Positions 1 to 64,000 of a DNA stretch of 64,000 bases are shown piece after piece; position 1 is the first letter of the stretch; each line of letters begins with the position of its first letter. The translations under genes and the position numbers were made by a program. This stretch comes from Bhargavaea beijingensis (GTDB taxonomy: Bacteria; Bacillota; Bacilli; Bacillales_A; Planococcaceae), in contig NZ_FNAR01000003.1 of NCBI RefSeq assembly GCF_900101985.1, positions 186,001 to 250,000 on the forward strand. The letters run 5' to 3'. The notes beneath the pieces are model-generated. The model had not been told where the DNA came from, did no database searches, and saw only the letters and a list, made by a program, of their open reading frames with translations.

Positions 1-989
1 TCACGGAACAGGGGCGCTTCCGACTTGCACTGCGGCATCGCGTACGGGCATCGTGTATGGAAAACACAGCCTTCCGGAGGGTCGGCAGGGCTCGGCAAAT
101 CCCCTTCCAAAATGATGCGTTCACGCTTTATGCTGCCTTTTTTCCGGATCACCGGGACCGCTGACAGCAAAGACTGCGTATAAGGATGTAATGGCTCTTC
201 ATAGAGGCTCTCTTTATCCGACAGTTCCATGAGCTTGCCCAGATACATCACGCCCACCCTGTCCGAGATATGGCGGACAACACTCAGGTCATGGGAAATA
301 AAGATGTAAGTCAGCTCAAACCTTTTCTGCAGATCCTCAAGCAAGTTGACGATCTGCGCCTGAATGGACACATCCAGGGCAGAAACCGCCTCATCCGCAA
401 TAATCAGTTCGGGGTTCAGAATAAGTGCGCGGGCAATGCCGATCCGCTGGCGCTGTCCCCCTGAAAACTCATGGGGATAATTGTTGATGACCGCGGGATG
501 GAGACCGACTGTCTGCAGAATTTCTGCGATGTGGTCCATCCGGTCTTCCTTGTTACTCATGATTCCATGGACACGGAGCGGTTCCATGAGAATGCTGCCA
601 AGCGACTTTCTCGGGTTAAGGGAAGCATTCGGATCCTGAAACACCATTTGCATATTCCGCCTCAGAACCAGGCCCAACTCCCGCTCCTTTAACGTTGTCA
701 CGTCAGTTCCGCCAAATAGGATCTTGCCGCCTGTCGGCTCATACAATCGGATCAGGGAGCGCCCAAGTGTTGATTTTCCGCACCCTGATTCTCCTACGAT
801 GCCAAGCGTTTCTCCTTTTTTCACAGTAAAGCTGACGTCGTCAACCGCCTTGACAGAGCCGGTCGTCCGCTGAAGAATGCCTGTCCTGATCGGAAAGTGC
901 ATTTTCAGGTGCTGAACGTCGAGCAAGTTCCCACGGTTTTCTCCGCCAACTTTTTCTTGTTGCGGGAGCAATCTTTTCGCGGGACTCAT
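1..989 (-). CDS. dppF: Peptide ABC transporter ATP-binding protein, DppF/OppF type (3' end outside window)
   Basis: This is the second ATPase of a peptide importer and acts on the cytoplasmic face of the membrane. The ATG at 989 overlaps the stop of the upstream ATPase as ATGA. The translation shows Walker [10 protein letters not shown], the signature [15 protein letters not shown], Walker [13 protein letters not shown], and a C-terminal oligopeptide-transporter cysteine motif ([11 protein letters not shown]) just before the window edge. About 329 residues are visible, so nearly the whole protein is present. The permeases and binding protein are presumably to the left, outside the window. Family assignment is secure. 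Substrate (peptides, possibly proline-rich) is inferred from the neighbouring peptidases and hydroxyproline genes. Confidence 0.93.
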
Positions 990-1966
990 CCCTCCACCTC
1001 CCCGTCATAAAGAAAGCAGCGCACGCACCGGCCATCTTCCCGGACATACATATCCGGAACCTTTTCCGTGCACCTTGAAAAAGCTTTGCTGCATCGCGGA
1101 GCAAACTTGCATCCCGGCAGCACGGTACCGGGGGCAGGCACATTTCCTTTGATCGACTGGAGACGGCTGATGTCCCCTTCAATGTCCGGCACCGAATGGA
1201 TCAGCCCTTCTGTATACGGATGGAGAGGCTCTGTAAACAAGTCATCGACATCACTGATTTCAACAATCTGTCCGGCGTACATGACAATCACCCGCTCGGC
1301 CAGTTCGGATACGACGCCAAGATCATGAGTGATCAGGAGAATGGAAGTTGAGAACTTCTTGCTAAGGTCCTTCATCAGCTCAAGGACCTGGGCCTGAATC
1401 GTCACATCCAAGGCAGTCGTCGGTTCATCCGCAATGAGCAGCTTCGGATTGCACGACATTGCCATCGCAATCATGACGCGTTGGCGCATCCCGCCCGACA
1501 GCCTGTGCGGATAGTCTTTCAACGTTTTGAGCGGATCTGAAAACCCGACAATTCCGAGCATCTCAGCCGCCTTCGCCGTCGCTGTTTTTTTATTCACCTT
1601 TAAGTGATGCATGATGACACCCGTTAACTGATCCCCAATCGTCAAAACCGGATTCAGCGAAGTCATCGGCTCTTGGAAAATCATGGCGACTTCCTTGCCG
1701 CGGATTTCGTACATCTTCTTCTCGGGCATCTGAACCAGGTCGACTCCATTGAGCTTGATGGAACCGTCCACAACCTTGCCTGCGGGAGCAGGCACCAACC
1801 CCATGATGGAAAGGGATGTCATGCTTTTTCCGCAGCCGGATTCCCCGACAAGCGCCACGGTCTCCCCCTTTCTGATCTGAAAATCAATTCCATCGACCGC
1901 GCGGATCGTCTTTTTGTTTTTTGTGAAATAGGTTTTTAAATTGGAAACTTCCAATACAGCGTCCAT
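986..1966 (-). CDS. dppD: Peptide ABC transporter ATP-binding protein, DppD/OppD type
   Basis: The 326-residue first ATPase pairs with the downstream DppF. Walker A is GESGCGKSM (about residue 41), the signature [15 protein letters not shown] and Walker [13 protein letters not shown]. The C-terminal extension has the spaced cysteines ([15 protein letters not shown]) typical of the DppD/OppD group, where a 4Fe-4S cluster has been described. AAGGAGGGGG precedes the ATG at 1966. It is the first gene of the leftward operon, and a strong -24/-12 element lies 48 bases upstream. Expression is therefore probably sigma-54 dependent and coordinated with the hydroxyproline genes further right. That coordination is inferred. 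Confidence 0.94.
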
Positions 1967-2013
1967 CTTCCCCCTCCTTCTGCTTCTGTTCTATTTTCTT
2001 GCTAATGGATGAT

Positions 2014-2030
2014 TGCAATATCTGTGCCAA
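2014..2030 (-). promoter_or_regulatory. Sigma-54 (-24/-12) promoter of dppDF
   Basis: The minus strand reads TTGGCACAGATATTGCA. It matches the consensus YTGGCACGRNNNTTGCW at nearly every defined position, with exactly 12 bases between GG and GC. It is upstream of dppD. SigL is encoded 1.5 kb away and a sigma-54 activator 10 kb away. Confidence 0.88.
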
Positions 2031-2250
2031 TGGGAACTCCAAGTTTAGGAGACTATTGAAAATTTCTGGTTGTATTTCGATGAGAGCTGAGGGAGTGGGG
2101 TACGGCGAAAATCGCTTGCCTCAATTGACGGGAGATCATTTATGGAAGGGAAACCGGCCTCCTCTCTCACATCAAACTGTCGGGACTTTAGACACCTCAC
2201 AAATTGATGTCAAAATATTTAGACGTCTATTGATGGTAGTTGTGTAAATA

Positions 2251-2267
2251 GTGGAATGAAACTTGCA
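2251..2267 (+). promoter_or_regulatory. Probable sigma-54 promoter of the M24 peptidase
   Basis: GTGGAATGAAACTTGCA keeps the invariant GG and GC at the correct 12-base spacing and a perfect TTGCA -12 element. The -24 block deviates (GGAATG instead of GGCACG). The predicted start site near 2278 leaves a very short leader before the GAGGAGGG ribosome binding site at 2279-2287. It is weaker than the other elements in the window. Confidence 0.6.
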
Positions 2268-2294
2268 TCGGAATTTCGCGAGGAGGGAATGATG

Positions 2295-3401
2295 ATGAAT
2301 CATTACGAAACCAGACAAAGACGTCTTATCGAATCACTTAAGGACAATGGCGTAAATGGAGCCCTGCTTCTCTCGCCAGCCAACATTTTCTATTACACGG
2401 GGTTCCTATCAAATCCGCACGAGCGTTTTATGGGCTTGGCCATCATCCCGGAAACCAGGCACGCCATACTGTTTGTACCCGCGCTTGACCATGAAGCTGC
2501 TTCCGGTGCCGCAGCAGTGGACCAGATCATCCCCATTCAGGATGACCAGCTGCCGATGCAGGCGGTCAAGGAAGTGATCCAGGGTCTGCACGGGCCGATC
2601 GGGATCGAACCGAAAGCATTGAATTACGAACGATATGTAGGACTGACCTCAACATTTCCCGACGCATGTGTTATGGACATTGAAGAGCTCATCGGCAAGC
2701 AACGGCTCAGCAAATCAGCCGATGAAGTCAGGGCCATCAGAGAAGCCATCCGCATCATCGAGCTAGTCATGGATGAGGGAATCCGGAAAGTGAAGCCGGG
2801 AATGACAGAAGCCGAACTTACCGCAGAGCTGGAATATCTGATGAGAATGCATGGTGCAGACGGCCCTTCATTCTCCACAATTGTTCTTTCGGGTGAGAAA
2901 GCCGCCCTGCCGCATGGATCTCCCGGCGCCCGGAAAATCACGGCGGGAGACTTCCTGCTGATTGATATGGGGGTCGTCAAAGACGGTTACTGCTCGGATA
3001 TCACCAGAACTTTCGTCATTGGGGAGCCTACAGAAGAGCAGCAGCGGATCTATAACATCGTCCGCCGGTCCAATGAGGCAGGAATCGAAGCATCCCGTGC
3101 AGGCGTTCCGCTCTGCGGCATCGATTCGGCTTCCCGGAAAGTGATTGAAGACGAGGGTTATGGGAAGTTTTTTAACAACCGGGTCGGACACGGAGTCGGT
3201 ATTGAAGTGCATGAGGCCCCTTCGGTACATGCGAAAAATGAGATCCCGGCAGAACCGGGCAATGTGTTCACGATTGAACCCGGTATCTACATTCCCGGCT
3301 ACGCCGGAGTCAGGATCGAGGATATCGTCCACCTCACTGAAGACGGACACGCTGAGGTACTCACCTCCTTCCCCAAAGACCTCCGGATCATTGGACACTG
3401 A
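2295..3401 (+). CDS. M24 family metallopeptidase (Xaa-Pro peptidase/prolidase-like)
   Basis: This 368-residue protein has an N-terminal creatinase/prolidase-type domain and a C-terminal pita-bread catalytic domain. The five expected metal ligands are visible: Asp in LLIDMGVV and DITRTF, His in GHGVGIEVHE, and Glu in TIEPGIY and RIEDIV. Three in-frame ATGs occur at 2289, 2292 and 2295. GGAGG at 2282-2286 best fits 2295. Members of the family cleave bonds involving proline. Next to a peptide importer and hydroxyproline genes it probably frees (hydroxy)proline from peptides. The exact specificity cannot be read from sequence. Confidence 0.88.
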   Translation: MNHYETRQRRLIESLKDNGVNGALLLSPANIFYYTGFLSNPHERFMGLAIIPETRHAILFVPALDHEAASGAAAVDQIIPIQDDQLPMQAVKEVIQGLHGPIGIEPKALNYERYVGLTSTFPDACVMDIEELIGKQRLSKSADEVRAIREAIRIIELVMDEGIRKVKPGMTEAELTAELEYLMRMHGADGPSFSTIVLSGEKAALPHGSPGARKITAGDFLLIDMGVVKDGYCSDITRTFVIGEPTEEQQRIYNIVRRSNEAGIEASRAGVPLCGIDSASRKVIEDEGYGKFFNNRVGHGVGIEVHEAPSVHAKNEIPAEPGNVFTIEPGIYIPGYAGVRIEDIVHLTEDGHAEVLTSFPKDLRIIGH

Positions 3402-3410
3402 GAGAACCGG

Positions 3411-3440
3411 AAACCCGGCAGCATAGGCTGCCGGGTTTCT
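3411..3440 (+). terminator. Intrinsic terminator after the M24 peptidase
   Basis: A perfect 12-bp stem (AAACCCGGCAGC) with a 4-base loop is followed by a short T-rich run. It lies 9 bases after the stop codon. Confidence 0.85.
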
Positions 3441-3533
3441 TTCTCAAAATAATGTCGAACTACTCTGCCATCTGTGGTAAGCTATTTCAAAGAAACCGCT
3501 TTCACGAAATTGCTGCAGAGGGGAGAGATTGAT

Positions 3534-4817
3534 ATGCAGCTTACGATGACACAACGCCAAGAACTGAAGCTCATCATGACGATGGAGCTGAGGCAGGCCA
3601 TCGAACTTCTACAGTATTCCACTTTTGAACTGGAGCAGTTTATCAGGGAGCAGGAGGCGGAAAACCCGCTCATCGAGCTGAAAGACCGCAGCGGACCCGT
3701 TTCCTATGATGCGCCCGTTTCAAAAGCTGCAGGCGGAGAAGGCTTGAGGACCGACTGGCTAAAAGCCCCGGATGCCCTTTACCGGGACGACCTGGTTTCC
3801 ATGGTCCGGCTCAACTTTTCTGACGAAGAATCCGTCCTTCTCCTTTCCTATCTGATTATGAATCTGGACGACAACGGTTACCTCACCCTGCCAGAAAACT
3901 GCGGCATCGGAGAGGAAATCCTGACAGCCGGCATTCGGATGCTTCAGGAAATCGGGCCCGCCGGCATCGGAGCCCGTAACCTGCAAGAATGCCTTTTGCT
4001 TCAGCTGGATGAAGAAGAGGACCAGTTGGCCATGCAGATGGTCAGCCACTGCTTTACTCTCCTCACTTCACGCAAGTGGAAAGAGATCGCCCAGGCGCTT
4101 CAGGTTACGCTCGCTGATGTGAAATCGGCGTTTGACCGCATCCGGACACTTAATCCGAAACCATGCTCACTGATCAATGATCAACAGACGGATTACACCT
4201 TCCCCGATGTCATCGTCGTTGAACGGGAGGGCAACCTGGAGTTCAGCCTGAATGACGGCCACCTGCCCGAAGTGAAGCTGAACACCGATTATCTCCCCTA
4301 CTTGGATGCCAAAGACGAAGTCGGAAATTATTTGGCCGAGCGGCACAAGCAGTATCGCTGGCTTCTCAGCAGTCTCGAACAGCGCCGGGAAACCCTCATC
4401 AAGATCATCCGTGTCCTGGCGCAAAAACAGCAAGCCTTTTTCATTAAAGGCCCTGAAGCGCTTAACCCGCTGACGATGCGGGAAGTTGCAGAGGAAATCG
4501 GGATGCATGAGTCCACGATCAGCCGGGCAACCGCCAACAAGGTCATCAGGACACCGGCGGGCACCTTTGAGATGAAACTGCTTTTCTCCTCGAAACTGGA
4601 ATCCGACGGCGGACTGTCCGTTTCCCAAAACAAAGTGAAAACGTTACTCAGGCAATACATCGACCAGGAGAACAAGCACCGGCCCCTGTCCGACCAGAAG
4701 TTGGCGGAACGCTTCAAGAAGGAGCACGGCATCACTGTCTCGCGCCGGACGATCAGTAAGTACCGGGATGAATTGAACATTCCTTCATCATCCCAGCGAA
4801 AAGATATTATCATCTGA
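3534..4817 (+). CDS. sigL: RNA polymerase sigma-54 factor (SigL/RpoN)
   Basis: The 427-residue protein has a glutamine/leucine-rich N-terminal region I (MTQRQELKLIMTMELRQAIE), which activators need. It has a core-binding middle part and a C-terminal domain with a helix-turn-helix (MREVAEEIGMHESTISRAT) and a RpoN box variant (VSRRTISKYRDEL). The ATG at 3534 follows GGGGAGAG. An upstream in-frame extension to 3474 lacks a good ribosome binding site. It recognises -24/-12 promoters and needs AAA+ activators. Five such promoters and one activator gene lie within 15 kb, so sigL sits inside its own apparent local regulon. Confidence 0.95.
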   Translation: MQLTMTQRQELKLIMTMELRQAIELLQYSTFELEQFIREQEAENPLIELKDRSGPVSYDAPVSKAAGGEGLRTDWLKAPDALYRDDLVSMVRLNFSDEESVLLLSYLIMNLDDNGYLTLPENCGIGEEILTAGIRMLQEIGPAGIGARNLQECLLLQLDEEEDQLAMQMVSHCFTLLTSRKWKEIAQALQVTLADVKSAFDRIRTLNPKPCSLINDQQTDYTFPDVIVVEREGNLEFSLNDGHLPEVKLNTDYLPYLDAKDEVGNYLAERHKQYRWLLSSLEQRRETLIKIIRVLAQKQQAFFIKGPEALNPLTMREVAEEIGMHESTISRATANKVIRTPAGTFEMKLLFSSKLESDGGLSVSQNKVKTLLRQYIDQENKHRPLSDQKLAERFKKEHGITVSRRTISKYRDELNIPSSSQRKDIII

Positions 4818-4824
4818 ACCGAAT

Positions 4825-4860
4825 AAGGCCGGAGGGGACAGTTCCCCTCTGGCCTTGTTT
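4825..4860. terminator. Bidirectional terminator between sigL and the small membrane gene
   Basis: The arms AAGGCC-G-GAGGGGA and TCCCCTC-T-GGCCTT pair around a short loop, with T-rich sequence on the sigL side and A-rich sequence before it. It separates two convergent genes. Confidence 0.8.
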
Positions 4861-4861
4861 A

Positions 4862-5134
4862 TTACTTATCGGAAAAATGGCCCAGCCAATAGCGGTTCAG
4901 CAGAATGGCAATCCCTCCGATCAGGGCTGCCTTTAAGATCAAAAGCTGCCCTATGCCATAAGCGGATAACCCTATGATCAGCAAGGCTCCCCCCAAGCAG
5001 GCCGCAATGCGGACACCCCGATGAAAACGACCTCCTGACGCCCGCTGAACAGCACGCTCCATCGCCCACATTAGCACAACGAGGAGCAATACCGCCACGG
5101 ACGCAATCCCCAAAAACTCAACTAGCGTGATCAT
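4862..5134 (-). CDS. Small integral membrane protein, function unknown
   Basis: This roughly 90-residue protein starts with a hydrophobic helix (FLGIASVAVLLLVVLMWAM). A basic loop and a second hydrophobic region follow (IAACLGGALLIIGLSAYGI, then LILKAALIGGIAILL). The ATG at 5134 is preceded at good distance by AAGGGG. An alternative ATG at 5164 is only 4 bases from its G-rich stretch. It lies between sigL and the aldehyde dehydrogenase gene. I recognise no family and no function is suggested. Confidence 0.6.
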   Translation of the reverse strand: MITLVEFLGIASVAVLLLVVLMWAMERAVQRASGGRFHRGVRIAACLGGALLIIGLSAYGIGQLLILKAALIGGIAILLNRYWLGHFSDK

Positions 5135-5212
5135 TTCCTCATCCCCTTTTTGAAGAACATCCATCCCCCCCTCTACTATACAAGTGTCTAAAGAATAAAT
5201 AGTTGATTTATT

Positions 5213-6712
5213 TTATTTCTTCGGATCTTTAATGTTCACAAATACACTTTTCACTTCAGTGTAATTGGCTAGTCCATAATCGCCGCCCATTTCCCGGCCG
5301 ACTCCGGACTGCTTGTATCCGCCGAACGGCATGGTTTCCCACTCGAGTCCGAAGTCATTGATCCAGACCGTCCCTGACTGAAGTTTGCCTGCGATAAAGT
5401 GGCCGGATTTGATATTGGTCGTCCAGACGCTTGCCGCCAGGCCGTAATCACTGTCATTGGCCCGCTTGATGACTTCCTCAACCGTGTCAAACGGGAAAAC
5501 GGCCATGACCGGCCCGAAAATCTCTTCGCGCGCAATCGTCATCTCGTCTTCGACATCCGCGAAGATGGTCGGCCGGACGAAGAACCCTTTATCCCCTGCT
5601 TTTGTGCCGCCGGAAACGAGGCGGGCGCCCTCTTCCTTCCCCTTCCGGATATACTCCAGCACAGTTTTCTGCTGCTTCGCGGACACGAGCGGACCCATTT
5701 CAGTTTCTGGATCCAGCCCCGGGCCGACCTTCAGCGCATCTGCCCGTTTGGCCAGTTCATCGACTACCTGGTCATAGAGTTTCCGGTGCACGTAGACCCG
5801 TGTGCAGGCACTGCAGTTTTGGCCGTGATTATACATCGTTCCGTTAAAGACACCTTCGATCGTCTCGTCCAGGTCCGCGTCCTCCAGCACAATGGCAGGG
5901 GATTTTCCGCCGAGTTCCAGCGTCACCCCTTTGATCTGGTCGGCCGCCTTTTTCATGACTTCCTTGCCGACCGCGGTCGACCCGGTGAATGCCACTTTGT
6001 CTACGTCCGGATGGGTGAGTATCGCTTCTCCCGCCACGCGTCCGGCGCCAGGTACGACATTCACGACTCCGTCGGGGAACCCGGCTTCTTTAAAGAGCTT
6101 GGCTGCATACAAAAGGGACAGCGGTGTCTCGCTGGCCGGCTTGATGACCACCGTGCAGCCGACCGCAAGCGCGGAACCGAGCTTCCATGCTGCCATGGCA
6201 AGCGGGAAGTTCCAAGGAATAATCTGCCCGACGACACCGACCGGCTCGTGAACCGTATACGTCACATAATCCGGTGAAACTTGTGTGGTCTTGCCGAAGA
6301 TTTTGGTTGCCCAGCCCGAGTAGTACCGGAAATGCTGGACCGTTCCGTCCACATCGTCCGCAAGGGCCGTTGCATAGGGTTTTCCATTATCCAGAGACTC
6401 AAGCTGAGCGAGCTCTTCGCGATGCTCTTCAAGAAGGTCCGCGAACTTATAAATCAGATGCGACCGTTCCGCCGCCTCCATCTTCGTCCATTCGCCTTCG
6501 TCAAATGCCTTCCGTGCAGCGGCTACCGCCCTGTCGACATCTTCCTTCTGGGCTTCGCTTACTTCAGCAATGACCTCCTCCGTCGCGGGATCCAGCACCT
6601 GAAATGTTTTTCCGCTCTCGGACGGGACATCTTCTCCATTAATATAGAGTCCTTTGACCCCTTCCAGAAACTCCTGCACCCTCGGTTTCAGTTCATAATT
6701 GACTGCTTGCAT
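5213..6712 (-). CDS. Aldehyde dehydrogenase, probable 2-oxoglutarate semialdehyde dehydrogenase
   Basis: This 499-residue NAD(P)-dependent aldehyde dehydrogenase has normal family length. Visible elements are the substrate-channel motif IIPWNFPLAMAAWK, the nucleotide-binding glycines FTGSTAVGKEV, the catalytic Glu region VTLELGGKSPAIV and the catalytic Cys in HGQNCSACTR. The overall sequence resembles broad-range betaine/phenylacetaldehyde-type enzymes. Its position, last in the leftward operon behind a DapA-fold deaminase and the racemase and dehydrogenase genes, matches the final step of trans-4-hydroxyproline degradation. That step oxidises 2-oxoglutarate semialdehyde to 2-oxoglutarate. 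The family is certain and the substrate inferred. Confidence 0.9.
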   Translation of the reverse strand: MQAVNYELKPRVQEFLEGVKGLYINGEDVPSESGKTFQVLDPATEEVIAEVSEAQKEDVDRAVAAARKAFDEGEWTKMEAAERSHLIYKFADLLEEHREELAQLESLDNGKPYATALADDVDGTVQHFRYYSGWATKIFGKTTQVSPDYVTYTVHEPVGVVGQIIPWNFPLAMAAWKLGSALAVGCTVVIKPASETPLSLLYAAKLFKEAGFPDGVVNVVPGAGRVAGEAILTHPDVDKVAFTGSTAVGKEVMKKAADQIKGVTLELGGKSPAIVLEDADLDETIEGVFNGTMYNHGQNCSACTRVYVHRKLYDQVVDELAKRADALKVGPGLDPETEMGPLVSAKQQKTVLEYIRKGKEEGARLVSGGTKAGDKGFFVRPTIFADVEDEMTIAREEIFGPVMAVFPFDTVEEVIKRANDSDYGLAASVWTTNIKSGHFIAGKLQSGTVWINDFGLEWETMPFGGYKQSGVGREMGGDYGLANYTEVKSVFVNIKDPKK

Positions 6713-6725
6713 GTCCTCTCCCCCT

Positions 6726-7622
6726 TTATGATTGTTTTACTGTTTCCAGGCTGTCCATCAGTTCCTTGAGCCGGGCATCTTCTTCGGCGGTCAGCGGCAT
6801 TCTCGGCTTGCGGCAAGGTCCGCCTGCCCATCCCTTCAGCTCCATCGAACGCTTTGCAATCTGCACGTACTTGCCGGAGCCCTCCAGGAATTCACAGAGC
6901 GGCAGCAGACGATCATAAAGTTTCCATGCCTGATCCAGGTCGCCTGCCTGGTACGAGTCGTAAATGTCCGTCACAAGACGGGGAGCGATGTTGCCCGCGA
7001 CCGAGATCCAGCCGGTCGCCCCGACAAAGAACGATTCAAGCACCAGCTCCTCGGAGCCGCAGAACACCTGAATGTCGCCTTCGCCCTGGCGCGCGATATC
7101 ACGCGCTTTCCTGATGTCTCCGCTGGATTCCTTGATATGCGTGATATTCGGGACATCCCGGCCGACTTTAAGCAGGGTTTCCGTGCTGATGTCGACACCG
7201 GAAGTAAATGGGTTGTTGTAGATCATCACCGGGATCTTCACGGATTCCGCAACCGCCTTGAAATGGGCATAGATCTCTTTTTCCGTAGGATGTGCGTAGT
7301 ACGAGTTGATAAGAAGTGCGACATCCGCTCCGGCTTTTTCCGCCTGCCGGGTGTATTCAATGGCATCGGCAGTCGTTTCGGCAGCCGTCCCGACAATCAG
7401 CGGCACCCGGCCATCCACCTGGGCCACTGCCGTTTCAACCGCCCGGAACCGCTCTTCTTTTGTAAGGCTGACAAACTCGCCCGTGCTGCCGTTGATGCAG
7501 AGGCCGGCCACGCCTTCCCGGATGAACTTTTCGATGTTTTCGGCCAATCCATTGAAATTGACTGTCTCGTCTTCGTGCATAGGTGTCACAAGTACCGGAA
7601 ATGCGCCTTTGATTTCTTTCAT
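6726..7622 (-). CDS. DapA-family lyase, probable pyrroline-4-hydroxy-2-carboxylate deaminase
   Basis: The 298-residue protein is a TIM-barrel member of the dihydrodipicolinate synthase/N-acetylneuraminate lyase family. The Schiff-base lysine is in ITHIKESSGD, the conserved tyrosine in VMIYNNPF, and the substrate-carboxylate motif in CINGSTGEF. The ATG at 7622 has GGAGG 8 bases upstream. A TTG 15 bases earlier is unlikely. In hydroxyproline pathways a DapA homologue deaminates and dehydrates delta-1-pyrroline-4-hydroxy-2-carboxylate to 2-oxoglutarate semialdehyde. The adjacent racemase, oxidase and aldehyde dehydrogenase genes support this role rather than lysine biosynthesis. Confidence 0.88.
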   Translation of the reverse strand: MKEIKGAFPVLVTPMHEDETVNFNGLAENIEKFIREGVAGLCINGSTGEFVSLTKEERFRAVETAVAQVDGRVPLIVGTAAETTADAIEYTRQAEKAGADVALLINSYYAHPTEKEIYAHFKAVAESVKIPVMIYNNPFTSGVDISTETLLKVGRDVPNITHIKESSGDIRKARDIARQGEGDIQVFCGSEELVLESFFVGATGWISVAGNIAPRLVTDIYDSYQAGDLDQAWKLYDRLLPLCEFLEGSGKYVQIAKRSMELKGWAGGPCRKPRMPLTAEEDARLKELMDSLETVKQS

Positions 7623-7659
7623 GGTTGATTCCTCCAATAATGTTTTTGCTGAAATTTAT

Positions 7660-9096
7660 TCAGGAAAGGTTGAGTTTCTTGCCGGACATCGTCCGCTTTT
7701 CAGCCGGGACCGCTGCAGGATCGGTATACCAGATGAACTTATTTCGGTAGCCGTATATCAGACAGATGATGATGGCGATAAAGTTGAACCAGAGAAACGG
7801 CAGATAGCTTAGCGTTGAGACGCCCAGTGCCGTTGCCATGAAAACGCCCCCGTCAGACCACGGAACCATCGGTGTCGTCAAGGTTCCTCCTGCCTCCGTA
7901 TTCCGTGAAAGGACACGCCGGTCGATCTGGAGCCGGTCGTAGTTGTCTTCGGTGATCTTGCTTGCCGTGATCAGAGACACATATGCCGCCCCGCCGAAGA
8001 AGTTGCCGAAAAACCCGGAGATAAGGGTCGCAAGTGTTGCATTTCCTGCGTTCGTCGCCCATTTGGCAAGGTAATGGCCAATAGCGCGCAAGATGCCGAT
8101 CCGTTCCATGAGCCCGCCCACGCCAAGGGCGAAAATGATGAGGACGATGACATCCAGCATGAACACAATTCCTCCGCGATTCAGAAGGTTGTCGATAAAC
8201 GGCACGCCGGACTCGATCGCATTGCCCGTGTACATGATATTCACCGAATCTAAAACAGACTTGCCTTGGAAAAGAAAGGCCCACATTGCACCCAGGACGG
8301 ATCCGAACAAAATGACCGGAATGGATGGTTTCTTCATGGCCAGAAGTGCAATGACGAGAAACGCCGGGATCAGCATGTACCAGCCGACATTAAAATACTG
8401 CTCGAGCGAAGCCATCGTCTGCGTGGCGCTGCTCATATCGCCGTCTCCCCTATAGAAGAACCCGACGACCAGGAATAGGAGCGCCGAGATGAACCAGGCC
8501 GGTGCGCTCGCGGTCAGCATGGACTTGATATGCTCGATCAGGTCCACCTTGGACAGGGACGCGGTCATCACAGTCGTGTCGGAAAGCGGTGAAAGCTTAT
8601 CACCGACGTAGCAGCCGGAAATGACGGCACCTGCGACGAGCGGAAGCGGAAAGCCGAAACTTGCTCCGATTCCCATCATCGCAATGCCGGCTGTTCCGGC
8701 AGATCCGAAAGACGTACCGGTCGCAATGGAGGTCACCGTACAGATGATGAACGCGGCGAGAAGGAAGATACTCGGATTGATGACAGACAGGCCGTAATAG
8801 ATGATGGACGGCACGATTCCGCCCGCAATCCACGTCCCGATCAGCGCGCCGACGGAGATCAGGATCAGCACCGCTTCCAGACCGTCATTGATCCCTTTCA
8901 GCAGGCCATCCTGCATTTGCTTGTAGTTGTAGCCGATTTTCAGGCCGACGACCATGATCAACCCCCAGGTGGTCAGCAGCGCAAGCTGGATGGAGATCCC
9001 GAATTCGACGATGAACAGATACATGATGAGCGTAAACCCGATCAGGACAAACAGAATTTCCGGAATGGTGGGAAGCCGTTTTGAATCCTCTCTCAT
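7660..9096 (-). CDS. NhaC-family Na+/H+ antiporter-like transporter
   Basis: This 478-residue polytopic membrane protein has roughly a dozen hydrophobic segments and the family's glycine/serine-rich repeats (TSIATGTSFGSAGTAG, VISGCYVGDKLSPLSDTT, LISGFFGNFFGGAAYVS). The ATG at 9096 follows AAGGAGGGG. NhaC relatives include sodium/proton and substrate/sodium exchangers such as malate-lactate antiporters. Placed in the middle of the hydroxyproline operon it may import hydroxyproline or proline, or export a product or ion. The transported substrate is not readable from sequence. Confidence 0.85.
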   Translation of the reverse strand: MREDSKRLPTIPEILFVLIGFTLIMYLFIVEFGISIQLALLTTWGLIMVVGLKIGYNYKQMQDGLLKGINDGLEAVLILISVGALIGTWIAGGIVPSIIYYGLSVINPSIFLLAAFIICTVTSIATGTSFGSAGTAGIAMMGIGASFGFPLPLVAGAVISGCYVGDKLSPLSDTTVMTASLSKVDLIEHIKSMLTASAPAWFISALLFLVVGFFYRGDGDMSSATQTMASLEQYFNVGWYMLIPAFLVIALLAMKKPSIPVILFGSVLGAMWAFLFQGKSVLDSVNIMYTGNAIESGVPFIDNLLNRGGIVFMLDVIVLIIFALGVGGLMERIGILRAIGHYLAKWATNAGNATLATLISGFFGNFFGGAAYVSLITASKITEDNYDRLQIDRRVLSRNTEAGGTLTTPMVPWSDGGVFMATALGVSTLSYLPFLWFNFIAIIICLIYGYRNKFIWYTDPAAVPAEKRTMSGKKLNLS

Positions 9097-9129
9097 AGAA
9101 CCCCTCCTTATAGTGGGCGTCAGGGACAA

Positions 9130-10044
9130 TCAGACAATCAGGAATCCTTGGTCAAGCGGGTCTTCACGGTCGAGGACAAACTGGTGGGCACCCGTCACAA
9201 ATGGCTCGGCACGGACCAGGGCCGGCCCGCCTTCCCCATCTGGGGCTTCCGCTATGAGCGTGCTGCCGAAAATGCTTGTGTTGGAAACAGAAACTGCATG
9301 ATTTCCATTCCGTTTTTCCTGAAGGGCCAGCAATGCGAAGGTCGTGTCAATGCCGGGGGAACGCAGAATATAGCCGTCTTTTTCAAACGTCACGCTTCTG
9401 AACCCTCCTCCCGGAAGTTCTTCAGCCAGCACGACGCCGGTGATAGCATGGGTTGCACTGGCATATTCCGCCGCTTTTCCTGCCCCCCACTCACTGATCA
9501 CGGATAAATGGGCCAAATCGATTTCCGGGATGGCCGGCGGCAACGGGTAAATGAGGTATTTTCGCTTTCCGTCAAGCAGGGCTGTGGATGATTGGGAAGT
9601 ACGTGTCACAGAGGCGGCCTTGTTCCGCACGCTGATTTGAGCGACTTCGTCTCCATTGAAATCGGCACTGAGCTCAATCACGCCTTCTGTGGTTTCCGCC
9701 GTATAACGGCCGTTTTCCCGGCGCTTCAGCCCCCCGGTTTCAAGCAGGGCGCCGACAGCAGCAAGGACACCTTCATACTTGAATGCGCTTGCTTGCCGGT
9801 GGGAGAAAAAGAGCAGACCGATATCCGCGCGATCGGAGCCGACCGGAATGACACCGTGCATCCCCCGGTGGCCCCGGGGTTCGTTCAGAAGAAGGTTCTT
9901 CTCAGCCGAGAAGTTTCTGGCCAGTTGTTCGGATTGGGCTTTCAGGCCCGTTCCGCTTAGAAGGATCGGTGATTGGGTGACGATGCGGTATGCTTCTCCT
10001 GCCACATGGGCATCCAACGAACTGAACATTTTTCCGAATTCCAT
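9130..10044 (-). CDS. Proline racemase family protein lacking both catalytic cysteines
   Basis: The 304-residue protein aligns with the proline racemase fold: an N-terminal SLDAHVAGEAYRIVTQ, the LLNEPRGHRGMHGVIP motif, and a C-terminal HQFVLDREDPLDQGFLI. It contains no cysteine at all. Where active enzymes have MCGHGTIG it has FKYEGVLAAVG, and where they have SPCGTGTSA it has RSPGIDTTFALLAL. It is also about 45 residues shorter than its neighbours. A two-base racemase mechanism is therefore not possible. It could be a binding or regulatory partner of the adjacent racemase, or have gained a different reaction. Codon use and the AAAGGAG ribosome binding site look normal, so it is not a decayed gene. 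Confidence 0.82.
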   Translation of the reverse strand: MEFGKMFSSLDAHVAGEAYRIVTQSPILLSGTGLKAQSEQLARNFSAEKNLLLNEPRGHRGMHGVIPVGSDRADIGLLFFSHRQASAFKYEGVLAAVGALLETGGLKRRENGRYTAETTEGVIELSADFNGDEVAQISVRNKAASVTRTSQSSTALLDGKRKYLIYPLPPAIPEIDLAHLSVISEWGAGKAAEYASATHAITGVVLAEELPGGGFRSVTFEKDGYILRSPGIDTTFALLALQEKRNGNHAVSVSNTSIFGSTLIAEAPDGEGGPALVRAEPFVTGAHQFVLDREDPLDQGFLIV

Positions 10045-11097
10045 TTAAACACGCTCCTTTGCCGTCTCGCACGCAGGCTCATGATCCATCGGCGGTATCA
10101 GTAAATAGCCTTCACGGAGAGGGTCGCGTTCGTTGTAGAAGAACTTGTGCATCCCCATCACCCAGGCGGAGCCTGTCACTTCCGTCACGACTGCATCCAA
10201 TGGCCCTGCGGTTGCCGTGTCGACCACCCTTGCCTTGAACAGTGTTCCGACGATACTTTCGTGTACAAAACGTTCCTTCTTCCGGATCTGCCCATGTGAG
10301 TAAAGGGTTGCAAGCTTGGCGGAAGTGCCGGTTCCGCATGGAGAACGGTCAATCCCCCCCGGCGGGACGACGACGGTATTCTTCACGTCGGCATCGGGAT
10401 GGACCGGTTTCGTGAAGAACTCGATATGCGTAAGTCCGTGGATAAACGGGAATTCCGGATGAACAATTTCTTCGCGTTCATTGATCTTGTTCCGGATCAG
10501 GATGGCTTTGCTGATGATTTCCGCAGCATGTTCCTCGGTCAGTTCTATTCCGAGCGAATCCGCGTCAATGATGGCGTAAAAGTTCCCGCCATAGGCGATA
10601 TCGGCCTGAACGTCCCCGATGCCTTCCACGTCAATCGAGATCGACCTCAGAAGGAACGCGGGAACATTCTCGAAAGTCACTTCCTTCGCTTTCCCGTCCT
10701 CTACAAGGACCTGCACATCGATCAGCCCGGCCGGCGTATCGATCTTGAGGTTCGTAAACGGCTCCTGCACTTCGACCAGCCCCGCCTCGATCAGCGCCGT
10801 ACAAAAACCGATCGTGTCATGGCCGCACATCGGCAGGTAGCCCCCGGTTTCGATATAAATTACGCCGACATCCGCTTCCGGATGGCAGGGGTCCGTTAGA
10901 AGTGCACCGGACATGACGCTATGACCTCGGGGCTCGTTCATCAGGTGTTTGCGGATCCAGTCATAATGCTCTTGCATATAGAGCATTTTCTCTCCCATCG
11001 TTTCCCCTTCCAATGGCGGCAGACCGCTGATCAGCGTCCTTGTCGGGTTCCCCCCTGTATGTGTATCAATTGTCGTAAACAGCCGCTCGTACCTCAC
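10045..11097 (-). CDS. Proline racemase family, probable 4-hydroxyproline 2-epimerase
   Basis: This 350-residue cytoplasmic enzyme keeps both catalytic cysteines, Cys91 in PMCGHDTIG and Cys254 in SPCGTGTSA. Such enzymes interconvert trans-4-hydroxy-L-proline and cis-4-hydroxy-D-proline. I place the start at GTG 11097, which overlaps the stop of the upstream oxidase and has GGAGG 9 bases before it. A longer frame reaching 11163 lies inside the oxidase gene. Directly linked oxidase, deaminase and aldehyde dehydrogenase genes favour hydroxyproline as substrate, but free proline cannot be excluded. Confidence 0.9.
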   Translation of the reverse strand: MRYERLFTTIDTHTGGNPTRTLISGLPPLEGETMGEKMLYMQEHYDWIRKHLMNEPRGHSVMSGALLTDPCHPEADVGVIYIETGGYLPMCGHDTIGFCTALIEAGLVEVQEPFTNLKIDTPAGLIDVQVLVEDGKAKEVTFENVPAFLLRSISIDVEGIGDVQADIAYGGNFYAIIDADSLGIELTEEHAAEIISKAILIRNKINEREEIVHPEFPFIHGLTHIEFFTKPVHPDADVKNTVVVPPGGIDRSPCGTGTSAKLATLYSHGQIRKKERFVHESIVGTLFKARVVDTATAGPLDAVVTEVTGSAWVMGMHKFFYNERDPLREGYLLIPPMDHEPACETAKERV

Positions 11098-12287
11098 TTG
11101 ATTCCCACCTCCACTTTCTTTTCTTTGAACCGGCCGATCCGGAGCGGTTCGGTCGGAATGCATGTCTCCTTGCCGCTCAGCATTTCCTCCATCACTTTAC
11201 CGGTGACGGCGGCAAGGCTGATTCCGTCCCCTTCGTGTCCTGCCGCGATATAAAAGCCCGGAACTTCCACTGCTTCGGAGACAATCGGCAGATGATCCTC
11301 CGTCCACGGCCTGAGCCCCGCGTACGTGCGGATCACCGTCATGTCGGCCATCTTCGGATAAAACCGGACTGCCCGCTTTGCAATATAGCGGGTCACTTCG
11401 TGGTTCACCCGTGTATCGTAGCCGGCAAACTGCCGGCTGCTGCCGATCAGGAAATTCTGGCTTTCCGTCGGTTCGAACACGAGCGCCACTCCGTACTTTT
11501 CCGTCATTTCATCGACCACACGCTCTCCTCCGAACTTGGAGATCAGATAACCGAACTCCATCACCTTCCGGAGACCGACGGGCTGCTGGCGCGATGCGAC
11601 AATCAGTTGCCCTTTTCTCGGATAGATCGGCACCTCCACGTCAAGCATCTTGCCGATATGCGGCGCCCATACCCCGGCCGCATTGACCACTTTGTTTGCC
11701 GTGAACGTTGTCCCGCCGGTTTCAATCATGAACTGACCATCCGTGTTCCTTGAGAGATTCTTCACTTCCGTATTCGTGTGGATCCTGGCACCCTGCTTTT
11801 CTGCCGAATGGAACATTGAAAACGTCAGCATATACGGATTAACGGTCGAGTCCGTCTTGCACTCCAGCCCGCCGTAAAGATCATCAGCAAAAAACTTCGA
11901 TTCATTCCTCAGGTCTTCGCGGTCCAGCATCCGGAAGTCGAGGCCTGCGTCGCATTGCTGCCGGACCCATTTTTCCGCGGCTTCCATCTCGGCATCGTTT
12001 TCACAAACCAGGATGCTTCCCGGATTGCGGTATTCGAATTTCACTTCCAGTTCCTGATCCAACTCATGGACCAGTTTCTGACTGACCAGTGACATCTGGC
12101 TGTCAAACCCCGGATCCTTGTCGATGGCCAAGATATTGCCGTCGCAGCGCGAGGAAGTCCCGCTGGCGAGCGTACTTTTTTCAAGGACGGTGATGTCGAG
12201 ACCGGCTTTGGATCCGTAATAGGCGATGGCTGCCCCTATGATCCCGCCGCCGATGACGACAATGTCACGATGCTCTCGGGATAACAA
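11094..12287 (-). CDS. FAD-dependent oxidoreductase, D-hydroxyproline dehydrogenase catalytic subunit
   Basis: This 397-residue DadA/glycine-oxidase family flavoprotein begins with an FAD-binding Rossmann motif (VVIGGGIIGAAIAYYG). It ends with the usual C-terminal FAD segment (TYAGLRPWTEDHLPIV followed by GHEGDGI). The start is TTG at 12287, 7 bases after AAAGGGGG. It heads the leftward operon directly behind a near-perfect sigma-54 promoter. In Pseudomonas hydroxyproline clusters a DAO-type subunit works with a second flavoprotein and iron-sulfur subunits. Those partners are here encoded by the divergent genes at 14113-15932. It would oxidise cis-4-hydroxy-D-proline. Confidence 0.9.
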   Translation of the reverse strand: MLSREHRDIVVIGGGIIGAAIAYYGSKAGLDITVLEKSTLASGTSSRCDGNILAIDKDPGFDSQMSLVSQKLVHELDQELEVKFEYRNPGSILVCENDAEMEAAEKWVRQQCDAGLDFRMLDREDLRNESKFFADDLYGGLECKTDSTVNPYMLTFSMFHSAEKQGARIHTNTEVKNLSRNTDGQFMIETGGTTFTANKVVNAAGVWAPHIGKMLDVEVPIYPRKGQLIVASRQQPVGLRKVMEFGYLISKFGGERVVDEMTEKYGVALVFEPTESQNFLIGSSRQFAGYDTRVNHEVTRYIAKRAVRFYPKMADMTVIRTYAGLRPWTEDHLPIVSEAVEVPGFYIAAGHEGDGISLAAVTGKVMEEMLSGKETCIPTEPLRIGRFKEKKVEVGIK

Positions 12288-12327
12288 TGAACATCCCCCT
12301 TTCTAAATTCCGTCTTACAGATGGTAT

Positions 12328-12344
12328 TGCAAGAGGCATGCCAA
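12328..12344 (-). promoter_or_regulatory. Sigma-54 promoter of the hydroxyproline catabolic operon
   Basis: The minus strand reads TTGGCATGCCTCTTGCA. It keeps the invariant GG and GC with 12-base spacing and the full TTGCA -12 block. It lies about 40 bases before the TTG start of the oxidase gene. Confidence 0.9.
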
Positions 12345-12385
12345 CTTTCCAAAAGGCGGTTCAAGCAAGTTTTCTCTTTTCAGTA

Positions 12386-12413
12386 TTGAATTTTCTTATT
12401 ATTCATGTAAAAT
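12386..12413 (+). promoter_or_regulatory. Possible sigma-A promoter of the sigma-54 activator gene
   Basis: TTGAAT, a 16-base spacer and TAAAAT face the activator gene about 40 bases upstream of its ATG. The match is moderate. It suggests the activator is made from a vegetative promoter while its targets use sigma-54. Confidence 0.45.
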
Positions 12414-12454
12414 TCTCTTTACACTGACTAATTATTTGGACAGGAGAGAGATCA

Positions 12455-14047
12455 ATGCCCCGAAAACTGCAGCTCAATGACGTCATGGTGCCCGGTTTGC
12501 CTGCCGGTGGAACCGAAGAGCTTCCCACCCTTCCGGAGAACAGCGTATTGGACGAGGTCCTGCCTTTGCTGAAGAGATCCGAAACGGTCATTGCCCTGGA
12601 CGAAAGCGGCTCTCCTATCGGATACACCGACTTGAAGACAGCTCTGGACGAAATCGTGTTGGCTTATAAAAAGGAAAAGGCCTATCTTGAAGCCATCCTG
12701 CAGACCATCAACGATTCCTGCACAGTGATCGACTACGAGAAGAGAGTGGTCCATTGGACGGAGGGGGCCGAACGGATTTTCTCTGTCCAGGAAGAGGAGA
12801 TTCTCGGAAAGCCGATCACCGACTTTTTTGAAGCAGAGCATCTTGAGATTCTGAACACGCTCGAGACCGGTTCTTCCGTAAGAAACCAGCAGCACCATGC
12901 CAGGGAAGACCTCGTTGTCCTCATCAACTCCAATCCGGTCCGGCTGGAAGACCGTGTGATTGGCGCGGTCGTTTCCGAGACCGACATCACCAGCCAAATC
13001 CGGCTGAACAACGAATTGCACAGCACTTCGGAAAAACTGTTCCGGCTCGAGGAGCAATTGCGGAAAACTTCTCCGACGGACAACCCGTTTTCCTATATAA
13101 AAGGCAACAGCCGGGCTCTCAAGCGTACGTTGGAGCTGACGCGCAAAGCGGCACGGACAGACGCGAACATCCTGATCAACGGGGAGAGCGGCGTCGGCAA
13201 AGAACTGTTCGCAAAAGCCGTCCATCACTTGCGTGAGACAGACACCGCCCCGTTTATCGCGCTGAACTGCGGGGCCATATCGGAGAGCCTGTTTGAGAGC
13301 GAAATTTTCGGATATGAAAAAGGCGCCTTCTCGGGCGCTGACTCAAAAGGTAAAAAAGGAAAAGTGGAGCTTGCCAAAGGCGGCACCCTCTTCCTCGACG
13401 AAATTGGAGAGATGCCCCTTGAGATGCAGGTGAAATTCCTCCGCGTGCTTCAGGAAAAGCGGTTTTTCCGGGTCGGCGGCGCAAAAGAACTGGATGTCGA
13501 CTTCCGGATTATCGCTGCGACGAACCGCGATCTCAAAGAACTGGTAGACGACGGAAAGTTCCGCGAAGACCTTTATTACCGGCTGAATGTCGTCAATATC
13601 AAGGTCCCGCCCCTCCGCGAACGCATCGAAGACATCATCGAACTGACCCATTACTTTCTTTATGAAATTTCGATGAAGTATAACCGGCCGATCCACGGCA
13701 TCTCCCAGGAAGTGATGCAGTCTCTCATGAATCACAGCTGGCCGGGAAATGTCAGGGAGCTGCATAATGTCATCGAACGGCTCGTCATCTTTTCCGACCA
13801 TGGAGAAATCCGCATAGATGACCTGCCTCCTGAAATCGAGCAAATCCATACGTCCGCTCAATCTCCTTCCTTGCTTCAGGAAAAGGGCAGCGGAACATTG
13901 AATGAACAACTGGGCGAGTATGAAAAGAATATTATCCTTAAAGAATTAAAAGCGGCCGGCGGCAATAAGCAGCAGTGCGCCGCCAACCTTGGAATCACAA
14001 GGGCCACACTCTATAACCGGATGAATAAACTCGGTATCGAGCTCTGA
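12455..14047 (+). CDS. Sigma-54-dependent transcriptional activator (PAS, AAA+, Fis-type HTH)
   Basis: The 530-residue protein has an N-terminal sensory part with a CBS-like segment (about 20-70) and a PAS domain (about 80-190). An AAA+ domain follows with Walker A GESGVGKE (about 243), the sigma-54 contact loop in the variant form GAFSGA (about 290; Ser for the usual Thr) and Walker [14 protein letters not shown] Fis-type helix-turn-helix ends the protein ([18 protein letters not shown]). AGGAGAG precedes the ATG. It lies between two divergent operons that both have sigma-54 promoters, so it very likely activates them, perhaps on sensing hydroxyproline or proline. The ligand is unknown. Confidence 0.93.
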
Positions 14048-14053
14048 CTCATC

Positions 14054-14070
14054 TTGGCAAGGAACTTGCA
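14054..14070 (+). promoter_or_regulatory. Sigma-54 promoter of the dehydrogenase accessory operon
   Basis: TTGGCAAGGAACTTGCA matches the consensus with correct GG-GC spacing. It lies immediately after the activator stop codon and 43 bases before the first accessory gene. Confidence 0.9.
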
Positions 14071-14112
14071 TGTAGTTGGTCAGCAGCAAAACTTCAGCAA
14101 GAGGTGATTCGG

Positions 14113-14385
14113 ATGACTGATCGAGACATGATTGTATGCAGATGCGAAGAAGTGTCATATGGGGAATTGGTGGACACCGCCGGACAGTTTGCCTGTAATT
14201 CCCGTGAGCTCAAGCTCCGCACAAGAGCCGGGATGGGATATTGCGGAGGCAGGACCTGCCGCTCCTCAGTGGACGCCATTGCGCTGGCAGCCGCCGAGCG
14301 GGACAACACGCAGATCACGCTGAAATACCAGCCGCCTGTCCGGCCGGTTCATTTCGGGGATTTGGGGGCGATCTCAAATGACTGA
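14113..14385 (+). CDS. BFD-like [2Fe-2S] protein, probable D-hydroxyproline dehydrogenase subunit
   Basis: This 90-residue protein matches the Fer2_BFD domain, with Cys-x-Cys near the start (VCRCEEVSYGEL) and a second pair in GMGYCGGRTCRS. The ATG at 14113 fits AGAGGTG better than the GTG at 14104. In related dehydrogenases this domain is often fused to the C-terminus of the large flavoprotein subunit. Here it is a separate gene placed first. It probably carries electrons within the dehydrogenase complex. Confidence 0.85.
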   Translation: MTDRDMIVCRCEEVSYGELVDTAGQFACNSRELKLRTRAGMGYCGGRTCRSSVDAIALAAAERDNTQITLKYQPPVRPVHFGDLGAISND

Positions 14386-14716
14386 GCGCATCCTTGACCA
14401 TCCTGTTCTCGGCGCACTGGAACCGGATCAGACGGTCACATTCACTTTTAACGGCATGACGTACGAAGGCCGTGACGGAGAGCCGATCGCGGCCGCCCTC
14501 CTCGCCGCGGGCGTGCGCACGCTCCGGCATCATGAAGAAAGCGGGACACCCAGGGGCATCTACTGCAACATCGGACACTGTTTTGAATGCCGTGTGGAAG
14601 TTGACGGCCAACAGGGCGTCCGCGCCTGCCTCACCCCTGTCCGGGAAGGCATGGTGATTAACGGGGGCGGTCCACTGCCCGCTCCGGTACGTGATTGGAG
14701 GAAGAACCATGCGTGA
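14378..14716 (+). CDS. (2Fe-2S) ferredoxin-like subunit (HcnA/SoxA-alpha N-terminal type)
   Basis: The 112-residue protein has the plant-type ferredoxin fold used as a small subunit by HcnABC-like and opine/D-hydroxyproline dehydrogenases. The cysteine ligands are in YCNIGHCFEC and RACLTP. Its ATG overlaps the end of the previous gene and its own end overlaps the next gene, which indicates translational coupling. It would relay electrons between the flavin subunits. Confidence 0.87.
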   Translation: MTERILDHPVLGALEPDQTVTFTFNGMTYEGRDGEPIAAALLAAGVRTLRHHEESGTPRGIYCNIGHCFECRVEVDGQQGVRACLTPVREGMVINGGGPLPAPVRDWRKNHA

Positions 14717-15932
14717 CCTGATCATCATCGGAAGCGGCCCGGCAGGCCTCACTGCCGCCATCACCGCAGCAGAGCACGGACTGGACATTCTCGTCATCGA
14801 CGAATATCTGAAGCCGGGAGGACGTCTCCTCGGACAGCTTTATGAGGAACCGGGCGGCAACTGGTGGAACGGCATCGAGGAAAGCAGGAAGCTTTCCGAG
14901 CGGGCCGGAGCGCTCGGATTGGACATCCGCCTCGGGGTATCCGTCCATAATATCGAACAGGAAAACGGTTCCTGGCTGGTTTATACGGATCGGGAAACAT
15001 TTGAAGCCAAATCCCTTCTCCTGGCGACCGGGGCCGCAGAAGCACCCGTTGCCATACCGGGCTGGACCCTTCCCGGTGTCATGTCGGTCGGCGCCGCACA
15101 GGTGATGACCAACGTCCATCGGGTAAAACCCGGCCAAAAAGGGGTCATCATCGGCGTGAATGTCCTTTCGTCGGCCATCGCCATGGAGCTGCACATCGCA
15201 GGAATCGAGGTTGCCGCCATCGCCTTGCCGAAGAACAACCGGGTCAATGGCTCTGCGGCCATCCCAACTGAGGTGATGAACGCCCTCCTGCATGTGTCGC
15301 ATATGGCGCCATCGGCATTCGTGAAGATGGGCAGCAAGCTGATGAAAAATGAGTTCATGAAAAAAATGGGCATCACCTTCTATCCGAAAAACGGTGTCCG
15401 CATGTGGGACATCCCCGTGATGCTGCGCAAGGCGGTCATCCGGATCGAGGGAACCGACCAAGTGGAGGGGGTCACCCTCGCCACGGTGACCGCTGACGGC
15501 AAAGTCATATCGGGAACGGAGGAAGTCATCGGCTGTGACTTTGTCTGCATAGCAGGAGGCCTTTATCCGCTTGCGGAGCTTGCCGCACTGACGGGTTGTC
15601 CGTTTTATCATATCGACGAACTCGGCGGCTCCGTCCCGCTCCACTCCGAGGACATGCGCACACCGCTCGACGGGCTTTACGTTGCCGGCAACATCACCGG
15701 CATTGAAGGCGCCAAAGTTGCCATGAGCCAAGGGAAAACGGCAGCATTATCGATTGCGAAAGACCTTGGGAAAGACATTGCAGAAGCTTCCCTTTCGGAA
15801 GCGATCCGACAAATCTCCTCTACACGTTCGGATGCGCATATTCAATTCCATCAGGATGTCGAGGTCGGGAGGAGAAAGCTTCAGGAGTACTGGGAGCAGC
15901 ATGCCACAGGAAAGCGAAACATATTGGTTTAA
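14709..15932 (+). CDS. FAD/NAD(P)-binding oxidoreductase subunit of D-hydroxyproline dehydrogenase
   Basis: The 407-residue flavoprotein begins LIIIGSGPAGLTAAITAAE (FAD Rossmann motif). It has a second nucleotide-binding region around residues 140-165 and a GLYVAGNITGIEGAKVAM segment near the end. It belongs to the HcnB-like alpha subunits. The ATG at 14709 has GGAGG 7 bases upstream. With the two iron-sulfur genes before it and the DAO-type subunit at 11094-12287 it would complete a heteromeric dehydrogenase. Separation of the subunits into two divergent operons on either side of the regulator is notable. Confidence 0.88.
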   Translation: MRDLIIIGSGPAGLTAAITAAEHGLDILVIDEYLKPGGRLLGQLYEEPGGNWWNGIEESRKLSERAGALGLDIRLGVSVHNIEQENGSWLVYTDRETFEAKSLLLATGAAEAPVAIPGWTLPGVMSVGAAQVMTNVHRVKPGQKGVIIGVNVLSSAIAMELHIAGIEVAAIALPKNNRVNGSAAIPTEVMNALLHVSHMAPSAFVKMGSKLMKNEFMKKMGITFYPKNGVRMWDIPVMLRKAVIRIEGTDQVEGVTLATVTADGKVISGTEEVIGCDFVCIAGGLYPLAELAALTGCPFYHIDELGGSVPLHSEDMRTPLDGLYVAGNITGIEGAKVAMSQGKTAALSIAKDLGKDIAEASLSEAIRQISSTRSDAHIQFHQDVEVGRRKLQEYWEQHATGKRNILV

Positions 15933-15936
15933 CGAC

Positions 15937-15976
15937 AAGAGACCGGGAAGGGCATGGCCCCCGGTCTCTCTTTTAT
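15937..15976. terminator. Bidirectional terminator between convergent operons
   Basis: AGAGACCGGG pairs with CCCGGTCTCT around a 12-base loop, followed by CTTTTATTT. It separates the dehydrogenase operon from the leftward peptidase gene. Confidence 0.85.
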
Positions 15977-15977
15977 T

Positions 15978-17069
15978 TCAGGCTTCCACCCCTTCAATGA
16001 TGACCAGTTCTTTCGTCGATGGAGTGAGCGTTTCGCAACCGGCCTCGGTGACCAGCAATACGTCTTCCACCCTCGCGCCGCCGACACCCGGAAGATAGAT
16101 GCCCGGCTCGATCGTGATCACCATGCCCGGTTCAAGGGTCTTCTCTGTATCTGTGGAGAAAAGCGGCTTTTCATGGACCTCGAGGCCAATTCCGTGTCCG
16201 GTGCCCGTACCGGATCGATCATGATAGCCGCTCTCGATCAGGGCTTTTCTCATCAGGGCATCGACATCGCTGTCCTTCATTCCCGGCCGGATGCCATGGA
16301 AGCAATCCATGAATGACCGGCAGACCACTTCCTGGATTTCACGCATTTGTTCATTAGGCTCTCCAATCGCGACCGTCCGGGAAATATCCGCCCAGTAGCC
16401 GTCATAATTGGCACCGAAGTCGATGGTGATCATCTCCCCCTTTCCGATAACTTTTTCACTTGCCCGGCCATGAGGAAGCGACGAGCGGGCCCCCGACGCG
16501 ACAATCGGATAAAAACCGACGGCATGGCCGCCGCGGCTCTCGATGAACCGCACCAGCTCATCCGCGACTTCCCGCTCCTTTTGACCCGGCCGGATATAGT
16601 CCAGGATATGGATGTATGCATCATCCGTAATTTTTGAGGCCATCCGCATTTTCTCAAGCTCATCCGGGCCCTTGATCATCCGGATGTTTTCGACGAAATC
16701 AAAGGTCGGAACCAGCTCCGCCGTGACGCCGCCCTTCAGCCTTTCGTAATTTCCATAGCTGAGATGTTGCTGTTCGAAACCGACCCTTTTTAGCCCGAGT
16801 CTGGTGATCTCACGGGCGGCTTCATCAAAAATCTTCTGCTTGTGGCCGGTGTGTTCGGCGTGCAGTACAACCGGCAGGCCGGTCTGCTGGGCAGCCTGCT
16901 CATGGTAACGGTAATCGACAATCATTTCCGCCGTCTCCTGTGTAATCAGGACGAGACCATGGCTTCCCGTGAACCCCGTCACATACCGCCGGTTCCATTC
17001 CCCATTGATGACCAGGCCGTCCAGTCCCTGCTTCTTCAGTTGTTCCCGGATCGTTTCGATAGTTTTCAT
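15978..17069 (-). CDS. M24 family Xaa-Pro dipeptidase/aminopeptidase
   Basis: This 363-residue cytosolic peptidase has a complete set of M24 metal ligands: Asp in TIDFGANYDGYWADISRT, His in GTGHGIGLEVHEKP, Glu in TIEPGIYLPG and ARVEDVLLV. It is closer to PepQ/YqhT-type enzymes than the first M24 protein in the window. It forms a two-gene leftward operon with the racemase homologue upstream, 17 bases away. Hydrolysis of X-(hydroxy)proline peptides would feed the racemase. Confidence 0.9.
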   Translation of the reverse strand: MKTIETIREQLKKQGLDGLVINGEWNRRYVTGFTGSHGLVLITQETAEMIVDYRYHEQAAQQTGLPVVLHAEHTGHKQKIFDEAAREITRLGLKRVGFEQQHLSYGNYERLKGGVTAELVPTFDFVENIRMIKGPDELEKMRMASKITDDAYIHILDYIRPGQKEREVADELVRFIESRGGHAVGFYPIVASGARSSLPHGRASEKVIGKGEMITIDFGANYDGYWADISRTVAIGEPNEQMREIQEVVCRSFMDCFHGIRPGMKDSDVDALMRKALIESGYHDRSGTGTGHGIGLEVHEKPLFSTDTEKTLEPGMVITIEPGIYLPGVGGARVEDVLLVTEAGCETLTPSTKELVIIEGVEA

Positions 17070-17086
17070 TGTTTTTCTCCCCCTTT

Positions 17087-18136
17087 TTAGCAGATGTCCG
17101 GTGCAGCTGTTTCAGCTCTGACGCTCCTCTCCGGTTCTTCCAGCAAAAATCCTTCCGGCATCGGATCTTCCGGATCGAGGAGAAATTCATGAATCCCGGT
17201 CAGGTAGCCTTTTCCGCTCACTTCCGGGATGACCGCATCCCTTTCCCCGACACGGACCAGCCTCAGGATGGTTCCCTTGAATTGACCATCCGTAATGCTT
17301 TCATGGACAAAACTTTCGCCTTCACCCAACTCCCCGTGGGCATAAAGGCTGGCGAGCCTGGCGCAGGTTCCGGTTCCGCACGGGGAACGATCGACTTGCT
17401 CATCTGCAAAGACGGTCACGTTGCGGAGGTCAGATGTTGCCAGATGCGGCTTGTCCGAGTAAATGACCCCATAGATGCCGTTGAGTCCTGGTTCCAGCGG
17501 ATGGACGACATCCACTGCCTGTTCAGCGGCCCGCTTGATTTGCGTTGCCCATTTTTTCAATTCGGGCAGGTCTTTCTTTTGCACACCGAGGTTTAATTGG
17601 GAAGCCGGAAGAATGACATAGAACGCGCCGCCAAATGAAAGGTCGACCTTGAGCTTCTTGCCCCCGACGGTTAGGGCAAGGGCTTTTTCAAGGACAAAAG
17701 ACGGGACGTTTTCAAAGGAGACCTGCTTCACCTTGCCGCCTTCCACCTCTGCGCGCGCGACGACCTTACCTGCCGGACTGTCGATGATGAACGTCCGGCT
17801 TTCTTCTTTCATTTCAAAACGGCCGGTCTCAATGCCCATCGTCAGCACACCGACGATGCCATGCCCGCACATCGTGCTCCACCCTTCGTTGTGCATAAAG
17901 AGGACTCCAAAATCAGAATCTTTCTCTGCCGGCGGTGTAAGGATACAGCCATACATCCCGTGATGCCCTCTCGGCTCCAGCATCAGGGTTTTCCGGATAT
18001 GATCCAAGTTTTCCATGCAGTAAGCTCTTCGCTCCAGTTGACTGTCCCCCGGAATTTCAGGTAGACCCCCAGTAATGATCCGAAGCGGTTCCCCCGCTAC
18101 ATGCACATCAACCGATGTAAATGTGTCGCTTGCCAC
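17087..18136 (-). CDS. Proline/hydroxyproline racemase (third family member in the island)
   Basis: This is a roughly 350-residue enzyme with both catalytic cysteines, in STMCGHGIVG and RSPCGTGTCA. It is therefore not a trans-3-hydroxyproline dehydratase, which has Thr at the second site. The GTG at 18136 has AAAGGGG 9 bases upstream. An in-frame ATG at 18145 directly abuts that site and is less likely. It is paired with an M24 peptidase behind its own sigma-54 promoter. Two active-looking racemases in one island may divide proline and hydroxyproline, or free and modified substrates. This division is not resolvable from sequence. Confidence 0.88.
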   Translation of the reverse strand: MASDTFTSVDVHVAGEPLRIITGGLPEIPGDSQLERRAYCMENLDHIRKTLMLEPRGHHGMYGCILTPPAEKDSDFGVLFMHNEGWSTMCGHGIVGVLTMGIETGRFEMKEESRTFIIDSPAGKVVARAEVEGGKVKQVSFENVPSFVLEKALALTVGGKKLKVDLSFGGAFYVILPASQLNLGVQKKDLPELKKWATQIKRAAEQAVDVVHPLEPGLNGIYGVIYSDKPHLATSDLRNVTVFADEQVDRSPCGTGTCARLASLYAHGELGEGESFVHESITDGQFKGTILRLVRVGERDAVIPEVSGKGYLTGIHEFLLDPEDPMPEGFLLEEPERSVRAETAAPDIC

Positions 18137-18171
18137 TTCATCCATCCCCTTTCGGATTTTCTACTATTGCT

Positions 18172-18188
18172 TGCATGTTTTATGCCAA
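18172..18188 (-). promoter_or_regulatory. Sigma-54 promoter of the racemase-peptidase operon
   Basis: The minus strand reads TTGGCATAAAACATGCA with GG-GC spacing of 12. The -12 block is ATGCA rather than TTGCA. It is about 35 bases before the gene. Confidence 0.78.
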
Positions 18189-18254
18189 TGCCGAGGCCGG
18201 TCGGGAAATACATTCATTTCGTCAAATTCCTTTGGAAATCGAAGCCGTCCGCTT

Positions 18255-18270
18255 TATTTCCCGGGAAATA
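18255..18270. promoter_or_regulatory. 16-bp perfect palindrome, candidate activator or repressor site
   Basis: TATTTCCCGGGAAATA is a perfect inverted repeat about 70 bases upstream of the sigma-54 element at 18172, a distance typical for enhancer-like activator sites. I did not find a second copy near the other sigma-54 promoters, so assignment to the local activator is uncertain. Confidence 0.4.
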
Positions 18271-18273
18271 TGT

Positions 18274-18304
18274 CGAAAAAAAAGCCTCCGCATAAAGAGG
18301 CTTT
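18274..18304 (-). terminator. Terminator of the DUF5362-like gene
   Basis: Read on the minus strand, AAAGCCTC and GAGGCTTT pair around an 8-base loop and are followed by a run of eight Ts. Confidence 0.85.
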
Positions 18305-18311
18305 CAGAAAG

Positions 18312-18689
18312 TCAAAATCCGTTATACATCATCCCGCCGAAAAAGGCGAAGCCGAAAATGATCAGCATCAGCACGAACATCCCCACGCTGATGGCCACGA
18401 GAATAAACGCGGTGAGCAAGTACAGGCCGTAGTTATGGAACAGTTCACTTAGTGCGCGTGTATCCCCGCCCTCCTGGATGGTTGCTGCTGATTTGCCGGT
18501 TTTGTAGATCAGATACCCCATAAAGAGCGTGATTCCGCCCGGTATTGCACCGACAATAAAGTAAAACAGGCCGAAAAATGCATAAATCCCGCCGGTGATC
18601 ATCATGGCGATGCCGGTCACCTTGCCCCACAACGCGATGCGCTGGAGCCCCTTCTGCGCCACCGCTTCTTCAAACGATTGTGCTTGCAT
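18312..18689 (-). CDS. Small membrane protein, DUF5362-like
   Basis: This 125-residue protein has two central hydrophobic helices (GIAMMITGGIYAFFGLFYFI, AIPGGITLFMGYLIY) and a C-terminal one (LLTAFILVAISVGMFVLMLI). A conserved-looking soluble linker (AATIQEGGDTRALSELFHNYGLY) lies between them. The ATG at 18689 has AAGGAGAG 8 bases upstream. The pattern fits the DUF5362 family. No function is known to me. It is divergent from the amidase gene. Confidence 0.65.
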   Translation of the reverse strand: MQAQSFEEAVAQKGLQRIALWGKVTGIAMMITGGIYAFFGLFYFIVGAIPGGITLFMGYLIYKTGKSAATIQEGGDTRALSELFHNYGLYLLTAFILVAISVGMFVLMLIIFGFAFFGGMMYNGF

Positions 18690-18810
18690 ATTCCATTCTC
18701 TCCTTTTCTTATCCTCTTCTTCCATTTTGACCGAATGCACACCGGGTGTCACCAGATATTTGCAAAACTCCCGAAGATTCGACTACCCTTTAGGAAAAGG
18801 GGGGATTGCC

Positions 18811-20166
18811 TTGAACATGATGGACGCCATCCGCTCGATCCGGGAGCGGGAACGCTCTCCGAAGGACTTGGTCAATGAAACGCTCGGAACCATCCGGAAA
18901 AAGAATCCCGGACTCAATGCCTTTATCACGATATGCGAGGAAGAGGCTGTCCGAGAAGCGGAACAGCTCACCCGTGAATGGGCGTCGGGCACATTCCGCG
19001 GACCGCTCCACGGAATACCGGTTGCGGTTAAAGATCTGATTTATACAGAGGGAATCCGGACGACGATGGGTTCCGTGATCCATTCGGATTTCGTTCCTTC
19101 TGAAGACGCCACGGTCGTCGAGAAACTGAAGGATGCCGGCGCCGTCATCATCGGGAAGACCAATACCCATGAGTTCGCCTACGGGCCGACCGGCGACGTT
19201 TCCCATTTCGGTCCCGTCCGCAACCCGTACGACCCGTCAAGGATTTCAGGCGGGTCGAGCAGCGGATCAGCCGCTGCGGTGGCAAGCGGCATGGCACTTG
19301 CGGGCATCGGAACGGACACCGGGGGATCGGTGCGCATCCCGGCAAGCGCATGCAATCTGGTCGGGATGAAACCGACATTCGGCCGGATCAGCAAACATAA
19401 TATATTCCCGCTTGCCTATACGCTGGACCATCCGGGACCGATGACGGCAGGCGTGGAAGAAAATGCGGTCCTGCTTAATGTCCTGGCAGGACCGGATCCG
19501 GCCGACCGCTACTCCCTCTTGGAGTCCCCGCCCGACTTTACCGCGGAACTCAGGGACGGCGTGGAAGGAATGGTGATCGGCCTGCCTGCGCCATACTTCC
19601 GCCTACTGGACCCGGAAGTCCGTGCCGCAACGGAAAGGGCCGTCCGCAAATTCGAATCGCTCGGCGCGAAAGTGATCGACATCGACATCCCGGCCATCCC
19701 TGAAATCAACGAGGCCCAGATCGTGACGATCCAATGCGAAGCGGCCGCCATCCACCGGGAGACCATGGAGCAGAGGCCGGGTGACTATGCGCCGGAAGTG
19801 CTGGCACGATTGGAAGCAAGCATGAAGCGGGCCGGATGGGAATACGTCCGCGCCCAGCAGGAACGCCCCCGCCTGATTGAGGCATTCAACGAAGTGTTCT
19901 CCAAGGTCGACGTCCTTCTGGTCCCGACGCTGCCGATTCTGCCGACTCTGATTGGCGAGCGGAAAACGATTGTAGAAGGCACGGAGATCGATGTCATACC
20001 GGCCCTCCTCAGCCTCACCTCGCCGGCCAACTTCACCGGCAATCCGAGTTTGAGTGTCCCGGCCGGGTTCTCCCGGGAAGGACTGCCGATCGGCATCCAG
20101 CTGATCGGGAATCACGGGGATGAAGCGAAGCTGTACCGGTTCGGCTATGCATTCGAGCGGAGTTGA
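18811..20166 (+). CDS. Amidase signature family hydrolase
   Basis: The roughly 450-residue protein has the Ser-cisSer-Lys catalytic arrangement: Lys in VAVKDLIYTEG and the serines in GGSSSGSAAAVASG followed by GTDTGGSVRIPA. This is the same fold as GatA and AtzF. A TTG at 18811 lies 6 bases after AGGAAAAGGGGGG. The ATG at 18817 is also possible. There is no GatB/GatC gene nearby, so it is probably a stand-alone amidase of unknown substrate rather than the tRNA amidotransferase subunit. Confidence 0.9.
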   Translation: MNMMDAIRSIRERERSPKDLVNETLGTIRKKNPGLNAFITICEEEAVREAEQLTREWASGTFRGPLHGIPVAVKDLIYTEGIRTTMGSVIHSDFVPSEDATVVEKLKDAGAVIIGKTNTHEFAYGPTGDVSHFGPVRNPYDPSRISGGSSSGSAAAVASGMALAGIGTDTGGSVRIPASACNLVGMKPTFGRISKHNIFPLAYTLDHPGPMTAGVEENAVLLNVLAGPDPADRYSLLESPPDFTAELRDGVEGMVIGLPAPYFRLLDPEVRAATERAVRKFESLGAKVIDIDIPAIPEINEAQIVTIQCEAAAIHRETMEQRPGDYAPEVLARLEASMKRAGWEYVRAQQERPRLIEAFNEVFSKVDVLLVPTLPILPTLIGERKTIVEGTEIDVIPALLSLTSPANFTGNPSLSVPAGFSREGLPIGIQLIGNHGDEAKLYRFGYAFERS

Positions 20167-20180
20167 AAGGCATTTGAAAA

Positions 20181-20217
20181 GGACATTCCGGCGTGCATCC
20201 GGAATGCCCTTTTTTTA
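20181..20217. terminator. Terminator between the amidase and DUF212 genes
   Basis: CATTCCGG and CCGGAATG pair around a 7-base loop and are followed by seven Ts on the plus strand. It serves the amidase transcript and may block the convergent gene. Confidence 0.82.
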
Positions 20218-20218
20218 T

Positions 20219-20860
20219 TCAGGCCCGTTCGTCCAAATGTTCCGGGTAAACACCCCTCGCGTGTTCGATCTCCCGCTCACGGTTTTCGATTTTGGCCGAC
20301 ACGAGGCCGAGTGCGCCTCCAAAAAGAGCTCCAGCCAGAACTTCAAGCGGCTGGTGGCCAAGCAGTTCCTTCAGTTCCTTTTCCTGTTCCTCGTATTTGA
20401 GGCTCGGGAATTCACCCGACAGCTTGACGAAGTTGTCTTCAAGATCGTTGACCAGCTTGGCGATTTCACCGGTATGGCGCCGGATTCCCTGTGCGTCGTA
20501 CATGACAATGGTGGCAAGCACGACGGCAACCGCCGTTTCGGTATGGCGTGCGCCCCGGTTCGAAGCGACATAAGTTGCAAGTGCGGAGACCCCCGCCGAG
20601 TGCGAACTCGGCATGCCGCCAGTTGTGAAGATCGGACGCCAGTCCCATTTGCCGGTGACGGCTTTGTGGGTGAACACTTTAAGCGCCTGCGCGATGCCGA
20701 TAGCGCCGAATGCCGTCACGATTCCCCTGTTCATTTTCCTCATCTGCTTCACGGCCGCCGTATCCGCTATCGGCGGCATCCGCTTTTCTGCCACTGGCCG
20801 CGGCCGCGTGGCCCGGACCGGCACAGCCGGGTTCATCGGATGTACGGAATGTCTGTCCAT
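20219..20860 (-). CDS. Divergent PAP2 family protein (DUF212)
   Basis: The 213-residue protein has the family hallmarks TTGGMPSSHSAGVSALAT and VMYDAQGIRRHTGEIAKLVN, with hydrophobic helices around them. The ATG at 20860 follows AGGAGGG. A longer N-terminal stretch of about 40 residues is unusual for the family and includes several prolines and basic residues. Family members resemble membrane phosphatases. The reaction is not established. Confidence 0.85.
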   Translation of the reverse strand: MDRHSVHPMNPAVPVRATRPRPVAEKRMPPIADTAAVKQMRKMNRGIVTAFGAIGIAQALKVFTHKAVTGKWDWRPIFTTGGMPSSHSAGVSALATYVASNRGARHTETAVAVVLATIVMYDAQGIRRHTGEIAKLVNDLEDNFVKLSGEFPSLKYEEQEKELKELLGHQPLEVLAGALFGGALGLVSAKIENREREIEHARGVYPEHLDERA

Positions 20861-21005
20861 GGTCACCCTCCTATGTAATCTCGTCTTTATCCATACCCAA
20901 AGAGCCGAGAAATCATGTATCCGGGGCAAGAGATTCCTGAGGGCCTGGCGGACGAGTTTTTAGAAAACTGCTGTGAGTGTTAAGCAAATCCCACTCCGGT
21001 GAACG

Positions 21006-21476
21006 TTATTGGACCTCAATAGCGAATGCATAAAAAGCATCGGCATACGAGACGTGTTCTTCTATCTCATCCGTCCATCTCACACTATAAGCGTAATAAT
21101 AAATGCCTTTATCTTTTGGGGCCGCAAACGTCTGGTTTTTGAGATTAACTTCCGTTTCACTACCGTTCTCGATCTTCGACAAGCAAACGTTATTAGGTTT
21201 AGGTTCGAAATCCATTACCAATAAAATGGGTTCCCCGGACTGTACTTTAATAGGTTCTTTGCCTTCCATTAATTCTACTGGTCCGGCAGTATCCACACAT
21301 TCTGTCAATCTGGCAGAACTCCAACAATATGAACCAAGAATAGTTCCATACATTTCGTCATCGATTGTCAGGGAGACATCAGGAGGGGCGTCCCCAGATA
21401 AAACGGTGTTCGGATTGCTGCAACCACTTATTAGAAAAGTAATTAATAATACAAATGTGATCATGAATCTTTGCAT
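21006..21476 (-). CDS. Predicted lipoprotein, function unknown
   Basis: This 156-residue protein has a lipoprotein signal (MITFVLLITFLISGC, Cys at about residue 19). The body is polar with no recognised domain and contains a second Cys pair (SYCW, LTECVD). GAGGAG precedes the ATG. The gene is distinctly more AT-rich than its neighbours, which suggests different ancestry. It would be anchored on the outer face of the membrane. Confidence 0.7.
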   Translation of the reverse strand: MQRFMITFVLLITFLISGCSNPNTVLSGDAPPDVSLTIDDEMYGTILGSYCWSSARLTECVDTAGPVELMEGKEPIKVQSGEPILLVMDFEPKPNNVCLSKIENGSETEVNLKNQTFAAPKDKGIYYYAYSVRWTDEIEEHVSYADAFYAFAIEVQ

Positions 21477-21613
21477 CGATTCACTCCTCGAGAATGCTTG
21501 CTTTGAGTTGTTTGCTTAGTACTACTCATTCTCCTTCACACCTTCAATTTCCTTGCAAAGCGGTTTTGGAATATCCCCATATGTTGTGCTGCATATAGGT
21601 ACTTTCAGCAACG

Positions 21614-21650
21614 AAAAAGACCGCCGAAATCATTTGCTGATTTGGGGTCT
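21614..21650 (-). terminator. Terminator of the leftward MATE-HAD-PH operon
   Basis: Read leftward, AGACCCCAAATCA pairs with TGATTTCGGCGGTCT around GCAAA with small bulges, followed by TTTTTCG. Confidence 0.75.
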
Positions 21651-21671
21651 ACTGACCGGATTGGCCTGACG

Positions 21672-22097
21672 TCATGTACTTTCGTTCATCGGTTCCCTGA
21701 CTTGGATCTCCGGGTTTACGTCCCGGAGTGCCCCGATCAGGTCGTCCCGGTCTTCGGGGCCGACAGAGACGACACCGTGTGTGCCGAACTGGATCTCCAG
21801 CTTCCGGATGGTCAGCGACGGTGAGGTGAACGGATTTGCCGTCTTGCGGACCGATGTAATCCGGCCGATGGGAATCGACTTGTAATACGGGCCGGAAGTG
21901 ATGAACAGGCGCCCGTCTTTGATTTCATAGTAGGTCCGGAACCAGATTGACAGCAGGAGGAGGATCACTCCGGCAACAATCACCGCGCCGACCAGGTCCC
22001 GGTCCGACGCCATGTCGGCGAGGCCCCAGACGAGCAAGGCGATGCTTCCCCAGATCACGCTGCCGAGCCATACATCCCGGCCGGCCCTGAACCTCAA
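21672..22097 (-). CDS. PH-like domain membrane protein (bPH_6 type)
   Basis: This 141-residue protein begins with two transmembrane helices (SVIWGSIALLVWGLADM, LVGAVIVAGVILLLLSIWF). A compact beta domain follows with the family features YYEIKDGRLFITSGP and SIPIGRITSVRKTANP. Its start overlaps the stop of the upstream HAD gene as ATGA, so the two are co-translated. Function in this family is unknown. Confidence 0.75.
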   Translation of the reverse strand: MRFRAGRDVWLGSVIWGSIALLVWGLADMASDRDLVGAVIVAGVILLLLSIWFRTYYEIKDGRLFITSGPYYKSIPIGRITSVRKTANPFTSPSLTIRKLEIQFGTHGVVSVGPEDRDDLIGALRDVNPEIQVREPMNEST

Positions 22098-22726
22098 AGC
22101 CGCTCCACCAGCTCCGGCAGTTCGGAGAGCGAATCAATCCGGTAATCCGGATCTTCCGGCTGCCCGAATCCGTAGGCCGCCCAAATAAACGGCACACCGG
22201 CAAGTCTCGCCGCGTCCTCGTCGCCTTTTGTATCCCCGACATAGACCGCATTCTTCAAGTTGTTGCGTCCGACCACCAGCCGAATGTTGCCGCTTTTCGG
22301 GAGGCCCGTCCGTCCCGGATTCTCATAGTCCCTGAAATACTTGCCGAGCCCGTGCGCTTCAAAAAACGCTTCGATATAGCCGTCCTGGCAGTTGCTGACG
22401 ATGTAAAGCGGATAGGTTTGGGACAGCTGCTCCAGCACTTCCTCCAGTTGCGGGTACAGCACACCGCCTTTTTCCGCGACATAATCGTTCTCATATACGC
22501 AGCATTCATCCATCAGGTTTTTCCGTTCGTCCTCGTCCAGGTCCGGGAACAGCCGGTCGCCGATCTCCGGAAGCCGCAGCCCCATCAGCCCCGTCAGATC
22601 ATCCGCCGTCACTTTGCGCGCCTGGTCATGTCGGTCCTGCACCACCTTCGTCCACGACTCCGCGACCGCCTTTCGGGAATCCCACAACGTCCCGTCCAGG
22701 TCGAAAATGATTCCATCCAATGCCAT
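22094..22726 (-). CDS. HAD superfamily hydrolase (phosphoglycolate phosphatase-like)
   Basis: This 210-residue protein has motif I FDLDGTLWDS, motif II VSNCQDG and motif III/IV GDTKGDEDAARLAGVPFIWA, with a helical cap between motifs I and II. The ATG at 22726 follows GAGGAG at the right distance. A GTG 9 bases upstream is part of that site. It lies between a MATE gene and a PH-like gene. The natural phosphate substrate is unknown. Confidence 0.87.
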   Translation of the reverse strand: MALDGIIFDLDGTLWDSRKAVAESWTKVVQDRHDQARKVTADDLTGLMGLRLPEIGDRLFPDLDEDERKNLMDECCVYENDYVAEKGGVLYPQLEEVLEQLSQTYPLYIVSNCQDGYIEAFFEAHGLGKYFRDYENPGRTGLPKSGNIRLVVGRNNLKNAVYVGDTKGDEDAARLAGVPFIWAAYGFGQPEDPDYRIDSLSELPELVERL

Positions 22727-22731
22727 TACGC

Positions 22732-24075
22732 TCACTCCTCAGAAATTGCCTTGATTTCTCTCCATTTCCCGTATCGGTAATAAAGAAACGCAAACACGCT
22801 GCTGATAATAAAGCTCGTTCCCATGCCGAATGCGATCCCCTCCCGGCCGAACCATCCGGAAAACAGCAAGACGAGCGGATACCGGAGCACCCAGAACGAA
22901 ATGATGTTCAGGACCAGCACCTGGAACATCGCCCCGGCCGCGCGGACCGCCCCGTTCAGGATGAAGTTGATGCCGAGAAACGGATAAAAGAACGCGATCG
23001 TCCTCAGATAAGCTGTGCCGAATTCAACCGCTTCCGGCTCCCGGACAAACAGTTTGACCGCCGGCCCGGCAAGCAGGAACAGCAACGTCGCCATAAAAAG
23101 CATTGCGCACAGGTTAAAAACGAACCCATACTTTGTGATGCGAGAGACACGGTCCCACTTGGACGCACCGATATTCTGGCCGGCCATCGAGTTGACGGCC
23201 GTCCCGAGCGCCTGCGCCGGCAGCATGATCAGGCTGTCGAGCCGCCATGCCGCCCCGTACCCGGCGACGACCCCCGGTCCGAATGATGCGACGACGCTCA
23301 TGATGGCCATGACACCGGCAGAGATGACGCTCATCTGGAGCCCAGCCGGAATGCCGAGCCTCAATATATCTTTGACCTCCCGCGTTTTTGGCACGGCAGG
23401 CTTCGTAAACGGCACGAGACGTCTGCGGAGTATGTAGATGAGACCCGCCGCAAACGACAGCCCCTGCGACAGCACGGTCGCATACGCCGCGCCTTCAATG
23501 CCCCAGTTGAACCCGGAGATGAACAAGGGATCCAGCATCGCATTCAGCACAACCGCCGTCGCGACGAAGTAAAGCGGCGTCTTGGAGTCCCCGACCGACC
23601 TCAGCACGGTCGTGTTGAAGTTATAGCCGAACAAAAACAGGAGTCCGGTGAAGTTGATCTGCAAGTACGCCGTCGCCATCGGCAGCATCACATCCGGCGT
23701 TCCGAGCAGCCGGAGCACCGGCTCGGCGATGAAAATCCCTACGATGCCGAGGGTGACCGACATGATCGACATCAGCACGACGAATGCATTCAAATACCGT
23801 TTCAGCCCTTCCCCGCTTTTGCGTCCCTTCTGCTGCGACAGGATCGTCAGCGCCGCATTGTTGAGCCCGAGCACGAACGACAGCACCGTGAACAGCACTG
23901 TCGCAGAAATCGACACTGCCCCAAGCGCATCCGCCCCGATCAGGTTCCCCACCCACAAGGTATCGATCAGCTGATACGAGACCTGAAGCAGGTTAGCCAG
24001 CAGAATCGGCCAGGCGAAGGCAAACATCTGCCGGGCAAGCGGTCCCTGCGTAAAATCCTGTTGAGTCGTTGCCAT
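22732..24075 (-). CDS. MATE family efflux transporter
   Basis: This 447-residue protein has about 12 transmembrane helices in two homologous halves, the usual MATE layout. It begins with a short polar N-terminus before FAWPILLANLLQVSYQLIDTLWVG and contains DPLFISGFNWGIEGAAYATV at the end of the first half. It exports cationic or amphipathic compounds using ion gradients in characterised relatives. It is the first gene of a three-gene leftward operon with the HAD and PH-like genes. Confidence 0.92.
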   Translation of the reverse strand: MATTQQDFTQGPLARQMFAFAWPILLANLLQVSYQLIDTLWVGNLIGADALGAVSISATVLFTVLSFVLGLNNAALTILSQQKGRKSGEGLKRYLNAFVVLMSIMSVTLGIVGIFIAEPVLRLLGTPDVMLPMATAYLQINFTGLLFLFGYNFNTTVLRSVGDSKTPLYFVATAVVLNAMLDPLFISGFNWGIEGAAYATVLSQGLSFAAGLIYILRRRLVPFTKPAVPKTREVKDILRLGIPAGLQMSVISAGVMAIMSVVASFGPGVVAGYGAAWRLDSLIMLPAQALGTAVNSMAGQNIGASKWDRVSRITKYGFVFNLCAMLFMATLLFLLAGPAVKLFVREPEAVEFGTAYLRTIAFFYPFLGINFILNGAVRAAGAMFQVLVLNIISFWVLRYPLVLLFSGWFGREGIAFGMGTSFIISSVFAFLYYRYGKWREIKAISEE

Positions 24076-24183
24076 CCCGCCGCCCCCCTCTTTTCCATCT
24101 TGCTGATGCTATCCATTATAGCCGAGTTGCGGGGCGGAGGCAGTTGGCTGCCCGGGTATGCGCAGCGTCCGGGAGAACGTTCC

Positions 24184-24702
24184 TCAGCGCCGTCCCTTCC
24201 TGACAGACCCCTCCCCGCTCTTCTTCAACAGATGGAACAGTACTTCCATCACAAGCAGCATCACCGCCAGCCCGGCCGCCACCGGCAGCGCGGTCTGGTC
24301 CTCCGCACCGACGAGCAGGCCGATTCCGTAAAAAGCGAGAACCCGTGTGAAGAGCAGCACCCATTTCCCTGCCGGCGACTTGCCCATCACGGACTTCAGA
24401 AACAGCTCGATCAGGCTATCGGCGGAGAACAGATACACGAGCACGGCAATGGCGAAAATCCCCACTTTCCCCGGGCTCAGTTCCAGGTCAAACAGCCAGC
24501 CGACCACCTGCACCGATCCGGCCAGCGCAAACAAAATCCCGCCCATCACCGCAGCGACCGGCAGCGCAAGCAGTGCTGAAGTGACGGCGATGATGCCCGG
24601 GCCTTTCCCCTCCGGATCCCGCCGCTCGCTTCGCCGGATAAACGAGTAGATGGAGAGGGATGCGATGACCCAGATTCCGAGCGCCGCAAAAATGATATTC
24701 AT
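24184..24702 (-). CDS. Integral membrane protein, function unknown
   Basis: This 172-residue protein has about five hydrophobic helices beginning IIFAALGIWVIASLSIYSFI and ending with a basic tail (KKSGEGSVRKGRR). A polar segment SADSLIELFLKSVMGKSP lies in the middle. No family is recognised. It precedes the MATE gene in the same direction with a 108-base gap. The divergent repeat array upstream may hold its promoter. Confidence 0.6.
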   Translation of the reverse strand: MNIIFAALGIWVIASLSIYSFIRRSERRDPEGKGPGIIAVTSALLALPVAAVMGGILFALAGSVQVVGWLFDLELSPGKVGIFAIAVLVYLFSADSLIELFLKSVMGKSPAGKWVLLFTRVLAFYGIGLLVGAEDQTALPVAAGLAVMLLVMEVLFHLLKKSGEGSVRKGRR

Positions 24703-24825
24703 TAAAACACGTCCAATCCTAGTGAGGCCTTAGTGATGAGTACGGATGGGGGGTGGGGAAGGTTTCAAGGGGCGGGGATTCAGCATGCGCCTCGTTGCAC
24801 GGGCGAACGGAGGAGGCTCTCCCCC

Positions 24826-25066
24826 TTTTCGTACGCGAACATCCCCGATTCGTACGCGAACCGGGGTGCTACACCTTTCGTATGTGAACTTCTTGGATTC
24901 GTACGCGAACCCTGGGCATCCCACTTTTCGTGCGCGAACTTCCACGATTCGTACGCAAACCTTGGGGGTTCCCCACTTTTCGTACGTAAACTTCTTGGAT
25001 TCGTACGCAAACCCGGGGGCGCCCCAACTTTTCGTACGCAAACTTCTTGGTTTCGTACGCGAACCC
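24826..25066. repeat. Array of ten phased TTCGTACGCGAAC-type elements upstream of the Wadjet operon
   Basis: Within the 493-base gene-free stretch 24703-25195, ten copies of a core close to TTCGTACGCGAAC begin at 24828, 24849, 24877, 24898, 24927, 24948, 24979, 25000, 25031 and 25052. They form five pairs. Spacing inside each pair is exactly 21 bases, and between pairs 28, 29, 31 and 31, so all lie near whole helical turns. The core is almost self-complementary (TTCG-TACG-CGAA). The rest of the stretch, 24703-24825 and 25067-25195, shows only a T/C-rich leader and a TACAAT-like -10 near 25152. No real gene uses the frames through the array. Confidence 0.9.
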
Positions 25067-25195
25067 GCCGTCCTCCCCTCTTTGACCGCTCTAATTTCCT
25101 GTTTTCGACATTTTCACAGAAATTCTCTCTCCATTTCTCTTCCATATCCTCTACAATAAAAGTAGAAATACATTCTCCGAGAAAAGGGGGATTCC

Positions 25196-26674
25196 ATGAA
25201 GGCGATTATCGAAGCCAAGTATCTGGCTGCGGAAAATGCTCCGGTTTACCGCCGGATTCTGCGTTTCTTTTACTTGCAGCACGAACGGATGCGGGATTTT
25301 ATCCCTCCGGCAGAAGTGCTGGAGTATTTGCGGAAAGACGGCGGGTATCCCGGACTTGAGGAAGAGCAGTTGCACGCCCACCTGGAGCAGCTCACAAAAT
25401 GGAACAACCTGGCCCGCCGGCAGGACATGACGAGCGCCCGGACAATTGAGGAGTTTAAAAAGAAGCGGTACAGCTACCAGTGCACGCCGATGACCGTCGA
25501 GTTGGAGCGGATGATCCTGGAGTTGGAGCGCAGAGGGGATGAGGTCCGCGGTTCACTCGAGAAGTCGCAGTTTGACCGGCTGCTTCAGGCGGTCCAGACG
25601 CTTGAGGGAGGAATCGGCGGCAAGCTTCCGGAACCGGATGAGGTGAATCTTCTCTATGAAGAAGTGATCGACCATTTCAGAAAAATCCGGACTAATACGG
25701 CCGACTATATCGCCTATATCAATCGTGAGCAGGCGGGCGAGCGCATGCAGCCGGAAGCTTTCCTTGCCTATAAAAATCAGTTTACGGCTTATCTCCGGGA
25801 TTTCGTCATTTCGTTGCAGCGGGCATCTCTTCAGCTGAAACTGTTGCTGCACGAGCTGGACATCGTCCGCATGGCCCCGCTGTTCGACCGGCTTATCGAG
25901 TACCGGCTGTCCGTGCCGAGGCTCGATGATGCTCCCCCGCCTGTCGAAGAATGGCGCCGGAACTACGAGGAGTATTGGACGTCGCTCCGCGGTTGGTTTC
26001 TCGGGTTCGGCGGTTCACAAAGCGAGCTCGAGCTTCTCGAGTGGCAGACGAATGAGATGATCCGCCGGGTAGCACGCCATGTGCAGCGGCTGGGCGAGCG
26101 TCAGCAGCATTTCAGGAGCCGGAAGAAAGAATACTTGAAGCTGGCGGAATGGTTTGCCGGTTTCGATGCCCTTGATGAGGCTCATCGGCTATCGGGCGCC
26201 GTCTTCGGCCCGATGACCATCCGCCATCTCCGGCTGCTCGAAGGAACGACCGATGACATCCACGCGGAAGTCTGGGAGGAAGAGCCAGAGTACATCGAAA
26301 TCCAGCCCCGGACAAATCGCTACCGCGAAAAGACACGTCCGGGCGCCGTCACGTCCAAAAAGAAGGAAAAAGCTCTCCAGATGAAAGCTTACCTGGAGGA
26401 ACGGGAAAAGGAGCGTGCACTGATCGACCGCTATGTCGACGCGGGCCGGATCCGGCTTTCCGAGACGGGCACCGTCGAGCCGTTCATCCGGAAAGTGCTG
26501 CTTGGCTGGATCAGCAAGTCCGCGGGCGCCAAAGACCGGACCGTTGTCACCGACTACGGCTATCTCGTGAAAGTCACTCTCCACCGCGACCGCAGGATCA
26601 CCCTCCGGTCAGGAGACGGAGACCTCGTCATGCCGGATGCAACTTTTGAATTCACCGAGGGGAGGCCCAACTGA
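25196..26674 (+). CDS. jetA: Wadjet type I component JetA (kleisin-like, TIGR02677 family)
   Basis: This 492-residue, highly charged helical protein occupies the first position of a four-gene unit whose order and sizes match type I Wadjet (JetABCD). In that system JetA is the MukF/kleisin-like subunit that links the SMC heads. The sequence begins with a winged-helix-like region (RILRFFYLQHERMRDFIPPAEVLEYL) followed by long helices. AAAGGGGG precedes the ATG, and its stop overlaps the jetB ATG. The complex recognises and cleaves circular plasmid DNA in studied relatives. Assignment rests on gene order plus the clear JetC and JetD. Confidence 0.88.
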   Translation: MKAIIEAKYLAAENAPVYRRILRFFYLQHERMRDFIPPAEVLEYLRKDGGYPGLEEEQLHAHLEQLTKWNNLARRQDMTSARTIEEFKKKRYSYQCTPMTVELERMILELERRGDEVRGSLEKSQFDRLLQAVQTLEGGIGGKLPEPDEVNLLYEEVIDHFRKIRTNTADYIAYINREQAGERMQPEAFLAYKNQFTAYLRDFVISLQRASLQLKLLLHELDIVRMAPLFDRLIEYRLSVPRLDDAPPPVEEWRRNYEEYWTSLRGWFLGFGGSQSELELLEWQTNEMIRRVARHVQRLGERQQHFRSRKKEYLKLAEWFAGFDALDEAHRLSGAVFGPMTIRHLRLLEGTTDDIHAEVWEEEPEYIEIQPRTNRYREKTRPGAVTSKKKEKALQMKAYLEEREKERALIDRYVDAGRIRLSETGTVEPFIRKVLLGWISKSAGAKDRTVVTDYGYLVKVTLHRDRRITLRSGDGDLVMPDATFEFTEGRPN

Positions 26675-27834
26675 TGGACAAGAACGGCTTCGATGAACAA
26701 TCCGTCAAGGCGCTCGACCTTCTGCTCCACCATTACTGGATTCTCCGCTCAGAGCAGCCGGAGTGGCACCGCCTCATCCGTGAACGCGAGAAACCGCTCC
26801 GGACTTATCTCCGGGAGCGGTTCGGTCTGCAGCTACACATCCATCCCCAGTTCGTGAAGCTGGAGAAAATCCCGGCGGTGCCCGAGGCGTTCATGGGCAT
26901 CGCGGAATTCGAGGAGCCGCTCGACTACGCGATTTTCTGTTGCGCTCTCGCCTTCCTGCAGGATAAATCACCGGACGAGCAGTTTCTCCTGTCCGAGATG
27001 TGCCGGGATATCCAGGAAGATTATCCGGCGGAGCCCGGCATCGACTGGACGCTTTACATACACCGCAAATCCCTCATCCGTGCACTCAGGAAGCTGATGG
27101 ATTTCGGCCTTCTTTGGACAATCGACGGGGAGCTTGCCCGTTTCGACCGCAATGAGGAACAGGAAGTACTCTATGAGGCGACGGAATACGGTCGCTATTT
27201 TATGCGCACGTTCCCGGCGGATCTCCTGTCCATGGACAGCTGGCAAGAAATCCCGGATGCGGAACATAACCCCGACCCCGAACTTGACCGCCGCCACCGT
27301 GTTTACCGGAAGCTGTTCTTTTCCCCGGGCGTGGAGCGGGACGGCGACGGGGATTCCGACTTCCACTATATCCGCAACTTCCGCGGCCGGCTTTCCGACT
27401 CGATCGAGGAACATAGCCCCTATCGCCTTCGGGTCTTCCGGAACACCGCTTTCCTGTCGGTCGAAGAACCGCGACAGCATCACACGGTTTTCCCGATGCA
27501 GAAGGCGGCCGGCGACCTGATCCTCCAATTGTCCGCCGAGCTCAGGAAGCGGATGGACCAGTTCCCGCCCGGTCCCGACGGCGCGGTCATTCTGACGGAA
27601 GGAGAGTTCGACCACCTCCTCGGCGAGATGCGCGAGGTCTACGGGAGCGGCTGGACGAAGCATTTCCGGGACGGCACACCGGCGGCAGTCCGGGCGGAAT
27701 TGATCGATGAAATGATCCAATGGGCGATGGCCGATCATGAGCCGGAAAACGGCATGATCCGGATCCTCCCGCTCGCGGGTGTCCTTGCCGGTGGGTACCC
27801 GGATGACTTTAATGAAGGAAGTGAGACCCCATGA
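26674..27834 (+). CDS. jetB: Wadjet type I component JetB (MukE/KITE-like, TIGR02678 family)
   Basis: This 386-residue protein is made of acidic winged-helix-like modules. Characteristic segments include LDLLLHHYWILRSEQPEWHRLI at the start, FCCALAFLQDKSPDEQFLLSEM, and RRHRVYRKLFFSPGV in the middle. Its ATG overlaps the jetA stop by one base and its stop overlaps the jetC ATG. KITE subunits bind the kleisin and DNA in SMC complexes. No catalytic motif is expected or seen. Confidence 0.87.
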   Translation: MDKNGFDEQSVKALDLLLHHYWILRSEQPEWHRLIREREKPLRTYLRERFGLQLHIHPQFVKLEKIPAVPEAFMGIAEFEEPLDYAIFCCALAFLQDKSPDEQFLLSEMCRDIQEDYPAEPGIDWTLYIHRKSLIRALRKLMDFGLLWTIDGELARFDRNEEQEVLYEATEYGRYFMRTFPADLLSMDSWQEIPDAEHNPDPELDRRHRVYRKLFFSPGVERDGDGDSDFHYIRNFRGRLSDSIEEHSPYRLRVFRNTAFLSVEEPRQHHTVFPMQKAAGDLILQLSAELRKRMDQFPPGPDGAVILTEGEFDHLLGEMREVYGSGWTKHFRDGTPAAVRAELIDEMIQWAMADHEPENGMIRILPLAGVLAGGYPDDFNEGSETP

Positions 27835-30800
27835 ATAGCAACCGCTGGGTAATGCACCGTGCCGGTCTGCTGAACTTCTGGTATTACAACGATCAGGAGA
27901 TCTTCAACTTCTCGGACGGGAAGCTGCTGCTCCGCGGCGCGAACGGCTCCGGGAAATCCGTGACCATGCAAAGCCTGCTTCCCGTCCTGCTTGACGGGAA
28001 AAAGTCCCCGAGCCGGCTTGATCCGTTCGGCTCGAGCGCACGCAAGATGGAGGATTATCTGCTCGGGGAAAAAGAGATCTCCGGGCGCGACGAGCGGACC
28101 GGCTACCTGTTCCTTGAATATAAAAAGACCGGCAGCCCGCAGTACATCACGACGGGCATCGGGCTTCAGGCGCGGCGCGGCAAAACACTGAGCACCTGGC
28201 ATTTCGTCATCCATAACGAGCGGATCGGCCACGGCCTTTCACTGACGAAACGGACTGCAGGAGAGGATGTTCCGCTATCGTTCCAGGAGTTGAAAAACCG
28301 TGTCGGCGATTTCGGCACCGTGACCCGTTCACAAGGCGAATACGCGGAACTCGTCCGCAAGCACGTGTTCGGATTCGAGACGGAGGACGCCTATGACGAC
28401 CTGATCAAACTGCTTGTGCAGATCCGCACACCAAAGCTGTCCAAGGACTTCAAGCCGACCGTCATCACCGGCATCCTCGAATCCGCGCTGCCGCCGCTGA
28501 CGGACGATGAGCTTCGCCACCTGTCCGATACGATCGACAGCATGGACCTTGCCCAGCAGCAATACGACAAGCAGGAAGCGGAATATGAATCCGTCAAGAA
28601 ACTGGAAAAGGCCTATCACGCATACAACGAATATATCCTGGCGGAGCGCCATGAATTCCATGAAAACGCCCGAAGCAGTCGCCTGGTCGCAGAAGCGGGC
28701 GCCGCCGAAAAAGAGCAGGCTATCCTCGGCCTCTCCGAAGCGCTTGCCGGGCTGGAAAAAACGCAGAGGACGGCGCTTGCCGAGATTGAAACAGCCGAAC
28801 AAGCAAGCCTGCGTCTCAGGAACCACAAAGTATGGAATCTTCGCGAGGAACTGGTGAAAAAGCAGGAGGAAGCTGCAGGACTTGAGAGGAAAATCGCTTC
28901 CTTGGAAGAGAAACTGGACCGGAACCGCGAGAAGGAGCGGACCATCCGAAGCGAGGCGGACCGTGAAGAGGACCGGCTCCGGAATCTGGAGCGCGATGCG
29001 GACGATGCTTTCGGCGAACTGGAGGCCCTCTCCGCCGAATCCGCCTTTGACGGTCATGCGGTGAACTCCAATCACTTTAAAGACCGTCTCGGGGAAGATC
29101 TCGATTTCACGGCTTTCCACCAGGATGCGAATGCCCATCTACGGCGACTCCGCAATCTTCGGGAAGTCGCCTTGGAAGCGGAGCGGAAGCATGAAGAAGC
29201 AGCTCGTCTCCAGCGCCGGGCTTCCGAACAAAAACAGGAAGTGGACGAGCTGCGCGGCCGGATCCGTGCCCTGGACCAATGGTTTGGAGAAGCGAAAGTG
29301 GCACTGACCGACACGCTCTTCTCCTACTTCCAAGGCCGGCCGGCACTGCCGTTTTCGGAAGACGATGCCGCGCTGCTCTCCCGCAGGGCAGCGGGGCTTT
29401 ATGACACGGTCCGTTTCGAAGATGTCCGCCAGGTATTCCTGGAGTCCATCGAAAACTACCGGGCGGGCCTCCTCGGCGAACTGGCCGGTCTGAAACACGT
29501 TCAAAAGCAAAATCGGGACGCCATCCGGGCCGAAAAAGATGAAATTGAACGCTGGAAGACGGCCATCTATGCCAGCCCCGGCCGCCACGCCAGCACGGAA
29601 CAATTCCGGACGGGGCTCACCGGCAGCGGCGTCCCTTACATTCCGTTATTTGCGGCAGTGGAGTTTCGGGAAGAGGTCAGCGATGAAGAGCGCCAGCAGC
29701 TTGAATCCGCCCTTGCGGCAGCCGGGCTGCTGGATGCACTGATCACCGACGGGGAACTGCAGCCGGAAAGCGACCGCGTTCTCCGCCCCGAACCTCTTCT
29801 CATGACGCCGACACTGGCCGATTACCTGGTTCCGGGTGCAGGGACCGACAGCCCGATCTCCGCGGAACGGATTGACGACATTCTCCGTAGCATCCCGCTT
29901 TCACCGGAAGAAGGCCGTTTCCACTTAGATGCGGACGGCTCCTACTCATTCGGCATCCTGCGCGGGCATGCCCCCGATAACGGCCCGTCCAAATACATCG
30001 GCCGCACGTCGCGGGAACGCCACCGCGCCCGGATGATCGAGGAAGCCGAAGCCCGGCTCGACGTTCTAAAGGAAGAAAAAGAACGGCTGGATGCGGAAGA
30101 GCGCCGGATTGCGGGACTGCTGGACCGCAGCGGGCAATACCGCCTGGATATTCCTGATGACAAGGCGCTCTCGGATATTCACGCTGAATGCGTAAAGACA
30201 GAATCGCACTTCAGGCAGGCGGAAAACATGCTCCTGCGGCTGGAAGGCGAATGGAAAAGCGCCCATTCGGAAGCCAAGGATCTGCAGACGGGGCTTCGCC
30301 GCGACGGCAATTCCCTCGGCCTCATCCTGAAGCCGGAACCGCTCGGAGAAGCAATCCATGCGGCGGAAGACTATGCGGCCGTCCTTCACGGCCTGGATGG
30401 AACTGCGCGCGAGATCCGCCATGCCCGCCAACAGATCGCCGCCCTCCGAAGAACGCTTGAAGACCTGCTGGAGGCGTCCGATGAACTCCTCGGTGAACAA
30501 TACATTGCACAGGACAATCTCGCCGCCTTCCGCCGGGGCATCGAATCGATCGAAAAACAGATGGAACTCGAAGGCATCGAGGACATCCGCCGAGAAATCG
30601 GGGAACTCCAGAAGCGGTTGGCCGACTTGAAGGCCACACGCGACCGGACGTATGAGGAAATCCCCGAGACAAAAGCGGAAATCAGGCGGAACGAGGAAAA
30701 ACTCAATGCACTCCGCCTCGACGCTAAGTTCTGGACGTTAATGGAAGAAGAATGGAGCCACTCACTCAAGGAAGAGCATGCACGCGGGTTCATCACCCGT

Positions 30801-32114
30801 ACGAATGGGGACAGCATGGCCTCCCCTGCCGATTTCAAATCAGTGCCGGAAAACAAGAGCAAGCCGAAACTGGACGAGCAGCTGACGAAAGCATTCTTGG
30901 GCGAGCAGTTCTCACTGATCGACTACTCCTTGACTGAACGGACTGATCAGCGGGAGGAGCCTGCATGGTTCACCGGCGGGTGGACCCCCGTCCACGAAGC
31001 GGAAATCGGGCGCTGGAAATTGAACAACGGCCGGAAAATCATCGAAATGGACCTGTTCGGCAAACGCGACAGTCCATACGCCGTAGCCGAATTCCTTTCC
31101 GACGCCCTGATCCAGCAACAGCAGGCGCTTGACGAGCAGGAACGCAAGCTGTTCGAAGACATCATTCTCCATACGGTCAGCAACATTCTCCGCGCCCGCA
31201 TCCAGCGTACGGAAAAGTGGGTCCGGGAAATGGACGGCATCATGAAGGAACGGAACAACTCCCAAGGCCTGATCTTCTCTATCAAATGGAAGCCCCTCCC
31301 TGCCGACTCCGAAGAAGAGCTCGACACCGCGGAGCTTGTCCGGCTGCTCAGGCTCGATGCAAGATTTATGAAGCCCGAGGACCGCGAGCGGATCCAGAAC
31401 CATTTCCGCTCCAGGATCGATCGCGCCAAGCAGCTGACCGAAGATGATCAGGAAGGCGCCACGATGCGCCAGGTTTTGAAAGAAGTGCTCGACTACCGGA
31501 AATGGTTCCGCTTTGTCCTTTCCTACCGAAAGGAAAACGAGCCGACACGCGAACTGACCGACCACGCCTTCAACAAATTCAGCGGCGGTGAAAAAGCGAT
31601 GGCGATGTATATCCCGCTGTTCACCGCAGCCTACTCGAGATACAAGGAAGCGGCTGATTTTGCCCCGTATGTCATTTCGCTCGATGAGGCGTTCGCCGGC
31701 GTCGATGACACAAACATCCGGGACATGTTCGAAGTCGTCGAACAGCTAGGCTTCAACTACATCATGAACTCACAGGCGCTTTGGGGCGATTACGACACCG
31801 TTCTGAGCCTTTCCGTCTACGAGCTGATCCGCCAGAAAAACGCGGACTTCGTCTCGACGATCCGGTACGAGTGGAACGGACGGGAAAAGCAGCTTATCAC
31901 GGAAGAGGAGCCTGTGGTGACCAATCCTGAACTTGAGGAGCCCGCCCCGCGAAAAGCCGCGGCCACAGAAGATCCGCTTGAAGTGAGTGCTGAAGAAGAT
32001 AAATCCGGACCATCGCCGGAACACCCGGCGCTTGCGAAGCCTGCGAGCGAACAGGCCAGCCTGCTGGACCTTCTCGAAAACGATACGGAGGAGCCGGCAC
32101 GACATGGACGATAA
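27831..32114 (+). CDS. jetC: Wadjet type I component JetC (SMC/MukB-like ATPase, TIGR02680 family)
   Basis: This 1427-residue motor subunit has an N-terminal ATPase half with Walker A RGANGSGKSVTMQ (residues 35-47). Long coiled-coil stretches rich in Glu, Arg, Lys and Leu cover roughly residues 250-500 and 700-970. The C-terminal ATPase half has the signature KFSGGEKAMAMYIPLF (about 1250) and Walker B YVISLDEAFAGVDD (about 1280). After the head domain a low-complexity Glu/Ala/Pro tail of roughly 80 residues leads into the overlap with jetD. It would extrude DNA loops and position JetD for cleavage. All ATPase motifs are intact. Confidence 0.95.
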   Translation: MNSNRWVMHRAGLLNFWYYNDQEIFNFSDGKLLLRGANGSGKSVTMQSLLPVLLDGKKSPSRLDPFGSSARKMEDYLLGEKEISGRDERTGYLFLEYKKTGSPQYITTGIGLQARRGKTLSTWHFVIHNERIGHGLSLTKRTAGEDVPLSFQELKNRVGDFGTVTRSQGEYAELVRKHVFGFETEDAYDDLIKLLVQIRTPKLSKDFKPTVITGILESALPPLTDDELRHLSDTIDSMDLAQQQYDKQEAEYESVKKLEKAYHAYNEYILAERHEFHENARSSRLVAEAGAAEKEQAILGLSEALAGLEKTQRTALAEIETAEQASLRLRNHKVWNLREELVKKQEEAAGLERKIASLEEKLDRNREKERTIRSEADREEDRLRNLERDADDAFGELEALSAESAFDGHAVNSNHFKDRLGEDLDFTAFHQDANAHLRRLRNLREVALEAERKHEEAARLQRRASEQKQEVDELRGRIRALDQWFGEAKVALTDTLFSYFQGRPALPFSEDDAALLSRRAAGLYDTVRFEDVRQVFLESIENYRAGLLGELAGLKHVQKQNRDAIRAEKDEIERWKTAIYASPGRHASTEQFRTGLTGSGVPYIPLFAAVEFREEVSDEERQQLESALAAAGLLDALITDGELQPESDRVLRPEPLLMTPTLADYLVPGAGTDSPISAERIDDILRSIPLSPEEGRFHLDADGSYSFGILRGHAPDNGPSKYIGRTSRERHRARMIEEAEARLDVLKEEKERLDAEERRIAGLLDRSGQYRLDIPDDKALSDIHAECVKTESHFRQAENMLLRLEGEWKSAHSEAKDLQTGLRRDGNSLGLILKPEPLGEAIHAAEDYAAVLHGLDGTAREIRHARQQIAALRRTLEDLLEASDELLGEQYIAQDNLAAFRRGIESIEKQMELEGIEDIRREIGELQKRLADLKATRDRTYEEIPETKAEIRRNEEKLNALRLDAKFWTLMEEEWSHSLKEEHARGFITRTNGDSMASPADFKSVPENKSKPKLDEQLTKAFLGEQFSLIDYSLTERTDQREEPAWFTGGWTPVHEAEIGRWKLNNGRKIIEMDLFGKRDSPYAVAEFLSDALIQQQQALDEQERKLFEDIILHTVSNILRARIQRTEKWVREMDGIMKERNNSQGLIFSIKWKPLPADSEEELDTAELVRLLRLDARFMKPEDRERIQNHFRSRIDRAKQLTEDDQEGATMRQVLKEVLDYRKWFRFVLSYRKENEPTRELTDHAFNKFSGGEKAMAMYIPLFTAAYSRYKEAADFAPYVISLDEAFAGVDDTNIRDMFEVVEQLGFNYIMNSQALWGDYDTVLSLSVYELIRQKNADFVSTIRYEWNGREKQLITEEEPVVTNPELEEPAPRKAAATEDPLEVSAEEDKSGPSPEHPALAKPASEQASLLDLLENDTEEPARHGR

Positions 32115-33375
32115 CATCCGCCTGATTGTTGAGGATCCGGCACTCGCGAAGCTTCTCGCACTTATCCGGGACAAATACCGGTCGCTTGGCAAAGTCGGCG
32201 GCTCGGTGAAGCTCGACCGCTTCACGCAGGAGGAAATCTGCTCGATTGCCGGTTTCACCGGCATTCCGCCCGACATATTGACCAGCCGGAGTCTTACATT
32301 GAACAAATTTGAACAAGCCCTCGGTCGGACCGTCTTCAGCGGCCTGTCCCTAGCCGAACTGCTCGAGCAGTTTTTCGGAGAGCCGCTCACGACAAAAGAG
32401 CAGGAACGTGCGTGGGCAAAAGATGCGGCCGCCGCCTTCATCCGGACTTTGGAGATAACCTACCCGGACGGGGCGTTCTGGTGGGCGAGGATCGCATCAG
32501 CCTCACCGGACACCCGCTGGATCCGGTCACTGTACCGGAAAGACGATACCCGCCTCGCCGGACTTTTGGGGCGCGTCTTTGAAGCTTACCGAAACCTTCC
32601 GGATGAGGCGGACATGGAACTTCTCTCCCTCTTCGCCCATCGGACGACAGGCAACCCGCATGCCTTCGACAGTTCACAGCTCACCGGTCGCCTGCTCACC
32701 CACTGCCTGTATGTCCGGTCGGTGACGGACGGCGCGGAAGACACCGGCATGCCGCGGTCTTCGGAAGAACTCAATGACTTGTACGCCCGGTTCGGCCTGA
32801 CGCGCGACGACCTGTGGAGTTTCGTCACCTGCCGCGGACTCATCGCCTCCACGACAGACGGCCCCCACCCGCTCTGGCTGGCCGCCGTCGAAACCAGCAG
32901 CGTCCTGAACGTCCCGGTCAAGATGCTCGGGGACATCACAGAAATCAAGCCTGCCGCCGGTTGCGACGTCTGGATCGTCGAAAACTCCGGCGTCTGCTCG
33001 GCGCTCATCGACCTCGTCCAGGATGCTCCGATCATTTGTACACACGGCCAGTTCCGCTCCGCTGCGTGGATTGTACTCGACCTGTTGGCACGGGAAGACG
33101 TGACGTTCCACTACTCTGGCGACTTCGACCCCGAAGGCCTCCAAATGGCACAGCGGCTGATCGATCGGTATCCGAAGCGGGTAAAGCTGTGGCGGATGGA
33201 CGACGAATCATACCGGATGGCGATGTCGGAAGAAGACATCTCGGGCCGGGCCGCCAAACTCGACGGCTTGACCGACCCGGGACTGATTGAGCTGGCTGAA
33301 GAATTGCGGCGGAGCGGCAAAGCGGGGTATCAGGAAGGGCTGCTCAAACTGCTTGCACAAGATATGAGAGTATGA
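32104..33375 (+). CDS. jetD: Wadjet type I nuclease JetD (TIGR02679, DUF2399/Toprim)
   Basis: This 423-residue protein carries a C-terminal Toprim-like DUF2399 domain with the acidic metal-binding residues visible: Glu in DVWIVENSG (about 290) and the acidic motif in HYSGDFDPEGLQ (about 339). The N-terminal part includes the DNA-binding module typical of the family. The ATG at 32104 lies inside the end of jetC, out of frame. JetD is the topoisomerase-VI-like nuclease that cuts DNA once JetABC has bound. The acidic residues are intact, so the system looks functional. Confidence 0.92.
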   Translation: MDDNIRLIVEDPALAKLLALIRDKYRSLGKVGGSVKLDRFTQEEICSIAGFTGIPPDILTSRSLTLNKFEQALGRTVFSGLSLAELLEQFFGEPLTTKEQERAWAKDAAAAFIRTLEITYPDGAFWWARIASASPDTRWIRSLYRKDDTRLAGLLGRVFEAYRNLPDEADMELLSLFAHRTTGNPHAFDSSQLTGRLLTHCLYVRSVTDGAEDTGMPRSSEELNDLYARFGLTRDDLWSFVTCRGLIASTTDGPHPLWLAAVETSSVLNVPVKMLGDITEIKPAAGCDVWIVENSGVCSALIDLVQDAPIICTHGQFRSAAWIVLDLLAREDVTFHYSGDFDPEGLQMAQRLIDRYPKRVKLWRMDDESYRMAMSEEDISGRAAKLDGLTDPGLIELAEELRRSGKAGYQEGLLKLLAQDMRV

Positions 33376-33428
33376 AGAAAGCCGGGACTCGGAGCATAAC
33401 GAATGTGAATGAAATTTAAGCTGGGATG

Positions 33429-33457
33429 TAGACATTTCAGTAGCTATGGCATATATT
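33429..33457 (+). promoter_or_regulatory. Sigma-A promoter in the jetD-abiF gap
   Basis: TAGACA, a 17-base spacer and TATATT form a good vegetative promoter with a predicted start near 33464. That is upstream of a terminator-like hairpin rather than directly upstream of the Abi gene. Confidence 0.65.
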
Positions 33458-33463
33458 AATAAT

Positions 33464-33517
33464 AATCGCACCCACCACGCCTCTTAACAATGCGGACCAA
33501 GGTGGGTCATTTTTATA
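33464..33517 (+). ncRNA. Candidate small structured RNA upstream of the AbiF-like gene
   Basis: A short unit runs from the sigma-A start to a hairpin. ACCCACC (33469-33475) pairs with GGTGGGT (33501-33507), and a possible inner CGC/GCG pairing (33478-33480, 33492-33494) reduces the loop. CATTTTTATAT follows. The hairpin could be simply a terminator for jetABCD, but the dedicated promoter argues for a roughly 50-nucleotide RNA. Comparative genomics has described a conserved RNA motif next to abiF-type genes. I did not have the covariance model to test this sequence. Confidence 0.42.
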
Positions 33518-33538
33518 TCTACGAATGGAGACGTCGCT

Positions 33539-34417
33539 ATGACTGTTCCTTCTTTTCCAAAACCGCCTAAAACCTATTCCGAACAAGTTGCAATCTTAAA
33601 ATCCCGCAATATGATTGTAGCTGATGAAGAAAAAGCAATCAGAAAACTTGCTCAGTTGAATTACTATCGTTTGACTGCATATGCTCTCAGTTTTAAAGAA
33701 GGAGAAAACTATCGCGAAGGAACACGATTTGATCATATTGTAGAGATTTATGAATTTGATCAACGACTCCGAAACACATTAATGAGATATTTGGAGCAGA
33801 TTGAAATTAACTTAAGAACAACAATTGCCTATCATTTAGCCCACACCTATGGTCCATTGGGATATAGAAATCAGGATTACTTTTATTCTGCTCCTAAGCA
33901 TAAAGAATTCCTGGAAAAGTTGGATGATAATATTTCCAAGCGGAGTACAGATGAACTATTTATCGCTCACCATATCGAAAACTATCATAGAAAATTTCCG
34001 ATATGGGTTTCTGTTGAAGTCTTAACATTCTCCAACCTTTCTATGCTCTATTCAAACTTACTCCGAAAAGATCAACTCGCCATTGCTAAAAAACATAATA
34101 CGAAACCATTTTATCTCATTAACTGGTTGCATTCTTTATCGTATTTAAGAAATATATGTGCACATTACAGCAGATTATACGGGAAGAATTTAAGGATCCC
34201 TTCGAAACAATTAAATAATATCCCAAACACTGTAGATCCGCAGAAGTTATTTTCCAGCATTGCTGCTTTATGCTTTTTGCTGCCACAAACAGATCGCGAA
34301 AATTTTATTATAGAGATATTTGCACTAATCGAAAATTATATTGAGTGGATCGAATTAAAAGAGATTGGTTTTCCAAACGATTGGAGAAGCGTTCTTGAAA
34401 TCATTCATAAGCCGTAA
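33539..34417 (+). CDS. Abi_2/AbiF-family abortive infection protein (HEPN-like)
   Basis: The 292-residue protein has the Abi_2 family layout: KPPKTYSEQVAILKSRNMIV at the start, LNYYRLTAYALSF, FDQRLRNTLMRYLEQIEI and YLRNICAHYSRLYG. The last contains a HEPN-type R-x4-H motif (Arg204 to His209), expected to give RNase activity. GGAG lies 7 bases before the ATG at 33539. The gene is far more AT-rich than its neighbours, consistent with transfer. It lies directly downstream of Wadjet and a possible partner RNA, so it likely aborts growth after phage infection or acts as a toxin. Activity is inferred from the family. Confidence 0.88.
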   Translation: MTVPSFPKPPKTYSEQVAILKSRNMIVADEEKAIRKLAQLNYYRLTAYALSFKEGENYREGTRFDHIVEIYEFDQRLRNTLMRYLEQIEINLRTTIAYHLAHTYGPLGYRNQDYFYSAPKHKEFLEKLDDNISKRSTDELFIAHHIENYHRKFPIWVSVEVLTFSNLSMLYSNLLRKDQLAIAKKHNTKPFYLINWLHSLSYLRNICAHYSRLYGKNLRIPSKQLNNIPNTVDPQKLFSSIAALCFLLPQTDRENFIIEIFALIENYIEWIELKEIGFPNDWRSVLEIIHKP

Positions 34418-34485
34418 ATGCTTCTACGTTCGTTCTCCCGCATTTTTAAAAACCGCATAATCTTGCTTTGGAAGAACGCACTGTA

Positions 34486-34516
34486 ACAGCCTGGCGTATT
34501 CGCAGGGCTGTTTTTG
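34486..34516 (+). terminator. Terminator downstream of the Abi gene
   Basis: ACAGCC and GGCTGT pair with partial inner pairing, followed by TTTTTGTG. It lies about 70 bases after the Abi stop codon. Confidence 0.75.
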
Positions 34517-34587
34517 TGATTCGTTCAAACGACTCCCCAACTCTATCGCTGTCAGCACATTTGTCTGAACCACACCACCAAAGCCCC

Positions 34588-34650
34588 GTTTCGAAGCACT
34601 CGCGGACAGTTTCGAAGCACTTGGCCACGATTTGGAAGCACTCACAAAAA
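34588..34650. repeat. Three-unit 21-bp array with core TTTCGAAGCACT
   Basis: Cores begin at 34588 (GTTTCGAAGCACT), 34609 (GTTTCGAAGCACT) and 34630 (ATTTGGAAGCACT), exactly 21 bases apart, with eight variable bases between. It has the same period as the arrays at 24826, 36855 and 41058 but a different core. Confidence 0.85.
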
Positions 34651-34675
34651 CAGCCCGGCACATTCGCCGGGCTGC
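34643..34675 (-). terminator. Terminator of the leftward hydrolase-acetyltransferase operon
   Basis: Read leftward, CAGCCCGGC and GCCGGGCTG pair around a short loop and are followed by TTTTTGTG. Confidence 0.75.
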
Positions 34676-34685
34676 TCTCTCATAA

Positions 34686-34783
34686 TTAGTCAAACTCCCT
34701 CGGTTCCATCGCTGTCAGCCGATTCGTAGGCTCGATGAACGCTGCAATCCCGTAAAGCAATGCATCTTTACCAATGTCGGACC
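34686..34783 (-). pseudogene. Possible C-terminal remnant of a lost gene
   Basis: A short leftward frame of about 32 codons ends ...RLTAMEPREFD-stop directly before a terminator. It begins at an in-frame stop and has no start codon or ribosome binding site. It reads like the tail of a protein gene. A diverged partial copy (NVLTAIELGSRL) is in the paired direct repeat to the left. No family is recognised. Confidence 0.3.
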
Positions 34784-34836
34784 GCTATAGGCCCCGCTCC
34801 ACACCTGTTCCCTGAATGGTCCCGGTATCACATTCC

Positions 34837-35046
34837 TCATGCCCTTCCCCTTTTCCGATCCAATCTGTTAACCAGGAGATAAACGCCCGTCACGCACAGC
34901 GCGGAGATTCCGAGCCGGACCCACATGACCCATTCAACCGTGCCGCTTCCTGGTATGTAGACGGCCGTCAGCACCAAGCCCTGGGTCCATTCGGCTAAAA
35001 GAAGCGCAGCGGCCATTCCAATAAAAATCAACAAAAACCGTTTCAT
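34837..35046 (-). CDS. Small two-helix membrane protein, function unknown
   Basis: The 69-residue protein has two hydrophobic helices (FLLIFIGMAAALLLAEW, WVRLGISALCVTGVYLLVN) and a basic C-terminus (RLDRKRGRA). The ATG at 35046 follows GAGGAGGC. It lies 16 bases after the acetyltransferase stop, so it is probably the last gene of that leftward unit. No family is recognised. Confidence 0.6.
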   Translation of the reverse strand: MKRFLLIFIGMAAALLLAEWTQGLVLTAVYIPGSGTVEWVMWVRLGISALCVTGVYLLVNRLDRKRGRA

Positions 35047-35062
35047 CACAAGCCTCCTCGGG

Positions 35063-35518
35063 TCAGTCACCCAACCCCCTCTCAAACATCACCATGTCGA
35101 TCGCGCGGATCCCGTTTTCCCAAATCGGTTCGGGATAGGACAAAAAGAAATCCCTTCGGATGTGGCTCATGCGGAATCCGCATTTCTGGTAGAAAGCCAG
35201 GTTGCCGATGCTGGAATTGGCCGTGCCGACAATCATCCGCCTGAAGCCCAACGCTGTGTACCGGAATATGCCATCCTCAATCAAGGCACGGCCAATTCCC
35301 TTTCCGCGGGAAGCTCCGTCCAGCGCGATATTTTTCAACTCTACCGTTTCCTCGTCAACCGGTACATACAGCGCCACTCCGAGGACCTCGTCTCCCGATG
35401 CCGCCGCGAATAATTGGCCGTCATCGAGGTACTTCCGGACGACCTCCTCCCCCTCGTCCGCCAGCATCAGCAAAGGCAGATAAGCTTCGCGAAGACCGGT
35501 TATTTCCTCAATCCTCAT
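35063..35518 (-). CDS. GNAT family N-acetyltransferase
   Basis: This 151-residue protein shows the acetyl-CoA-binding motif LDGASRGKGIGRALIE and the downstream NLAFYQKCGF segment of GNAT enzymes. Its start overlaps the end of the M20 hydrolase gene by 11 bases, so translation is probably coupled. The acetyl acceptor is unknown. Confidence 0.88.
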   Translation of the reverse strand: MRIEEITGLREAYLPLLMLADEGEEVVRKYLDDGQLFAAASGDEVLGVALYVPVDEETVELKNIALDGASRGKGIGRALIEDGIFRYTALGFRRMIVGTANSSIGNLAFYQKCGFRMSHIRRDFFLSYPEPIWENGIRAIDMVMFERGLGD

Positions 35519-36809
35519 TCGCCCGCGCCATCTTTTCCATCCGCCGTTCCGCGAACCGCTTTAGGAGATGCACGCCCATCACGCAATCGTTCAAGTCCGT
35601 CCATTCTGCCGGATTGTGGCTGATGCCGCCTTGGCTGCGGACGAAAATCATCGCCATCGGGGCAAAGTTCATGGCGTCGTGCCCTGCCCCGCTCATCAGT
35701 TCCATCGGTTCGATTCCTTCCTCCATGAACACGTCGCGGAGTTCATCACGGATCTCGTCACTTACCGGGGCCGGGTCGACCGACGACAATTGGCTGATGG
35801 CGATTTCAGCGTCCTGTTCCTCCGCGCAGCGTTCCGCCGTCTCGCGGACCTTCAGGACGAGCGCGTCCCGCTTTTCTTTATCGAGGTCCCGGATGTCGAC
35901 GGTCAATTCCACCTGTCCCGGGATGACGTTCGAGCCGTTCGGGGAGACAGTCAGCTTGCCGACGGTCGCAACCGCAGTGTCGCCGATCTCGGAGGGAAGC
36001 GTGCTTACGTCATGCACAAATCGGCCCGCCGCCACGATCGGGTCTCGGCGGCCGATCATCGGGGTGTTGCCGGCATGGCCCGCCTCTCCCCGGAAAACGA
36101 TGTGAAGACCGGCGAGCCCCGCAATGCCCTTTACGATGCCTGCCGGAAGGTCTGCCTGTTCCAGCAGTTTCCCCTGCTCGATGTGGAGCTCCGTATAAAA
36201 CCCGATCTCGTCCGGCCGGCGCGCGGCTGCCAGAAATTCTTCCGGAGTACTGCCATACGTCCCGATCACTTCGCGGAACGTCCGTCCAGCAAAATCCATC
36301 AGACCATCCAGTTCGCCGTCACCGATCTTGCCCGTCATCGCCCGGCTGCCCATGACACCGGCCCCGAACCGGGAACCCTCTTCCTCGGAAAACACCACCA
36401 CTTCCACCGGCACCGGCGGCACATAGCCCGTCTCTCTCCACGCCTCGACCATCTCAAGCGACGACAGCACCCCAAGCGGCCCGTCAAAATTCCCGCCGTT
36501 CGGCACCGAGTCGAGATGGGACCCCGTGACAAATGCGGGGCCACCCGCCTCACCGTTCAGCCGGCCGATCACATTGCCGGCACCGTCCATCCGGACATCC
36601 ATCCCGGCACCACGCATCCATTCCACCACCTGTTGCTTCGCCCGCTTTTCTTCCTCCGAAAAGCCGGGGCGGTCGACACCGCCGTCCTCCGTCTTTCCGA
36701 CCGACGCAAGCGTCGCCAGCCGCTCCGCCAGCCGCTCCCCGCTTACCCCGTTCCGGTCATGCGTCCGGTCATACCCGTCAAGCAAGCGCCCTTTTACTGA
36801 TTGCTCCAT
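35508..36809 (-). CDS. M20-family Zn-dependent amidohydrolase (N-carbamoyl-L-amino acid hydrolase/allantoate amidohydrolase type)
   Basis: The 433-residue enzyme carries the M20 metal-site motifs TGSHLDSVPNGGNFDGPLG (His, Asp), SEEEGSRFG (catalytic Glu), TELHIEQG and SGAGHDAMNFAP (His). These are typical of carbamoylases and allantoate or ureidoglycolate hydrolases. The ATG at 36809 has AAAGGGG upstream. A longer frame to 36956 exists only because the 21-bp repeat array contains no stops, and should not be taken as protein. No hydantoinase or allantoin genes are nearby, so the substrate is open. Confidence 0.88.
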   Translation of the reverse strand: MEQSVKGRLLDGYDRTHDRNGVSGERLAERLATLASVGKTEDGGVDRPGFSEEEKRAKQQVVEWMRGAGMDVRMDGAGNVIGRLNGEAGGPAFVTGSHLDSVPNGGNFDGPLGVLSSLEMVEAWRETGYVPPVPVEVVVFSEEEGSRFGAGVMGSRAMTGKIGDGELDGLMDFAGRTFREVIGTYGSTPEEFLAAARRPDEIGFYTELHIEQGKLLEQADLPAGIVKGIAGLAGLHIVFRGEAGHAGNTPMIGRRDPIVAAGRFVHDVSTLPSEIGDTAVATVGKLTVSPNGSNVIPGQVELTVDIRDLDKEKRDALVLKVRETAERCAEEQDAEIAISQLSSVDPAPVSDEIRDELRDVFMEEGIEPMELMSGAGHDAMNFAPMAMIFVRSQGGISHNPAEWTDLNDCVMGVHLLKRFAERRMEKMARANED

Positions 36810-36854
36810 CCTGAGATCCCCTTTCGGTTTCCGCTTCCGGCGCCTAATCTTCAA

Positions 36855-36943
36855 ACTCAAGGCATGTTCCTTAACACTCAGCCGGTCTTTCATAACACTC
36901 AGCTGCCCTTTCTTAGCACTCAGGTCCCTTTTCATCACACTCA
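36855..36943. repeat. Five-unit 21-bp array with core AACACTCAG
   Basis: The ACTCA core begins at 36855, 36876, 36897, 36918 and 36939, exactly 21 bases apart. The middle three units share a longer core of the form TTTCWTAACACTCAG. It lies in the divergent gap between the M20 gene and the ketopantoate reductase-like gene. Confidence 0.88.
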
Positions 36944-37045
36944 CCATTTCCGGCACCTGAAATGACGGATAAAAACGAATTTACAGTTTATTAACTCCGT
37001 TTCTATGATAAACTTTTCACTAACAGAAAGAAAGGGGACGACACC

Positions 37046-37957
37046 ATGACAACCATCCGGACTGCCGCCCTGATTGGGCTCGGCGCCATCGGGGCTGCCT
37101 ATGCCGAACGACTGCAGAAGCATCTGAAACATGATTTCTTCATCCTGGCCGATGAAGGCCGGATCACCCGATATAAAGAACTCGGCATCCGCGTCAACGG
37201 GCGTGATTCCCGGTTCCGCTATAAGCCGCTGACCAGCCCGGCGGAGTCTGCCGGCCTGATTGTATTCGGCGTGAAAAACGACCAGCTGGATGAAGCGATC
37301 GACTGCGTCCGCCCGTTTGTCGGACCGGAGACAATTCTTCTCCCGCTTCTGAACGGCATCTCCAGCGAAGAAGAACTGAAAGCCGCGTTCCCGGACAATC
37401 CGGTCCTTTACGCCATGTGCGTCGGCATCGACGCGCAGCGGGACGGCCGTGACATCCGCTACTCCAAGCTCGGGCAAATCACATTCGGCACGCGTGCCGG
37501 AGAATACCCGGAAGCGGAAGCCGCTGTCGAACAGCTCTTCCGCGATGCGGACGTCCCTTACGACATTCCTGACGACATCTGGCGTGAGATGTGGTGGAAG
37601 TTCATGATCAACGTCGGGGTTAACCAGACCTCCTCGGTGCTTCGCGCCCCTTACGGCATTTTCCAGACGATCCACAGCGCAAGAAGCTGGATGGAAGAAG
37701 TCATGAATGAAGTCGTCCAAGTTTCCCGGCCGGCAGGCGTCGGCCTGAACGACCGCGACATCGCCCGCTTCCGTCCTGTCCTGGACAGCCTCTCGCCGGA
37801 AGGCAAGACAAGCATGCTGCAGGACATCGAGCACGGCCGCAAGACCGAAGTCGAATACCTGGCCGGCAAGATGGTCGAACTCGGGGGAAAATACGGCGTC
37901 CCCGTTCCGGAAAACGAACAACTGCTGAAAGTCATCCGGATCCTGGAGAAAATGTGA
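37046..37957 (+). CDS. Ketopantoate reductase family protein (ApbA/PanE-like)
   Basis: The 303-residue NADPH-dependent reductase begins with LIGLGAIGAAYAERL (Rossmann glycines). It contains the family motif VFGVKNDQLDEAI...LLPLLNGI and a C-terminal helical domain with the lysine/asparagine region WWKFMINVGVNQTSSVL. It could make pantoate for coenzyme A, but many genomes hold PanE paralogues of other function and no pan genes are adjacent. AGAAAGGGG lies upstream of the ATG. Confidence 0.87.
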   Translation: MTTIRTAALIGLGAIGAAYAERLQKHLKHDFFILADEGRITRYKELGIRVNGRDSRFRYKPLTSPAESAGLIVFGVKNDQLDEAIDCVRPFVGPETILLPLLNGISSEEELKAAFPDNPVLYAMCVGIDAQRDGRDIRYSKLGQITFGTRAGEYPEAEAAVEQLFRDADVPYDIPDDIWREMWWKFMINVGVNQTSSVLRAPYGIFQTIHSARSWMEEVMNEVVQVSRPAGVGLNDRDIARFRPVLDSLSPEGKTSMLQDIEHGRKTEVEYLAGKMVELGGKYGVPVPENEQLLKVIRILEKM

Positions 37958-37958
37958 C

Positions 37959-38399
37959 ATGACCAAACCGGAACCGCCCCCATCCTGGGCACCCCCAAAG
38001 CACATCGTCTCTGCCGCAGCAATCGTCGTGAACGACCAAAACGAACTGCTCCTGATCCGCGGCCCGCGACGCGGCTGGGAAATGCCAGGCGGCCAAGTCG
38101 AGGAAGGCGAATCCATCCGGGACGCCGCCATCCGGGAAACGCTTGAGGAGTCCGGCATCCGGATCGAAATCACCGGCTTCTGCGGCATTTACCAGAACGT
38201 CTCCCGCGGCATCTGCAACACCCTCTTCACCGGCAAACCGGTAGGCGGGACGCCCACCCCTTGCGAGGAAGCGCTCGAAGTCGGCTTTTTCCCGCTGCCG
38301 GACGCGCTCGGCATGGTCACCAACAACAACTTCCGCGAACGGATTGAGAAGTGTCTTAATCCGGAGGAGCAGCCGTTTTATGTTGAATTTAATACATGA
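37959..38399 (+). CDS. Nudix hydrolase
   Basis: This 146-residue protein contains a canonical Nudix box, GGQVEEGESIRDAAIRETLE followed by ESGI. The start is one base after the PanE-like stop, so the two genes are probably co-translated. Nudix enzymes hydrolyse nucleoside diphosphate derivatives. The specific substrate is not predictable here. Confidence 0.9.
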   Translation: MTKPEPPPSWAPPKHIVSAAAIVVNDQNELLLIRGPRRGWEMPGGQVEEGESIRDAAIRETLEESGIRIEITGFCGIYQNVSRGICNTLFTGKPVGGTPTPCEEALEVGFFPLPDALGMVTNNNFRERIEKCLNPEEQPFYVEFNT

Positions 38400-38406
38400 C
38401 GCCAAA

Positions 38407-38440
38407 AAAGACGCGCCCCTCTCCGGAGCGCGTCTTTCTG
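38407..38440. terminator. Bidirectional terminator between convergent genes
   Basis: AAAGACGCGC pairs with GCGCGTCTTT around an 11-base loop, with A-rich sequence on one side and T-rich sequence on the other. It follows the Nudix stop and precedes the stop of the leftward secreted protein gene. Confidence 0.88.
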
Positions 38441-38441
38441 A

Positions 38442-39029
38442 TCAATAATCGAAATTCCCTTTTACCGTGACATTGTCAATTTTGTCGGAGCCGGCCTGAT
38501 ATTCAAAGAACACCTCGTAATCCTCTGCGATATACCAGAGATAATTAAAGTCCATCCCGTCTTCCACCTTTTCTGCGGATTCGATGTGGCGAAGGACTTC
38601 CTCGACTGTCGGCTTTTCTTTAAAATGGTAGGTCACGGTCGTCACCGGTTCCCCGTCCGATTCAGGCGCCATGTAAGGAACCCCATACTCGTAATTTCCA
38701 TAGACATGCCGGATGCCGCCTTCAAAGTCGTATTCGGCTTCAGGGTCCCCGGCTTTTGCCGTAAGGCCGGACAGGTCGGAACCGATTTGCACCACTGCCC
38801 CCGGTACCTTGCCCTGTTGCAAGTCCGAGTAGAACGACGCCGGCATGACCGATTCTTCTTCGCTCATCACTATTTCATCAGCAGCCGGAACGGGGGCTAT
38901 TGCTTGGTGAGGAGTATTCGTGCCAGCATGCACGTCGGCTGCGGATGCAGCAAGGCCTGTCCCCATTCCGAAGATGGTGCCAGTGGCCGCAACGGAGAGA
39001 ACGAGTTTTTTGTATGGTTGTATCAACAC
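38442..39029 (-). CDS. Secreted protein of unknown function
   Basis: This 195-residue protein begins with a signal peptide (YKKLVLSVAATGTIFGMGTGLAASAADVHA). The mature part is acidic. It has a segment VYGNYEYGVPYMAPESDGEPV and a second half predicted to form a small alpha/beta domain with DGMDFNYLWYIAEDYEVFFEY. I do not recognise the family. It has its own leftward transcription unit. Confidence 0.65.
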   Translation of the reverse strand: MLIQPYKKLVLSVAATGTIFGMGTGLAASAADVHAGTNTPHQAIAPVPAADEIVMSEEESVMPASFYSDLQQGKVPGAVVQIGSDLSGLTAKAGDPEAEYDFEGGIRHVYGNYEYGVPYMAPESDGEPVTTVTYHFKEKPTVEEVLRHIESAEKVEDGMDFNYLWYIAEDYEVFFEYQAGSDKIDNVTVKGNFDY

Positions 39030-39127
39030 AAAGACCTCCTTTTAAAGTTTCCTAACCGATCCGATTCGCCAGATAGACGCTTCCGAAAACAGCCTTTACG
39101 GAATTAACGTCAACCGTTAGACTATAT

Positions 39128-39161
39128 TTAGTTAACCGCATTCAATAAAAAGGTTAACTAA
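39128..39161. promoter_or_regulatory. BirA (biotin repressor) operator upstream of bioY
   Basis: TTAGTTAACC and GGTTAACTAA form a perfect 10-bp inverted repeat with a 14-base spacer, the known architecture of BirA sites. It overlaps or immediately follows a TATATT -10-like element at 39123-39128 and ends 22 bases before bioY. Biotin-dependent repression of bioY is expected. Confidence 0.9.
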
Positions 39162-39183
39162 GTAGGGGAAGGGGAAATCATAT

Positions 39184-39741
39184 ATGATCCAATCACGTTC
39201 AAAACTATCTATGATGATCGTCTCCGCACTGTTCGCGGCGATCATTGGCATTCTTGCACAAGTCGTTGTGCCGTTGCCACTCGTGCCGATCACGGGCCAG
39301 ACGCTCGCCATCGGCCTTGCCGCCACGATTCTCGGGTCCAAGTACGGTACGCTTTCTGTCATCATTTATCTTTGCCTCGGCGCCATCGGGGTGCCGGTCT
39401 ATGCCGAAATGGGAAGCGGTCTCGGGAGCTTGTTCGGCCCGACCGGAGGCTTCCTTTTCGGATTTATACCGGCCGCGTTCATCATGGGCTATTACCTTGA
39501 AAAGACAAGTTTCACTGTTAAACAGGCACTCGTTGCGAACATCGTCGGCATGTTTGTGACGCTCTTCATCGGTACGGCCTGGCTAAAATATGCTGCGGGG
39601 CTGACTTGGCCAGCCGCATTCGCGGGAGGCTTCATCCCATTCATCCCGGTCGGTTTCATCAAAGCCGGCCTCGCCGCCTGGATCGGCATCGCCGTCCGCA
39701 ACCGCTTGGCCTCGGCAAGAATTGCAGTGCCTGGTGTTTAA
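39184..39741 (+). CDS. bioY: BioY biotin transporter (ECF S-component)
   Basis: This 185-residue membrane protein with about six helices has the BioY features VVPLPLVPITGQTLAIGLAA, YLCLGAIGVPVYAEMGSGLG and FGPTGGFLFGFIPAAFIMGY. It captures biotin and works with a shared ECF energising module encoded elsewhere. The upstream BirA-type operator independently supports the assignment. Confidence 0.95.
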   Translation: MIQSRSKLSMMIVSALFAAIIGILAQVVVPLPLVPITGQTLAIGLAATILGSKYGTLSVIIYLCLGAIGVPVYAEMGSGLGSLFGPTGGFLFGFIPAAFIMGYYLEKTSFTVKQALVANIVGMFVTLFIGTAWLKYAAGLTWPAAFAGGFIPFIPVGFIKAGLAAWIGIAVRNRLASARIAVPGV

Positions 39742-39746
39742 TTTTA

Positions 39747-39777
39747 GGGAGTCGCAGAGAATCTGCGGCTCCCTTAT
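39747..39777 (+). terminator. bioY terminator
   Basis: A 12-bp stem with one mismatch (GGGAGTCGCAGA with TCTGCGGCTCCC) has a 3-base loop and is followed by TTATTA. It lies 5 bases after the bioY stop. Confidence 0.8.
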
Positions 39778-39835
39778 TACGTGCATTCCACTTGACCGAC
39801 GAGATAAACGTAACCGGCAGAAACTATTTTTCCAC

Positions 39836-39864
39836 TTTACTTTTTACCAGGTTTAGTCTATAAA
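39836..39864 (+). promoter_or_regulatory. Sigma-A promoter of the nuclease-like lipoprotein gene
   Basis: TTTACT, a 17-base spacer and TATAAA lie about 40 bases upstream of the ATG at 39904. Confidence 0.6.
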
Positions 39865-39903
39865 TAACTTTGGAATATTTACCATGAAAGAAGGAACACA
39901 CCT

Positions 39904-40920
39904 ATGGATTTACGCATGAAAAAGCTCAAAGCCGCTCCGGCCATTTTCCTCATCGCCCTCATCCTCTTCCTCACCGGTTGTGGAACGGCCGCAGAAGAGG
40001 ATGCTGTGGAAGAAGGGGCGGAGCAGGTCCAAACAGAAGAATCGTCCGAGCCTGAAAAGAAAGCTGAAGAAACCACTGCGAAGAAGCCGGCCGAGGAAAA
40101 ACCTGCCGAGGAAAAGACGGAAAGCAAACCGGAAGAGAAGCCTAAAGAAAAGCCGGCGGCACAACCGGCCGCCGAAGAAACCAAACCTGCCAAGAAACCG
40201 ACCGAAACCGGCGGCACGACCGACCATATCCCGGTTGAACTCGTCAAGACGATCGACGGCGACACCATCAAGGTCCGCTACAACGGGCAGGAAGAAAATG
40301 TCCGCTATCTCCTGATCGACACACCGGAAACGAACCACCCCCGCCTCGGCAAGCAGCCGTTCGGCGATCAGGCAAAGGAGAGGAACCGTGAACTCGTGAA
40401 CAGCGGCGAACTCTCGATCGAATTTGACATCGGCGACCGGACCGACAAATACGGCCGGCTGCTTGCCTACGTCTATGTAGACGGCAAGAGTGTCCAGGAA
40501 ACCCTGCTGCGAGAAGGCCTCGCCCGCGTCGGCTATGTCTACCCGCCGAACACCCGCCACCTTACCCCGTTCGAAGAAGCCGAAGCGGAAGCCAAGAAAA
40601 AGAAAATCGGCATCTGGTCCATTGAAGACTACGCCACCGATTCCGGGTTCGAAGCGAGTGCGGCCGAACAGCAAAGTGCGTCCTCCAGCACACCCGCTTC
40701 AACAGGAAGTACGGGATCAGGCGGAGTGTCCGGCGGAGGCGGGACTTCCGGCAATTCGAACTACGACGGCGACCCGAACGCCAAAAGCGGCACGACTTCG
40801 GAATGGTTCCAAAACTGTACCGAGCTGAGGAAGAAATATCCGGACGGCGTCCCTGCAGGCCATCCTGCCTACCAAGCGAAGATGGACCGGGACAAAGATA
40901 ATTACGCGTGTGAACGATAA
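39904..40920 (+). CDS. Thermonuclease-family lipoprotein with Excalibur calcium-binding domain
   Basis: This 338-residue protein begins with a lipoprotein signal (APAIFLIALILFLTGC). A long Glu/Ala/Lys/Pro-rich linker (about residues 28-105) follows. The staphylococcal nuclease domain (about 110-240) has TIDGDTIKVRYNG, RYLLIDTPETNHP and the DKYGRLLAYVYVDG segment. A Ser/Gly-rich linker leads to a C-terminal Excalibur domain ending DRDKDNYACER. It is predicted to be an extracellular, membrane-anchored DNase that may need calcium. A role in nutrient DNA use or DNA processing is possible, but no uptake genes are adjacent. Confidence 0.9.
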   Translation: MDLRMKKLKAAPAIFLIALILFLTGCGTAAEEDAVEEGAEQVQTEESSEPEKKAEETTAKKPAEEKPAEEKTESKPEEKPKEKPAAQPAAEETKPAKKPTETGGTTDHIPVELVKTIDGDTIKVRYNGQEENVRYLLIDTPETNHPRLGKQPFGDQAKERNRELVNSGELSIEFDIGDRTDKYGRLLAYVYVDGKSVQETLLREGLARVGYVYPPNTRHLTPFEEAEAEAKKKKIGIWSIEDYATDSGFEASAAEQQSASSSTPASTGSTGSGGVSGGGGTSGNSNYDGDPNAKSGTTSEWFQNCTELRKKYPDGVPAGHPAYQAKMDRDKDNYACER

Positions 40921-40926
40921 AATGAG

Positions 40927-40966
40927 AAATCCCCCTGCAGGCCCAAAAGCCTGCAGGGGGATTTGA
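40927..40966 (+). terminator. Strong terminator after the nuclease-like gene
   Basis: A perfect 16-bp stem (AAATCCCCCTGCAGGC with its complement) has a 6-base loop and begins 6 bases after the stop codon. The flanking sequence is A-rich before and T-rich after. Confidence 0.88.
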
Positions 40967-41057
40967 TATTAAATGGGCAGATCCCAGGAACGAGATTGGA
41001 ACCTCGAATGAAGAAATCAGATCGGCCAGGCGGGAACGGTGGTTCTCCGTAAGTATG

Positions 41058-41163
41058 ACGATTCGGTGCTTGTGTGTTACGCAACCGGCTCTGAATGTCA
41101 CGATACCCGCCCGGAATGTTACGATTCGGCACTTGGGTGTTACGCAACCACTCCCGAGTATCG
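41058..41163. repeat. Five- to six-unit 21-bp array with core GTTACG[AC]
   Basis: The ACG core begins at 41058, 41079, 41100, 41121 and 41142, exactly 21 bases apart, with a poorer sixth unit near 41161. Units alternate between GTTACGATTC-like and GTTACGCAAC-like forms. The array is between the convergent nuclease and SEC-C genes. The rest of the 290-base gap holds only the nuclease terminator. Confidence 0.86.
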
Positions 41164-41210
41164 CCGAACCGCCACCGTCGGCCCACACTCTCTCACCACT
41201 CCCACATCGC

Positions 41211-42569
41211 TCACTTCCCGCAACACTTCTTATACTTCTTCCCGCTTCCGCACAGGCACGGGTCGTTCCGTCCGACCTTCTCGGAAACAGGCTGTCCGCC
41301 TCCCGTTGCCGCTCCGCCAGAAAGCACCTTCAGCGGCCCGCTTTCCCTGAGCTCATTCGGTGTGTGTCCGCGGTTTTCCCACATCCGGGTCGCGTTCACC
41401 ATGTCGAAGAACAGGCCGATCAGTTCGTTCGCCTGCCTGTCGTCATCGAACACGATGCCTTCGTCGTCCAGCAAGAGGCCCATCGCCTGTGCCGGAGGCG
41501 TGTTGGAGGCGGCGAGATACTGAGCGTAGTCGACCCAATTGATGGCGCGTGCCTCTTCACCGCGGAACAGCTTGCGCTCCGCAAACTTCCGGAATGCGGC
41601 AAGCTCTGCCGTGTCCTCGTAATGATCGGCGTCTGCATACCGCAGGAGCTCTTCCTTGCCGGGCACATAATACGGCTTGCCGTTTGCCTGCTTGGAGTAG
41701 TACTCATATTGTTCCGGGTCCAGCAAGTCTTCGTGGATAAACCGGTCTCCCTTTACATGAACAAATCCCCGGTCGAGCCACTCTGCTGCCGAAGGATCTT
41801 TCAGCACTGCGGCAAAGTCGGAGTCCGCAAGCGCCGTTCCGTTTTGCTGGTTAAACACTTCCCGCACTTTCGTGACCGGTGCGATTCCCCACAAGTGGGT
41901 CAGCGCCAGGATGTAGTCGACTTTCTCCTGTACACCTTCATCCAGCTCCGGGCGCGGCATGCCAAGAAGGATCTCCTCACCCATCTCATACGGCGTATGG
42001 CCTCGGAGCGCCCAGCTTCGGACGTGATTGAACATATGGGCGGCGTAGCGCATCAGGTCTTCAAAATCGTCCGGGTCCATTTTCCCGGGATAACCCCCGA
42101 CTTGCAGATGATGAATCAGGTTCTGGAACGCGTCGCCTTCCGCTTGATTTGCGGCAGACCGGACCCATCCCATCAGCTTCCTGATTTCCTCGTCATCGTA
42201 TTCAGGCCGCTTGCCGGCGAACGTCTCCAGCGCCTTTGCCTGCGGCGTCATTTCGACGTACTTGCCGTCCGAGTACCGGAGCAGTTCCTCCGCCTGCGGC
42301 ACATAAAACGCCTTTCCTTTTGTCGCCTCTAGATAAATCTCCGCTTCGCCTTTCTGGATGATCGCATTGTGCGCCAGGAATTCAGGCCCCGTCCAGACGA
42401 ACATCCGGTCAAGCTCTTCTTCGGACTCCCGCGCCAGCATCCGCACTTCTTCCGCGCTTACCTGGTGGCCCGTCTGCTCCGTATAAATCTCGGCCAGTTT
42501 CTCGTAAGGCACGACACCATAAAAATTGGTTGTCGCTGCTATATAATTGACTACTTTCTGCTTGTCCAT
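41211..42569 (-). CDS. SEC-C motif protein of unknown function
   Basis: This 452-residue, mostly helical protein ends with a zinc-binding SEC-C motif (GRNDPCLCGSGKKYKKCCGK). The same motif is found on SecA and on many unrelated proteins. Two similar internal modules can be seen: VVNYIAATTNFYGVVPYEKL and VDYILALTHLWGIAPVTKV, each followed by a segment ending KPYYVPGKEELLRYAD-like. This indicates an internal duplication. The ATG at 42569 follows a G-rich ribosome binding site. Function unknown. Confidence 0.8.
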   Translation of the reverse strand: MDKQKVVNYIAATTNFYGVVPYEKLAEIYTEQTGHQVSAEEVRMLARESEEELDRMFVWTGPEFLAHNAIIQKGEAEIYLEATKGKAFYVPQAEELLRYSDGKYVEMTPQAKALETFAGKRPEYDDEEIRKLMGWVRSAANQAEGDAFQNLIHHLQVGGYPGKMDPDDFEDLMRYAAHMFNHVRSWALRGHTPYEMGEEILLGMPRPELDEGVQEKVDYILALTHLWGIAPVTKVREVFNQQNGTALADSDFAAVLKDPSAAEWLDRGFVHVKGDRFIHEDLLDPEQYEYYSKQANGKPYYVPGKEELLRYADADHYEDTAELAAFRKFAERKLFRGEEARAINWVDYAQYLAASNTPPAQAMGLLLDDEGIVFDDDRQANELIGLFFDMVNATRMWENRGHTPNELRESGPLKVLSGGAATGGGQPVSEKVGRNDPCLCGSGKKYKKCCGK

Positions 42570-42697
42570 CCCCCGCACCCCTTTCGTCCAATTCATTTCT
42601 CCCATTATAACGCGGATGGGCCGGGCGCCTTCAACCATTCCCACTTCGCCGTATCTATGAGAAAATGGACTAAACCATGTAAGGAAGGTGAGGCTCA

Positions 42698-42859
42698 ATG
42701 GATCAACTCAAAAAAATCGGCGCAGATGCCGTCCTTCTTGGCGCCTTGCTCGGCCTATTGATCGGCACTACCATGGACAGCTTTGCCGTCGGCGTCGGAA
42801 TTGCGATCATCTTCTCGATCACGTTCAGAAAGAGCGAAGATGAAGACGATGAAAAGTGA
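42698..42859 (+). CDS. Short membrane protein (53 residues)
   Basis: AAGGAAGGTGAGG precedes the ATG. The product has an N-terminal polar stretch, one long or hairpin hydrophobic region (AVLLGALLGLLIGTTM, FAVGVGIAIIFSITF) and an acidic tail ending EDEDDEK. It is divergent from the SEC-C gene. The ribosome binding site and composition support a real gene, but no family is known to me. Confidence 0.65.
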   Translation: MDQLKKIGADAVLLGALLGLLIGTTMDSFAVGVGIAIIFSITFRKSEDEDDEK

Positions 42860-42895
42860 TTGTGCATCTGTGTGGCTTCCGTCCCGAACAAACTG

Positions 42896-43606
42896 CTACG
42901 AAAAAGGGTGATCCCCTTCAAGATGCTGCAAAGTACTCCTTAATTCTTTTGCAATTCGTTTCTCCATCCGGGAAATATAAGATTGTGATAAACCCAGCTT
43001 CTCAGAAAGTTCCTGTTGGGTGAGTCGCTTCCGCCCCCCGATTGCAAATCTGGATTCAACGATCAGCCTCTCCCACTCCCCTAATCCGGACACAGCCTCA
43101 GCAACTTGAACACGCTCATATTCCCGCTCGAGGTTTTCGGCTGCGTTAAATTCCGTGCCTACCGTATCCGCCAACACCCTGGCATTTCCTTCCGAGTCCG
43201 GGCCTATCGGCTGTTCCAATGAAAATTCAAAACGAATGTTGCCGGCTTTACGCAGATGCATGAGGATTTCATTTTTAATGCATCGGGCAGCGTAAGTGGA
43301 CAGTTTCACATTCCTGTCCGGATTAAAAGAATCGACCGCCTTGATCAGACCAATTGCCCCGATATTGATCAGTTCATCCACAGGGACTTTCGTATGCCTG
43401 AACCTGACCACCACATAATTCACGAGATGAAGATTTTCTTCAATCACCCGATTCCTCTGAAGCAAAGAAACATTCTGCCCAGTACCGAAAACAGCGGATT
43501 CTGCGCCCACTTCAGCAGAGTTCAACTTGGTCCCGCCCATCCTTCCCGGCAGTCCTCTTGGTCCCCACACCCTTTTTGAAGAAACCGGCCTTACTTCACT
43601 GCCCAT
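42896..43606 (-). CDS. Sporulation-type RNA polymerase sigma factor (SigE/SigK-like)
   Basis: The 236-residue protein has sigma region 2 (ENLHLVNYVVVRF, VDELINIGAIGLIKAVDSFN, KLSTYAARCIKNEILMHLRK) and region 4 with a helix-turn-helix (TQQELSEKLGLSQSYISRMEKRI). The closest pattern is SigE/SigK. However, it has a non-standard 45-residue N-terminus without an obvious pro-sequence, and many substitutions in otherwise conserved core residues. GGAGG lies before the ATG. There is no spoIIGA or other sporulation gene nearby, so it may be an extra, diverged sigma factor rather than the canonical one. Confidence 0.8.
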   Translation of the reverse strand: MGSEVRPVSSKRVWGPRGLPGRMGGTKLNSAEVGAESAVFGTGQNVSLLQRNRVIEENLHLVNYVVVRFRHTKVPVDELINIGAIGLIKAVDSFNPDRNVKLSTYAARCIKNEILMHLRKAGNIRFEFSLEQPIGPDSEGNARVLADTVGTEFNAAENLEREYERVQVAEAVSGLGEWERLIVESRFAIGGRKRLTQQELSEKLGLSQSYISRMEKRIAKELRSTLQHLEGDHPFS

Positions 43607-43834
43607 GTGTTTTCCTCCTCTGGTCGCTTATTTTTATCAATGTGTCTTATGACCTGGATAAATAGGAAACGAAGAGAAAGTCAAACAAATAAAACAGGAC
43701 TATCGACCTTCACCACACCTAATATACCACGAGTTCAGATTATTCGGTATTTTTATAGTGAAAGTTCCGCTTCCGAGGATCAATGGCTCTGTCACCTGCA
43801 ACACGCAACGGGCAGCAGGATTTTTTAGCGAAAG

Positions 43835-43876
43835 AAAAACTGCAGACCAAGGAGTCAAATACTCCTTGGTCTGCAG
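43835..43876 (-). terminator. Terminator of the polysaccharide operon
   Basis: A perfect 16-bp stem (CTGCAGACCAAGGAGT with its complement) has a 5-base loop and is followed on the minus strand by TTTTTC. It lies 8 bases after the glycoside hydrolase stop. The 277-base gap 43607-43883 otherwise shows only a weak leftward promoter-like TTGACT for the sigma factor gene. Confidence 0.88.
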
Positions 43877-43883
43877 CCTGTCT

Positions 43884-46800
43884 TCAATCTTCTTCAAACG
43901 CTTTTTTCATGATTCCATACGACTGCTTGAGCCGCTCCTCCCACTCAGGCACATCCCAATTATCCCAGGTGTATCCCTTGAGCGGACCGATTTTTCCTCC
44001 ATCAGCTTCCGGCAGGGAATCGGCAACCCGGCCATCCTCCCCGACCATCAGAACCCCGAGGCCGATCCGGTCGATGATGACACTGGCCGATTCACCGTCT
44101 TCCGCGAGATTTCCCATAAACTCCTTCATGCTCGGATCCTTTGCCTGCAGAAGCAGCCACGGCAGCCTCAGCTCAACCACGCCTTCCCCGGCATGATAGT
44201 CAGCAAGGGAATCGTAGTCCGGCGATTCGGGGTTGCCGTTCCCTTCCCGCAGTTTGCCGGTTTCATATGCCGTGAACGGGATGGTGCGATTTTCGTTGGC
44301 CACCTCATATGCCTTGTTGAGTGCGTACTCGATCGGGATAAACCGTCCGCTGTCATTCACCCGCTCGACGTCTTGGATCAGGCCGAGCTTTTTCCCGTAC
44401 AGGAAATGATGAAAATCATAATACGGATCGATCAGGAGCCTTGATTCTTCGCCATTCAGGCTCGCGATAAACTCCAGTCCGTCCGAAAGGGCCGCGCCCT
44501 TGATTCCTCCGATCGTCGTGTTCCCCTGATCGGGCACCGTATCCAGAAGGACGACCGGATACCCGTCCGCGCCCGGTTCCATATCCAAGCGGACATAGAG
44601 ATAGCGTTCATCATGATCCACATAGACCGCACGGATCGGTCCGGCCTTTTTCTCATAAATCGGTTTTCCGGTCCAGTCGGTCACCTCCCCGTCCACCTTC
44701 ACTTTGAGCCGGTCGAAGCTCAGGAGGCCGAACTGCTGTTCATTCGTCTGCGCATTTGACCAGAACGGCCGTCTGTCCGGATTATCATAATCCAGCGTGT
44801 TCCATGTCCGCTTGAACCATTCATCCTGCCAGGTAAAGACGAGGCCGCCAAGCATCCCCTCGTGCAGGATGTCTTCATACAACCGTTTCAGCACTTCTCC
44901 CTGCTCCTGTTCCGACATGAAGCCCTGGTTCCAGCCGAACGGGTTCTCATGGGTTTTCCCGCGGGAAGCGGGTATGCCGAACTCGGCAATCAGAATCGGC
45001 ATCCGGTGGGCTTCCTTCAACTCTTTCAGATAAGCGGCGTAATTGTTCGGCTCTCCGCGGTGGTCACGGAACTCCAGGTAGCGGCGCTCGTAGTTCAGGA
45101 AATCCGGATAATACGGATACACATGGTAAGACGCGAACATTCCGGCCTGTTCCATGTCGCCCTTCGGGGCAATCAGATTCGGATCGACCGAAACGAGGTC
45201 TTCCTGCTCGGCGGATTCGGCCGGATGGTCCAGCAGATCGGTCGTCACCCAGTTCGTGAAGCTCATCGCGCGGAGCGCCCCGTATTTCCCATGTTCATAG
45301 GCCGTCAGCCATTCCATCTGTTCCGCAAGCCAATATTCAAACGGCTGCGCCCCTTTTGTCCGGTAGTAATCTCCGTCAAAATCGCCGATGCCGGCATGTT
45401 TCTCGTTCGTTCCCTGAACCGTATACGGGTACCATTCGATCCCGACCATCCAGGCGCTCACCCATTGTGAAATGTCGGCATCGTAATAGCCCGATGCATG
45501 GCCCGGCCGCTCCGGCAGATCCGCATCCCCGTGGACGACATCCACGATCCGCTGCATCTCCTCACGGAAGTCTTTGAGATTTTCCTCTTCAAAGGCGTCC
45601 AGGGACTCTTCCAGCTTTTCTTCATTGATCCATACACCGTGCATGACATAAAGCGGCTTGTCATGCGACTCATTATACGCTTTTAGCGCCCGGTAAAAGC
45701 CCGGCGGGTGGAGTGTATAAACCCGGATCGTGTTGGCATTCATCTCCCCGATTTTCTCGAACCAGCGTGCGTATTCTTCCTCGGAGATGGCCGCCTCGCC
45801 GGGGAAGTGTCCCGGCTTGCCCATGCCGACATTTACGCCCTTGACTGTAAGCGGCTTCCACTCCCCGTCCGCGAACACCTCCAGCCGGTCTTCGGCAATT
45901 CTCGAATACACCCCGTCGTCCCCTTCCGCTTTCGCGCCGAGCACGGCTTCCGCCTCCTTTTTCCCGAAGCCATCCAGCAATTCACCGATCATCGGCACGT
46001 AGGCAGACCAATAAAATGACTGGTCGGAGAAAGCATTCAGCACCCGGTATACTTGGGGAAGTCCCTGCATCTGGTAAATCCGCGGCACCGACGGCACATC
46101 ATTATAGTCACCGGCAAAATAGATGCTTTCAGACGCACCGGACTTTTTCGAGACGACGGCAGCAAACTCGGCCGGGATGCCAGATTCTCCGAGCAGCCGC
46201 CGTCCCTCCTCGGTCAGTCCCCAATCATATTCCGCAAGCGCCCGTCCGCCGTCGGCAGGTGTCACAATATCAAACCAATAGTCATAACGCGGGCTGCTGT
46301 CCATCCCAAACCGTTCTTTCCCCTCTTTTGTGAAAGAAAGGCGGATGCCTTCCCCCGTCAGGTGCCGGTCGCGCTCCAACGCGACGACCTCCCCGGTCAG
46401 ATCATTGACCAGCAAAAAGCCCGGACCTTCGTATGTCCACTTCTCCCCGTACTGCTCTGCCAGCCATGACGGGATTTCTTCGCTTTTCCGGAAATCCAAT
46501 TCCTCGAAATACCGGCCTGTCCATCCAGCCCAGTCAACGCCCAACCGGGACATGACCCGGTTCCTCACTTTTTCTCCGGTCGGCGAGGCGAATGTATTAT
46601 ATTCGGAAATCAGAAGCAGCGGATCACCGGATTGCATCCGCTGTTCCACGGCATCCCATTCTTCGCCGGAAAGGCCGCCGTGCACTTTCTCCGAACGGCC
46701 CCCCTTCCGTTCCGATTCCGCCCACGGGAGATCCTCCTCGTAGACGCCATATGTATCCGCGATGTAAAGAACATCCGTCCCACTGTAATCCGCCGCAGGA

Positions 46801-47066
46801 GGCCGGAGCTTATAAGTTTGGCGCTCCTCGTCCGGAACAAAGCCCGTATAATCCCGGGCCGCTTCATATTTCTTGCCATCCGGCCGGACGACCTTCATGT
46901 GGTTCAGCGCCCAAACAAGGCCGAGATGCTCCCGGTGTGTTTCATCGGGCACCGTCTTATCGATCACGGTGACCGAAAGCGTCCGGCTGTCTTTTGCCAG
47001 CCATAGGATGACCGGCAAGACCAGTACAACCAATGCCAAAGCGACAATCAGATAAAATCTCTTCAT
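43884..47066 (-). CDS. Large membrane-anchored glycoside hydrolase-like protein
   Basis: This 1060-residue protein is anchored by one N-terminal helix (LIVALALVVLVLPVILWLA), with the rest outside the cell. The N-terminal part (about 40-390) looks like a carbohydrate-processing or deacetylase-like module. A TIM-barrel region (about 395-770) has KGVNVGMGKPGHFPGEAAI, MNANTIRVYTLHPPGFY and PILIAEFGIPASRGKTHENP. The latter holds the probable nucleophile Glu of a GH2/GH5-like (clan A) fold. The C-terminus (about 800-1040) is a beta-rich module. It shares an ATGA overlap with the glycosyltransferase gene. It probably trims or exports the polymer made by that enzyme. Confidence 0.82.
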   Translation of the reverse strand: MKRFYLIVALALVVLVLPVILWLAKDSRTLSVTVIDKTVPDETHREHLGLVWALNHMKVVRPDGKKYEAARDYTGFVPDEERQTYKLRPPAADYSGTDVLYIADTYGVYEEDLPWAESERKGGRSEKVHGGLSGEEWDAVEQRMQSGDPLLLISEYNTFASPTGEKVRNRVMSRLGVDWAGWTGRYFEELDFRKSEEIPSWLAEQYGEKWTYEGPGFLLVNDLTGEVVALERDRHLTGEGIRLSFTKEGKERFGMDSSPRYDYWFDIVTPADGGRALAEYDWGLTEEGRRLLGESGIPAEFAAVVSKKSGASESIYFAGDYNDVPSVPRIYQMQGLPQVYRVLNAFSDQSFYWSAYVPMIGELLDGFGKKEAEAVLGAKAEGDDGVYSRIAEDRLEVFADGEWKPLTVKGVNVGMGKPGHFPGEAAISEEEYARWFEKIGEMNANTIRVYTLHPPGFYRALKAYNESHDKPLYVMHGVWINEEKLEESLDAFEEENLKDFREEMQRIVDVVHGDADLPERPGHASGYYDADISQWVSAWMVGIEWYPYTVQGTNEKHAGIGDFDGDYYRTKGAQPFEYWLAEQMEWLTAYEHGKYGALRAMSFTNWVTTDLLDHPAESAEQEDLVSVDPNLIAPKGDMEQAGMFASYHVYPYYPDFLNYERRYLEFRDHRGEPNNYAAYLKELKEAHRMPILIAEFGIPASRGKTHENPFGWNQGFMSEQEQGEVLKRLYEDILHEGMLGGLVFTWQDEWFKRTWNTLDYDNPDRRPFWSNAQTNEQQFGLLSFDRLKVKVDGEVTDWTGKPIYEKKAGPIRAVYVDHDERYLYVRLDMEPGADGYPVVLLDTVPDQGNTTIGGIKGAALSDGLEFIASLNGEESRLLIDPYYDFHHFLYGKKLGLIQDVERVNDSGRFIPIEYALNKAYEVANENRTIPFTAYETGKLREGNGNPESPDYDSLADYHAGEGVVELRLPWLLLQAKDPSMKEFMGNLAEDGESASVIIDRIGLGVLMVGEDGRVADSLPEADGGKIGPLKGYTWDNWDVPEWEERLKQSYGIMKKAFEED

Positions 47067-48484
47067 TCAGACATCCCCTTTGTTGCGCCGACCCGTTCCA
47101 TATCCCCCCAGGAGCGGATGCGGAACATGGAGCGGACCAGCCCTTCCACCCGCCAAAACAAAGTCAGCGGCTTGTACCAGACAACTTCCGTGAGTGACAG
47201 TGCCATCATCCGCAGTATATCCCGCCTTTTCGGGAAGACGTTCATACTCCATGACTCCAGCAGGACCGACCCGATCGAGAACACCGTGCCATACAGGATG
47301 AACAGCAGCAAGAGCAGCACGGCGTACTCATAATAAATGCCGCCCATGAAAAATGCAGCGATCACATACACATAGCCGCCCAGCTCAATCAGAGGCCCGA
47401 TGCATTCGACCAGCCAGAAGTAAGGAAACGACAACAGCCCGACCGTGCCGTACTTCGGATTCAGTGTCATCCCCCTGTGCCGCCAAAGGCTTTCAAGCAG
47501 GCCCTGGTGCCAGCGCCTCCGCTGTCTCCGCAAAACGGCAAGTGACTGGGGCGCTTCTGTCCAGCAAACGGGATCGGGGACAAATTCCACCCTTGCATCC
47601 ATCTTTTTGTCTTTGATCAGCCGCTGGATTTTCACGACCATTTCCATGTCTTCACCGATCGTCTCAGTGTTGTAGCCGCCGGCTTCAAAGGCAAATTTCT
47701 TCGAAAATACGCTGAACGCGCCCGAGATAATCAGCACCATATTCAGCTTGCTGAGGGCAATCCGGCCCATGAGGAAGGCTCTCAGATATTCCACGACCTG
47801 CATCACGACGAGCGGCCGTCCGGACAGCCGGATGTCCGACACGACGCCATGGTCAACCGCCATCCCGTTGACAATCCGGACATTTCCGCCTGCGGCGACG
47901 ACTTTGCCGCCCGAAGTCATGATCGGCTTCATGACGCGCAGAAGCGAATTCCCGTCCAGGATCGAATCCCCGTCAATCGTGCAGAAATACGGATAGCGCG
48001 CAAAGTTGATCCCCACATTGAGCGCATCTCCCTTTCCCCCGTTTTCCTTTTTGATCAGCCAAAGATTCGGGTGGATCCGCGAACGGTATACGTCCAGTAC
48101 GCGCTTTGTTTCCAGGCGTGATTCAGCCGGTTTTTCGGCCGGCACCATGTCAAACTGCCGGATAACCACTTCAGCCGTTTGGTCGGTGGAACCGTCATCG
48201 ATGACGAGCAGTTCAGTCTGGGGATAATTCAGATTAAGGAGCGAGTGAATGCTCCCGACCACGCCGGCCTCTTCGTTGTAGGCCGGTACCAGGATTGAAA
48301 CCGGCTTGGAAAAGAAGGCGTCGATAAATTGGTCATCCAGTTCGCGGCGGTCAAGGCGGCGCTGGCGCTTCAGATCCAGGAAAGCGAACAGGAACATCCC
48401 GCTGTATGCAAGGATGACGACGGCCATGTAGATAAAAATGACCCCTCCGAAAAACTTCATTACCCACTCAATTGCAAGATCCAT
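47063..48484 (-). CDS. Processive family 2 glycosyltransferase (PgaC/BcsA-like)
   Basis: This 473-residue membrane enzyme has an N-terminal helix and a GT2 domain with SILVPAYNEEAGVVGSI, LLVIDDGSTDQTAEVV, FCTIDGDSILDGNSLL, TIGEDMEMVVKIQRL and the QRRRWHQG processivity motif. Several C-terminal helices would form the polymer channel. It would polymerise a nucleotide-sugar into an exopolysaccharide. There is no PilZ domain. Polymer identity is unknown. Confidence 0.92.
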   Translation of the reverse strand: MDLAIEWVMKFFGGVIFIYMAVVILAYSGMFLFAFLDLKRQRRLDRRELDDQFIDAFFSKPVSILVPAYNEEAGVVGSIHSLLNLNYPQTELLVIDDGSTDQTAEVVIRQFDMVPAEKPAESRLETKRVLDVYRSRIHPNLWLIKKENGGKGDALNVGINFARYPYFCTIDGDSILDGNSLLRVMKPIMTSGGKVVAAGGNVRIVNGMAVDHGVVSDIRLSGRPLVVMQVVEYLRAFLMGRIALSKLNMVLIISGAFSVFSKKFAFEAGGYNTETIGEDMEMVVKIQRLIKDKKMDARVEFVPDPVCWTEAPQSLAVLRRQRRRWHQGLLESLWRHRGMTLNPKYGTVGLLSFPYFWLVECIGPLIELGGYVYVIAAFFMGGIYYEYAVLLLLLFILYGTVFSIGSVLLESWSMNVFPKRRDILRMMALSLTEVVWYKPLTLFWRVEGLVRSMFRIRSWGDMERVGATKGMSE

Positions 48485-48536
48485 CCTGTCCTCTCCTCTT
48501 CACCGGCTGTTTGTTTTCATAGAGTTTCCGTCCCTC

Positions 48537-49514
48537 TTAACGCAGGACCGCCAAGTCCTCCGCGGCCTCGCGCTGTCTCGCCAATAATCCGCGGACCTCT
48601 TCACGGACAAGCCATGACGGATCGTCGCGGAGGCGGGATGCATACCGGGCGGCCTCATCCGCGGGAACCCTTCTGAGCATACGGGCCCCCAGGAAGCGCT
48701 CTTCCCAAACCGGTGAATCAAACGCACGTTCAAGGATCCGGTCGGGTGTCCGGATGCCGAATGCATCAATGGCCCGGAGTACACGGATCCTGATCTCCGG
48801 ATCTTCGCTGTCCAAAAGCCCTTCAAGAAACGGCAGCTTCTTGAGGTCCTGCCGCATTCCAAGCACCTCGACCATGCCGTACTTGAGTATGGGATCCAGC
48901 TGGCCGAACTGCGCGGAGGCTTCTTCAAATACCGGTTCCGGCATGAGGAAAAACAGCTGGCGGGCCTCGTACTCGGACAAGTTGCCGAGTCGATCGGCAT
49001 TCCTTCCGATAAAGCCGTCCGGACGGAACTGCAGGTCAATCAGCAGCAGTTGAAACCGCTCATCCGCCGTCAGCCTTTTTCGCTCGAGTGTATGTACATC
49101 GCCAAGCAAACTTTCCATGCCGAAGTCCTCGATCCGGTACAGGGCATTCATCCTTTCGCTCCAGTTCCTGCTTTTCAGTTTTTTCCGGTAAAACGGCGCC
49201 AGATGGCCATCTGCAAAGGCCCTGATCCGTTCCCGGATTTTGTCGCCAGAGACGTTTGTCAGGTAAGCCCGGAAAATTTCTTCCACCGCGGCAAGCTCGG
49301 CTTTGTTTTTCGGAACCATCTCCGCCGAGACATCTTCCATCCCGCGAAGCACGCGGTACCACCTTTCATTGTTGCGGGACAGGTAAGCTTTTGCCTTTTC
49401 CATTTTTCTTTCCTGCACAGCACGCGCCGCGAACAGGTAGACGGTCAGCGCAACCAACACAAGGAGCAGCAGCAGAACCCCGATGGATACGGTTGTAACG
49501 GATATGCCGGTCAT
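48537..49514 (-). CDS. HEAT-repeat protein with N-terminal membrane anchor
   Basis: This 325-residue protein has one transmembrane helix (VSIGVLLLLLVLVALTVYLFA), then an all-helical region with repeated motifs of HEAT type. Examples are WSERMNALYRIEDFGMESLL and PEIRIRVLRAIDAFGI, then WEERFLGARMLRRVPADEA and PSWLVREEVRGLLA. Its ATG overlaps the stop of the upstream receiver gene as ATGA. It probably scaffolds the glycosyltransferase complex in the cytoplasm. I know of no assigned function. Confidence 0.78.
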   Translation of the reverse strand: MTGISVTTVSIGVLLLLLVLVALTVYLFAARAVQERKMEKAKAYLSRNNERWYRVLRGMEDVSAEMVPKNKAELAAVEEIFRAYLTNVSGDKIRERIRAFADGHLAPFYRKKLKSRNWSERMNALYRIEDFGMESLLGDVHTLERKRLTADERFQLLLIDLQFRPDGFIGRNADRLGNLSEYEARQLFFLMPEPVFEEASAQFGQLDPILKYGMVEVLGMRQDLKKLPFLEGLLDSEDPEIRIRVLRAIDAFGIRTPDRILERAFDSPVWEERFLGARMLRRVPADEAARYASRLRDDPSWLVREEVRGLLARQREAAEDLAVLR

Positions 49515-50332
49515 GACCATAACCTCGCCAGCAGCCGTTTTATCTGGGCTTCAAACAATCTCAGGTTAAAGGGCTTGACCAAAAAGCCATCCGCGCCGCT
49601 TTCATAAGCATAAGTCATGTCCTCTTCCGAGTTTCTCCGGGTCATCATCAGGATCGTGAATTTCCCGTCATTCGGAAGGGAACGGAGCTCATGGAGCACA
49701 TCCAGGCCGTTCTGCCTCGGAAGCAAATCATTCATGACCACGAGATGCGGGTGTGCGGACACTGTCCAGCCCGACTCGAGGAATGTCCGGCCGTCACCGA
49801 ACGTCTCGATCTTAAGCTGGATACCGGGCGTATCCAGCTGGTCAATCGCCATTCCGAGTACGTCGCGGAACAGCGGTTCCGGGTCAAGAATGCTGACCTT
49901 TACCTCCTCGTCCGGGCGTTGCCGCAAAGAGTCTAATACCGTGACCCGCCCCTCTGCATCACCGATCGCCGACTGCATGCGCCTGAGCGAGGCCTGATAG
50001 TCAACATCAGGATGGAAGATTTCAAGGATTGCCGCCTTCATCTCTCCCTCCATCCGGAACAGCCGGTTCAGGAAGCTTTTGGCTTCGTCCGTACCGCTCA
50101 TCGGCAGCAGCACTCCCCGCTCGTCGGGCCGGTCCGTTTCAAACAGCACATCTGTGGAGCGGACAAGGCTCCGGAGACGGGAAGCCGTTTCGGCGCCCGT
50201 TTCATTTTCCGCGCGGATTACGATCATCACTATTGTGCGGCGCCCGCGCAGCGCATTTGCTTTCATCAGGTCGAAGATATCTTGGATGTGAGGCTCTTTG
50301 AATACCGGATGGGTCCCTGTTTTGGTTGCCAC
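49511..50332 (-). CDS. Two-domain regulator: degenerate GGDEF-like plus pseudo-receiver domain
   Basis: This 273-residue protein is the first gene of the operon. Its N-terminal half (about 30-140) resembles a truncated GGDEF module (VRSTDVLFETDRPDERGVLLPMSG) without the catalytic motif. The C-terminal half is receiver-like. The usual phosphoacceptor position in HLVVMNDLLPRQNG is Asn rather than Asp, with an Asp one place later. The first acidic pair is reduced to one Asp (SILDPEPL), while the Lys (DGFLVKPF) is kept. It is probably a phosphorylation-independent regulator of the polysaccharide machinery. The start is GTG at 50332 after GGAGGGGG. Confidence 0.8.
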   Translation of the reverse strand: MATKTGTHPVFKEPHIQDIFDLMKANALRGRRTIVMIVIRAENETGAETASRLRSLVRSTDVLFETDRPDERGVLLPMSGTDEAKSFLNRLFRMEGEMKAAILEIFHPDVDYQASLRRMQSAIGDAEGRVTVLDSLRQRPDEEVKVSILDPEPLFRDVLGMAIDQLDTPGIQLKIETFGDGRTFLESGWTVSAHPHLVVMNDLLPRQNGLDVLHELRSLPNDGKFTILMMTRRNSEEDMTYAYESGADGFLVKPFNLRLFEAQIKRLLARLWS

Positions 50333-50491
50333 CTTCCATCCCCCTCCCTCTCTTTATTACTGAATTACCCGCCAAATAGGAAATCTATCCATTGGACGGA
50401 GAAACTACCTGTTTGTTTTGATTATCATACAGCCAATCGACAATCAGCAAGTGTTTATTCGACAAAAACGCACATGATCCGACCCGCACAT

Positions 50492-50515
50492 AAAAAAGGA
50501 CCGGTCGCCCGGTCC
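50492..50515 (-). terminator. Terminator of the RsbQ-GGDEF unit
   Basis: Read leftward, GGACCGG and CCGGTCC pair around GCGA and are followed by six Ts. It separates the GGDEF gene from the polysaccharide operon. Confidence 0.85.
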
Positions 50516-50550
50516 AAGTCCGCATCAAGACGGTTTTCAGGATGATCCGG

Positions 50551-51576
50551 TCAGGAACCGACGGTCACCCGGTTTCTTCCCTCCCGCTTTGACCGGTACA
50601 AGGCTTCGTCCGCGCGCTTCAGCAGCAGGGCCGGCTCCTCGCCGGTCTTTCTGAGCGCGACACCGGCCGACACAGTCACCGGCACCGGCTTCCCGGCTTC
50701 AGCAATCCGTTTCCGGATCCTTTCGGCCACCGATGCCGCAGCCGTCTCTGAAGCGGTCTCCACAGTCAATGAAAACTCCTCGCCGCCAATCCTCGCCGCA
50801 TACAGTTGAATGCCTTTCATGCTTCTTGTCTCCTCCGCCAGGTCCTCAATAGCGGTTGCGACCCGCTTGAGCACGTCATCCCCGACAGCATGGCCGTATG
50901 TATCATTGACTTGTTTAAAGTGGTCGATATCCAATGCAATGACGGCATACGGGGACTCGGCGAGACGGTCCATCTGCTTCTCGAATGCCCGCCGATTTGC
51001 GAGTCCCGTGAGCGGGTCGGTGGAAGCGAGTTCGCGGAACTGTTCTGTGAGCTGGATCAATTCGTCCTGCTTGTTCTGGATTTTCTGCACCAGCCCCATC
51101 AGTTGGCTATTCGCCTGTTCCGTTTCCAGCCGGACACGCTCAGCTTCGCGCTTCGCATCCATCATCTCTTCTTCGTACTTTCCCCGTATCGGCATCGGCA
51201 GGATTGCACACTCGTAACAGCCGGACGCCTCCGCCGCACTGAGCAGAGCCGGCATCCTCCCGTCCCTGCAGCGCAGGGAAATCTCCATTTCCTTCACCCT
51301 GCCGTGAAGTTCAATGGCCGGCATGAAAAAGGTCTGGAAATAGACCCATCCTGACACCGTCAGCATGTCCCGCACTTTTTTTGGCGGATCATCCAGTCCC
51401 GCCATTTCCATGAAGGTCCGGTTCACCTCCAGGACATTCCATTCTTTATCCAATATGACGTAGCCGACCGGTGCCCGGTCCAATTGCGCATCCATCGATG
51501 TAACGCCTGCCTTTCCCCCGCTTGCGCCGGTTCCTCTCTGATTGCCTTCCGCTGTTTCAGATTCCCCGCTCATCAT
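50551..51576 (-). CDS. PAS-GGDEF diguanylate cyclase
   Basis: This 341-residue protein has an N-terminal PAS domain (about 30-140; LDRAPVGYVILDKEWNVLEVN). A coiled-coil linker (about 145-185) leads to a GGDEF domain with IALDIDHFKQVNDTYGH and the intact active-site motif RIGGEEF. No RxxD inhibitory site is visible before GGEEF. It would make cyclic di-GMP in response to the PAS ligand. The start overlaps the end of the RsbQ-like gene by 20 bases. A second ATG 81 bases downstream is possible. Confidence 0.9.
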   Translation of the reverse strand: MMSGESETAEGNQRGTGASGGKAGVTSMDAQLDRAPVGYVILDKEWNVLEVNRTFMEMAGLDDPPKKVRDMLTVSGWVYFQTFFMPAIELHGRVKEMEISLRCRDGRMPALLSAAEASGCYECAILPMPIRGKYEEEMMDAKREAERVRLETEQANSQLMGLVQKIQNKQDELIQLTEQFRELASTDPLTGLANRRAFEKQMDRLAESPYAVIALDIDHFKQVNDTYGHAVGDDVLKRVATAIEDLAEETRSMKGIQLYAARIGGEEFSLTVETASETAAASVAERIRKRIAEAGKPVPVTVSAGVALRKTGEEPALLLKRADEALYRSKREGRNRVTVGS

Positions 51577-52372
51577 TCAGGTATCGACGGATTTCACGGA
51601 TGGTCTCTTCCGGCTCACTGATGTGGGGATTATGCCCCTTGGCCGCAAGCATCCTCAACGTGCTGCCCGCGATCTGTTTGCGCACAAATTCCCCGACTTC
51701 CGCCGGTGCCACGGAATCTTCCTGAGCCTGGAGGACCAGCGTCGGCACAGTTACCTGGCTCAGCCGGTCCCGCACATCCGACAGGAACGTCACTTCCGCA
51801 AACTGGCGCATGATGTCCGGGTCGTTCGAGACCAGCCGCTCCTCCAGTTCCTCCGCAAGAAACGGTCTGTCCATGTTCTTCATCGAAGCAGGCGCCATGT
51901 ATTTTGCCCACTCCTTGTAGTTCCGTTCCATCATTGCGAGCAGTTCCTCTATATCTTCCCGGTCATAGCCGCCCCTGTACTCCGGCGCATTCAGATAGCG
52001 CGGCGATGGGCCGATCATGATCAATGTGCCGATGGCTCCCGGACGCCCGATGGACGCCAGCGCCCCGATCATGGCACTGACGGAATGCCCGACAAACACC
52101 GCGTCTCTCAGATCGAGCGCATCCGCAATCTCGATGACATCACGCGCATAGCCGTCAAGCGAGTCATAATCGGAAGGACGATACTGCGAACGGTCACTTC
52201 TGCCGGAACCGACATGATCAAACAGCACGACCCGCCATCCGCTTTCAAATGCCGGAGCGACCCGTTCCCATACGGTCTGGTCACAGCCCAGCCCATGCCC
52301 GAAAACAATCGTCCGCTCCCCTGCCCCGCGTATGGTCACATGGTTTCTTTGCATCACTTTATCTTTCAACAT
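51557..52372 (-). CDS. rsbQ: RsbQ-like alpha/beta hydrolase
   Basis: This 271-residue protein resembles RsbQ. It shows VFGHGLGCDQTVWERVAPAF at the start, the nucleophile Ser in FVGHSVSAMIG, the DHVGSGRSDRS motif and the catalytic His in AKGHNPHISEP. In Bacillus RsbQ acts with the PAS-phosphatase RsbP in the energy branch of the general stress response. Here the translationally coupled partner is instead a PAS-GGDEF cyclase. The ATG at 52372 has a purine-rich ribosome binding site; the longer upstream frame does not. Confidence 0.85.
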   Translation of the reverse strand: MLKDKVMQRNHVTIRGAGERTIVFGHGLGCDQTVWERVAPAFESGWRVVLFDHVGSGRSDRSQYRPSDYDSLDGYARDVIEIADALDLRDAVFVGHSVSAMIGALASIGRPGAIGTLIMIGPSPRYLNAPEYRGGYDREDIEELLAMMERNYKEWAKYMAPASMKNMDRPFLAEELEERLVSNDPDIMRQFAEVTFLSDVRDRLSQVTVPTLVLQAQEDSVAPAEVGEFVRKQIAGSTLRMLAAKGHNPHISEPEETIREIRRYLNDERGI

Positions 52373-52494
52373 GCCTTCACCTTTCTTCATTCGACGTTTT
52401 TCACTCTCCCTCAACCCTATCATTCGCTGCCTGCTTCTTAAAAGTTTCTTTCGGGATTCAGCCTCCGGACTCCTCTGCATCACCATCAAAAGGC

Positions 52495-52524
52495 ATCAAA
52501 AAGCCGGCCCCTGCAGCCGGCTTT
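52495..52524 (-). terminator. Terminator of the M20 amidohydrolase gene
   Basis: AAAGCCGGC pairs with GCCGGCTTT around a 7-base loop, with a run of Ts when read leftward. It lies just after the M20 stop. Confidence 0.85.
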
Positions 52525-52526
52525 CC

Positions 52527-53720
52527 TCATTTATGAACCCCGTTCAAATAATCCGACGCAAACCCGCACATGGCGGTGATGCCGGCCGGAATCGCCTGCT
52601 CATCGAAGACGATTCCCGGATTGTGGAGCGATAGGTGGGTGCGGCTGTCTTTGTCGTTCCTCGTTCCAAGGCGGAACAGCATGCCCGGAATCTGCTCCAG
52701 GTAATAGGCGAAGTCCTCGCTGCCCGTCGACGGTTCTTTCAGGTAATCGATATTTTCCTGGCCGAGGTGCGTTTTCAGCGACTGCTCAAGCAGGCCGGTC
52801 AGATGAGGATCATTGATGACCGGCGGGCAGCCGGCGCCCTTGAATTCAACATCCGCCTCTGCATTGGAGGCGGCCGCGACATGGTGGGCGATTTCCTTCA
52901 TGCGCTTTTTGATGTAGTCGCGGGTCGTGTGGCTGAGCGTCCGGACGGTTCCCGACACTTTCACATCGGTCGCGATGACATTGTCCGCCGAACCGCCGTC
53001 GATCTGGCCCGCCGTGATGACAGCCGGGTCGAAAGGCGACAGGTTCCTGGAGATGATGCGCTGGAACAGGTCTACGATGTCACCTGCGACCGGCACGGGG
53101 TCGACGGCTTTCTCAGGATGGGCCCCGTGTCCGCCGGTGCCTTTCACCGTCACATGGAACGTATCGTTCGCCGCCGTCATCGGGCCGGGGCGGATGCCGA
53201 TCTTCCCGGCATCGGTCGACGGCCATGTGTGGAGGCACACCGCGTGGTCCGGCTTCGGATTCTCAAGCACCCCCGCCTTGATCAGTTCGGAAGCGCCGCC
53301 TGCCTTTTCCTCCGATGGCTGGAAGACGAACTTGATCGTCCCTTTCCAGTTGTCCCTCATCCGTTCCAGCACCTTTGCCGCTCCGATCAGCACAGTCGTA
53401 TGAATGTCATGGCCGCAAGCGTGCATGACATTCGGCTTTTCAGACGCGAACTCGACACCGGACTCCTCCATGAGCGGCAACGCGTCCAGGTCCGCCCGCA
53501 GCATCAGGACGGGCCCGTCTCCGTCCTTTCCGTACATCAGACCGACCGCACCCGTCTCAAGCCCGAGTTCCTGCCACTCGATCGACGTGTCTTCCAGCTG
53601 TGCCTTCACGAAGCCGGTCGTCTCATATTCCTCATGGCTCAGCTCCGGATGGGCATGGATATGCCTCCGGATCCGGATCATTTCGTCCTGTATCTCTTTC
53701 ACCAAATGTTGCAGTTCCAT
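52527..53720 (-). CDS. M20-family amidohydrolase (N-acyl-L-amino acid/hippurate hydrolase type)
   Basis: The 397-residue enzyme shows RRHIHAHPELSHEEYET, LRADLDALPLMEESG, MHACGHDIHTT (metal-binding Cys/His) and PSEEKAGGASELI (catalytic Glu), plus TGSEDFAYYLEQIPG near the end. This is the M20D pattern of bacterial N-acyl amino acid and N-acetyl-diaminopimelate deacylases. It is a single-gene unit, so the substrate is not indicated. Confidence 0.9.
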   Translation of the reverse strand: MELQHLVKEIQDEMIRIRRHIHAHPELSHEEYETTGFVKAQLEDTSIEWQELGLETGAVGLMYGKDGDGPVLMLRADLDALPLMEESGVEFASEKPNVMHACGHDIHTTVLIGAAKVLERMRDNWKGTIKFVFQPSEEKAGGASELIKAGVLENPKPDHAVCLHTWPSTDAGKIGIRPGPMTAANDTFHVTVKGTGGHGAHPEKAVDPVPVAGDIVDLFQRIISRNLSPFDPAVITAGQIDGGSADNVIATDVKVSGTVRTLSHTTRDYIKKRMKEIAHHVAAASNAEADVEFKGAGCPPVINDPHLTGLLEQSLKTHLGQENIDYLKEPSTGSEDFAYYLEQIPGMLFRLGTRNDKDSRTHLSLHNPGIVFDEQAIPAGITAMCGFASDYLNGVHK

Positions 53721-53917
53721 CGAATCCTCCGTTCCGTAATGGGTTGGGGCGAGTTCCCCGATAGTCTTCCATTACCCGGTTCCGGAAAGAGGTATGTATT
53801 TAATTGAATACCGACTGCCCTTGCATCCGGATAAGGGACTTCGAAGACGGGCAGCTTGGATGAGCCCGTTCGCTATAGGGTGACGGGTTGGTGTACGTCC
53901 GCAAGACGCCATCCGAT

Positions 53918-53956
53918 AAAAAAGCATGCACCCTTTCTCCGGGCGCATGCTTTTTT
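53918..53956 (-). terminator. Terminator of comK
   Basis: AAAAAAGCATGC pairs with GCATGCTTTTTT around a 15-base loop, followed by poly-T in the leftward direction. The gap 53721-53975 holds nothing else recognisable. Confidence 0.87.
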
Positions 53957-53975
53957 ATGCTGAAACCGTTGGCCG

Positions 53976-54521
53976 TCAGGAGTCTTCGAAATTCCTGCCG
54001 CCATCCCGCTTCACGAGATGATAGCATTTCTTCGGCTCCCGGATGAGAAACATCCGGGTGGTCCGGCGCTCGACAAGCTGGTATTTGAACCGGAGGGCTT
54101 TCTGGAACTGATTGTGGAAGCTGAAACGGCTGACAGGCAGTGTGACGGTGTGGCCGTTAGTAAGCGTCACGCAAGTCTTCCCTTTCTCCACCGCCTCGTA
54201 GCGGTCAATGTGGTGGAGGGCAAACCAAGTGCAGTCTTCGCGCGACGGTGAAGTGGTCGGGAAAAGGATGATCGTCTCTTCCCCGTCAATGCGGACGGGC
54301 GTGTTATGTGTTCTTGACAGGATGTAATTGGCGCCGTCCCGCGCACCGCGGAAGCTCGTTCCTTGTAACCGCAGCGTGCGGTCTATCAATTGCGTCGGAC
54401 TCTCCCCAATCGTGACATACTCGTCCGGCAGCAGCACCTTGGCGTGCAGGTCCCCACAAGCGTCATACTCCGGAACAATCCCCATCGTTTCCTGTCTGAT
54501 CTCGAACATATCCGTACTCAT
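53976..54521 (-). CDS. comK: Competence transcription factor ComK
   Basis: This 181-residue protein matches ComK in length and in the conserved motifs YDACGDLHAKVLLPD, LIDRTLRLQGTSFRGARDGA, SPSREDCTWFALHHI and SFHNQFQKALRFKYQLV. ComK binds AT-rich boxes as a tetramer and turns on DNA uptake genes in Bacilli. A leftward promoter-like TAGACT-18-TATAAT lies about 200 bases upstream in an AT-rich region. I see no clear pair of AAAA-N5-TTTT autoregulatory boxes. Confidence 0.9.
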   Translation of the reverse strand: MSTDMFEIRQETMGIVPEYDACGDLHAKVLLPDEYVTIGESPTQLIDRTLRLQGTSFRGARDGANYILSRTHNTPVRIDGEETIILFPTTSPSREDCTWFALHHIDRYEAVEKGKTCVTLTNGHTVTLPVSRFSFHNQFQKALRFKYQLVERRTTRMFLIREPKKCYHLVKRDGGRNFEDS

Positions 54522-54723
54522 GTCCCCATCCCCTTTGGTCTCATTTTTCCCCGCTTTCTTATCCGGAAATGCCCCAAACCCCTTTACTTACCCGCTTGCC
54601 CTTCGCATCCCCTCACCTCACACCCCTCGATTAAAAAAGGGAACCGGACTGACAAGGAAGTAAATGACCCCACAAAAATCCATATCATTGGAATAAATGA
54701 GTAAAGATTCCCTTAATACCTCT

Positions 54724-54753
54724 ATTATAGATAAAACAAGGTAGTAAAGTCTA
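54724..54753 (-). promoter_or_regulatory. Possible comK promoter
   Basis: Read leftward, TAGACT, an 18-base spacer and TATAAT lie in the AT-rich part of the gap. The leader before comK would be about 200 bases long. Confidence 0.45.
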
Positions 54754-54759
54754 TCTATT

Positions 54760-54789
54760 TTGACAATTAAAGTTGATAATTGCTAAAAT
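54760..54789 (+). promoter_or_regulatory. Strong rightward sigma-A promoter in the comK upstream gap
   Basis: TTGACA (consensus), an 18-base spacer and an extended -10 TGCTAAAAT face away from comK. No protein gene lies on the plus strand downstream until past 57000, so the product is probably a non-coding RNA. Confidence 0.65.
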
Positions 54790-54795
54790 TTGCCG

Positions 54796-54930
54796 AAAGA
54801 TTCCGCGAGAAAGAAGGAAATGTTAAGAAAATCGGGCGGCACGCTGCACTCGATAAAGACCCGATGAGCATTCAATAGCAAACGGCGGGAACTCGGTGCT
54901 TGAAGCGCACCGCCGTCCCCACCGTTTGCA
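54796..54930 (+). ncRNA. Candidate small RNA convergent with the 475-residue gene
   Basis: The transcript from the promoter at 54760 would run to a long hairpin at 54878-54929, where GCAAACGG pairs with CCGTTTGC and inner pairing extends the stem. Only a weak T/C-rich stretch (ATCTCTTATCTT) follows. A 13-codon frame at 54828 is the only coding potential. The same hairpin could serve the convergent leftward gene ending at 54955. The 433-base gap 54522-54954 otherwise has only promoters. Confidence 0.4.
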
Positions 54931-54954
54931 TCTCTTATCTTCCCAAAAGATATC

Positions 54955-56382
54955 TCAGCTTGGCTTCACCGCACTGTTTTCCGTCCTCTTCATCCACGGA
55001 ACCGTCTCCGGCCTGCCGGTCCGCTCCCCGCCAACCAGCAAGTTCATGTATTGCCCGGTATACCCCATCAAGTGGAGCAGGACGAGTTCGAGGTACTGGA
55101 TGCCAAGCTGGAGGATGGCCTCCTTGTCCCAGTCGTTGAGTGTCTGCAGATTGCGCCGGTTGGCGTGGATCGTCTCCTTGTAGTACGCGGCAATCAGCTG
55201 CGGGCCGTCCGCGTAGCCGCCGACACGGATGGTGTGCCGGGGGATGGCTGTAGGGATGGTGCAAAACTGGAGAAGCCGGCGGATCTGCATATCAACCGGA
55301 AATCGCTCAAACTCCTGTGCGGATAAGATTTTCTCTTCCTCGACGAGCACTTTCCACGCCAGTTTTACCAATGCGGCATGCACAGACACGATTCGGTTCT
55401 CCACAAAGCCCTCCGATTTCGCACTGAGGTACCATTGCAACAGCCGAGGCAAGGTCTGCTGCCAATGCGGGATCGTGAATTTCTCGATTACGCTTTCCAC
55501 CAGGCGGCTCAACTTGTCCCCGGGGTCATTTTCAACACCCGGACACCAGTTGGCCTCGTTTTTCCAGCTATCGACGGCCGGCAGCCGGTACTGTTTGATC
55601 ACGCCCCCATTTGCGTAGCTTCCATGGATGCTGCAGATGCCGACACGACGCCCCGCATTAAAGGACAGCACCCAATTCAGCGCATCGATGAGTTCATTGA
55701 CCGTCTTCGGGTCGGCCGGCTGCCTGTCCGTCCGTTCGATCAGGCCCGCGTGCGTCACGCCGTAGCCACCCAGTTCATCCAGGCTGCGATACGTTTCGTC
55801 GTAGTTATGGACCTGGTCGAATGTGATCCGGTATGCCCCGTATCGGGCCCGGAGCCTTCCCCTGTAAATCGAGTTCAGATAACGGATCGGCTCCCCGGCT
55901 GTTCCGTAAAAGTTCACAACCGAGAAATGAACGCGGTCTGCCGGCCGGAACGGCTGGCTGAACGATTCCTTTACGGTCCCCGCCAGCTCAGCCCTTTCCG
56001 TGTTAAAACGATTAATGAACGCTTCACCGTGAAAACCGTTCGGTGTCTGGATCCGGTACGTGCGGAAAATCGATTCCACCAATAGGTTTCCGGCTTTCTC
56101 CGCAGAGATTCCGAGATCGGTCAGGGTGCCGACCCACTCAATCTTCATTTCGGGATACCATTTAAGTGTGACCTGCCCATTAAGATGAAACATGTCCTGG
56201 TCGTCTTCAAGCGAAAATTCTCCTGAATACAGGTTCACCGCCTGGTTGACGAAGTTCATTCTGAGCGGGGAGACCAATGCATCCTCCACACCCGCCGGAA
56301 TCCTTTCCTCTATTCCGGATAGCCGTATTGCCTGCCTCCGACGAGCCGATTCCACATTCATTTTAAATTGTCTCCTCTCCAT
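54955..56382 (-). CDS. Protein of unknown function (475 residues)
   Basis: This is a soluble protein with an acidic N-terminus. A beta-rich first half contains EDDQDMFHLNGQVTLKWYP and VNFYGTAGEPIRYLNSIYRG. A helical second half ends KEAILQLGIQYLELVLLHLMGYTGQYMNLL, a pattern reminiscent of C-terminal HEPN-like helical domains, but I find no clear R-x4-H. It stands alone, flanked by a candidate sRNA and a long non-coding stretch. The ribosome binding site GGAGAGG supports the start. The two-part architecture recalls large single-gene defence proteins, but this is speculation. Confidence 0.6.
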   Translation of the reverse strand: MERRQFKMNVESARRRQAIRLSGIEERIPAGVEDALVSPLRMNFVNQAVNLYSGEFSLEDDQDMFHLNGQVTLKWYPEMKIEWVGTLTDLGISAEKAGNLLVESIFRTYRIQTPNGFHGEAFINRFNTERAELAGTVKESFSQPFRPADRVHFSVVNFYGTAGEPIRYLNSIYRGRLRARYGAYRITFDQVHNYDETYRSLDELGGYGVTHAGLIERTDRQPADPKTVNELIDALNWVLSFNAGRRVGICSIHGSYANGGVIKQYRLPAVDSWKNEANWCPGVENDPGDKLSRLVESVIEKFTIPHWQQTLPRLLQWYLSAKSEGFVENRIVSVHAALVKLAWKVLVEEEKILSAQEFERFPVDMQIRRLLQFCTIPTAIPRHTIRVGGYADGPQLIAAYYKETIHANRRNLQTLNDWDKEAILQLGIQYLELVLLHLMGYTGQYMNLLVGGERTGRPETVPWMKRTENSAVKPS

Positions 56383-56888
56383 TCTTTAACTGTGATCCGT
56401 AATCTTCCGGCCCTTGCAGCACCTTTTGCGGAATCATGCAGGCCCTGTCGAACAAACTCCGTTTGAACGGCTTCCCGTATTCCTGAACACCCAAGTTGCG
56501 ACCCTGTCCGACCACTTGGGACAACCCTCCGGCAGTCTACAATTACCTATGATAAAATCCCTATTTATTTTTTTATCATAGCATTCGGTTCACGATGAAA
56601 ATATAGAACTAAAGGCCGAATAATTCGAATTATTTCATCAATAAGTGCGCTGAATCGACAGCTTGCTTCTCGTCTCGCAGGAGTGAAGCTGTTTCTATGA
56701 AAAATGCCGCCGGTACCCAAGAGCACCAAAAGCCATTCAGGGAGGTACCAAGTTTCACAGGGCCGCGGCTCCGACCAGGGTTCCTCCAGGCTGATCCCGT
56801 TTTGCCGGCTGCCTTTACAATCACATGTCCATCCCCTACACTGGATTTATCGGGGCCAACCCGAAGCATGAAAAACTGCATACCGTCA
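56383..56888. other. Gene-free stretch upstream of the first TPP riboswitch
   Basis: Roughly 500 bases have no frame with a plausible start and ribosome binding site. It contains an 11-bp hairpin (CTATGATAAAA, 56547-56581), probably a terminator, and a mixed region (56640-56880) that I could not assign. I checked it for a T-box because of a GGTACC stretch but the TGGNACCGCG core is absent. Confidence 0.5.
56547..56581. terminator. AT-rich hairpin, possible terminator
   Basis: CTATGATAAAA and TTTTATCATAG are perfect complements separated by 13 bases that include a T-rich run. It is about 165 bases upstream of the 475-residue gene and could end transcription from the thiamine side or elsewhere. 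Confidence 0.4.
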
Positions 56889-56986
56889 TTGCACTGGGGG
56901 TGCCCGTTTTGGGCTGAGATGAGAGCACTGCTCCGATCCCTTTGAACTCGATCAGGTTAGGACCTGCGTGAGGAAGTGCGGCGAAT
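56889..56986 (+). promoter_or_regulatory. TPP riboswitch (THI element) controlling ykoFEDC
   Basis: The conserved core elements are present in order: GGGGGTGCCC, GGCTGAGATGAGA, the CCCTTTGAACTCGATC motif, AGGTTAGGACCTGCGTGAGGAA. An intrinsic terminator at 57031-57058 lies between it and ykoF. Thiamine pyrophosphate binding should terminate transcription. Confidence 0.95.
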
Positions 56987-57030
56987 TTCATGACGCCTTT
57001 CATTTTTTATGGGCATGTTCTGAAATCAAG

Positions 57031-57058
57031 GCTGCATCTTCACGGGTGCAGCTTTTTT
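57031..57058 (+). terminator. Riboswitch expression-platform terminator (ykoF leader)
   Basis: GCTGCA pairs with TGCAGC around a 10-base loop and is followed by TTTTTT, 45 bases after the aptamer and 30 before ykoF. Confidence 0.85.
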
Positions 57059-57088
57059 GTGTTCATTTTCAGAAGGGGGTTTTTAGAA

Positions 57089-57679
57089 ATGGAAGACATG
57101 CATTGTGGAACCAGTCCGATTGTGGGGTTCCGGTTTACGCTGAGCCCGATGACCAATGATTTTGTCGAGGTCATCAAGGGAGCGCTTGAGGAGGTCGATA
57201 CGTCCGCGGTACGGATGCACACAGATGATGTGTCGACGGTCATCCGCGGCAAACAGGGGCACGTGTTCAACGTGGCGAAGGCGCTGGCGCTCCACACGGC
57301 GAAAACCGGCGTGCATGTGGCGCTGAACGGCACGTTTTCCGCAGGCTGCCCGGGAGACTCGGCGGGAGATGCATACCTGGGCAAGCCGGACGAACAGCTG
57401 AACCACGACCGGACCAAGCAATACGTCTCGTCGCAGTTTGCGCTGTACCCGATGAACCACCCGGATTACATGTCGGTCATCTATCGTGAGATCGAGCGCG
57501 CCAAGGAGCGAGGCGTGTTCAATGAGTCGATGCATGACGCAAGCGGCATCCACGGGGATATCCATGATGTGTTCGACTTCTATGAAGAAACGTTCACCCA
57601 CGCCCGCTCCGAGGACCACCGCCACCTCGTCATGACCGTCTCGATGAGCATCAACAGCCCGTCCCATGGGGGGAATTGA
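57089..57679 (+). CDS. ykoF: YkoF-type thiamine/HMP-binding protein
   Basis: This 196-residue protein has two tandem ferredoxin-like repeats, each beginning with a FRFTLSPM/SQFALYPM-like strand. AGAAGGGGG lies 9 bases before the ATG at 57089. An upstream in-frame ATG at 56990 lies within the leader. YkoF of Bacillus binds thiamine or its pyrimidine, and the ykoFEDC operon encodes an ECF importer. It is probably a cytoplasmic substrate-binding accessory. TPP-riboswitch control and gene order make this secure. Confidence 0.93.
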   Translation: MEDMHCGTSPIVGFRFTLSPMTNDFVEVIKGALEEVDTSAVRMHTDDVSTVIRGKQGHVFNVAKALALHTAKTGVHVALNGTFSAGCPGDSAGDAYLGKPDEQLNHDRTKQYVSSQFALYPMNHPDYMSVIYREIERAKERGVFNESMHDASGIHGDIHDVFDFYEETFTHARSEDHRHLVMTVSMSINSPSHGGN

Positions 57680-57680
57680 C

Positions 57681-58262
57681 ATGAGGCAGCCCTGGAAACT
57701 CAAAGAAGTCGTGCTTGCCTCGCTGTTCGGTGTCGTCTTCGGCATCGTGTACCTTGTCGCCGTCCACTTCGGCAACATCTGGGCAGGGCTGATCGGGCCG
57801 ATCGCCTATGAGTGGATGTTCGGCATCTGGTTTATCGTCTCCATCCTTTCGATGGCGATCATCCGGAAACCCGGAGCGGCTTTGCTTCCCGAGACACTCG
57901 CTGCCATCATCGAAGTCATGATCGGCAATGCGGTCGGTCCCCGCCTGATTTTGACAGGGGTCATCCAGGGGCTCGGAGCGGAAGCGGCGTTTGCCGCCAC
58001 CCGCTACCGCCACTTTAATCTGGCGGTCATGATGCTTGCAGGTGCAGGCGCCGCTGTATTCAGCTTCGTGTACGGCTACTTTGTCTCCGGCTATGCGGCA
58101 CTTGACCCGTCATTCGTGTTGCTCATGTTCACGCTGCGCGTGCTGAGCGGTGCCATCATTGCCGGAATCGGCGGCAAGTATATGGCGGACGGCCTGCTGG
58201 CGACGGGCGCGCTGCGCGGGTACGCCATCTCACGGACGAAACAGGGTGGAGCCCGTGCGTGA
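57681..58262 (+). CDS. ykoE: YkoE, ECF transporter S-component for thiamine precursor (HMP)
   Basis: The 193-residue membrane protein has about six helices (VVLASLFGVVFGIVYLVAVHF, ..., VLLMFTLRVLSGAIIAGIGG). GGGGGG precedes the ATG at 57681, one base after the ykoF stop. It binds the vitamin or precursor in the membrane and passes it to the energising module encoded by the next two genes. Confidence 0.92.
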   Translation: MRQPWKLKEVVLASLFGVVFGIVYLVAVHFGNIWAGLIGPIAYEWMFGIWFIVSILSMAIIRKPGAALLPETLAAIIEVMIGNAVGPRLILTGVIQGLGAEAAFAATRYRHFNLAVMMLAGAGAAVFSFVYGYFVSGYAALDPSFVLLMFTLRVLSGAIIAGIGGKYMADGLLATGALRGYAISRTKQGGARA

Positions 58263-59682
58263 AGCCGTCGTCTCCCTTGCTGATGTTTCGTTCCGCTTTC
58301 CGGAAGACCCGGACAACACGCTTACCGGCCTGACATTCGAAATCCATCCGGGCGAGCGGGTCGCCATCAGCGGGCCGAGCGGCTGCGGCAAAAGCACCCT
58401 GCTTTACCTGCTGAACCGGCTTTATCCGCTGAACTGCGACGGCATTGTTGAAGGTGACATCCGGCTGTTCGGGAAACGTGCGGAGGAATACCGGCCGGGC
58501 GAAATCAACCGGCTGATCGCAACCGTCTTCCAAGATCCGGATTCGCAGTTCTGCATGACCACCGTCGAGGAGGAACTCGCCTTCACGCTGGAAAACCTGC
58601 GGGTTCCCCGCTCCGACATGGACCGAAGAATCGGAGACGTCCTGGCAAAGACCGGTCTCGCGGCTTTCCGCCATTCAATCATCCAGTCGCTGTCCGGCGG
58701 GCAGAAGCAACGGGTCGCGACCGCCTGCGCATTGGTCGCGGAGCCGGAAATCCTTCTTTTGGACGAACCGCTCGCCCACCTCGACCCGCTGACCGCCCGG
58801 AATTTTGTCCGGTGGCTGGACGGGCTCCAGAAGCAGACCGGCCTGACAGTCGTTGTGGTGGAGCACCGGCTGGACCTGTGGGAAGAGTTCTTCGGAAGGG
58901 AGATGACACTCGGGCCCGGCGGCCGGCTTCTCGCGGACAAGCCGGCTGTCCCGAAGCCCCCGACTGAATTTCCGGGACGCTTGTCTCGCATGACCGCCAA
59001 GCCTTCCCTCTCCGTCACGGGCCTGTCGGTTGAAATCGGCGGGAAGCAGCTGCTCGCCCCTCTTTCATTTGAGGCCGCAGAAGGCGAAGTCTCCGTCATC
59101 GCGGGACCGAACGGGAGCGGGAAATCGACGCTCGCCAAGGCGCTTTGCGGCATCTACAAACACAATGGAACCGTCCGGTCGACCGGTACCGGCTATGTTC
59201 CCCAGTCGCCGGAATTCCTGTTTCTCACGAATTCCGTCCGGGACGAACTGGCGTTTTCGGGCCTCGCCGCGCCGGAAACGCTGGACGACCTCGCCGGCCG
59301 GCTGAAGCTGGAGCCGATCCGGGAAGCGAATCCGTTTTCGGTCAGCCACGGCCAGAAGCGCCGCGTCGCAATCGGCGCCATGCTCGCCGACAACCGTCCG
59401 GTCATCATCATGGACGAACCGACATCCGGCCAGGATGCCGCAAGTCTCCGGGAACTGTTTTCCTTGATCGACGAGCGTTCGCGGGAAGGCGTCACATTCC
59501 TGGTCATTACCCACGACATGGAATTCGCCGCGGGCGTTGCCGACTCGGTCCTTCTGATCAAAGACGGCCGGATGACCGGGAAATTCAGGGCAGAAGACGT
59601 GTGGGAAGAACCGGCACTGCTGGATGCACACCACCTTCTCCCGCCGAAAGGAGCGGACCGCCGTGCGCCGGCTTTTGCATGA
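58255..59682 (+). CDS. ykoD: YkoD, double ATPase subunit of the thiamine ECF transporter
   Basis: This 475-residue protein contains two ABC domains. The first has [28 protein letters not shown] and LLLDEPLAHLD. The second has AGPNGSGKSTLAK, a variant signature VSHGQKRRVAIGAML and IIMDEPTSGQD. The GTG at 58255 overlaps the ykoE stop. GTG 58246 is a second possibility. It energises transport together with YkoC. Confidence 0.92.
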   Translation: MREAVVSLADVSFRFPEDPDNTLTGLTFEIHPGERVAISGPSGCGKSTLLYLLNRLYPLNCDGIVEGDIRLFGKRAEEYRPGEINRLIATVFQDPDSQFCMTTVEEELAFTLENLRVPRSDMDRRIGDVLAKTGLAAFRHSIIQSLSGGQKQRVATACALVAEPEILLLDEPLAHLDPLTARNFVRWLDGLQKQTGLTVVVVEHRLDLWEEFFGREMTLGPGGRLLADKPAVPKPPTEFPGRLSRMTAKPSLSVTGLSVEIGGKQLLAPLSFEAAEGEVSVIAGPNGSGKSTLAKALCGIYKHNGTVRSTGTGYVPQSPEFLFLTNSVRDELAFSGLAAPETLDDLAGRLKLEPIREANPFSVSHGQKRRVAIGAMLADNRPVIIMDEPTSGQDAASLRELFSLIDERSREGVTFLVITHDMEFAAGVADSVLLIKDGRMTGKFRAEDVWEEPALLDAHHLLPPKGADRRAPAFA

Positions 59683-60421
59683 CATGAACCCGTCGGTCAA
59701 GTTCATCATCGTGACTGTCTCGATGCTCACGATGGCTTTCTTTTTCAACCCGTGGACACCGCTTTTATTCTGGCTCGGAATCCTCGCCATGCAGTTGACG
59801 ATGAGCCGGATCAACTGGAAGCTGTGGACGCTCATGATGCTGCCTTTCACGCTCGGCGCAGCCGGCTACCTGTGGACGACGCTCGTCTTCGGGGCGGACA
59901 CCGGCGGTGAAGTGGTCGGATCCTTTGCCGGCATCGAGGTCACCGACAAACAGTGGGCACACGCCTGGTCACTGACTTTCCGGGTCATGGCCTTCTCGAC
60001 GCTGTCTCTTCTGTTCGCATTCACGACCAATCCGGTCACCTTCGTCATGAGCCTGATGCAGCAGCTGAAAATCCCGCCGAAGATCGCCTACGGCACGATG
60101 GTCGGCTATCAGTTCCTGCCCGTCCTGAAAGACGAACTCAACCAGATCCGGCAGGCCCAGCGCCTGCGAGGCATCGGCCGGGACCGGCATTGGGGGCAGC
60201 GGATCGCCGGCACGAGGCGGCTCCTGATCCCGATGCTTGCCGGCGCCGTCCGGAAAGCCGAACGCGCCGCCTTCGCGATGGAAGCGAGGGGCTTCACCGG
60301 AGAACGGCGGAAGGAATTTTATCAACCGGTTCACATTTGCAGCCGTGACTATGTGCTGGCCGGCATTTTCTTGATGGTGCTTGCTGCAAGCTGCGCAGGA
60401 GGCGTCCTGCTTGGGAATTGA
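59663..60421 (+). CDS. ykoC: YkoC, transmembrane (T) component of the thiamine ECF transporter
   Basis: The 252-residue protein has four to five hydrophobic helices and the cytosolic coupling region with the two Ala-Arg-Gly-type motifs of ECF T-components (QAQRLRGIGRD, FAMEARGFTGE). The GTG at 59663 overlaps ykoD and follows AAAGGAG. It scaffolds the S-component and the ATPases. Confidence 0.92.
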   Translation: MRRLLHDMNPSVKFIIVTVSMLTMAFFFNPWTPLLFWLGILAMQLTMSRINWKLWTLMMLPFTLGAAGYLWTTLVFGADTGGEVVGSFAGIEVTDKQWAHAWSLTFRVMAFSTLSLLFAFTTNPVTFVMSLMQQLKIPPKIAYGTMVGYQFLPVLKDELNQIRQAQRLRGIGRDRHWGQRIAGTRRLLIPMLAGAVRKAERAAFAMEARGFTGERRKEFYQPVHICSRDYVLAGIFLMVLAASCAGGVLLGN

Positions 60422-60525
60422 CAGCAAAAACAGCGCCTGAAGCGCGGTATTGATCACCTGCACGTTCAAAGCCGTCTTGAACGCCCGCCGCATTTATGAC
60501 ATGATAGACCAGAACTTCATACCGA

Positions 60526-60618
60526 CATGTGGGGGGACCGGTGTGGCCGGTTGAGAGTGCGCTCATTAGGCGCTGACCCTTTGAACCTGATCTGGTTAGG
60601 ACCGGCGTAGGGAAACAA
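60526..60618 (+). promoter_or_regulatory. TPP riboswitch controlling the thiYXZ operon
   Basis: The element contains GGGGGGACCGG, GGTTGAGAGTGC, ACCCTTTGAACCTGATC and GGTTAGGACCGGCGTAGGGAA, i.e. the full THI-box order. It lies in the 322-base gap 60422-60744, which also holds a terminator. Regulation by transcription termination is expected. Confidence 0.96.
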
Positions 60619-60648
60619 TCTGCGAGACACCACCTCTCGCCTTTTCCA

Positions 60649-60683
60649 GCGTGTCCGGGCTTCTGCCTGGGCATGCTTTTTTT
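60649..60683 (+). terminator. Riboswitch expression-platform terminator (thiY leader)
   Basis: GCGTGTCCGGGC pairs with GCCTGGGCATGC (wobble allowed) around TTCT and is followed by TTTTTTT. It is 31 bases after the aptamer and 62 bases before thiY. Confidence 0.88.
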
Positions 60684-60744
60684 GCCTGGTGCGGCAGCCC
60701 GCGCCCCCCTGTCGGGAAAAACATTACAAGGGGGTACCCTCATC

Positions 60745-61749
60745 ATGAGAAAATGGCTCGGCATCGCCGCTTTGGCGGCCCTTGTACTGGCCGGCTGTTC
60801 TTCCGGGACAGCGGACCAGGAAAAGGGCACCGGCAAGAACGAACTGAAGAACGTCACCATGGTCCTCGACTGGACACCGAACACGAACCACACCGGACTC
60901 TACGTCGCGCAGGAAAAAGGGTATTTCGAAGAGCAAGGACTGGATGTGGAAATTGTCATGCCCGGAGAAGCCGGTGCCAACCAACTGGTCGCTTCCAATG
61001 AAGCCGAATTCGGCATCAGCGCACAGGAATCGCTTACGGAATCCCGCGTCCAAGGCATTCCGATCGTCTCGGTCGCCGCGGTCATCCAGCACAATACATC
61101 CGGCTTCGCCTCTCCTGCCGAAAAGAACATCCGCTCCCCGAAAGACTATGAAGGGAAAACCTACGGCGGATGGGGGGCTCCCGTGGAAGAAGAAGTTCTG
61201 TCCACCTTGATGGAAGGTGACGGAGCAGACATCTCAAAACTCGAGTTCCTGAATATGGGCAACACCGACTTTTTCACCGCGGTGGAGCGTGACGTGGATT
61301 TCGCCTGGATTTACTACGGCTGGGATGGAATCGAAGCGGAGCTGCGCGAGATTGACCTGAACATCCAGTACCTTGCCGACTTCTCGGATGAACTCGACTA
61401 CTATACGCCGATTATCATCACAAGCGAAAAACTCATCAGTAAAGATCCCGATCTGGTTTCCGCTTTTGTCGCGGCCGCATCCAAAGGCTATGAATACTCG
61501 ATTAAACACCCCGGGGAAGCGGCCGACATTCTGATCGGCGAAGTTCCGGAGCTTGACGAGGAGCTTGTCCGTGCCAGCCAGGAATGGCTGGCACCGAAAT
61601 ACCGGGACGATGCGGACCGTTGGGGAGAACAAAAAGAGTCTGTCTGGGCCGGCTATGCAAACTGGATGCATGAACATGGCCTGATCGAAGAAAAACTTGA
61701 TGTGGAGGCCGCGTTCACGAACGACTTCCTTCCGAAGGAGGAAAAATGA
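60745..61749 (+). CDS. thiY: ThiY-type pyrimidine (HMP precursor) substrate-binding lipoprotein
   Basis: This 334-residue NMT1/ThiY-family protein has a lipoprotein signal (AALAALVLAGC) and conserved segments VLDWTPNTNHTGLYVAQEKGYF, YGGWGAPVEEEVL and FAWIYYGWDGIE. The ATG at 60745 follows AAGGGGG. ThiY captures N-formylaminopyrimidine or related thiamine breakdown products for salvage. It works with ThiX and ThiZ. Confidence 0.93.
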   Translation: MRKWLGIAALAALVLAGCSSGTADQEKGTGKNELKNVTMVLDWTPNTNHTGLYVAQEKGYFEEQGLDVEIVMPGEAGANQLVASNEAEFGISAQESLTESRVQGIPIVSVAAVIQHNTSGFASPAEKNIRSPKDYEGKTYGGWGAPVEEEVLSTLMEGDGADISKLEFLNMGNTDFFTAVERDVDFAWIYYGWDGIEAELREIDLNIQYLADFSDELDYYTPIIITSEKLISKDPDLVSAFVAAASKGYEYSIKHPGEAADILIGEVPELDEELVRASQEWLAPKYRDDADRWGEQKESVWAGYANWMHEHGLIEEKLDVEAAFTNDFLPKEEK

Positions 61750-62042
61750 TGGCTCATGCATTACTGGGCATCCAGATCATCCCGAAAGTACCCGGTGGCG
61801 GAGATGTGATTCCTTATGTAGATGAAGCCATTGCCGTGATTGGGGCATCCGGAGTCCGCTACGAAGTCGGGCCGCTTGAGACCGTCATGGAAGGCGAGCT
61901 CGGCACGTTGCTCGATATCGTCAAACAGATGAATGAGAAGATGATTCAAGCCGGCTGTCCCGGCGTTCTTTCCCAGGTGAAAATCTCCTACCGGCCGGAG
62001 GGCATGTCCATGGATGCGCTGACGGAGAAATACCGGGGATGA
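61749..62042 (+). CDS. MTH1187/YkoF-family thiamine-binding protein
   Basis: The 97-residue protein belongs to the MTH1187 (DUF77) family, with IQIIPKVPGGGDVIPYVDEA, SGVRYEVGPLETVMEGELGT and GCPGVLSQVKISYRP. GGAGG lies 7 bases before the ATG at 61749, which shares an A with the thiY stop. This family binds thiamine-type ligands and often accompanies thiamine transporters. It may act as cytoplasmic sensor or carrier. Confidence 0.88.
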   Translation: MAHALLGIQIIPKVPGGGDVIPYVDEAIAVIGASGVRYEVGPLETVMEGELGTLLDIVKQMNEKMIQAGCPGVLSQVKISYRPEGMSMDALTEKYRG

Positions 62043-62812
62043 AACAGGCACTCCGCCACAGTTGGAAGCCTGCCGCACTGATTGTTTTGCTGATGGCGGT
62101 TTGGGAAGCGGCCGTCCGTCTGTTCGACATGCCGGCCTGGCTCCTTCCTGCCCCTTCAGCGGTTTGGACGGAGCTGCTGAACGACTGGCCGTCCTACAGC
62201 GGGCATATCGGTTCGACGATCACCCTCGCCCTCGGCGGATTCCTGATCGGCAGCGCGGTCGGGCTGCTTGCAGCGACCGTTCTCCATCTCGTGCCCGGCT
62301 TCCGGGAAGCCCTTTACCCGCTGATGATCCTGACACAGAACATTCCGGTGATCGTGCTTGCGCCGCTCCTGGTCATCTGGTTCGGTTTCGGGGCCACCCC
62401 AAAACTGATGATCATCGCCCTCGTATGCTTTTTCCCGATCGCCGTTTCCGTCCTTGATGGGTTCCGGCAGACAGACGATGACCTCATGCACTATATGAAA
62501 ATGGCAGGCGCCAGCCGGGGGCAGATTTTCCGCAAGCTGGAATGGCCTCACGCTCTCCCTTCCGTTTTTTCCGGATTGAAGATTGCCGCGACCTACAGCG
62601 TGATGGGAGCCGTGATCACGGAATGGCTCGGCGCCAAAAAAGGGATCGGCGTATACATGACGCTCGCCTCTTCCTCGTTCAGGACGACGAATGTGTTCGT
62701 GGCCATTTTCCTCGTCATGGCACTGAGCCTGCTGTTTTTCGGGCTGATCCGCCTGATCGAAGACCGTACCGTCATTTGGAAAACAAAAGGAAGGAGGGAA
62801 CGGAATGGCTGA
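62039..62812 (+). CDS. thiX: ThiX, ABC permease for the pyrimidine salvage transporter
   Basis: This 257-residue membrane protein has about six helices and a central binding-protein-dependent permease motif (YMKMAGASRGQIFRKLEWP). Its ATG overlaps the previous stop as ATGA. It forms the transport channel used by ThiY and ThiZ. Confidence 0.92.
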   Translation: MKQALRHSWKPAALIVLLMAVWEAAVRLFDMPAWLLPAPSAVWTELLNDWPSYSGHIGSTITLALGGFLIGSAVGLLAATVLHLVPGFREALYPLMILTQNIPVIVLAPLLVIWFGFGATPKLMIIALVCFFPIAVSVLDGFRQTDDDLMHYMKMAGASRGQIFRKLEWPHALPSVFSGLKIAATYSVMGAVITEWLGAKKGIGVYMTLASSSFRTTNVFVAIFLVMALSLLFFGLIRLIEDRTVIWKTKGRRERNG

Positions 62813-63545
62813 ACTGGCCGTACACGATCTCCATAAAAAGCTTGGGCAGACGGATGTGCTCGGAGGATTGTCTTTCCGCGTGGGAGACGGGGAGTTCGTC
62901 TCGATTCTTGGCCCCTCCGGAAGCGGGAAAAGCACCCTGTTTCAGCTGATCGGGGGCTTGCTCGAGCCGGATGGCGGCGAGATCCGCCTTGGCGAACAGC
63001 CGATCCGGGGCCGGCGCGGCATGATCAGCTATATGCCCCAGCGTCCGTCCCTCCTTCCCTGGCGGACCGTCTTGGACAATGTGCGGCTCGGGGCCGAAAT
63101 CGCCGGCGCCCCGGACCCTCCGGACGCAATCGATATGCTGGACAAGGCAGGTCTCGGCGGCTATGCAGATGCTTATCCTCATCAGTTGTCCGGCGGCATG
63201 CAACAGCGGACCGCGTTTATCCGGAGCTTGCTCAGCCCCCAGGACTTTATCTGCCTGGATGAACCGTTCTCCGCTCTTGATGAGTTCACCCGGGCGGAGA
63301 TGCAGCAGTGGCTGCTTTCCCTCTGGGAAGAAAATCCGCGGTCGATTCTGTTTGTCACCCACAACATCGAAGAAGCGATCTATCTATCCGACAGGATTTT
63401 GATCTTGACCGACAAACCGGCACAACTGCTTTCGGAATATCACGTTCCTTTCCGGCGTCCCAGGACACCCGACCTGATCCTGTCCGAGGAATTCCTGGAC
63501 ATCCGAAGGCAGATCGCCCGGCAGCTGACAGCCCCGCACAGATAA
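62805..63545 (+). CDS. thiZ: ThiZ, ABC ATPase for the pyrimidine salvage transporter
   Basis: This 246-residue ATPase has Walker A GPSGSGKSTLFQ, signature LSGGMQQRTAFIRSL and Walker B FICLDEPFSALD. It overlaps thiX by 8 bases with AAGGAAGGAGGG upstream. It powers import through ThiX. Confidence 0.93.
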   Translation: MAELAVHDLHKKLGQTDVLGGLSFRVGDGEFVSILGPSGSGKSTLFQLIGGLLEPDGGEIRLGEQPIRGRRGMISYMPQRPSLLPWRTVLDNVRLGAEIAGAPDPPDAIDMLDKAGLGGYADAYPHQLSGGMQQRTAFIRSLLSPQDFICLDEPFSALDEFTRAEMQQWLLSLWEENPRSILFVTHNIEEAIYLSDRILILTDKPAQLLSEYHVPFRRPRTPDLILSEEFLDIRRQIARQLTAPHR

Positions 63546-63558
63546 GGAGTGACTTTCC

Positions 63559-64000
63559 GTGACCGAAGTAAAGCAAGAAAGAATCGATGTTGCCCGGATC
63601 CGTGCCCATTCAGAAGAAATGGACCGCACCCGGGCAGTCCCGCAAAACCTGCTGGACTATCTAATAGAAGAAAAGCTGTTTAAGCTTTTTGTACCGGAAC
63701 AACTCGGCGGCCGCATGCTCGGTCTCCCCGAAGCACTGAGCGTATTTCGACACGTTTCCCATTCGGACGGCAACGCCGGCTGGCTCACGACGATCGGCTC
63801 CGGCGGCGGCATGTTCGTCCCGAATATGACAGAAGATACCGCGCACGAGCTGTTCAGCCCGGCCTCCGCCGTCATTGCCGGGAGCGGCTTCCCCGCCGGC
63901 ACAGCCGTTCCTGCCGAAGGCGGATACCGGGTCTCCGGAGAATGGAAATATTGCAGCGGAGCGCCCTATGCTTCCATGTTCACTGCCAACTCCACCATCG
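63559..64000 (+). CDS. Acyl-CoA dehydrogenase-like flavoenzyme (3' end outside window)
   Basis: About 147 residues are visible, starting at GTG 63559 after AAGGAG. The N-terminus fits the acyl-CoA dehydrogenase/flavin-dependent monooxygenase family: VPEQLGGRMLGLPEALSVFR, SHSDGNAGWLTTIGS, GGYRVSGEWKYCSGAPYA. Several relatives are two-component oxygenases (HpaB/DszC-like) rather than fatty acid enzymes. Its position 13 bases after thiZ in a TPP-controlled operon suggests a role in thiamine or pyrimidine salvage. This is inferred. Confidence 0.75.
   Translation, partial: MTEVKQERIDVARIRAHSEEMDRTRAVPQNLLDYLIEEKLFKLFVPEQLGGRMLGLPEALSVFRHVSHSDGNAGWLTTIGSGGGMFVPNMTEDTAHELFSPASAVIAGSGFPAGTAVPAEGGYRVSGEWKYCSGAPYASMFTANSTI

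Follow-up and report, generated by a model that had tools for sequence, protein, structure and literature searches.

The association of an RsbQ-type hydrolase with an RsbP-type PAS domain was described as a class by Nadezhdin, Brody and Price in 2011, comprising 45 RsbQ/RsbP-PAS pairs (PMC3183031). The outputs of these pairs were a PPM phosphatase, a histidine kinase or a diguanylate cyclase, and the diguanylate cyclase output was present in both Gram lineages (PMC3183031). According to the genetics in B. subtilis, RsbQ contacts the PAS domain, and among the signature residues mutated in B. subtilis RsbP F55, Y59, L48 and E72 were essential (PMC3183031). A PAS ligand made by RsbQ is a hypothesis even in B. 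subtilis; in a second model RsbQ itself is the sensor, and the PAS domain is without an identified cofactor (PMC3183031). In the literature on RsbQ-PAS sensing we found no report of a ligand for any such module.

We analyzed a stretch of 64,000 nucleotides from Bhargavaea beijingensis, here referred to as the window. It carries a pair of genes which is a member of the class published in 2011; the architecture was already known and only the species is new. The features of the pair and its flanks are given below.

52498..52526, minus strand: terminator-like hairpin where the upstream M20 peptidase gene ends, at a distance of 126 bases from rsbQ (consensus match)
51557..52372, minus strand: rsbQ-like alpha/beta hydrolase, 271 aa (PDB match, aligned triad, Pfam Abhydrolase)
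51496..51576, minus strand: 27-codon in-frame extension, source of an apparent 20-base overlap (position of the start and conserved ribosome site in Bhargavaea)
50551..51495, minus strand: diguanylate cyclase (GGEEF) with RsbP-type PAS and coiled coil, 314 aa when counted from the probable start codon
51160..51495, minus strand: RsbP-type PAS domain (RsbP-numbered signature residues)
51022..51186, minus strand: predicted continuous helix, residues 104-158 (AlphaFold, a/d register)
50551..51027, minus strand: GGDEF domain, GGEEF and catalytic residues present, RxxD I-site absent
50498..50515, minus strand: hairpin resembling an intrinsic terminator, after the cyclase gene (consensus match)

The hydrolase ORF runs from an ATG at 52372, preceded by AAAGGTGAAGGC, to a stop at 51557. 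Its top phmmer match among all PDB chains was B. subtilis RsbQ (1wom; 298 bits, E 5e-88), with the plant receptors KAI2 and D14 ranking behind. Ser97 (GHSVSA), Asp219 (QEDSVAP) and His247 (KGHNPH) align with the triad of RsbQ. The match to 1wom and the aligned triad confirm that the hydrolase is RsbQ-like, as the first-pass annotation had stated, and by its sequence it is an RsbQ orthologue. The pair thus includes the RsbQ-type hydrolase with Ser-Asp-His triad that belongs to the 2011 class. KAI2 and D14 are homologous alpha/beta hydrolases which act in plants as hormone receptors and have an F-box system as partner, whereas the window hydrolase is bacterial and has a PAS-GGDEF protein as partner.

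In the downstream ORF, Pfam matches were found to PAS_8 (E 2e-5) and GGDEF (E 9e-37), the latter with an intact GGEEF motif. The numbering of the 2011 study was reproduced on the PAS-PPM protein of a related genome (L151), where nine of nine residues coincided. In this RsbP numbering the signature residues L48, Y55, F56, F59, P62, E72 and P86 were kept or conservative, with V10, V13 and W53 as exceptions. The window protein thus keeps most signature residues of the 2011 modules, and differs from the published consensus by V for C10, W for basic 53 and F for H/Y59. The PAS domain ends in ...YECAILPMPIRGKYEEE and is without the DIT motif, as in the modules of 2011. These modules share the complete order with the window pair, with RsbQ upstream and an N-terminal RsbP-type PAS, a coiled coil and a GGDEF domain in the partner.

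The AlphaFold model of the cyclase (mean pLDDT 92) consists of the PAS domain, a single helix of 55 residues and the GGDEF domain. Within helix 104-158, 13 of 16 a/d positions are hydrophobic in one register. By this register count on a predicted helix, the protein would have the coiled coil, 21 residues or longer, that leads to the output domain in the published class. An alignment of 42 proteins showed no variation in GGEEF or in the residues for metal and substrate. This corresponds to the GG[D/E]EF signature of active diguanylate cyclases, and the protein is predicted to be active. The optional inhibitory site RxxD is replaced by G..L in the window's cyclase and is present in 14 of the 42 aligned proteins. 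The output therefore falls within the three types of the 2011 class, here as a GGEEF cyclase. The Pfam domains and the invariant catalytic residues agree with the earlier description of a hydrolase gene followed by a gene for PAS plus an intact GGEEF.

The start of the cyclase gene needs correction. From the first ATG (51576) the ORF spans 50551-51576 on the same strand, downstream of the hydrolase gene, and an overlap of 20 bases with this gene arises only with that start. The PAS-GGDEF proteins of relatives begin M-[D/E/N]-x-Q/R-L...APCGY, which is 7-9 residues ahead of the P in the APCGY motif of the PAS domain and matches ORF residue 28 (ATG 51493-51495). Upstream of the 51495 ATG, GAAAGGCA(A)GG was found in all four Bhargavaea carrying the pair. 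Based on the start position in relatives and this conserved ribosome site, the overlap is most likely an annotation artefact of a mis-called start codon. The cyclase most likely starts at ATG 51493-51495, 61 bases past the hydrolase stop, and the 27 codons from 51496 to 51576 are probably not translated. Translational coupling by overlap, as the first-pass annotation had it, was rejected on this start-codon comparison.

The distance between the stop of the hydrolase gene and the PAS-proximal start codon varies in the four Bhargavaea (61, 50, 64 and 36 bases) and ranges from -17 to 64 bases, mostly positive, among 90 loci. With its 61-base gap the window conforms to the published arrangement of rsbQ immediately upstream of the PAS gene on the same strand. 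The hairpins before and after the pair are consistent with a bicistronic unit; the terminator-like consensus matched 5 times in the region with 2.3 matches expected. Close spacing and co-transcription of rsbQ and the cyclase gene are likely. A SigB-type promoter pattern had no match near the pair.

With B. subtilis RsbQ-RsbP, the energy branch of SigB, the pair shares an orthologous hydrolase with the same triad, a related PAS domain, a coiled coil and the gene order. The output, however, is a GGEEF cyclase in the window and a PPM phosphatase in B. subtilis. Furthermore, the window genome lacks an RsbP, and the input to its SigB comes from RsbU and the stressosome. A complete rsbR-rsbS-rsbT-rsbU-rsbV-rsbW-sigB-rsbX operon, named by order and sequence resemblance, is located on another contig of the same genome. 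The search of the genome for SpoIIE/PPM domains gave only RsbU, an 865-aa SpoIIE-like protein, RsbX and one weak match, and hence no PAS-PPM RsbP of the kind that marks the SigB energy branch. Besides the window's cyclase no second RsbP-type PAS was found in the genome either. The cyclase is therefore the only partner of the RsbP-PAS type found for RsbQ. A separate RsbQ-RsbP pair, which would have spoken against an input from hydrolase and PAS being wired to a cyclase instead of RsbP, was sought in the genome and was absent.

To describe the distribution of the pair, RsbQ orthologues were collected at three levels. They were present in 4 of 8 Bhargavaea genomes, in 135 of 261 genomes of the window's family (15 of 19 genera; the sample of the order consists of this one family) and in 48 of 400 genomes sampled from the class. 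Among 117 distinct RsbQ loci, which are not a random sample, the partner next to RsbQ was a GG[DE]EF protein in 94, a PAS-PPM protein in 8 and a PAS-histidine kinase in 2. The others had a PAS-only protein (4), an RsbR-like STAS protein (6) or other or broken frames (3). On the RsbQ tree the partner label changed 9 times compared to 22.7 times when shuffled. The PPM-linked RsbQ formed one group, as did the STAS-linked ones, which were nested among those linked to GGDEF. The module is widely conserved, and the pairing of RsbQ-like and PAS-GGDEF genes, whose co-occurrence the first-pass annotation had suggested as a check, is strongly conserved, with PAS-GG[DE]EF next door in the 94 loci.

At four loci (L148, L152, L155 and L157) the gene after RsbQ encodes a short protein of 143-179 aa, with PAS and a helix but no output domain. 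A related genus showed, in six genomes, an RsbR-like STAS protein of 285-295 aa without PAS as the neighbour following RsbQ (L097, at its second RsbQ; L098, with RsbQ at 9123; L037, L109, L110 and L117). Some of these genomes also carry RsbQ-PAS-GGEEF close by. The STAS partner does not belong to any of the three outputs described in 2011 (PMC3183031).

We read the pair as a bicistronic RsbQ-PAS sensing module with diguanylate cyclase output and give this reading a probability of about 0.8. It is supported by the RsbQ triad, the PAS signature, the heptad helix, the invariant GGEEF residues, the 94 of 117 loci and the few changes on the tree, and also by the lack of an RsbP phosphatase or other RsbP-type PAS in the genome search. 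Against it stand the three departures from the signature (10, 53 and 59) and the absence of the pair from half of the family and from 4 of 8 Bhargavaea, so that the pair is dispensable. Most likely, RsbQ would dock on its partner, a dimer built of PAS, coiled coil and GGEEF, at the Falpha helix of the PAS domain. Binding or turnover of a small molecule by the Ser-His-Asp pocket of RsbQ would change the state of the PAS domain, which the coiled coil would relay to the GGEEF domains, setting the synthesis of cyclic di-GMP. The 2011 definition of the class also has RsbQ in contact with the PAS domain and necessary for the output. For the window pair, this contact and the need for the hydrolase active site are suggested by analogy to B. 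subtilis RsbQP, and the contact model has support from the 2011 genetics of B. subtilis RsbP (PMC3183031).

If hydrolase and cyclase were neighbours by operon accident, RsbQ would have another target, such as SigB, and the PAS domain would sense a signal of its own. The complete sigB operon fits this view. Yet RsbQ is widespread in the family (15 of 19 genera) and extends to other families of the class; a gene for an RsbP-type PAS follows it in most loci examined, and the genome search gave neither an RsbP phosphatase nor a further RsbP-type PAS on which it could act. We consider such an accident very improbable. A different matter is how the signal passes within the module. In the second model of 2011 RsbQ is the sensor proper, so that occupancy of its pocket would be signalled to the PAS domain and hydrolysis would only reset the system, like in KAI2 and D14. 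The homology to these receptors and a PAS domain without identified cofactor (PMC3183031) argue for it, and RsbQ beside a PAS-less STAS protein in six relatives fits signalling by contact. This is a sub-model of the sensing module and no exclusive rival to it, the other possible mode being delivery of a product into the PAS domain; we rate its chance as slightly below even.

Whether the module serves the neighbouring exopolysaccharide operon has to be considered as well. The operon consists of the following genes.

49511..50332, minus strand: degenerate GGDEF fused to a receiver domain, first operon gene (Response_reg, invariant columns, model, hhalign)
48537..49520, minus strand: HEAT-repeat protein (Pfam)
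47063..48484, minus strand: GT2 polysaccharide synthase-like glycosyltransferase
43884..47066, minus strand: 1060-aa protein at the end of the operon (no Pfam match)

The last protein had no match in Pfam or NCBIfam and shared 67-86% identity across Bhargavaea. A structure search with the first protein was dominated by matches to receiver domains, and its N-terminal half was judged by profile comparison. By hhalign this half matched the GGDEF alignment with a probability of 92 (E 9e-8), with controls near 0, and R58xxD61 is invariant in its degenerate GGDEF. These sequence features make the protein a candidate receptor for cyclic di-GMP. Near this GT2 gene, some relatives have as best match a longer open frame of about 540 aa instead. 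YdaK, PelD and PssE are degenerate GGDEF receptors with a retained I-site. The window protein resembles them in the degenerate GGDEF fold, the kept RxxD and being encoded with a polysaccharide synthase; in contrast to them it is fused to a receiver domain, and its binding is only putative.

As the first-pass annotation had stated, the pair is located next to the operon in the window. However, the operon and the pair are likely separate transcription units, judged from the hairpin 50498-50515 between them, and only in Bhargavaea are they adjacent. A general linkage to exopolysaccharide was rejected for the latter reason. Across 261 genomes RsbQ and the GT2 synthase occurred together with an odds ratio of 2.4 (p 0.0008), a crude value which ignores kinship and was given no weight.

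A dedicated local circuit, in which the cyclic di-GMP of the pair would be read by the degenerate GGDEF-receiver protein heading the operon, is on balance doubtful. The pair adjoins the operon in all three Bhargavaea having both, on either side of it: in G002 the order is as in the window, and in G006 the pair is at the other end. The kept RxxD of the operon protein also fits, and no PilZ domain was found in the genome by a search that gave matches in several control genomes. On the other hand, operon, M20 peptidase and comK are found in the same order in G004 and G005 with the pair missing, and in G003 the pair is present but the synthase is not. Outside the genus the loci of pair and operon are 50 kb to 3 Mb apart (genomes with both on the same contig were compared). 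Besides the likely separate transcription, the genome encodes about ten GGDEF and three EAL proteins, so that the cyclase has about nine further GGDEF proteins beside it in the cytosol. A wider proposal would have the Bhargavaea pair feed the operon via the degenerate GGDEF (RxxD)-receiver receptor, merging RsbQ-sensed and phosphorylation signals, and RsbQ of relatives switched to RsbR-like STAS as a fourth partner class. We regard it as rather unlikely and put it forward tentatively. The partner switch of RsbQ to STAS and the degenerate GGDEF-receiver protein are nevertheless the most interesting by-products of this analysis.

The presence of RsbQ in a genome does not imply the RsbQP energy branch of SigB. 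A readout by the cyclase in E. coli would offer a clean route to the RsbQ ligand. Among the loci examined the cyclase form outnumbers the phosphatase form by 94 to 8, and by these numbers RsbQ sensing in the family would act mainly through cyclic di-GMP and not through SigB.
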